DNA from: a virus
DNA: 25,205 nucleotides
Direction: 5' to 3' (one strand)
IMG/VR virus record: IMGVR_UViG_3300034682_000233
Location: 1-25,205 of that record
Shown: in pieces, positions 1 to 25,205 of the stretch
How positions within the stretch are numbered: position 1 is the first letter of the stretch
Layout of the letters: each line of letters starts with the position of its first letter
Made by a program: the position numbers and the translations under genes
The notes under the pieces: generated by a model
Seen by the model: the letters and a program-made list of their open reading frames with translations, nothing else
What the model was told of the DNA's origin: nothing
The model's database searches: none

Positions 1-1119
1 ACTGGCGGTTCCAATCCTACGACTCTTGCAGGCTATGGCATCACCGATGCGGCGCCAAGCGGTCACGTCGGATCAGGAGGTGACGCTCATGCGAACGCTA
101 CCGGAACCGCCGATGGCTTTATGAGTGCCGCTGACAAGAAGAAGCTGGACGGTATCGCGGCTGGGGCGAACAGCTATTCGCACCCTGGCGGCGATGGGAA
201 TCTGCATGTGCCCGCCACAGGCACTGGCAATAACGGTAAGTTCCTGATGGCTGGGGCTACAGCTGGCTCTCTGTCCTGGCAGACCATCGACGCGGCTAAG
301 GTCGGGGCTGTTCCGGTGTCTGGCGGCTCAATGTCTGGCGCTCTGACCGTGAACAACGAGATCCGCACCACGTCGGCCAACTCCTTGCGCATGGTCTACG
401 GCAACTACGGTACGTTCTGGCGACAAGACGGCTCCAACTTGTACCTGATGTTTACCAACGCCAGCGATCAATACGGCGGCTACAACAGCCTTCGTCCGAT
501 GTACGCGAACCTCGCAAACGGCAGTGTGGGCTTCGGCCATGCCGTCGATGTGGCTGGGAACCTTTCCGTGAACACTGGCAGTACGACTTGGATCGACATG
601 CGCGTCTCCGCTGCGCTCCAGAGCCGCGGTGCAGTCGCCACCTCATCGGCGTCCGCCATCGTTCGCCAAGAGCACGCCGATCGTCACTTCATCGTCGGCG
701 GCCTCGGTAATTCGCAGTTCGGCTTCTACATGATCAACAAGAGCCGTACCACGAACGGCACCGATGCGGCGGCGTACCTGAGCAGCGATGGCACCTGGTA
801 CTGCAACGGCAACGCCTCGGCGAACGACGTCCAGATCCGTTCTGACATCCGACTCAAGTCCGACTTCAAGGAGATCGCCGACCCTTGGGACTTCTGGAAG
901 CTGCTGCGTATCTCCGAATACACCAAGGCTGGCGCCCGCGAGCTTGGTTTTGTTGCGCAGGACTTTGTCGAGAGGTTCTCGGCGGTAGTAACCGAGTCGC
1001 CAGATGACAAGCACCTGAGTCTTCGCCCGATGGGTGTGCTGGCGCTTGCCGGCAGGGTGATTCAGGAAATGCAGAAGCGCATTGAGCAACTGGAGGCCGC
1101 AAATGCCTGTACCAAATAA
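1..1119 (+). CDS. Tail fibre C-terminal part with S74 intramolecular chaperone (5' partial)
   Basis: Partial: the reading frame is open from base 1, so the first ATG at 121 is internal and the gene begins upstream of the window. The visible N-terminal part carries typical tail-fibre phrases (TTLAGYGITDA, HVGSGGDAHANATG, GFMSAADKKKLDGI). The last ~93 codons form a peptidase S74 / endosialidase-type intramolecular chaperone: SDIRLKSD holds the Ser and Lys of the self-cleavage dyad, followed by GFVAQDF and a terminal coiled coil (IQEMQKRIEQLEAA). In this family the domain trimerises the fibre and then cuts itself off just before the Ser, here predicted before base 841. The protein should act at the virion tail tip in host recognition. 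Its stop overlaps the next gene. The fold assignment is firm; receptor specificity cannot be read. Confidence 0.9.
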   Translation, partial: TGGSNPTTLAGYGITDAAPSGHVGSGGDAHANATGTADGFMSAADKKKLDGIAAGANSYSHPGGDGNLHVPATGTGNNGKFLMAGATAGSLSWQTIDAAKVGAVPVSGGSMSGALTVNNEIRTTSANSLRMVYGNYGTFWRQDGSNLYLMFTNASDQYGGYNSLRPMYANLANGSVGFGHAVDVAGNLSVNTGSTTWIDMRVSAALQSRGAVATSSASAIVRQEHADRHFIVGGLGNSQFGFYMINKSRTTNGTDAAAYLSSDGTWYCNGNASANDVQIRSDIRLKSDFKEIADPWDFWKLLRISEYTKAGARELGFVAQDFVERFSAVVTESPDDKHLSLRPMGVLALAGRVIQEMQKRIEQLEAANACTK

Positions 1120-1594
1120 GCCGTTCTGGCTCTCTCAGGCAAACACGGAGTTTGGAGGCAATGGATGGGCCTCCAACATCTTGTCCAAGGCCGGCTTAGC
1201 TCTCCCCCGCATGGCGGGGGATCTTGCTGGTATGAGTGCTTTCGCCATCTTGAATGACCCTGGCTCGCCCTACGGAAACCCAGGGGACGGAGTGCTCCAA
1301 TTCTGGAGGTCTGGGAATGACATCTGGAGCGGAGGGTCGAACATCCCCGACGTTCAACTAACCAAAGGCGTGTGCCAGATCAGGATCCGGCACACGGGAG
1401 GGGATGGCTCGGTCTATTTCTCTGGCGCGAGCAACAACGTCGCCTTTACACCGGACGGGACCAGGAGAGGTGTGGCTTGCAGAGCCCCTGGCTTCCCAGG
1501 ATACGAAACCATCACGGCAGCCATTGACTTCATTCTGAACGGAGCGGTTGTGAAGACTGTAAACATCAGCTGTGAAGGCTCTACATTCCGATAG
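1103..1594 (+). CDS. Unknown tail-module protein
   Basis: 163 residues from ATG 1103, which has a TGGAGG ribosome site six bases upstream; an in-frame TTG at 1082 is less likely. It overlaps the end of the tail fibre gene, so it is probably translated with it. The protein is rich in Gly, Asn and aromatic residues (WLSQANTEFGGNGW, GDGVLQFWRSGNDIW) and looks beta-rich, with no signal peptide or membrane segment. I do not recognise the family. Position directly behind the fibre suggests a fibre accessory, tip or decoration protein; this rests on location only. Confidence 0.75.
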   Translation: MPVPNKPFWLSQANTEFGGNGWASNILSKAGLALPRMAGDLAGMSAFAILNDPGSPYGNPGDGVLQFWRSGNDIWSGGSNIPDVQLTKGVCQIRIRHTGGDGSVYFSGASNNVAFTPDGTRRGVACRAPGFPGYETITAAIDFILNGAVVKTVNISCEGSTFR

Positions 1595-1602
1595 GAGAAA
1601 CT

Positions 1603-1848
1603 ATGAGTAATGCAGTAACCAGATATTTTTTCCGTGTGGCCATCTCCATCGATCAACTGGGCAACACCCTGCTCGGCGGTCGGCCTGACGAGACCATCTC
1701 CGGCAATGTTGGGTACAACGCTGTGCAGGGGAAGCGGTGGGCGCTGAGGCTGGAGAAGGTCATCAACTTCATCATGATGAGCCCGACCCACTGCCGGGAC
1801 AGCATTGAGTATGACGAGCGGAAAAAGCCACTCCGCAACTCCTGGTAA
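1603..1848 (+). CDS. Small phage protein, tail/lysis neighbourhood
   Basis: 81 residues; ATG 1603 follows AGGAG at a normal distance, eight bases after the previous stop. The stretch IDQLGNTLLGGRPDETIS resembles a widespread group of small phage proteins found near tail fibre or lysis genes, whose role is not established to my knowledge. A later Met-Met-Ser-Pro-Thr-His-Cys segment and a basic C-terminus (DERKKPLRNSW) are visible. No clear membrane helix. The gene ends at the intrinsic terminator that closes the tail operon. Family resemblance is from memory and not verified. Confidence 0.75.
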   Translation: MSNAVTRYFFRVAISIDQLGNTLLGGRPDETISGNVGYNAVQGKRWALRLEKVINFIMMSPTHCRDSIEYDERKKPLRNSW

Positions 1849-1872
1849 AAGGGGCCTTCGGGCCTCTTTATG
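1848..1872 (+). terminator. Intrinsic terminator closing the tail operon
   Basis: Arms AAAGGGGCC (1848-1856) and GGCCTCTTT (1861-1869) pair over nine positions with one G-U, around a TTCG tetraloop (1857-1860), followed by a short T/A run. It starts inside the stop codon of the preceding gene. Confidence 0.85.
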
Positions 1873-1877
1873 TTCAG

Positions 1878-1906
1878 TGGATACTGAAAAAGAGGGTGGT
1901 TATAAT
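1878..1906 (+). promoter_or_regulatory. Sigma70-like promoter with a 16-bp palindrome
   Basis: A perfect TATAAT (1901-1906) has TGGATA (1878-1883) 17 bases upstream. A palindrome TTCAGTGGATACTGAA (1873-1888, six-base perfect arms) covers the -35. It would drive the gene at 1937. The -10 is convincing and the -35 weak. A near-identical palindrome lies at 13083-13098. Confidence 0.6.
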
Positions 1907-1936
1907 CCTGAAAATTTCAACTTATAGGATAAGGAT

Positions 1937-2215
1937 ATGCCCAACTGGCTTAACGACGTCAACAAGGTGGTGACCGGATTGCTGACAACCTCAATTGTCG
2001 CTCTGGCCAGCTTTGTCTTTGATGCAAACACCCGAATCGCAGTCCTCGAGTCACACGCCGCTTCTCAGAACGCTGTTGCAAACGAGAACCGCGAAAACTT
2101 CCGCAAGCTGAACGAGTCCATTGCTCGCCTCAATACCGTTTTGACGGTGCTCAACGACCGGCTGGCCAGAGATGGCAAATCGGTCGCAATGCCAAGCTCG
2201 GTCGTCTCCGAGTAA
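1937..2215 (+). CDS. Small membrane protein with coiled coil (possible lysis or superinfection role)
   Basis: 92 residues; ATG 1937 follows a GGATAAGGAT ribosome site. One hydrophobic helix near residues 12-30 (VTGLLTTSIVALASFVF) is followed by a heptad-rich stretch at about 33-77 (IAVLESH, ENRENFRKLNESIARLNTVLTVLNDRL) predicted as coiled coil. This topology, an N-terminal anchor then a coiled coil, occurs in i-spanins and in small holin-like or XhlA-type phage proteins. There is no lipobox. It stands alone between a promoter and a terminator downstream of the tail genes, a usual lysis-gene location, but no endolysin is in view, so the role is inference. Confidence 0.75.
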   Translation: MPNWLNDVNKVVTGLLTTSIVALASFVFDANTRIAVLESHAASQNAVANENRENFRKLNESIARLNTVLTVLNDRLARDGKSVAMPSSVVSE

Positions 2216-2221
2216 GGCGCC

Positions 2222-2262
2222 GGCCCTGGTCGATCAGGTGTACCGGTCAGGGCCTTCTCTTC
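2222..2262 (+). terminator. Intrinsic terminator
   Basis: Seven-base arms GGCCCTG (2222-2228) and CAGGGCC (2248-2254) enclose a 19-base loop and are followed by a pyrimidine run TTCTCTTCC. It ends the single-gene unit at 1937-2215. Confidence 0.7.
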
Positions 2263-2292
2263 CGACGCAAAATTCAAATTCCGCGGTGTTCC

Positions 2293-2355
2293 TATAATCA
2301 CTTTTGATCGCTTCTTCTAATATAAGTAAACTCAAAAACAAGTAATTATTTATTG
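2293..2355 (+). promoter_or_regulatory. Promoter and operator region before the 2374 gene
   Basis: This AT-rich gap holds a TATAAT (2293-2298), a second possible -10 near 2319-2326 (AATATAAG), and AAGTAATTATTTATTG (2340-2355), which matches the window-wide palindrome consensus CAGTAAATATTTACTG at 13 of 16 positions. A TTG start at 2353 would lie inside the operator. The -35 elements are poor, so promoter strength is uncertain. Confidence 0.5.
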
Positions 2356-2373
2356 AAGAGCGAGCCTAAAGTT

Positions 2374-3186
2374 ATGATGCTGGATGATTTCGTCGGTTCC
2401 TCGCTGTCCGATCTTGAATGTGAGCTCATCGCCCTGGAGAGGATCAGCCTCTCGGTCTTAAAAGAGGAGTGCGAGCTCTACAAGACGGCATGGTTTGATT
2501 ACCGAGCTATGCACCCTACCAAGCGCACATATCTGTTCGCGCATTACTACGAAGAGGCCTTTCGCCACATGATCCGGCTTCATGTCGATTATGAGCAGGT
2601 AGAGGGGCCATCCCCGAGATCTTATCTGCCGAGGAAAGACCCTCTTGGCAAACCAAGCAGTGTCATCGCCAAAGAGGCAAAGACGGGCAAGTCCTCTCCT
2701 TTCAGAAACACGACCTGTATCTGGAAGGCGCGTCAGAAAGCTGACCTGCTCGGTATTCCCTACGATGTGTTCTGTATGTCAGGGATGAAAGCTGCGATAG
2801 GGCGAATCTGGCAGCGTATACCAACGCCAGGGCAGCTCTACAGTGTCAACATACTTGAGCAGATCATCGATCGCTGGGAAGCGCTTCTGAGCGAGCGTAT
2901 CTACGCTGCGGAATCCGACTTCTACACCCTCCCGAAGTGGCAAGGCCACCCATCTCAGCTGGAGCACTCTGCCTGGCTCTGCCGGTTGATTGCGTCAAGA
3001 TCTAGGCCTGAGTTCTCGTTGATGGAGTACGGCTTCAAGCGCCACATGATCCACCCCCAAGATATGCGAGTGCATTTCTCTCCGGAGGTGATTTCTGCTG
3101 CCCGCTCGATAAGTAAAAGCTTACTGCAGATGACTTCTGAACACCTATGTATGATTGCCGCGTCAACTGTCTCGGAGGCTTTATGA
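2374..3186 (+). CDS. Unknown protein, first gene of the post-tail block
   Basis: 270 residues if started at ATG 2374 (a second ATG follows at 2377); the longer TTG 2353 start has no ribosome site and overlaps an operator. GCGAG lies upstream of 2374. Largely helical, with no membrane segment and many aromatic and charged residues. The middle (about 100-140) is basic (KEAKTGKSSPF, WKARQKAD), so nucleic-acid contact is possible but unproven. I recognise no domain. The 3' end contains an embedded palindromic operator (3111-3126), and its stop overlaps the next gene in ATGA. Confidence 0.75.
   Translation: MMLDDFVGSSLSDLECELIALERISLSVLKEECELYKTAWFDYRAMHPTKRTYLFAHYYEEAFRHMIRLHVDYEQVEGPSPRSYLPRKDPLGKPSSVIAKEAKTGKSSPFRNTTCIWKARQKADLLGIPYDVFCMSGMKAAIGRIWQRIPTPGQLYSVNILEQIIDRWEALLSERIYAAESDFYTLPKWQGHPSQLEHSAWLCRLIASRSRPEFSLMEYGFKRHMIHPQDMRVHFSPEVISAARSISKSLLQMTSEHLCMIAASTVSEAL
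3111..3126 (+). promoter_or_regulatory. Palindromic operator copy embedded in coding sequence
   Basis: AAGTAAAAGCTTACTG: perfect half sites AGTAA and TTACT, and 12 of 16 matches to the palindrome consensus. It sits 57 bases before the start of the gene at 3183, inside the preceding gene, reading Ser-Lys-Ser-Leu-Leu with a TTA codon. Confidence 0.5.
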
Positions 3187-3542
3187 AGAAGCATTTCACC
3201 GTCAAATTCACCGATGCTTACGGCATCCCCCACCCTGCAGCTGTGTTTGAGCTCAGCTATGCGCAGAAGACCGTCAACCGCGTTGAGCTGTTCGGCGCCG
3301 AACAACCTCAAGAGCAGTCCGTGTCTGTTATCTACCAGTTCAAATACTGGCACGATCGTGAAGCACTAGAAGCCGGCAAGCCCCCGCTACTGCTGTCCAA
3401 TAACGATGGGGCCACGATGTTCTCCAGGATCAAGCATGGCGAGGCGGAAGTGAGCGACCTTGAGGGGTTCTGCATTGAACACCTCTTCAGCGAGGTCATG
3501 CCGGCCATCGACCCTAGCTTTGAGGAGGTCAAAAAAGCCTGA
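3183..3542 (+). CDS. Unknown 119-residue protein
   Basis: ATG 3183 is preceded by CGGAGG at a good distance and overlaps the previous stop (ATGA); an upstream in-frame ATG at 3147 has no ribosome site. The protein begins MKKHFTVKFTDAYG and appears to be a small alpha/beta or beta-sandwich protein (FTVKFTD, HPAAVFELSYA, VSVIYQFKYW), with an acidic C-terminal half ending EEVKKA. No signal peptide or membrane helix. I do not recognise the family. A hairpin and operator follow directly, so it ends its transcription unit. Confidence 0.75.
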   Translation: MKKHFTVKFTDAYGIPHPAAVFELSYAQKTVNRVELFGAEQPQEQSVSVIYQFKYWHDREALEAGKPPLLLSNNDGATMFSRIKHGEAEVSDLEGFCIEHLFSEVMPAIDPSFEEVKKA

Positions 3543-3550
3543 TCTCTGTC

Positions 3551-3581
3551 TGGGGCTGGTAGTAGTGTCAGCCCCATTATT
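3551..3581 (+). terminator. Probable intrinsic terminator
   Basis: Eight-base arms TGGGGCTG (3551-3558) and CAGCCCCA (3569-3576) with a ten-base loop, followed by a short TTATT. The T-run is weak, so termination may be partial. It separates the 3183 gene from the Hfq-like operon. Confidence 0.55.
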
Positions 3582-3634
3582 AAGTAAGTGTTTACTGTAG
3601 AAAGTCCATTGGATAGCAAGTAAGATGCTTACAT
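3582..3634 (+). promoter_or_regulatory. Operator pair upstream of the Hfq-like gene
   Basis: AAGTAAGTGTTTACTG (3582-3597) is a copy of the window-wide palindrome. About 36 bases downstream, GTAAG-ATG-CTTAC (3620-3632) is a perfect five-base inverted repeat with similar half sites but one base wider. TAGAAA (3598-3603) and ACATTAAC (3631-3638) are possible -10 elements; neither has a good -35. Both lie in the leader of the replication block that starts with the gene at 3666. Confidence 0.5.
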
Positions 3635-3665
3635 TAACGAATTGCTGAACAACATGGAGTAGCAA

Positions 3666-3983
3666 ATGCACGAACAAAACTACCAAGCCCACCGTCGTTT
3701 CTCTGCCGACGCCGGTCGCCCGTCTCTTCGCCCGCGTCCGCGCCTCGAGACCCAAAACAAGAAGCCTGCCCGCCGTCAGCTGGACGCTCACGAGCATGTG
3801 CTGCTTAACAGCAAACGCAGCGCGTCTTCTGTAACCGTGACCCTGATGTCAGGCAAGGAAGTAGAGGGGGTCGTTATCGACTTCGACCGCTACTCCTTCT
3901 CGATCAAGCAGAGCGATGGCGTAGACCTGCACCTCTTCAAGCATGCCGTCGCGATGTTCAGCCCAGTCGCAAGCCGCGCTTGA
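3666..3983 (+). CDS. Hfq-like Sm-fold RNA-binding protein
   Basis: 105 residues, with GGAG six bases before ATG 3666. Residues about 43-100 match Hfq: HVLLNSKR (Hfq LNALRR), VTVTLMSGKEVEGVVIDFD (Hfq VSIYLVNGIKLQGQIESFD), then LFKHAVAMFSP (Hfq YKHAISTVVP). The proximal-face Lys-His pair (K92-H93) is kept, with Phe replacing the preceding Tyr; G63, F73 and D74 are kept. Hfq Tyr25 and Ile30 of the distal A-rich-RNA face correspond to Thr59 and Lys64, so poly(A) binding may be lost. An added N-terminal tail (1-38) is strongly basic. Hfq-family proteins form hexameric rings that bind RNA. This one heads the operon containing the replicative helicase. Role inferred: RNA chaperone or control of phage mRNA. 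Confidence 0.75.
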   Translation: MHEQNYQAHRRFSADAGRPSLRPRPRLETQNKKPARRQLDAHEHVLLNSKRSASSVTVTLMSGKEVEGVVIDFDRYSFSIKQSDGVDLHLFKHAVAMFSPVASRA

Positions 3984-3991
3984 GGTGAGCC

Positions 3992-5356
3992 ATGACAGTC
4001 GTTGCTGAGATGGAAGTTGAGACTCCGGAAATCAAGTTCGTTGATTTTGACGAGTCGTTTCAGGAAAGACTGGTCGCCTTGCAGGTAAGGGATGAGACCT
4101 TCGCCAGAAGAACCGAGGGTCTTATCAAGCCTGAATACTTTGAGAGCCGCGCAGATGCGGCTCTCGTCAGTTTGGCGATCAGCTATTACGACCGCTACAA
4201 GAGGCCGCCCAAAGATGTGGCCAACGTAGTTGCCCTGCTGAAAGACGCCATTCGTCGAGGCGTTATCCGCTCGGACATGGTCGAGGAGATTAAAGACAAG
4301 ATCCGAGTCATCTTCGATGCCGGCATGGATATCGTTTCCTGCCGTGATTTCGCTGTTGATCAGGTCGGCGAGTTCGCCCGCCACCAGGCTATTACCTCCG
4401 CAATGCTTGTCGCTTTTGATCAGCTGGAGAAGCACAACACGGTCAAGGTGCAGGAGATCCTGGAGAAGGCCTTCAAGGTAGGGCCACGCCCGAACTCTAC
4501 CCCATACAGCTATTGGAAAGAGGCTGAAACCCGAACAGAGGTTCGCCGCGCAATGAAGATGGGGGAGATCAAGCCACGCGGTATCAGTACCGGTATCCCT
4601 GGCATCGACAAGCTGCTCTTTCACAAGGGTTTCGGCATCAAGGAGCTCACTGTCTTCATGGCCGGCGCCAAGAAGGGTAAGTCGTTCACGATCTGGGACT
4701 TTGCAAAGCTGATTTCACTGCAGGGTTACAACGTGCTTGGCATCACCCTCGAGGTGAGCACGGAGGTGCTTTCCACTCGTCTTGACGCATCCGTCTCGGA
4801 TACCCCGATTGACGAGATTGAAGGGTCAATCTTTGCCGTGATGGAGGCTATCCGCGCCACCCGAGACCGCAAGCTGCCTGGCGAGCTCATTCTCCACGAA
4901 TACCCGTCTGGCTCGTTCCGACCGATGGATTTGCAGGACTTGATCGACCGATACAAAGCCGACGGCATCAAGTTCGACGCCATCGTCATCGACTACCTGG
5001 ACATCATGGCCCCGAACCGCTGGGTGCAGAGCGAGACAGAGAACAGTCGGACCATCTGGGTTGATTGCCGAGGCATCGCGCAGACGGAGGAGGTCGCCAT
5101 GATCTCCGCTACCCAGACCAACCGTGAAGGCCATAAGTCGGTGACGGCCAAGGCCGAGCATGCGGCAGAGGACTTCAACAAGATTCGGACTGCTGACTTG
5201 GTTATCTCCATCAACGCGACAGAGGAGGAGATGGCCAAGGGCGAGGCTCGAATGTTCTTCGCAGCGTCTCGTAACCAGAAGGGTGAGTTCGCGATCCGGA
5301 TTAAGCGAGATCTGTCGCGGGGTCACGCAATCAAAGAGGTGATTGGCTTTGAGTAA
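3992..5356 (+). CDS. Replicative DNA helicase, DnaB/gp41-type
   Basis: 454 residues; ATG 3992 follows GAGGTGAG. The N-terminal ~180 residues are helical, as in DnaB-type collar domains. The RecA-like domain has Walker A GAKKGKS (225-231), a following Glu-Val-Ser segment (LEVSTEVLSTRL), Walker B IVIDYLDI (D334), the glutamine motif SATQTNREGHK, and a C-terminal arginine-rich stretch (RNQKGEFAIRIKRDLSRG) suited to an arginine finger. These enzymes form a hexamer that unwinds the phage fork 5'-3' and recruits primase; the primase gene lies in the same block. The N-terminal half is divergent from bacterial DnaB, as in many phages. No separate helicase loader is recognised nearby. Confidence 0.9.
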   Translation: MTVVAEMEVETPEIKFVDFDESFQERLVALQVRDETFARRTEGLIKPEYFESRADAALVSLAISYYDRYKRPPKDVANVVALLKDAIRRGVIRSDMVEEIKDKIRVIFDAGMDIVSCRDFAVDQVGEFARHQAITSAMLVAFDQLEKHNTVKVQEILEKAFKVGPRPNSTPYSYWKEAETRTEVRRAMKMGEIKPRGISTGIPGIDKLLFHKGFGIKELTVFMAGAKKGKSFTIWDFAKLISLQGYNVLGITLEVSTEVLSTRLDASVSDTPIDEIEGSIFAVMEAIRATRDRKLPGELILHEYPSGSFRPMDLQDLIDRYKADGIKFDAIVIDYLDIMAPNRWVQSETENSRTIWVDCRGIAQTEEVAMISATQTNREGHKSVTAKAEHAAEDFNKIRTADLVISINATEEEMAKGEARMFFAASRNQKGEFAIRIKRDLSRGHAIKEVIGFE

Positions 5357-5366
5357 GGAGATGGGT

Positions 5367-5606
5367 ATGCCCACAAATAAAGACCGTTCCGCCTGGGCTG
5401 AAACTGCCCTGGAGGCTTTTATGAGTCAGGTTTACATCGGCCCCGAGAAGAGTCTTGCTCGTCTCCACCCTGGCGATCGTCAAGACATGATTGTGGATTT
5501 GATTACCGACCTGCTCCATTACGCGGCCGAGCAAGGTTTCGACCCCCAAGAGATCTTGTCCGGCGCCAAGTCTCTCTATGAGCAGGAGCGCTTGGAAGAT
5601 GAATAA
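5367..5606 (+). CDS. Unknown small protein between helicase and primase
   Basis: 79 residues starting at ATG 5367, with AAGGAG six bases upstream. ATG 5361 directly abuts the ribosome site and TTG 5343 is unsupported. Mostly helical and acidic at the end (LYEQERLEDE), no cysteines, no membrane segment. It follows the helicase stop by ten bases and overlaps the next gene. No recognised domain; a replisome accessory is possible from position alone. Confidence 0.7.
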   Translation: MPTNKDRSAWAETALEAFMSQVYIGPEKSLARLHPGDRQDMIVDLITDLLHYAAEQGFDPQEILSGAKSLYEQERLEDE

Positions 5607-5952
5607 CCAGCACAAGATGATCCGTGGATACCGAGATCTGACCCAGTTCGAGATTGACCTGATGAACGAGATCAAGGCGATGGAGGTTCGGGCTATCCAG
5701 CTTCACCGCAAGATCTTGGCCCACATAGAGACTCAAGACCATCTCGAAGCCGCTGCAGCAGCAGCGAGAAAGAATGCCCTTGGAGGCGCGTTCCACATCG
5801 CTCCTGAGCCCTCTGGTGACGTTATTGCACGACATCGGGTAGCAGAGCCTCGTCGATGGGCTGCAATCGCGAAAACCGACCTGGAGACCGCCTTCATGGC
5901 CATGACCAGAGCGGTTGCGCAGCCGGCCCACCCCGAGCTCTTAGAGGGTTAG
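5599..5952 (+). CDS. Unknown small helical protein
   Basis: 117 residues from ATG 5599, which overlaps the end of the previous gene and has AGGAG ten bases upstream; ATG 5578 is possible but has no ribosome site. The first half (YRDLTQFEIDLMNEIKAME through AHIETQDHLEAAAAAARK) looks like two amphipathic helices. The segment EPRRWAAIAKTDLETAFMAMTRAVAQP resembles a conserved tail seen in many small phage proteins (RWLAIARTDLQKGFMALVRAVAQP-like), which I know only as hypothetical. Function unknown; lies between helicase and primase. Confidence 0.75.
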   Translation: MNNQHKMIRGYRDLTQFEIDLMNEIKAMEVRAIQLHRKILAHIETQDHLEAAAAAARKNALGGAFHIAPEPSGDVIARHRVAEPRRWAAIAKTDLETAFMAMTRAVAQPAHPELLEG

Positions 5953-5958
5953 CCGGTG

Positions 5959-6075
5959 ATGCTGGGTGACACTTTCAAGATCGTCGGCCAGCTTCTCTTA
6001 GTCCTGGCAGGGCTCGCCCTGCTGGGCCTATGGAAGCTGATCGAGCTGATCATCTGGCTGATAGACATTTTTTGA
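5959..6075 (+). CDS. 38-residue single-span membrane protein
   Basis: ATG 5959 to TGA 6075 fills a gap otherwise left empty between the 5599 gene and primase. The predicted product is mostly one hydrophobic helix: IVGQLLLVLAGLALLGLW (residues 8-25), then KLIELIIWLIDIF. It starts six bases after the previous stop; GAGGG (5943-5947) lies eleven bases upstream and CGGTG abuts the ATG, so the ribosome site is modest. Small membrane proteins of this kind are common in phage early regions. Coding is supported by length fit, hydrophobic pattern and codon choice, but homologues are unchecked. Confidence 0.55.
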   Translation: MLGDTFKIVGQLLLVLAGLALLGLWKLIELIIWLIDIF

Positions 6076-6110
6076 CGGGGCATTCCCCTACTTTGCTGAA
6101 CTGACACGCC

Positions 6111-7229
6111 ATGAGACACAAGCCAGATACCGACCTGTCTGAAATTCTGGGGCATATCGACCCAGAGCTGTTCCTTGATTACGAAGGTGTCCGTTTCAAA
6201 AGGACGTTTGGTTCGTCCGGGCAGCAGTTGAATATCAAAACCTGCCCAAGGTGCGGAGGAAACGGATGGAAGGTCTATCTCAACGCCTCGAGCGGGCTAG
6301 GGAACTGCTTCCACGGTGATTGCGCTGGAGAGCCCGGGTTCAACCTGTTCTCCTTCTCTCGCCATCTCTGGGGCACCGATTCGTCAGAGACGATCCGCCG
6401 GCTCAAGGATTACGCTCGCGACCAAGGGTGGGTTGCCAAACGCTCGACCTCTGCCGAAGTCGAAGAGGTGACTGACTTTGACATGCCGGAGAGCATCGAG
6501 CTCCCACACGGCGGCCGAAATCTTCGATACCTCGAGGAGCGCGGTATAGACCGCGATCTCGCCCGATTCTTTCACCTCCGGTTCTGCCACAAGGGGCAGT
6601 ACATCTACATCGACGGCGAAGGCCGCAGGATGTGGCAGAACTACGATAACAGGGTCTTGATACCCATTTACGACCTTGATGGTGTGCTTGTGACATTCCA
6701 GGGTCGCCACATCAGCAACGACGCGCCTCGTAAGTACCTATTCCCGCCAGGACTCCCGGGTTCCGGCCGCTTTCTCTATAACGGCCACAACGTCATTGGC
6801 TGCGAAGAGGTCGTCATTTGCGAGGGCGCTTTTGACGTCATGGCCACCAAGATCGCCATGGACTCGAAGGTCCATCTCCGCTCGGTCGGGCAGATTGGCA
6901 CCTTCGGCAAACACCTCAGTCATGGCGACCATAACGGGCAGGACCAGCTCGGCGCGTTGATCCGGTTAAAGCAGCACGGCCTGAAGTCGGTTGTCTTTAT
7001 GTGGGACGGCGAGGTCGAGGCCATCAAGGCCGCTATCGAGTCGGCCAAGCTTGTTCGCTCAGTCGGGTTGTCCGCCAAGGTCGCTCTCTTGCCCGAGGAT
7101 AAAGACCCGAACGAGGTGCCGCCCTCCGTCGTTGTTGATGCCTATGAAAGGGCAATGTCTTGCTCCGACGTGCGGCTTCTCCGCGAGCTGATGCGCAGAG
7201 CTCGGCTAAGAGAGTCAAAGCCCGAGTGA
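6111..7229 (+). CDS. DNA primase, DnaG-type (zinc finger and TOPRIM)
   Basis: 372 residues. The N-terminal zinc-binding domain is C45-P-R-C48 ... C66-F-H68-G-D-C71. The TOPRIM core has E238 in VVICEGAFDVMA and D299 in VFMWDGE, with RVLIPIYDLDGVLVTFQGR and YLFPPG preceding it, as in DnaG catalytic domains. It should synthesise RNA primers for lagging-strand replication with the helicase at 3992. It is shorter than bacterial DnaG (about 580) and lacks an obvious C-terminal helicase-binding domain. ATG 6111 has almost no Shine-Dalgarno sequence; CTGAAC lies 15 bases upstream, as before several other starts in this window. Confidence 0.88.
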   Translation: MRHKPDTDLSEILGHIDPELFLDYEGVRFKRTFGSSGQQLNIKTCPRCGGNGWKVYLNASSGLGNCFHGDCAGEPGFNLFSFSRHLWGTDSSETIRRLKDYARDQGWVAKRSTSAEVEEVTDFDMPESIELPHGGRNLRYLEERGIDRDLARFFHLRFCHKGQYIYIDGEGRRMWQNYDNRVLIPIYDLDGVLVTFQGRHISNDAPRKYLFPPGLPGSGRFLYNGHNVIGCEEVVICEGAFDVMATKIAMDSKVHLRSVGQIGTFGKHLSHGDHNGQDQLGALIRLKQHGLKSVVFMWDGEVEAIKAAIESAKLVRSVGLSAKVALLPEDKDPNEVPPSVVVDAYERAMSCSDVRLLRELMRRARLRESKPE

Positions 7230-7277
7230 GAGTATTTATCATGCTGATGTTGAATTTAGAGCTGAACGGAGAACGCT

Positions 7278-7898
7278 GTGAATCGCCTGCTGAAGGTTTA
7301 TTACCTGCCGAACTATGACGAAACCAGTCACAACATCGCCCTGGCGGTAGGGGCTGACTGCGACGGTCATGAGCGCTGGCTCTGTATGTCAGCCAACGAG
7401 TCAACCTCGATCTCCGGCCGAGAACCCGACTACCTGTTTGCCAAGGAGGTTGTCGGTAGTCAGGACGAGGCTGAGGCGTGGCTTGAGCGGTGGAGAGACG
7501 GTATTGCCGATATTTCCCGTCACTATGTCATGCAGTGCGAAACCACATTCTCTGTTGTGAAGGATGCTCAGGACTGGCTGACGTCGAGGACTAAGTTCTT
7601 CGGCCCTGTTGGCCTTTCCAAGCATATCGCCATGTTCTGTGTCTCCGCCTGTGCCGGCGATGCGCCTCTGTCTGAGCTTGCGCAAGAGGTTGTCGATCGC
7701 TCCTTCTTCAAGGAAGGGCGACTTGGACCTCCGGCTCCCAGGCTCGTGCCTGCTTCTCCGGCAAATCTGGAGGTCGATGACAGCCTCGCCAAGATGCTGG
7801 CCATGATCGAGCGGGATGAGGATGAGGAGGAGCTTGAGCGAATTGTGGATGAAGAGTGTCGCCGCCTGGCCAATCCAGGATGGGGAATGTTTGAATAA
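7278..7898 (+). CDS. Unknown acidic protein with C-terminal WGMFE
   Basis: 206 residues from GTG 7278 with GGAG six bases upstream. The first ~165 residues form an apparent alpha/beta domain (LLKVYYLPNY, HNIALAVGADCDGHERWLCM). A Pro-rich linker (GPPAPRLVPASPAN) leads to an acidic helix (LAMIERDEDEEELERIVDEE) and the end NPGWGMFE. The next protein also ends in WGMF after a charged segment, suggesting that both tails dock on a shared partner. No known domain recognised. The position between primase and ligase points to replication or transcription, as inference. Confidence 0.75.
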   Translation: MNRLLKVYYLPNYDETSHNIALAVGADCDGHERWLCMSANESTSISGREPDYLFAKEVVGSQDEAEAWLERWRDGIADISRHYVMQCETTFSVVKDAQDWLTSRTKFFGPVGLSKHIAMFCVSACAGDAPLSELAQEVVDRSFFKEGRLGPPAPRLVPASPANLEVDDSLAKMLAMIERDEDEEELERIVDEECRRLANPGWGMFE

Positions 7899-7909
7899 GG
7901 GGGTGTCTT

Positions 7910-8488
7910 GTGAAGAAAACAGTCCATGTTGTCGGCTCCATTCTGCGTGATGCCGACAACGAGCGGAAGAGAAACTACGTGAACCTGATTTTGACGCTGA
8001 AGGCCGATGGAGAGCCGCTTCGTCATTATCACCTGATCAACTACGCGGCCAATGCCAATAGCGTCAAGCACCTGTTGAAGATCAGCAGTTCGGAAAGCCG
8101 CGAAGAGATGGAGAAGCTCTACTCCGAAAAGAACGAGTCCAAGCTGGCCAGAAACCGGATCACCTATCAGACCATCGACAAGGAGTTCGACCTGGATAGC
8201 GACAAGGAGTTTGTGGACACCCTGTCCGGGGCTGAAATGAAGGTTGCGATCGCCAAAGCCAAGTCTTTCGCAGGAGGGCTTCGCTCTCGCGTGGATGAGG
8301 CGCTGGCCGAACGAGAGGCTCGCAAGTTTGACGAGCGAGAAGAGGATGAAGGGTTCCTTGGGCACCGAGAGATCGGCGCTGATGAGGAGTTGGCCCGCAT
8401 ATCCGACGACGAGCTTCTCGCAAAAGAGGCTTCAACCACATTCGGGAAGGCCACGTCAGAGACCAACAAAAACTGGGGCATGTTTTAA
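7910..8488 (+). CDS. Unknown protein with C-terminal WGMF
   Basis: 192 residues from GTG 7910, with a strong AAGGGGGTG ribosome site right after the previous stop. The N-terminal ~65 residues look beta-rich (HVVGSILRDADNERKRNYVNLILTLKADG), followed by a long charged helical region (REEMEKLYSEKNESKLARNR, VDEALAEREARKFDEREEDEG) and a flexible end finishing NKNWGMF. It shares the WGMF terminus with its neighbour at 7278, although the two proteins do not look alike elsewhere. No recognised family. An operator and a new ribosome site follow at once. Confidence 0.75.
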   Translation: MKKTVHVVGSILRDADNERKRNYVNLILTLKADGEPLRHYHLINYAANANSVKHLLKISSSESREEMEKLYSEKNESKLARNRITYQTIDKEFDLDSDKEFVDTLSGAEMKVAIAKAKSFAGGLRSRVDEALAEREARKFDEREEDEGFLGHREIGADEELARISDDELLAKEASTTFGKATSETNKNWGMF

Positions 8489-8500
8489 AGCCCACTGTGT

Positions 8501-8516
8501 CAGTAAATACTAACTG
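8501..8516 (+). promoter_or_regulatory. Palindromic operator overlapping a ribosome site
   Basis: CAGTAAATACTAACTG is a near-palindromic copy of the window-wide operator. Its last base is the first base of GAGG (8516-8519), the ribosome site of the gene starting at 8525. No -10/-35 pair is evident around it, unlike the copies at 12509 and 22329. Confidence 0.55.
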
Positions 8517-8524
8517 AGGCAATC

Positions 8525-9262
8525 ATGAAACCTGTAACTGTAGAAGTGCTGCCTGTCGATGCCAGCCGTTCAGGCCGTAACACCGTCTATCATCACTGCG
8601 ACCAGATTGAGCGTAGAACCTCATATGCGGTGTGCCTTTTCACCCTTGCAGCGCACGAGAAAGGCAAGCTCCGGCCCGATTCGGAATGTTATCAGCACAT
8701 CCAGCGAGGAGAGTGCAAAGCAGTAGGCTACCGCCAGCAGGAGATCGAGGCGGGCAGAGCTCTCTTCTATCAGGAGCGCCAAATCTCAACCGTGAAGGTT
8801 GAGGAGGAGCCCCGTCAGGAAATCACCGGCCCTACAAAGCCTGATTCGGAAAGTTACATGAGAGGGTGGATGGCGGCCGGCCGCATTCTCTCTGGCGGCT
8901 CTGGCAAGCCCCCTGCCCGTCCGGCTGCAAGGCCAACCCCTCTTCGCTCAGCCCCGAAGCCGACCCCAACAGCCTCCGAACGCTTGTTCGGGGTGAAAGA
9001 GAGCACTCTCGCCGACGCGGTGTCCGATGCCGCGACGGAGGCGGTTATCGGCAAGAAGGAGCCAACCCCGCTTGTCCAGTATGTCGCGAAGCTGATCCGA
9101 AGCCGGGATCGCGATCTCTGGCGCCTCGAGATGGGCAAGATCATCAGCAAATTTCGTCTCGATAAAGACGCTCAGGCCCGTCTGGTGCTCGCCGCCAAGA
9201 ATCTCGCAGCAACAACTCACCCCTTAGACAAAGCATCAATTCCCAACATGGAGCCAGCATGA
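8525..9262 (+). CDS. Unknown protein with N-terminal Cys/His-rich domain
   Basis: 245 residues. The N-terminal ~85 residues contain His23, His24, Cys25, Cys37, His44, Cys55, His58 and Cys64, spaced like a zinc-binding fold, then YRQQEIEAGRALFYQER, which resembles other phage hypothetical proteins. A Pro/Ala/Arg-rich linker (about 125-150, KPPARPAARPTPLRSAPKP) joins a C-terminal helical domain (PLVQYVAKLIRSRDRDLWRLEMG). ATG 8525 follows GAGG; the stop overlaps the ligase start (ATGA), so the two are co-translated. Possible DNA-binding or replication accessory role; function not recognised. Confidence 0.72.
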   Translation: MKPVTVEVLPVDASRSGRNTVYHHCDQIERRTSYAVCLFTLAAHEKGKLRPDSECYQHIQRGECKAVGYRQQEIEAGRALFYQERQISTVKVEEEPRQEITGPTKPDSESYMRGWMAAGRILSGGSGKPPARPAARPTPLRSAPKPTPTASERLFGVKESTLADAVSDAATEAVIGKKEPTPLVQYVAKLIRSRDRDLWRLEMGKIISKFRLDKDAQARLVLAAKNLAATTHPLDKASIPNMEPA

Positions 9263-10659
9263 AACACATCTATGAGTCATTCGAGCGTATCGCGGCCGTG
9301 AGCGGCAATGCCAAAAACGATCTGCTGATGGAAGAGCTGCAGGACGCCGACGTTCTTTGGGCGATGAAGCGAGCCCTGGATCCGATGCTGACATATGGCA
9401 TCGGCAAGAAAACAATCAAGGCCGCTATCAAGAAGCTGTCCGGCTTTGGGGACAAGCACATGTCTGTCCAAGAGGCTGAGCTGATACTCGCCCAGCTGCA
9501 GGACCGAACCTTAAAGGGCGGTGCCGCCAAAGCAGAGTTGGCCAGACTCTACTCCACCTATTCAGAGGAGTCCTGGCACGTTCTTACCAGGATCATCACG
9601 AAGGATGTCCGAGCCGGGATGTCAGGGAAATCGGTAAACCGAGCCCTTGGCCGAGAAGAGATCATCATTTTTGAGGTCAATCTTGCTCACCCCTATTCAG
9701 CCAAGCGGGTCAAGAAGTGGCCGGTCAAGATCGAGATCAAGCACGATGGCGTTCGGACAATTTGCATCGCAGATCTCTCGGCCAAGACAGCTGTGTTCCT
9801 TTCCCGAACCGGCAAGGAGTTTCACGCATTCCGCTCCTTGTCTTCGGACGTGATCACCTTCCTGACCGCTGGCCTGAACGTCTCCAGCGGCCTTGTTGTG
9901 CTGGATGGGGAGGTCATCACCGGAGACTTCCTGAAGACTGTCAGCGAGGTCAGACGCAAAACTTTCGACGCCAAAGATGCCGAGTACCACGTATTCGAGT
10001 TTATGACCGAGCGCGAGTTTGTGAAGGGGTGTTCACTCCCTGAAGAGCGCCGTCGCGGCCGGCTTGAACTGCTGTTCCGTCGCGCTGCTGAAACGCTGGG
10101 CGAAGCTGAGATGGACAATCTGGCCGTGAAGCTGATCGAGCAGGAGATCGCCGGCAATGACGAAGAGGTTCGCGCCAAGTTCAGAGAGAAATTCTCGATG
10201 GGGTTTGAGGGGGTCATCGTCAAGCAAACCCACACCTTCTACGAGCGGAGCCGGAACAACGGCTACCTCAAACTCAAGGATGAGGTCGAGACCGCTGGAG
10301 AGGTCGATCTGAAGGTCATCGGGGTCTATGAAGGGGAAGGCAAATACGAGGGAATGGCCGGCGGCATTATTGTCGATTTTAACGGGGTAGAGGTTCGTAT
10401 CGGGGGTGGTTTTACCGACAGACAGAGAGCCGAGATCTGGGCCGACTATACTGGCCGAGTAGTGACCTATACCAGCGTTTCATGGGAGGAAGAACTGGAT
10501 GAAATGATCACCGTAACCCACACGGTAAAACCATCCGGACAAAGCATAATTGGACGCCTCGTTGAGGTCAAATATCACGAAATAACCAACTATGGCTCTA
10601 TGCGCCACGGTCGATTCCATCGTTTCAGAGACATCTTTGAAAAAGGAAAATTGGTTTGA
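9259..10659 (+). CDS. ATP-dependent DNA ligase
   Basis: 466 residues, close to the T4 gp30 length. The nucleotidyltransferase motifs are clear: motif I KHDGVR with adenylated Lys161, motif III VVLDGEVITGDF, motif IV FEGVIVKQ and motif V YLKLKD. A helical N-terminal domain (1-150) and a C-terminal OB-like domain (about 345-466, DLKVIGVYEGEGKYEG, VEVRIGGGF) flank the core. The enzyme seals nicks in Okazaki fragments and recombination intermediates, using ATP rather than the NAD used by bacterial LigA. It overlaps the upstream gene by four bases and is the last gene before a strong terminator. Confidence 0.93.
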   Translation: MKHIYESFERIAAVSGNAKNDLLMEELQDADVLWAMKRALDPMLTYGIGKKTIKAAIKKLSGFGDKHMSVQEAELILAQLQDRTLKGGAAKAELARLYSTYSEESWHVLTRIITKDVRAGMSGKSVNRALGREEIIIFEVNLAHPYSAKRVKKWPVKIEIKHDGVRTICIADLSAKTAVFLSRTGKEFHAFRSLSSDVITFLTAGLNVSSGLVVLDGEVITGDFLKTVSEVRRKTFDAKDAEYHVFEFMTEREFVKGCSLPEERRRGRLELLFRRAAETLGEAEMDNLAVKLIEQEIAGNDEEVRAKFREKFSMGFEGVIVKQTHTFYERSRNNGYLKLKDEVETAGEVDLKVIGVYEGEGKYEGMAGGIIVDFNGVEVRIGGGFTDRQRAEIWADYTGRVVTYTSVSWEEELDEMITVTHTVKPSGQSIIGRLVEVKYHEITNYGSMRHGRFHRFRDIFEKGKLV

Positions 10660-10665
10660 TGGCTT

Positions 10666-10691
10666 CCAAGGAAAAAAGATTGCTTCCTTGG
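10666..10691 (+). repeat. Inverted repeat after the ligase gene
   Basis: Perfect eight-base arms CCAAGGAA (10666-10673) and TTCCTTGG (10684-10691) with a ten-base loop, just past the ligase stop. No T-run follows. It stands directly before the main terminator and may help protect the mRNA 3' end. Confidence 0.6.
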
Positions 10692-10706
10692 TAGTTGGGT
10701 AGCGAC

Positions 10707-10741
10707 AAAGGAAGGCACTATTTTCGGTGCCTTCCTTTTTT
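10707..10741 (+). terminator. Strong intrinsic terminator after the ligase
   Basis: Perfect twelve-base arms AAAGGAAGGCAC (10707-10718) and GTGCCTTCCTTT (10727-10738), an eight-base loop TATTTTCG, and a T-run of six. Because the left arm starts with an A-run it may also act on the opposite strand. It insulates replication block 1 from the partition operon. Confidence 0.93.
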
Positions 10742-10772
10742 CATTCATTTGGTTCATTCTATGCGTGTTCAT
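10740..10772 (+). repeat. TTCAT direct repeats upstream of the partition operon
   Basis: TTCAT occurs at 10740-10744, 10744-10748, 10753-10757 and 10768-10772, in the short gap before the partition operon. ParG-type ribbon-helix-helix proteins bind arrays of short boxes with AT-rich spacers near their own promoter, so this is a candidate operator or centromere. The repeats are short and irregular, so chance is possible. Confidence 0.3.
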
Positions 10773-10788
10773 CGCTGGAATTTGCCTA

Positions 10789-11427
10789 ATGATTACGCTT
10801 GAAAATCTCTGCGGGAAGCGGAACTTCCCAGAGGAGCTGCACCAGTTCGCCATATGGGATATGGACGCTGACAACGTTGCCCCAATCCATCTCAGTGGGT
10901 TCTTTTACAGAGCCAAGCTTTTGGTTTCTCGCGAAGCCGCCAAGGCTGCCGCGGAGGCCATTGCTCGTGACATCTCCAACGCCAATCATCAAGGATTCGT
11001 CCATAACGACCGGTTCGAAAACTACCGGATCGCCTCTACGCCAATGCTGTTGGGCGATCTCAGACAGGGGCTCGAAAAGCTGGATCTCGCTGACCGCCGA
11101 TGTGTCTTCTTCTCCCTCATCATGGGATGGAGCCTTGAGCGCGTGTCCGAGCTTACCTGGCCAGAGGTGAAATCTATCTCCAGTATCATCAGCGATGCCG
11201 CGTGGGACGTTCTTGAGAGTCTGCCGCGTCATCTCCGATCAGATCTTGTCTTTTGGCGCGACACCGGCAACGGCGTCGCTCAACTGGCCGACATTCGTTT
11301 TAGGGTCGAAATGGCCTTTGGGTGCGACTACGACAAGCTGAGAAGCAAGTTCGCCAGCATGGTGTTTATAGACCCAGAGCTGGCAGCCCAAGAGGTTAGA
11401 CAGCACTTTGGAGTTCAAGAGATATGA
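10789..11427 (+). CDS. Unknown protein; resembles part of a tyrosine recombinase
   Basis: 212 residues from ATG 10789, with TGGAA upstream; GTG 10765 would add eight residues but has no ribosome site. The segment SLIMGWSLERVSELTWPEV resembles the box I region of tyrosine recombinases (consensus near TGLRISELLALRW), with the Arg of ERVSEL at the catalytic Arg position. The later His-X-X-Arg box and nucleophilic Tyr are not seen, so an active integrase is unlikely. It is first in an operon with parA (four-base overlap). It may be a degenerate recombinase or an unrelated helical partition or control protein. Confidence 0.65.
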   Translation: MITLENLCGKRNFPEELHQFAIWDMDADNVAPIHLSGFFYRAKLLVSREAAKAAAEAIARDISNANHQGFVHNDRFENYRIASTPMLLGDLRQGLEKLDLADRRCVFFSLIMGWSLERVSELTWPEVKSISSIISDAAWDVLESLPRHLRSDLVFWRDTGNGVAQLADIRFRVEMAFGCDYDKLRSKFASMVFIDPELAAQEVRQHFGVQEI

Positions 11428-12185
11428 GAAAAGGGAAGATAGTGACGCTGGCCACGCAGAAGGGCGGAACCGGTAAATCTACGATAGCGCTAAACATCGG
11501 TCACGCGCTCCATTGCAAGGGCGTTCGTGTGGCCATCGTTGATTCTGACGAGCAAGCCTCTGCGGTCAGTTTCTACGGTCAGAGAAGAATTACCGCCAAT
11601 GAGTCAGAGCTGGTTGGTTTCGACATGGGCTTCCCGGAGGTAGCAAAAATCTCCTCTAACGCTCCGTACCGGAAACAGCTTGAGCGCATCACCGAGTTTT
11701 ACGATGTGGTCATCGTGGATACCAAGGGTGAGTTTGACCAGTTCCAGCACGACCTTCTTCGGATGTCAGACTACGTTATCTCGCCGGTTCAGGCCTCCGA
11801 GTTCGACCTAGAGCCGACCAAGCTGGTTCGCGATGCTGTGGCTCACGAGAACACCCAGAGAGAGTCTGACGAGCAGCTGGGCCTTTCCTATGTGTTGAGC
11901 AAGGTAAACCCCTCTGCCAACTCCACGAAGCATGTGGCCCGACTCATTGGGGACATGGGGTGTCACCTTATGTCGCGTAGCATCCGGACTGCGGACGTTA
12001 TATCTGCCGTCTCCGCGCTGGGGTTCACCATCCTCGATGCTGCCAAAAATACCTCAATGATTAACCAGGTGATCAACAAGCGACGCCATCCCAGTGAAAG
12101 GGCGTCCTTCGACAAAGACCAAGTTTTAGATATTGCTGAAAGCGTGAACCAGATCGCTGATGAACTGATGGAGAGATTGAAATGA
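11424..12185 (+). CDS. parA: ParA-family partition ATPase (type Ib-like)
   Basis: 253 residues with the deviant Walker A motif KGGTGKST (13-20), including the signature Lys13, then VAIVDSDEQASAVSFYGQRR, VVIVDTKGEFD and VISPVQASEFDLEPTKLV. The short length and lack of an N-terminal helix-turn-helix match type Ib ParA proteins, which pair with small ribbon-helix-helix partners. Such ATPases bind the nucleoid and move plasmid DNA apart at division. It overlaps genes on both sides, and the next gene is a ParG-like protein. A related use in virion or replication positioning cannot be excluded. Confidence 0.9.
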   Translation: MRKGKIVTLATQKGGTGKSTIALNIGHALHCKGVRVAIVDSDEQASAVSFYGQRRITANESELVGFDMGFPEVAKISSNAPYRKQLERITEFYDVVIVDTKGEFDQFQHDLLRMSDYVISPVQASEFDLEPTKLVRDAVAHENTQRESDEQLGLSYVLSKVNPSANSTKHVARLIGDMGCHLMSRSIRTADVISAVSALGFTILDAAKNTSMINQVINKRRHPSERASFDKDQVLDIAESVNQIADELMERLK

Positions 12186-12433
12186 ACAACGAAGGCCGCA
12201 CCCTTGATGACCTTTTGAAGAACGATGAGGTTGAAGTCGAACTCAACGCGCCACAGGTCAGCTCTGAAAAAATGGTGTCCTTAAATGCTCAAATTCCAGA
12301 GTCGATAATGCGCGATCTGCGAATGATCTCGGCCTACACGGACACCAACATCAAGGATTTAATCGCGAAGGAAATTGGCAGATTCACAAAGCGAGCTAAA
12401 AAGAAAATGCTCGAGCAGATGGCGAATAATTAG
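12182..12433 (+). CDS. Ribbon-helix-helix ParG-like partition partner
   Basis: 83 residues overlapping parA by four bases. The N-terminal ~28 residues look disordered and acidic (RTLDDLLKNDEVEVELN), as in ParG, whose flexible tail stimulates ParA. Residues about 30-68 fit a ribbon-helix-helix: strand KMVSLNAQIP, helix ESIMRDLRMISAYT, helix NIKDLIAKEIGRF, then a basic end (TKRAKKKMLEQ). Such proteins bind the centromere and repress their own operon. The pairing with ParA is strong context. The domain call is from pattern, without a database match. Confidence 0.75.
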   Translation: MNNEGRTLDDLLKNDEVEVELNAPQVSSEKMVSLNAQIPESIMRDLRMISAYTDTNIKDLIAKEIGRFTKRAKKKMLEQMANN

Positions 12434-12530
12434 AGATTTAGCTCTAGTTTTGACTGATAAAAACTACCTCAGCGATCAAATGAGTCTTTAACTGATCCGA
12501 TCTTGATTCAGTCAATCTTTACTGTATTCT
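12434..12530 (+). promoter_or_regulatory. Intergenic control region: hairpin and repressor-gene promoter/operator
   Basis: AT-rich gap after the partition operon. An inverted repeat TAGTTTT (12445-12451) and AAAACTA (12460-12466) may end the upstream mRNA, though no T-run follows. ACTGAT recurs at 12453, 12491 and 12558. The promoter of the XRE gene is TTGATT (12503-12508), a 16-base spacer, then TATTCT (12525-12530). The spacer is exactly the palindrome CAGTCAATCTTTACTG (12509-12524), so a bound protein would block RNA polymerase. The region could also hold a partition site. Confidence 0.65.
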
Positions 12531-12584
12531 GTTAATAGCTGTTGATTTTATTTTGCCACTGATGGTTTTCGCTGGAGTCTAAAA

Positions 12585-13040
12585 ATGCACGATGTTCAAG
12601 CACAAGGGTGTCGAATCCCTTCTGATATTCCTTCCGTTCGAGAGTTGATTGAATTAGGTGTAGACCGCAACAATCCTGGTAAGAGTCAGTCGGAACTGGC
12701 TCGTGAAATCGGTTTTGCTGCCAATCAAACCTCAATGTTGTCCATGATCAAAAAAGGCACCTCAAGATTAAAACTTGGCCGTGTCGCCAGAACTGCAAAA
12801 GCGCTAAAACTTGACCCTGTCATTCTGTTGGCTTCTGTTTTAAAGGAGCGCACCGAAGATGAGCCGGAAGCCTGGGAGCTGATCCACAAAGTCATCAACG
12901 GTACTCACGATGAATCCGAGGAAAAGATCCTGCAGGTTTTTCGAGCGGTAGAGCAAGAGCGAGGCGAACGTGTTGTGATGACTCCGGAGAAGGAAGCTCG
13001 CTTGATGGAGTTCGTCCGCACCCAACTTTTCGTAGATTAA
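12585..13040 (+). CDS. XRE/Cro-CI-family DNA-binding regulator
   Basis: 151 residues, with GGAG seven bases before ATG 12585. Residues about 17-85 form an XRE-type domain: KSQSELAREIGF (first HTH helix) and NQTSMLSMIKKGTSRLKLGRVARTAKAL (recognition helix and following helices). The C-terminal ~65 residues are helical and charged and could mediate oligomerisation; there is no LexA/CI-type autocleavage Ala-Gly with a Ser-Lys pair. Its own promoter spacer is filled by the 16-bp palindrome found throughout the window, so it is the best candidate for the protein that binds it and represses itself. Whether it is a prophage repressor or a lytic regulator is inference. Confidence 0.82.
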   Translation: MHDVQAQGCRIPSDIPSVRELIELGVDRNNPGKSQSELAREIGFAANQTSMLSMIKKGTSRLKLGRVARTAKALKLDPVILLASVLKERTEDEPEAWELIHKVINGTHDESEEKILQVFRAVEQERGERVVMTPEKEARLMEFVRTQLFVD

Positions 13041-13054
13041 TCGCGGAATGTCGC

Positions 13055-13110
13055 TTTTAGCCCCTCACAGTGTTCGCTATCATTCAGTGAAAGCTGAACA
13101 CTTTGAGGGG
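13055..13110 (+). promoter_or_regulatory. Hairpin masking the ribosome site, with a promoter inside it
   Basis: Arms CCCCTCACAGTGTTC (13061-13075) and GAACACTTTGAGGGG (13096-13110) pair at 14 of 15 positions, extended by GCT/AGC with one bulged base. The right arm ends in GAGGGG, the ribosome site of the gene at 13121. A promoter TTTTAG (13055-13060), 17-base spacer, TATCAT (13078-13083) would start mRNA around 13090, after the left arm. The loop also holds the palindrome TTCAGTGAAAGCTGAA (13083-13098). Confidence 0.7.
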
Positions 13111-13120
13111 TTAAACATTA

Positions 13121-15391
13121 ATGACTGCTTACACTGGACTGCTGACACCTGTCTCGGTCATCCGAAATTCGATCTCCGCTATCACGCAAATTCTCGCTGG
13201 CCGCAACATCGCGGTTTATCAGCGTGGGCTTGTAGCTTGTGTTTCCTATAGCGAAGCAACCGGCGAGCCCGTATCTGTCACCCTCCCCTATCTTCCTGAT
13301 GACGCCAGTGACGATCTGATCTTGGCGGTACAGGGCTTCCTCGACCACGAGGTCGGCCATCTGCTGTTTACCGACAACAAGGCTGTGCTTGAGATTGGCC
13401 ATGACGCCGACTGGCTTCACATGCAGAACGTCCTTGAGGACCCGTTCGTTGAGAAGAATATGCAGAAGACCTTCCCAGGGTCGAAAGCCACAATCACTCG
13501 GCTGCATACCTTCTTCATCGACCGCATTGTCAATGCCAACTACCAAAAGCTGCTCGACAGAGGGTCCGTCAACCCTCTCGAATACTTTGGCGTTCTGCTG
13601 CCGTGTATCTCTCGTGCCTGGCACCAGTTCGTCACCTTCGACGAGTACATGAAGGACAAGTGGCACCATGTAGAGCCAATCATCAAGAAACTGCCGGCCG
13701 ACATATCCGATAGGGTGTGCGCTGCCACTAGCACCAGCGACAACATCGCTCTCGCCCGTTTCCTCATCGATGCCATCATGCGTGTGCCGGATGATGACGA
13801 GCATGATGACACCGGTATGGCCGATAGCGAGTCGTCGGAGCCTGGATCTGAGCCATCTGGGAAGTCCAGTCCTGGAAGAGGCAAATCCCCCAAGCGCGAT
13901 GTGCTGATCGACGAGGAGGGTGATTACGAAGAGCCGGAACACGAGCCTTCCGCTGACGACATGGATGACCTGGGCGAGCCTGCAGACGAGGTCCCAGACG
14001 ACGAAGAGAGCGCTCCATCACCAGAGCCGGTCTCTGCCGATATTCCAGGGGATGGCGCGGGCGAGATTGATGGTTCTGACGATGATGAAACCGCTGCTGA
14101 CCTGGAAGGTGATGACCCTGTAGAGACCGACGAGGATGACTCGGAAGACGCCACGCTTGGCTCTGACGAGTTCGACGACGAGGTTGATGAGGCTGCAAAA
14201 GGTGACGGCTCTGACGAAGAGCTGGATTCAGATGCCAAGATGTCCTCAGCTGGCCGAGAGTCTGACGATGTGGATGAGGTTTCTCTCTCTGGCAAGGGCG
14301 GGCCTAAAAAGGCCAAAGGCGAAGACCCTGAAGAGGAGCCGGAAACGGAAGAGGACAAGGAACCCGTCTGGACCCCGGGCGAGGGCGAGTCTCTCATGGA
14401 CTACTCGGTAGGTGACATGGAGACGGCGCTCGAGGGGTCAATAGCGTCAATGGCCTCGGATGCCGCCAAGAAGTCTTCCTACGTCATCTACTCAACGGAC
14501 AACGACACGATCGAGCCGTTCAAGGTTCACTCGATGAGTGCTCTTGCGGCGAAAGCACTGCCCAAGATCGAGTCGTTGACCAAGCATCAGGTTGGCGTCA
14601 TGCAGAACAGCCTGCAGCGAGCGCTGGTGTCGAAGAACAAGTCGCACTGGCGAACGGCTCAGGAGAGCGGTCGGATAAACACAGCGGCGCTCTCACGCTT
14701 GTTTGTGGGGGATACCAGGGTGTTCCGTCGCAAAGTAGAGCACCGAAGTAAAAGCTTCGATGTCTCGCTGTTGATCGACTGCTCCGGCTCGATGGCCCAC
14801 GGCACCGGCTCTTTGACGCGCTTCCAGACGGCGATGGTGGCCGCTTACGCGATGGCGGATACCCTTCATCGGATCGGCGTGAACTTTGAGATCCTGGGCT
14901 TCACCACAAAATCCCACACCTCCGAATGGAGCGAATCCTGTTACAGGGAGATGCACAAGCATGGGGTGAAGTTCGGCCGGATAGATTGGCTCTACATGCC
15001 GATATTCAAATCATTCGAAGAGCGGTGGGGCCCGAAAGCGATGGAGCGAATAGGCGCGGCATTCTCGACCGACAACTTCCTTCGAGAGAACGTTGATGGT
15101 GAGTGTGTTCAAATTGCCGCTCAAAGGCTGATTGCCCAGCGGTCAGAGGGGAAGATGCTGATTGTCCTATCGGACGGTGTACCGGCTTGCCACACCTACG
15201 ACCACTCATCTTTGTCTCGCCACTTGTCCAAGTCGGTCAAGTCCGCCGAGAAGGCCGGCATCAAGGTGATAGGCGTGGGGATCGATACGGACTCTGTGTC
15301 GAGATTCTACGACGACCATATCGTTCTGCGGGATGTGACAAAACTGCCGACAGAGCTGGTTGAGCAGGTGCAGAGAGTGCTGCTCCGGTAA
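13121..15391 (+). CDS. cobT: CobT-like VWA protein with HEVGH metallopeptidase-like N-terminus
   Basis: 756 residues in three parts. The N-terminal part (1-225) contains H76-E-V-G-H80, a zincin-type HExxH, then Glu106 in NVLEDPFVEK, placed like a third ligand and like the LEDxRVE segment of CobT. Residues about 225-430 are a long, highly acidic, probably disordered linker. The C-terminal VWA domain has a complete MIDAS: D553-C-S555-G-S557, with Thr in the 563-567 loop, and LSDG (D685). The next gene is a CobS-like AAA+ ATPase. CobST normally inserts cobalt into cobyrinate with CobN, but no cobalamin gene is present, so a MoxR/VWA-style remodelling role is more likely. Translation start may be controlled by the hairpin just upstream. 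Confidence 0.85.
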   Translation: MTAYTGLLTPVSVIRNSISAITQILAGRNIAVYQRGLVACVSYSEATGEPVSVTLPYLPDDASDDLILAVQGFLDHEVGHLLFTDNKAVLEIGHDADWLHMQNVLEDPFVEKNMQKTFPGSKATITRLHTFFIDRIVNANYQKLLDRGSVNPLEYFGVLLPCISRAWHQFVTFDEYMKDKWHHVEPIIKKLPADISDRVCAATSTSDNIALARFLIDAIMRVPDDDEHDDTGMADSESSEPGSEPSGKSSPGRGKSPKRDVLIDEEGDYEEPEHEPSADDMDDLGEPADEVPDDEESAPSPEPVSADIPGDGAGEIDGSDDDETAADLEGDDPVETDEDDSEDATLGSDEFDDEVDEAAKGDGSDEELDSDAKMSSAGRESDDVDEVSLSGKGGPKKAKGEDPEEEPETEEDKEPVWTPGEGESLMDYSVGDMETALEGSIASMASDAAKKSSYVIYSTDNDTIEPFKVHSMSALAAKALPKIESLTKHQVGVMQNSLQRALVSKNKSHWRTAQESGRINTAALSRLFVGDTRVFRRKVEHRSKSFDVSLLIDCSGSMAHGTGSLTRFQTAMVAAYAMADTLHRIGVNFEILGFTTKSHTSEWSESCYREMHKHGVKFGRIDWLYMPIFKSFEERWGPKAMERIGAAFSTDNFLRENVDGECVQIAAQRLIAQRSEGKMLIVLSDGVPACHTYDHSSLSRHLSKSVKSAEKAGIKVIGVGIDTDSVSRFYDDHIVLRDVTKLPTELVEQVQRVLLR

Positions 15392-15428
15392 TCATCGCAA
15401 TCAGGGCGATTCGGTCGCGCCCAATGGT

Positions 15429-15502
15429 CAGTAAATATTGACTGTTTATCGCCCTGAGTTTCGCGTTTAGAATAACAGCGTTGTTTAAGCTAACACTTAC
15501 TG
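15429..15502 (+). promoter_or_regulatory. Two operators flanking a weak promoter before cobS-like gene
   Basis: CAGTAAATATTGACTG (15429-15444) is the most symmetric copy of the window-wide palindrome. AAGCTAACACTTACTG (15487-15502) is a second, weaker copy 58 bases further on, centre to centre. Between them TAGAAT (15468-15473) is a possible -10 with a poor -35. The gap between the cobT-like stop (15391) and the cobS-like start (15516) holds nothing else. Confidence 0.6.
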
Positions 15503-15515
15503 AACAGAGGAAACC

Positions 15516-16712
15516 ATGACTGATCTCACCGCTATTGCCAATCCAGAAGAAAAGATCTCCTGCGCCATCTGTCACGCGAAGGTCCACGCTATTCAGCTTC
15601 ACCTGCGCGATCACCACCCGACAGTCACCATTGAGCAGTACAAGGCGGACTACCCAGACGCGCCCCTGTTGAGCGAGGCGGCTATCGCTCGTATCAACGC
15701 CCGCAACAAGACAAAAGAGGAGCTGACGGCTTCAGCGGAGCTCAGCGCGGCCAGCATGAAGATGGTCGAGACGAAGAACCTGCCTCTCTACGAGGTGTTC
15801 GAGCTCGGCAAGAAGTGTAAAGGGGCAATGAGAGCCGACGGCTCCCCTATCATGGTCGAGGTTGCCGGCTCGACAGAGTGGGACATGCAGATCCCGGATG
15901 TTGATGACCGCTATGTCTTCGATGTGGACGTCTTGAAGACGTTGCTGATGGGTATGGTCATGAAGATCCCGACTTATCTCTGGGGCCATGCCGGCACCGG
16001 CAAATCCACCATATTCGAGCAGATGTATGCTCGGCTCCATCGGCCGATTATCCGGATCCAGCACACTGGCTCGACCGAAGAGGCCCACATCCTCGGCCAG
16101 ATGGCTGCCGACCCAGAGCGAGGCACCTTCTTCTCGCCCGGCCCCCTGCCTCTTGCGATGAAGTACGGCTGGGGATACCTCGCCGACGAGTACGACTTCT
16201 CGTTCCCCCAGGTGCTCGCCGTGTATCAGGCGGTACTCGAGGGCAAGCCGCTGATCATCAAAGATGCGCCTGCGGATTCTGAGTGGCGGGTTGTTCATCC
16301 TCACCCGAACTTCCACTTCATGGCGACCGGTAACACCAACGGATCTGGCGATGACAGCGGCCTGTACCTGGGCACCAATATCCAGAACGCGGCGAACTTC
16401 GAGCGCTTTGGCATCGTCCTCCAGATGAAGTACATGCCGGCCAAGCAAGAGGCGGCAGTCGTCTCTTCTCAGGGGAATATTGCGATGCCGGATGCAGAGC
16501 GGCTCGTCCGCTTTGCCAACCTTGTTCGCGAGGCCTTCGATGCCAAGAAGATTGGCGCCACTCTCGGCCCCCGCGTGTTGATCAATGCCGCACGAATTGG
16601 TGTGGCCAGAGCGTCCTTCATGACCGGTCTGCAGCTGTCATTCTTGAACCGACTGACGCCTGTTGATAAGGAGACCTGCGCTCAAATCGCAGCGCGGGTT
16701 GTTGAAGGATGA
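15516..16712 (+). CDS. cobS: CobS/MoxR-like AAA+ ATPase with N-terminal Ros/MucR-type zinc finger
   Basis: 398 residues. The start has C16-x2-C19-x9-H29-x3-H33 followed by TIEQYKADYPDAPLLSE, the pattern of Ros/MucR zinc fingers. The AAA+ part has Walker A GHAGTGKST (K163), RIQHTGSTEEAHILGQ, Walker B GYLADEYDF (D224, E225), sensor 1 FHFMATGNTNGSGDDSGLYLGT, and an arginine-rich end. This is the CobS/MoxR group, which remodels partners carrying VWA domains; the partner is the CobT-like protein just upstream. GAGG precedes ATG 15516. It overlaps the next gene by four bases. The function in phages is unsettled. Confidence 0.87.
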   Translation: MTDLTAIANPEEKISCAICHAKVHAIQLHLRDHHPTVTIEQYKADYPDAPLLSEAAIARINARNKTKEELTASAELSAASMKMVETKNLPLYEVFELGKKCKGAMRADGSPIMVEVAGSTEWDMQIPDVDDRYVFDVDVLKTLLMGMVMKIPTYLWGHAGTGKSTIFEQMYARLHRPIIRIQHTGSTEEAHILGQMAADPERGTFFSPGPLPLAMKYGWGYLADEYDFSFPQVLAVYQAVLEGKPLIIKDAPADSEWRVVHPHPNFHFMATGNTNGSGDDSGLYLGTNIQNAANFERFGIVLQMKYMPAKQEAAVVSSQGNIAMPDAERLVRFANLVREAFDAKKIGATLGPRVLINAARIGVARASFMTGLQLSFLNRLTPVDKETCAQIAARVVEG

Positions 16713-17311
16713 TCCCCTCCCCTCAGCCCTGGCACCACTGCCAGGGCCAAATTGTCTGCTTCTCTGCCAGCGCCAAGAGCTGCAAGGAGTGTCCTCAAAA
16801 CAAGGAGTGTGCGTTGGAGGTGCGTTCTCGCCTCCACTCACTTCAAGAGCGGATTGATGTCTCCAAGCTTTTGCATGGCGTCCAGGCGTTCCTTGATCGC
16901 AAGGGCGTGTCACGCGGCGACATCAAGGTCGAGCTTGTCTCCGGGGCCAAGCCGCTGATTGGCAAAAGCAGAGAGAGATTTGAGAGTCGCCGCGACTTGT
17001 CGTCCCTCTCCGTTCACGCAAGGCGTATTGCAACTGCCATTGAGAAGTCTGGCATCGATATGGTTGCCGACTCCAAGCAAGGCGTGAACTCGTTCAAGAC
17101 GATGAAGATGCGACCCGGCTACCTCGCTGAAATCCAAGAACTGCTGAACAAGAGACGCCCGTTCTCCAGGCTCGAGTTGAAACTCGCCATTGGGCGAGCG
17201 GTGACGCTCTCTCCGTCCAGCATGAACAACACATCCTCCTTCGTTATCTCCGCACTGGAGGCGTTGGAGGTGATTACCCAAGTCGGAGATGGCTTATATG
17301 CACCTAACTAA
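16709..17311 (+). CDS. Unknown protein with N-terminal Cys cluster
   Basis: 200 residues. ATG 16709 overlaps the cobS-like stop, and the gene overlaps the polymerase start. Cys11, Cys17, Cys25, Cys28 and Cys34 near the N-terminus (GQIVCFSASAKSCKECP) form a probable zinc or iron-sulphur site. The centre is basic and helical. The last ~55 residues (FSRLELKLAIGRAV ... VISALEALEVITQVGDGLYA) look like a winged helix, suggesting DNA binding. Sandwiched between the AAA+ ATPase and the polymerase, it may link the two. No family recognised. Confidence 0.75.
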   Translation: MIPSPQPWHHCQGQIVCFSASAKSCKECPQNKECALEVRSRLHSLQERIDVSKLLHGVQAFLDRKGVSRGDIKVELVSGAKPLIGKSRERFESRRDLSSLSVHARRIATAIEKSGIDMVADSKQGVNSFKTMKMRPGYLAEIQELLNKRRPFSRLELKLAIGRAVTLSPSSMNNTSSFVISALEALEVITQVGDGLYAPN

Positions 17312-20300
17312 CGCTCGCTCCCACTTCTCGATGGGTCGAGCCGTGTCCTCGGTTGACGCGATCGTCAAGAAGGCTTTGGAGATGGGTTATCAAAGCGTCA
17401 TCCTCACCGATGACGCGACAATATCCGGGATGACTGACCTGTTTAAGGCCATGCCCGAAGACTGCGGCGCCAAGGCGATTATAGGGACCTCCATCAAGGT
17501 GTTTGATGACCCTACTTATCGCCCGCCATCGAAGAAGAGCGGCCTTGAGATAAAGCCGAATCACTTCTGGGAGGCAAAGCTTCTGGTCAAGAACGAGGAG
17601 GGCCTGAAGGCCCTGTTTTCTCTTCTGACCAAGGCCAGGTCTGAGGAGTATTTCTACTATGAGCCTCGCATCGGGGTTCTCGATCTGGTCAAAGCCTTGA
17701 GAAGTGACGGGCTGATCCTGACGACCGGTGATTTCTTTTCGCTGTTTGCCCACTGCAAAGCAGACAAGATCTACTCTGCTCTGGTCAAGCATGTCCCAGC
17801 GCATCAGCGCGTCATAGAGCTCGTCCCGCTCAAGAGCGCATACTTTGATCGCGTCAATTCGATAGCGTCTCAGAAAGCGATTGAGAGCGATTCCCGCGTG
17901 ATGCTTTCAAGGCCGATTCTGTACGTCGATAAGGGGCAGGATGACGCCCGCGATGTAATGAGTTACATCATTGGCCAGGGTAGCGCCGTCCACCCACTGC
18001 GGAACATCCCGTACAACCGCGACTTGCACATGCTGTCCCTGTCGGAGATGGAGACGGAGATATTGGAGTGGAGAAAGCGGACAGGCATTACTGTTCCCGA
18101 CGACACTCAGGCCATCGTCGATGACTGTCAATATCGCTGGCAGAAGCAAGGCATGTGTCTCCCTCAGATGGCGGAGGATGAGTTTGCAGAGCTTACCAAG
18201 CTGTGCCTGGAGGGCTTCAAAAATCGCCTGACCAAGAAGGTGTTTGGCTACCAGCCTTCGCCCGAGAAGTTGCCCGAGTACCGCGCCCGCCTCAAGTATG
18301 AGCTTGGCGTGTTGCGCGACATGAAGTTCGACCGGTACTTCCTGTTGATCAGGGACATCATCATGTGGTCGAAGAGCAACGGCATTATGGTTGGCCCTGC
18401 CCGGGGTTCCGCGGGCGGCTCACTGGTGGCGTTTTTGATTGGCGTTACCGATGTTGACCCTATCCGCTTTGGCCTGATCTTCGAGCGCTTCCTTAACCCC
18501 GATCGTCTGGACTATCCCGACGTCGATACCGACTTTATGAGTAGCCGACGCCATGAGGTGCTTGAGTACATCACGAATCGGTTCGGGCAGGATCATGTGG
18601 CTGGGATTAGTAACTACTCCACCCTGGCGGCCGCTTCTGCTATTCGGGATGTTGCCCGTATCCATGACCTCCCGCAGCAGGACTACAGCTGCACCAAGGT
18701 GATTGATCAGGGCATGAGTCTGTCTGAGGCCAAGGAGCTGCCGGAGATCAGCCGGTACGCCTCCGCTCACCCGAGAGAGTTTGCCATTTCTGAGACGCTA
18801 GAAGGAGCCATGCGCAGCCTAAGCCGTCACGCCGCGGGCGTTGTGGTGGCCGGTGAACCTCTCACCCGCCGTAGCGCGGTAGAGGTGCGTAATGGCGAGC
18901 AGACGGTCAACTGGGACAAGCAGGTCGTTGAGGACTTTGGGTTGATAAAGCTCGATATTCTGGGCCTGTCCACCCTGGACACACTCAACCTGGCCAGACA
19001 GAAAATCCAAGACCGCCACAAGGTTCAGCTCGATTTCACATCCATCCCTCTCGATGACGAGAAGGTGCTTAAGGCCTTCGCGGCAGGGGATACGGCCGGT
19101 GTATTCCAGTTCGTCTCGCACGGTATGCGGCAGCTGCTTAAAGACCTGTCCGAGGGTGGCAGGGACCTCTCGTTCGAGGACATCTATGCGGCAACGGCTT
19201 TGTTCCGCCCGGGCCCTCTCCAGTCGGGCATGACGGAAGAGTACGTCCGCATCAAGCAAGGCATGGTGAAGCCTCACTATGCCCACCACAAGATGGAGGA
19301 TGCCCTGCGAGAAACTCGGGGGATTATCGTCTATCAGGAGCAGGTCATGCAGATCGCCCGAGACTTGTGCGGCTACACAATGGGCGAGTCGGACAAGCTC
19401 CGAAAGGTAATGGGTAAGAAGCTGCCGGAGGAGATGGAGAAGCAGCGCGAGAAGTTCGTGTCGGGCGCGGTGTCGTGCTCGGGCATGGATGAGCACCAGG
19501 CGTCGGATCTGTTCGACCAGATTGCCGAGTTCGCCGGCTACGGCTTCAACAAATCCCACTCAGTCGCCTATACGCTGATCTCCTATCTGTGCATGTGGGT
19601 CAAGGTCCACTACCCCGCGGAGTTTTTTGCCGCCGCACTGTCGATTGCGAAAGAGGACGAGTTGCCCTCAATCGTCAAAGATGCCGAGAAGTCGGGGATC
19701 TATGTGGTCCCGCCCTGCATCAACACATCCACCGACGCCTTCGAGATAGGGTACGACATGCTGCGAGAGCAGCACATTCTCTATGCCCCGCTCCAAGCGG
19801 TTAAGCAGGTGTCGGACAATGGCGTGAAGGCGATCCTCAAGGCGAGAGAGGCCCAGGGCGGCCGCTTCAAATCGAAGGCTCACTTTATCGAGTCGGTGGA
19901 GCGTCGATTGGTCAACAAGCGGGTTCAGGAGAACCTGGAGCTGGTAGGCGCCTTTTACGCGATAGAGCCTGGCAGTCTGGATCCGAGACACCCAGATCGT
20001 CTCCGTGATCAAAAGTCCCTGCTGCCAAACCTCATGCTGAGAAGTGTGAAGGCAAACCGTCCCATCCTGATCGATGCGTTTGTGGAGAGTCAGCTTGAGG
20101 TTCTGTTCGATGACATGCGGAAGATGGGGCTGGACGATGAGGGCCTGACTGTAGGGCCTCAGCCGGTCATTCCAACTCACGGCAAGAAGCCGAAATTCAT
20201 GTTCGTTACGGACTCTCCGGCCTACTCCGAGTGCGAGTCAAAGCGGTTTGCCGAGGGGAAGAGCTTCAACTACACGCTGAGCGCCCTCAAAGAGGCAGAG

Positions 20301-20639
20301 CTTAAAAAGTCAGACGGTTATTACACCGCTCTGGTGAAGACCAAGAAGGCGGATAAGCAGCTGACGACAGCGGAGATAAACACTTGGTCGCACTTCCTCG
20401 ATGCGGAGATCGAGCTCCTCAAGCCTCCCGTGATCATCGCTGCAGGGGGCGCAGTGGCTAGACACCTGTGCCCGGATGTCAAAGGCGGCTGGGAGGCGAT
20501 TGCGGGGACTTCCGTTTACGACGTAAAGCGGGACTGCACCATCATCTTCGCCCCCAACCCGCAGATGGTTTACGCCAAGCCTGACGTCCAGACGGTGCTG
20601 GACAACATCATGTGCGATGTCGCCGAAATGATGCGATAA
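17298..20639 (+). CDS. dnaE: DNA polymerase III alpha (DnaE) with C-terminal UDG-like domain
   Basis: 1113 residues from ATG 17298 (GGAG nine bases upstream); ATG 17289 abuts the ribosome site and would add three. The N-terminal PHP domain is degenerate (HLTNARSHFSMG, LTDDA). The polymerase core has GPARGSAGGSLVAFLIGVTDVDP, PDVDTDF (D408, D410, D412) and KLDILGL (D553), so all catalytic Asp appear present. Helix-hairpin-helix-like sequence follows, then QLEVLF (932-937), a good sliding-clamp motif. Instead of the usual OB and tau-binding domains, residues about 965-1113 match family 4 uracil-DNA glycosylases (KFMFVTDSPAYS, TTAEINTWSHFLDAEIELLKPPVIIAAGGAVARHL), but GEGPG is TDSPA and the catalytic His is Asn1087 (NPQ). 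It is the phage replicative polymerase; the UDG-like part is probably inactive. Confidence 0.92.
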   Translation: MHLTNARSHFSMGRAVSSVDAIVKKALEMGYQSVILTDDATISGMTDLFKAMPEDCGAKAIIGTSIKVFDDPTYRPPSKKSGLEIKPNHFWEAKLLVKNEEGLKALFSLLTKARSEEYFYYEPRIGVLDLVKALRSDGLILTTGDFFSLFAHCKADKIYSALVKHVPAHQRVIELVPLKSAYFDRVNSIASQKAIESDSRVMLSRPILYVDKGQDDARDVMSYIIGQGSAVHPLRNIPYNRDLHMLSLSEMETEILEWRKRTGITVPDDTQAIVDDCQYRWQKQGMCLPQMAEDEFAELTKLCLEGFKNRLTKKVFGYQPSPEKLPEYRARLKYELGVLRDMKFDRYFLLIRDIIMWSKSNGIMVGPARGSAGGSLVAFLIGVTDVDPIRFGLIFERFLNPDRLDYPDVDTDFMSSRRHEVLEYITNRFGQDHVAGISNYSTLAAASAIRDVARIHDLPQQDYSCTKVIDQGMSLSEAKELPEISRYASAHPREFAISETLEGAMRSLSRHAAGVVVAGEPLTRRSAVEVRNGEQTVNWDKQVVEDFGLIKLDILGLSTLDTLNLARQKIQDRHKVQLDFTSIPLDDEKVLKAFAAGDTAGVFQFVSHGMRQLLKDLSEGGRDLSFEDIYAATALFRPGPLQSGMTEEYVRIKQGMVKPHYAHHKMEDALRETRGIIVYQEQVMQIARDLCGYTMGESDKLRKVMGKKLPEEMEKQREKFVSGAVSCSGMDEHQASDLFDQIAEFAGYGFNKSHSVAYTLISYLCMWVKVHYPAEFFAAALSIAKEDELPSIVKDAEKSGIYVVPPCINTSTDAFEIGYDMLREQHILYAPLQAVKQVSDNGVKAILKAREAQGGRFKSKAHFIESVERRLVNKRVQENLELVGAFYAIEPGSLDPRHPDRLRDQKSLLPNLMLRSVKANRPILIDAFVESQLEVLFDDMRKMGLDDEGLTVGPQPVIPTHGKKPKFMFVTDSPAYSECESKRFAEGKSFNYTLSALKEAELKKSDGYYTALVKTKKADKQLTTAEINTWSHFLDAEIELLKPPVIIAAGGAVARHLCPDVKGGWEAIAGTSVYDVKRDCTIIFAPNPQMVYAKPDVQTVLDNIMCDVAEMMR

Positions 20640-20643
20640 GCCC

Positions 20644-20675
20644 GTGGGGGCAATGTAGAGCCCCCACTCTCATTA
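20644..20675 (+). terminator. Intrinsic terminator after dnaE
   Basis: Perfect eight-base arms GTGGGGGC (20644-20651) and GCCCCCAC (20660-20667) around AATGTAGA, then TCTCATTA. The stem is very stable but the T-run is broken. A small inverted repeat ACGC/GCGT (20675-20690) and CTGAAC (20694-20699) follow in the leader of the next gene. Confidence 0.7.
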
Positions 20676-20713
20676 CGCGAAAATAAGCGTGAACTGAACA
20701 GAGAGAGGTCGCT

Positions 20714-21025
20714 ATGACACCCTACAAATTGCTCAATGCCGAAAAGAAAGCGGCTAAATCCCCCAACACATTCACGCTCCCAGATGCGGAGGCTCGAGCC
20801 TCTCTTGGGCCAGGTATCTATGCCAAGCTTGGCTTCGACCCTTGCATTGAAAATTGCCCGTCCGAGCGGATGTGGGTGCTTGTTCTGAACAAGCTAGAGG
20901 GCCGGCCATATCTGTACGAGGGGATACTGAAGAACAATCCGGAGTTCATCCCGCCGGAGATCTTGTCGTGTTATGACCTCGTTCATTTCTCGCCAGAGCA
21001 CATTTTCGAAATTCTGAGGCCGTAG
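20714..21025 (+). CDS. Small protein resembling DUF2314-type proteins
   Basis: 103 residues; GAGAGAGG lies upstream of ATG 20714. The pattern IYAKLGFDP ... SERMWVLVLNKLEGRPYLYEGILKNNPEFI ... YDLVHFSPEHIFEI resembles the DUF2314 type of small beta-rich proteins (GERMWV, then a G-x-L-x-N turn, then a VxFxPEHI end). The role is unknown in that family. It starts a group of small genes after the polymerase terminator; the next gene begins one base after its stop. The family call is from recollection. Confidence 0.72.
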   Translation: MTPYKLLNAEKKAAKSPNTFTLPDAEARASLGPGIYAKLGFDPCIENCPSERMWVLVLNKLEGRPYLYEGILKNNPEFIPPEILSCYDLVHFSPEHIFEILRP

Positions 21026-21026
21026 G

Positions 21027-21437
21027 ATGAAGAGAAATACCCCTATATGCCCGTATTGCGGCGAGAGATCGGTTTTCACATCAAGTAGAGAGGTCTACAG
21101 CGGTCGAGACTTTGGCCCTATCTACCTCTGCAAATGCCTCCCTGGATGGGCCTATGTCGGCTGCCACCCGGGGACTGTTAAGCCTCTTGGCCGGCTCGCG
21201 GACAAAGAGTTGCGGTTTTGGAAGAAGCAGGCTCACGCCGCTTTCGACCCTCTATGGAAGGGAAAGCACATGAAGCGTGGACAGGCTTATGGCTGGTTGG
21301 CCGAGCAGCTCGGGATCGACAAGAGCGACTGCCATATCGGCATGTTCGACGTCAAAACCTGCGAGCGGGTGAAGTTTATTTGCCTTGCCAAGCAAAATGA
21401 AATTGCTTTGCGTGGTCAGCAAATGTTTACTGTTTAG
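21027..21437 (+). CDS. DUF3268-type zinc-finger protein
   Basis: 136 residues. CPYCG near the start, then YLCKCLPGWAYVGCHPGT, PLGRLADKELRFWKKQAHAAFDPLW, and AYGWLAEQLGI with CHIGMFD. This order matches the zinc-finger-containing DUF3268 family common in phages and prophages. The Cys pairs probably hold zinc. Function unknown. GAGG lies eight bases before ATG 21027. The last codons contain a palindromic operator (21417-21432), so the end of the protein (GQQMFTV) is partly shaped by a regulatory site. Confidence 0.85.
   Translation: MKRNTPICPYCGERSVFTSSREVYSGRDFGPIYLCKCLPGWAYVGCHPGTVKPLGRLADKELRFWKKQAHAAFDPLWKGKHMKRGQAYGWLAEQLGIDKSDCHIGMFDVKTCERVKFICLAKQNEIALRGQQMFTV
21417..21432 (+). promoter_or_regulatory. 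Palindromic operator copy embedded at the 3' end of a gene
   Basis: CAGCAAATGTTTACTG has both half sites of the window-wide palindrome and lies 14 bases before the ATG of the next gene (21446). TACAAT overlaps that ATG; TTGCGT (21408-21413) with a 17-base spacer to TGTTTA is a poor promoter. Confidence 0.5.
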
Positions 21438-21445
21438 GTGTTACA

Positions 21446-21730
21446 ATGGCAAAAAATATTGAACAGGCTGTGGAACTGGCCCAGCAGGTTTCCTCTCCTT
21501 CTTTTCTGATGCCGGTCGTTGGCGCGTTGTGCGCTCACATGACCTATTCGTCCAATTGCAAGAATGACCGGTACGACGTTGGCAATGTGCCATGCGACAT
21601 GGCCATTCATCAGCTTCTTAGCGACCTGCGCAAGGCTTGCAACGAGCTGGGTGTGAACTTCGAGGAGATGGTCAAGATTGCGGCCAGCGACAGCCCGTCA
21701 TTCCATTTATTCCCCTCATTGCTGCATTAA
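21446..21730 (+). CDS. Unknown small protein
   Basis: 94 residues; AGGTG lies five bases before ATG 21446. Mostly helical (IEQAVELAQQVSS, AIHQLLSDLRKACNELGVNFEEMVKIA), with two Cys in the middle. No membrane segment or recognised domain. It is followed by the recombination group and separated from it by ten bases, so it is probably co-transcribed with the 21741 gene. Confidence 0.72.
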   Translation: MAKNIEQAVELAQQVSSPSFLMPVVGALCAHMTYSSNCKNDRYDVGNVPCDMAIHQLLSDLRKACNELGVNFEEMVKIAASDSPSFHLFPSLLH

Positions 21731-21740
21731 GGAGTTGATC

Positions 21741-22301
21741 ATGACCGCACTGCCTCTCGATGAAACAGATCTCCCTGTCGAGGAGACGAAGAAGACGGAG
21801 GCTTCACGCGAGCGCTTCTCTGCCGAGACATTGCGGCGTGACCTGGCGATCAATGATGCCGATCTGGACTCGGCTATGACTGAGCAGGCTGGCCTGTATG
21901 GGTTCTATTCCATGCAGTACGCAAAGGCACAGTTTGAAGCGGATCAGGCAAAAATTCGTGCGGAAGTTGCCAAGGCCCGGGCCTATAAGGACGTCCGGTC
22001 ACGACTGATTAGCAAGGGTGCCAAGTTCTCCGAGGCCCTGCTAGAGGCGGAGGTGACTCTTCACCCCGAATATCAGGACGCCCTGGAACTGTCGGCCAAA
22101 TACCGGATGCGAGCTGAAATGCTCCGTCAGTCCCTTGAGGCTTTGAAGCAGAGAAGGGACATGTTGGTTCAGAAGGGCAAGTCACGGCTTGAGGAGCTTC
22201 GTGGGGAAGTTTATCTGCGTGGCGAACTCTCTCTGGCTGACAAAAAAGCGCATGCCAAGCGCAAGATCGCAGAAGCTCAGGGCGCCATGGGCGACGAATA
22301 G
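21741..22301 (+). CDS. Helical protein, possible UvsY-like recombination mediator
   Basis: 186 residues from ATG 21741, with AAGGAG six bases upstream; the frame is open further back but without a start signal. Nearly all helical, with long coiled-coil-like stretches (YAKAQFEADQAKIRAEVAKARAY, LRQSLEALKQRRDMLVQKG). The next genes encode a gp32-like ssDNA-binding protein and, a few genes on, a RecA/UvsX-like recombinase. In T4-like systems a small helical mediator (UvsY) loads the recombinase onto gp32-coated DNA, and many phages keep such a protein beside the ssDNA-binding protein. Sequence identity to UvsY is not evident, so the role is contextual. Confidence 0.7.
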   Translation: MTALPLDETDLPVEETKKTEASRERFSAETLRRDLAINDADLDSAMTEQAGLYGFYSMQYAKAQFEADQAKIRAEVAKARAYKDVRSRLISKGAKFSEALLEAEVTLHPEYQDALELSAKYRMRAEMLRQSLEALKQRRDMLVQKGKSRLEELRGEVYLRGELSLADKKAHAKRKIAEAQGAMGDE

Positions 22302-22319
22302 GCAATGCGTTTTTGTGTG

Positions 22320-22348
22320 TTGTTGGCTCAGTAAACACTTACTATAAT
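22320..22348 (+). promoter_or_regulatory. Promoter of the ssDNA-binding protein gene with operator in the spacer
   Basis: TTGTTG (22320-22325), 17-base spacer, perfect TATAAT (22343-22348). The palindrome CAGTAAACACTTACTA (22329-22344) fills most of the spacer and overlaps the first two bases of the -10. It is the strongest promoter seen in the window, fitting a protein needed in large amounts. Confidence 0.8.
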
Positions 22349-22370
22349 GCGCTAGAAGTTAAGAAAAACA

Positions 22371-22431
22371 GCTGCCAACAGTGTTGTTGTCAGCATATCG
22401 CTGAACCCCTTACCGCTGCGGCTCAGAGGGG
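22371..22431 (+). promoter_or_regulatory. Structured mRNA leader of the ssDNA-binding protein gene
   Basis: About 105 transcribed bases precede ATG 22461. Hairpin 1: GCTG-C-CAACA (22371-22380) pairs with TGTTG-T-CAGC (22385-22394) around GTGT, nine pairs with one mismatch. Hairpin 2: CCCCT (22406-22410) with AGGGG (22427-22431), with an inner CCG/CGG. An unstructured A-rich stretch with AAGGA (22448-22452) follows. Confidence 0.55.
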
Positions 22432-22460
22432 GAGGCACCATAAACACAAGGAAAAAAGTT

Positions 22461-23462
22461 ATGAGTACAGCAGTCTCCACCGGTCTTTCCACCTCCCTGC
22501 GCGACCGCATTCTGGCCAAGAAGAAGGACATCAAGGCCAAGTCAGGTCTTCGCGCTGATGTTTTGAAGATCCCTGTTGGTAAGCACAAGTTCCGCATCCT
22601 GCCGGCTCACCCTGAGTTGGGCGCGGAAGCTGACTTCTGGGCCGACTTTGGTCAGCACTACATCAAGGACTTGGAGGACAAGACCAAGGCTGTATATGTG
22701 TGTACTGACAAGACTTTTGGCCGCCCCTGTGGCGTTTGCCAAGCTCTCGAGGCTGCCGGTCGTGGTGTTACTGACGATCAGGAGCTCAAGGCGATTACCG
22801 ATAGTCAGTGCAAACGCGCTGAAATTCTGGTGAACGTTCTGCACCTGAACTCCAGCGACAAAGCCGGTATCCCGCAGATCTTGCAGATGACCCCGACCAC
22901 CTTTGCGAAGGTTCTGGACCTGGTTGACGAGTACGGCGACATCACCAGCCTGACAGAGGGCACTGACTTGATCATCACTCGCGAAGGGGTCGGCCTGAAT
23001 ACTGAGTATTCCGTTCAGCCGGCTCGTACCTCTGCGAAGGTCGATCCGTCCGTTCTGAATGGCATGGTCAACCTGCAGGAGTTCATCAAGCAGGAGTCTG
23101 AGGAGGGCGCTCGCAAGGCTATCTCCCAGGTGAACGCCATCGTCGGCATCATCGAGCCTGCTGATTTCGCTCCCCGCGCCATCGAGCGCAAGCCTGCCGC
23201 TAAGGCGCTGGCTGCCGCGACTATCGACATGGACGTTGCTCCGGCGAAGTCTGCTGTGGTCATGGACGAGGACGACGTTCCGTTCACTCCGTCCTCCCCC
23301 AAGAGCGCCGCGCTGTCTGACACCGAGCTCGATGAACTGATGTCCATCGACGAGGAGTTGGCCGCGACCGGTACTGACGGTGCGGCAGCGCCGAGCAAGA
23401 CCTCTTCCTCTGCGAGTGTCGATGACCTCGATGCTCTGCTGGGTGAACTGGACAGCATCTAA
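22461..23462 (+). CDS. Single-stranded DNA-binding protein, T4 gp32-like
   Basis: 333 residues, close to T4 gp32 (301). The zinc site is conserved in kind and spacing: H66, C81, C90, C93 (T4 gp32: H64, C77, C87, C90), in VYVCTDKTFGRPCGVC. The basic N-terminus (LRDRILAKKKDIKAK) would give cooperative self-binding. The core (ILVNVLHLN, QILQMTPTTFAKVLDLVDEYGDITS) resembles phage gp32-like OB domains. The last ~70 residues are Ala/Ser/Asp-rich and end acidic (DDLDALLGELDSI), the usual partner-recruiting tail. It coats ssDNA during replication and recombination. It has its own operator-controlled promoter, long leader and terminator. Confidence 0.88.
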   Translation: MSTAVSTGLSTSLRDRILAKKKDIKAKSGLRADVLKIPVGKHKFRILPAHPELGAEADFWADFGQHYIKDLEDKTKAVYVCTDKTFGRPCGVCQALEAAGRGVTDDQELKAITDSQCKRAEILVNVLHLNSSDKAGIPQILQMTPTTFAKVLDLVDEYGDITSLTEGTDLIITREGVGLNTEYSVQPARTSAKVDPSVLNGMVNLQEFIKQESEEGARKAISQVNAIVGIIEPADFAPRAIERKPAAKALAAATIDMDVAPAKSAVVMDEDDVPFTPSSPKSAALSDTELDELMSIDEELAATGTDGAAAPSKTSSSASVDDLDALLGELDSI

Positions 23463-23474
23463 TTCGCGCTGAAC

Positions 23475-23503
23475 AAAGGGCGGGCAAGTGCTCGCCCTTT
23501 TCT
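23475..23503 (+). terminator. Intrinsic terminator after the ssDNA-binding protein gene
   Basis: Arms AAAGGGCGGGC (23475-23485) and GCTCGCCCTTT (23490-23500) pair over eleven positions with one G-U, loop AAGT, then TCT. The downstream exonuclease start is only 18 bases past the stem, so it probably allows partial read-through, setting different levels for the two genes. Confidence 0.8.
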
Positions 23504-23517
23504 ATTGGGGAACAACT

Positions 23518-24450
23518 ATGCCATCCATCATCTTGATCGACGCCAACTCCGTCGGTTATGCAGGTCAACACGCCGCCGACCTTAAAACTGGCGACCAGCC
23601 TACCCAGGCGATTTACAACTCCCTCGTGGCGCTGCGGAATCAAAGAGCTCTCGATCCGACCGCTCGCATCTTCTATCTGTGGGACAGCCGGGCCCAATTC
23701 CGCTTCGACATTCTGCCCTCATACAAGGGCAAGCGCAGCGACACTCCCGAGAAGGTGAAGGCCAAGGAGGAGTACCACTCCCAACAGCCGTTCATTGAGA
23801 AGATGGTCGGGCTGCTCGGTATCGATCAAATCCGGATAGACGGGTTTGAGGCGGACGACGTGGCCTATCAGATGACCAAGCGCTTTGTGGCCAAGGGGTA
23901 CAAGGTGAAGCTGGTCAGCTCTGACAAAGACTGGCTGCAAATGCTGTTGTCGCCAGATGTCTCCTGGTACGACCCTCGCCTCGACCGCTCCTGCAACCTG
24001 AACTTCTTCGACGACTTCACCGGCTACGACCGGATCGACCACTTCGTTGCGGCCAAGTGCATAGAGGGTGACACCTCGGACAACATCGATGGGGTGCCCG
24101 GGCTTGGCGAGAAGGCATGCAAGCTGATCTTCTCTCGCTGGGACAGTATCTCGGAGATGGTGAAGGAGTATCGCGCCACAGGTGGGTTCACAAAGGAGCT
24201 GCTCGGCCCTGACTTCAGTCGCCACCTCAAGAAGCTCAATGCCTTCTGTGCGAACGAAGGCGGCGCGATGGAGATTTACATCCGAAATCAGCGCCTCATC
24301 AATCTGGCCCGTGCGCCGGAGATCCCCAACATCCAATTCATCCAGGGAAAGCCAGACGAGCTCGGCTTCTTCGATGCTTGCGGGGAGCTCGCCTTCCTGT
24401 CGATTACTGGCAAGCCAGCCCCTTGGATTAACGCATTTTTCGCGAGGTAA
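23518..24450 (+). CDS. 5'-3' exonuclease / flap nuclease (T4 RNase H / PolA N-domain type)
   Basis: 310 residues from ATG 23518, with GGGGA six bases upstream; an earlier in-frame start lies in the terminator. FEN-family acidic motifs occur in order: ILIDANSV, FYLWDS, GFEADDVAYQM, VSSDKDWLQML, and the helix-hairpin-helix GDTSDNIDGVPGLGEKAC. PSYKGKR matches the basic arch segment. The enzyme removes RNA primers and 5' flaps so that ligase can seal. As in T4, the gene is near the gp32-like gene. All main metal ligands appear present. Confidence 0.92.
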   Translation: MPSIILIDANSVGYAGQHAADLKTGDQPTQAIYNSLVALRNQRALDPTARIFYLWDSRAQFRFDILPSYKGKRSDTPEKVKAKEEYHSQQPFIEKMVGLLGIDQIRIDGFEADDVAYQMTKRFVAKGYKVKLVSSDKDWLQMLLSPDVSWYDPRLDRSCNLNFFDDFTGYDRIDHFVAAKCIEGDTSDNIDGVPGLGEKACKLIFSRWDSISEMVKEYRATGGFTKELLGPDFSRHLKKLNAFCANEGGAMEIYIRNQRLINLARAPEIPNIQFIQGKPDELGFFDACGELAFLSITGKPAPWINAFFAR

Positions 24451-24452
24451 CA

Positions 24453-25052
24453 ATGAGCTCTGCAGGCAGATCAAAACGTCGTGAAAACGACTTTTACCCG
24501 AGTCCTGAATGGACTGTAAAGGTGCTGCTGAAACGCCTAAAGCTGAGACCAGACGATGTGTTTCTGGAGCCGGCTAGAGGTGATTCAGCAATATACGATC
24601 TGGTTGCGCTGGAATCGAAAAAGTGGGCCGAGTTGTCGATGGGGGTGGACTATCTAAACAATGACCTCGACCTCTCTGCTGACGTCATCATCACCAACCC
24701 TCCCTACCTGTTGTTGGAGGAGTTCATCAAGACCGCTATAGACCGAGACCTCAAGCCTCGTGGGACGGTTGCGATGCTGTTGCGGTTGAATGCCCTTGGC
24801 GCCCACATCCGTTATGAATTTTGGAGCCTGTACCCTCCAACCCACACGCTGACGCTGACCCCAAGACCGACATTTACCGGCGGAGGCACCGACTCCTCTG
24901 AATATGCCTGGTTTATCTGGGACTACGGCGGCAGATACCTCGACCGACCGATTGCCGTCGCCTCGAGAACAGAAGTGGATCCAACCTATAAACCAAGGAA
25001 AGTTGTAAAAAAGGTTCCAACCTTTAAAGCAACCTCCGAAGCAGTCGTTTAA
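24453..25052 (+). CDS. DNA adenine methyltransferase-like protein
   Basis: 199 residues; GAGGT lies upstream of ATG 24453, two bases after the previous stop. DFYPSPEW at the start, a motif I-like FLEPARGDSAIYDL, motif IV NPPY (DVIITNPPYLLLEEF) and TDSSEYAWFIWD match small phage N6-adenine methyltransferases. Motif I is altered (ARGD instead of the usual GxG). The target-recognition part is short, so specificity, or even activity, is uncertain. No restriction partner is near, so self-protection or regulation is more likely than restriction-modification. The basic tail (KPRKVVKKVP) may contact DNA. Confidence 0.8.
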   Translation: MSSAGRSKRRENDFYPSPEWTVKVLLKRLKLRPDDVFLEPARGDSAIYDLVALESKKWAELSMGVDYLNNDLDLSADVIITNPPYLLLEEFIKTAIDRDLKPRGTVAMLLRLNALGAHIRYEFWSLYPPTHTLTLTPRPTFTGGGTDSSEYAWFIWDYGGRYLDRPIAVASRTEVDPTYKPRKVVKKVPTFKATSEAVV

Positions 25053-25068
25053 AAAAGGAATCAAGGTA

Positions 25069-25205
25069 ATGAGCAAAACAGCAAGCATTGCATCTGCCAT
25101 CGAAGAAATCTTCGGAGGTGAGCCTGATACCGTTGGTGTTCGTCATTGGCTCGATACCGGCTACGCTCCGCTCAACATGGCCCTGACCGGTCGCCCGCTC
25201 GAGGG
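25069..25205 (+). CDS. RecA/UvsX-like recombinase (3' partial)
   Basis: Starts at ATG 25069 with AAGG close upstream and runs off the window after 45 codons. The visible part, MSKTASIASAIEEIFGG and VRHWLDTGYAPLNMALTGRPLEG, fits the N-terminal edge of the RecA/UvsX core (consensus near WIsTGipxLNxAxSGxxxGG), just before the Walker A motif, which lies outside the window. Gene order with the gp32-like protein supports a strand-exchange recombinase. A DnaB-like or other RecA-fold ATPase cannot be fully excluded. Confidence 0.75.
   Translation, partial: MSKTASIASAIEEIFGGEPDTVGVRHWLDTGYAPLNMALTGRPLE

Follow-up and report, generated by a model that had tools for sequence, protein, structure and literature searches.

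A viral DnaE replicative polymerase ends in a family 4 uracil-DNA glycosylase fold that has very probably lost its active site

The replicative DNA polymerase encoded in a stretch of viral DNA of 25,205 nucleotides (IMG/VR record IMGVR_UViG_3300034682_000233, positions 1 to 25,205; hereafter the window) ends in a domain with the fold of family 4 uracil-DNA glycosylases (UDGs). Sequence comparisons indicate that this domain is very probably a pseudo-enzyme, in which the catalytic site has been lost and the fold retained. The architecture itself is already known (Timinskas 2014), and what is newly added here is the loss of the active site across a whole lineage of phages and phage-plasmids.

The dnaE-like gene (17289-20639, plus strand, as are its domains and residues given below) was defined by its open reading frame and Pfam matches. 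It encodes a C-family polymerase of 1116 aa, slightly longer than the ~1113 aa of the initial annotation. The protein contains a PHP domain (residues 10-158, 17316-17762; PF02811, E=7e-15), a polymerase catalytic region, DNA_pol3_alpha (residues 301-559, 18189-18965; PF07733, E=1.5e-74), a finger domain (residues 562-728, 18972-19472; PF17657, E=7.6e-52), and a helix-hairpin-helix region (residues 803-892, 19695-19964; PF14579, E=3.7e-15), which is the last portion common to ordinary DnaE. These domains, together with the invariant residues D413, D415, and D556, which are by homology the polymerase catalytic aspartates, identify the protein as a C-family DnaE, and its TIGR00594 score was 694 bits (cut-off 434). 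The NCBIfam DnaE models reach only to residue ~893, and the UDG-like domain, delimited by profile and predicted fold, comes after it (residues 935-1116, ~182 residues; 20091-20636).

The C-terminal domain matched the Pfam UDG profile PF03167 above the gathering score (residues 967-1096), with E=2.2e-8 for the whole protein and E=8.1e-10 when only the C-terminal 183 aa were searched. A family profile compared with the PDB matched family 4 UDGs at E=1e-30. An AlphaFold model of residues 935-1116, built with 43 related C-termini as alignment, had a pLDDT of 95.0 and a pTM of 0.90, and its best Foldseek match was 4zby, a family 4 UDG (E=2.3e-14). With VIA, the model matched the family 4 UDGs of S. 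tokodaii, T. thermophilus, and T. maritima (Z 22.6-24.3, rmsd 2.0-2.4, 174-177 residues), with 4zbx of S. tokodaii at Z 24.3 and rmsd 2.0 over 177 residues. The psi subunit (HolD) is perhaps UDG-like; it was absent among the fold matches listed for the domain model. A full-length model (pLDDT 87.9, pTM 0.76) resembled Pol III alpha over residues ~1-900 and family 4 UDG over residues 930-1116. The profile match and the UDG alpha/beta fold place the domain in the UDG superfamily. The initial annotation had described a family 4 UDG-like C-terminal domain and proposed structure prediction and a fold search as the check; the Pfam match, the AlphaFold model, and the fold search all agree with it, the best matches being family 4 UDGs.

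The fold is retained without the residues of the family 4 active site. Residues E41, N80, H155, and F54 of T. thermophilus UDG align with D975, A1014 (20328-20330), N1090 (20556-20558), and A988 of the window protein. The GE[GA]PG motif is replaced by TDSPA (residues 974-978, 20208-20222), as had been read from the sequence at the outset, and the four cysteines of the 4Fe-4S cluster by Met946, Gly952, Thr1018, and Trp1033 (20124-20387). The change of the catalytic His to Asn had also been recognized, but the residue is Asn1090 and not Asn1087, a difference of three. Among 44 sequences of the window's phage and phage-plasmid lineage, the N80 and H155 positions were replaced in all 44 and the E41 position in 43, each time by Asp, while all 79 cellular family 4 sequences in the comparison have E, N, and H. 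In ~19-20 of the 44, three of the four cysteines are retained, so that the decay of the cysteines looks graded. The domain scored 35.2 bits with TIGR00758, the curated NCBIfam model of family 4 (cut-off 125.3), although this score alone says little, since L053, a viral DnaE-UDG fusion with an intact motif, also fell below the cut-off (98 bits). We infer from these replacements that the domain is without glycosylase activity, and the earlier view of it as probably inactive is strongly supported by the sequences. The accompanying suggestion that the domain may read template uracil fared less well. N80 and F54 contact uracil in family 4, and the loss of their counterparts in the window domain speaks against template-uracil sensing; both positions vary within the lineage (A/T/S/G and L/G/S/M, respectively).

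The domain lies where other DnaE proteins have different parts. The OB domain and tau-binding C-terminal domain (CTD) of canonical DnaE1 were not found in the window protein, in which the OB profile PF01336 had no match, whereas two of the nearest UDG-less DnaEs (L050 and L055) showed an OB match at residues ~1005-1080. Together with the end of the DnaE models at ~893, this upholds the original proposal that the UDG-like domain takes the place of the OB and tau-binding parts. In the 16 records searched, there was one UDG place per record, always linked to the polymerase, although one contig carried the same fusion twice. Five whole records of related phages or phage-plasmids contained no UDG of another kind, and a dUTPase was found in only 3 of the 16 records.

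The window was 98.5% identical over 99% of its length to plasmids of Aeromonas jandaei (CP053880.1) and A. caviae (NZ_AP024137.1), and it comes from an Aeromonas phage-plasmid. A related Aeromonas plasmid carries phage structural genes together with plasmid replication and partition genes; the related Aeromonas plasmid NZ_CP077222.1 bears tet(A). Genes for a CobT-like VWA protein and a CobS-like AAA ATPase (13121-16712) lie immediately upstream of dnaE in the window and likewise in its relatives. The same fusion was found in nickie-type Pseudomonas phages, Rhizobium phages, Stenotrophomonas phages, and SSU5-type phage-plasmids. The window DnaE was 37-38% identical to the DnaEs of SSU5 and Cyrano, and the SSU5 DnaE grouped in the window's clade in the polymerase tree. 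Viral contigs searched with the window protein alone gave no matches, and a mixed alignment showed no stretch of sufficient conservation to serve as a query. A relative of the domain was found in 914 plasmid records (Klebsiella, E. coli, Acinetobacter, Salmonella, and others), which makes the domain part of the replicase in common phage-plasmids, a group known for carrying resistance genes (PMC9600943). Literature searches on phage DnaE-UDG fusions gave nothing relevant, and the GenBank note of Rhizobium phage RHEph10 already reads 'uracil-DNA glycosylase-like'.

The window copy of dnaE is intact, whereas in near relatives the gene is split at a site corresponding to window positions ~19467-19484 (residues 727-732) into an N-terminal half, a NUMOD4 homing-endonuclease-like ORF, and a C-terminal half (L248, 14419-18613; L257, 716-4959). 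Six further loci (L009, L039, L040, L044, L046, and L047) are split at about the same site. The SSU5-type DnaEs (L005, 8004-11522; L006, 1004-4510) have an insertion of ~50 aa after window residue ~727, which is the endonuclease split site of the others. A split intein was considered for the split DnaEs and is disfavoured: the ORFs overlap the gene for the NUMOD4-type homing endonuclease, and the additional residues are similar to the SSU5-type insertion, which makes genes in pieces more likely. It should be noted that the C-terminal half of the split gene is annotated as 'uracil-DNA glycosylase family protein', a label implying a repair activity that is very probably absent.

As to what the domain does, we lean slightly towards a dead family 4 UDG fold that replaces the OB and tau-binding parts and is selected for a non-catalytic job as a docking or structural module of the phage replisome. 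A family 4 UDG fold would have joined a phage DnaE where the OB and tau-binding domains would sit. The domain would then have lost its catalytic, uracil-reading, and Fe-S residues while selection kept the non-catalytic job, presumably that of anchoring the polymerase within the replisome of the phage itself. It would most probably do so by offering a surface on which another phage replication protein docks, namely a helicase, primase, or gp32-like SSB encoded nearby, and this docking would stand in for the tau binding of the CTD in the host enzyme. UDGs with catalysis-independent replisome roles are on record. MHV68 vUNG is one (PMC10312458), and vaccinia D4, which acts as part of a processivity factor, is another (PMC1936997, PMC5682278). 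A decaying remnant without function, as might be read from the missing catalytic and Fe-S residues and the graded look of the cysteine losses, is very improbable. Over 14 related pairs, the dN/dS of the domain was mostly 0.04-0.26 (highest 0.54, in one pair; undefined in one) and similar to that of the polymerase part, and the comparison with the Aeromonas plasmid NZ_CP077222.1 showed 28 synonymous and no nonsynonymous differences in the domain. Such purifying selection indicates that the domain is maintained. Its confidently predicted fold and its retention across phages of Pseudomonas, Rhizobium, Stenotrophomonas, Aeromonas, Acinetobacter, and Enterobacteriaceae also argue against decay.

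A closer competitor to docking, though a doubtful one, is a processivity module, in which the dead UDG fold would grip DNA without base specificity and keep the polymerase on its template without a phage clamp. The beta clamp profile PF02768 had no match in the 16 records, which include five complete phage or phage-plasmid records, and no canonical beta-clamp-binding motif was apparent in the window DnaE, where the sole Q-x-[ES]-L-L stretch, QKSLL (residues 908-912), overlaps a predicted helix and lacks its Q in some relatives. Kazlauskas and Venclovas 2011, as cited in PMC5135824, proposed a processivity role for PolA-UDG fusions of phages, and vaccinia D4 provides a precedent. However, the host clamp may still serve through an unrecognized motif, and the charge of the domain fits gripping somewhat less well. 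The mean net charge was -2.2 in the lineage, whereas intact-motif fusions and cellular UDGs both averaged about +5; over the core columns only, the lineage had -0.6, the intact-motif fusions +2.4, and the cellular UDGs +3.6, net charge being a crude proxy and the compared sequences not being independent. Most of the conserved arginines of family 4 are also replaced in the lineage. The negative charge and lost arginines speak mildly against simple gripping and, with moderate confidence, favour a docking or structural role, while the conserved K1017 and K1065 leave some DNA contact possible. An altered glycosylase or base sensor, whose rebuilt pocket would still flip or read a damaged or modified base, is unlikely. 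It would account for the near invariance of D975 and Tyr1011-x-Thr1013 beside the former pocket, Asp975 could in principle serve an altered chemistry, and the UDG domains of SPO1-type PolA proteins, which come from phages whose DNA is modified, have changed similarly; the free variation in the pocket at the N80 and F54 sites argues against it.

Viral DnaEs that carry a UDG are not all inactivated. A motif-based search found many with a UDG retaining the catalytic motif and cysteines, and E, N, and H were kept in nearly all of them; as the motif was part of the search patterns for this second set, its size is no estimate of how frequent intact-motif fusions are. Two members show partial losses, L066 (8839-9399) through N to T and H to N, and L108 through E to D and N to S, and both appear to have been inactivated separately and later. 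In six others (L054, L107, L140, L148, L150, and L152), GQDPG stands for GEAPG with N, H, and the four cysteines kept, and the Asp sits where family 1 has its catalytic Asp. Four long members (L113, L147, L151, and L156; 1477-1898 aa) carry inteins (PF14890) at differing sites, and in L151 the intein match stops just ahead of the UDG match. In the polymerase-core tree, the window lineage was sister to UDG-less DnaEs (100/97), and for this core the AU test rejected a single vertical DnaE-UDG ancestor of the intact and dead fusions (p=1.8e-6). In the UDG tree, a supported branch (98/88) has both DnaE sets on the same side. It is possible that the UDG joined DnaE more than once, perhaps through captures from related sources, that C-termini were exchanged, or that the UDG was lost in some lines. 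The co-occurrence of intact-motif and dead-motif fusions makes the role of a UDG inside a replicative polymerase testable.

A suggestive parallel is provided by family A polymerases. Of five phage PolA-UDG proteins, all had lost the pocket Asn, four had Asp for Glu, and all kept the His, which is a small sample, wider sampling of viral contigs having yielded few loci; the motif was intact in a PolA-like protein of a viral contig (L166). We tentatively suggest that phages may have recruited the UDG fold into replicative polymerases several times (intact at the DnaE C-terminus, dead at the DnaE C-terminus, and at the PolA N-terminus), and that the dead DnaE and PolA domains changed the same two positions alike (Glu to Asp, and the pocket Asn to a small residue or Pro). 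If true, these parallel changes would set apart a class of non-catalytic replisome module that has so far gone undescribed.

Among known systems, the family 4 UDG enzymes of T. thermophilus, S. tokodaii, and T. maritima share the fold of the window domain but possess the catalytic, uracil-contacting, and Fe-S residues that are all replaced in it. The same architecture, with an archaeal-type UDG (PF03167) replacing the OB domain and CTD, was described for extra polymerases of some Yersinia pestis and Salmonella enterica strains (Timinskas 2014, PMC3919608); the passage concerned does not mention an active-site loss, whereas the window domain has lost its site. The intact-motif viral DnaE-UDG fusions (L053, L091, and others) likewise have a C-terminal UDG on a viral DnaE, but nearly all of them possess GE[AG]PG, N, HP, and the four cysteines, and their polymerase cores lie outside the window's clade. 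In the SPO1-type family A polymerase, a UDG fold is likewise fused to a phage replicative polymerase, but the polymerase family differs, the UDG is N-terminal, and the His is kept, whereas the window UDG is C-terminal and has lost the His. Vaccinia D4 resembles the window domain in being a UDG fold with a probable non-catalytic task in a viral replisome, a task established for D4 itself; however, D4 is a separate subunit joined through A20, belongs to a different UDG family, and is a working glycosylase, whereas the window domain is fused to its polymerase and has the family 4 fold.
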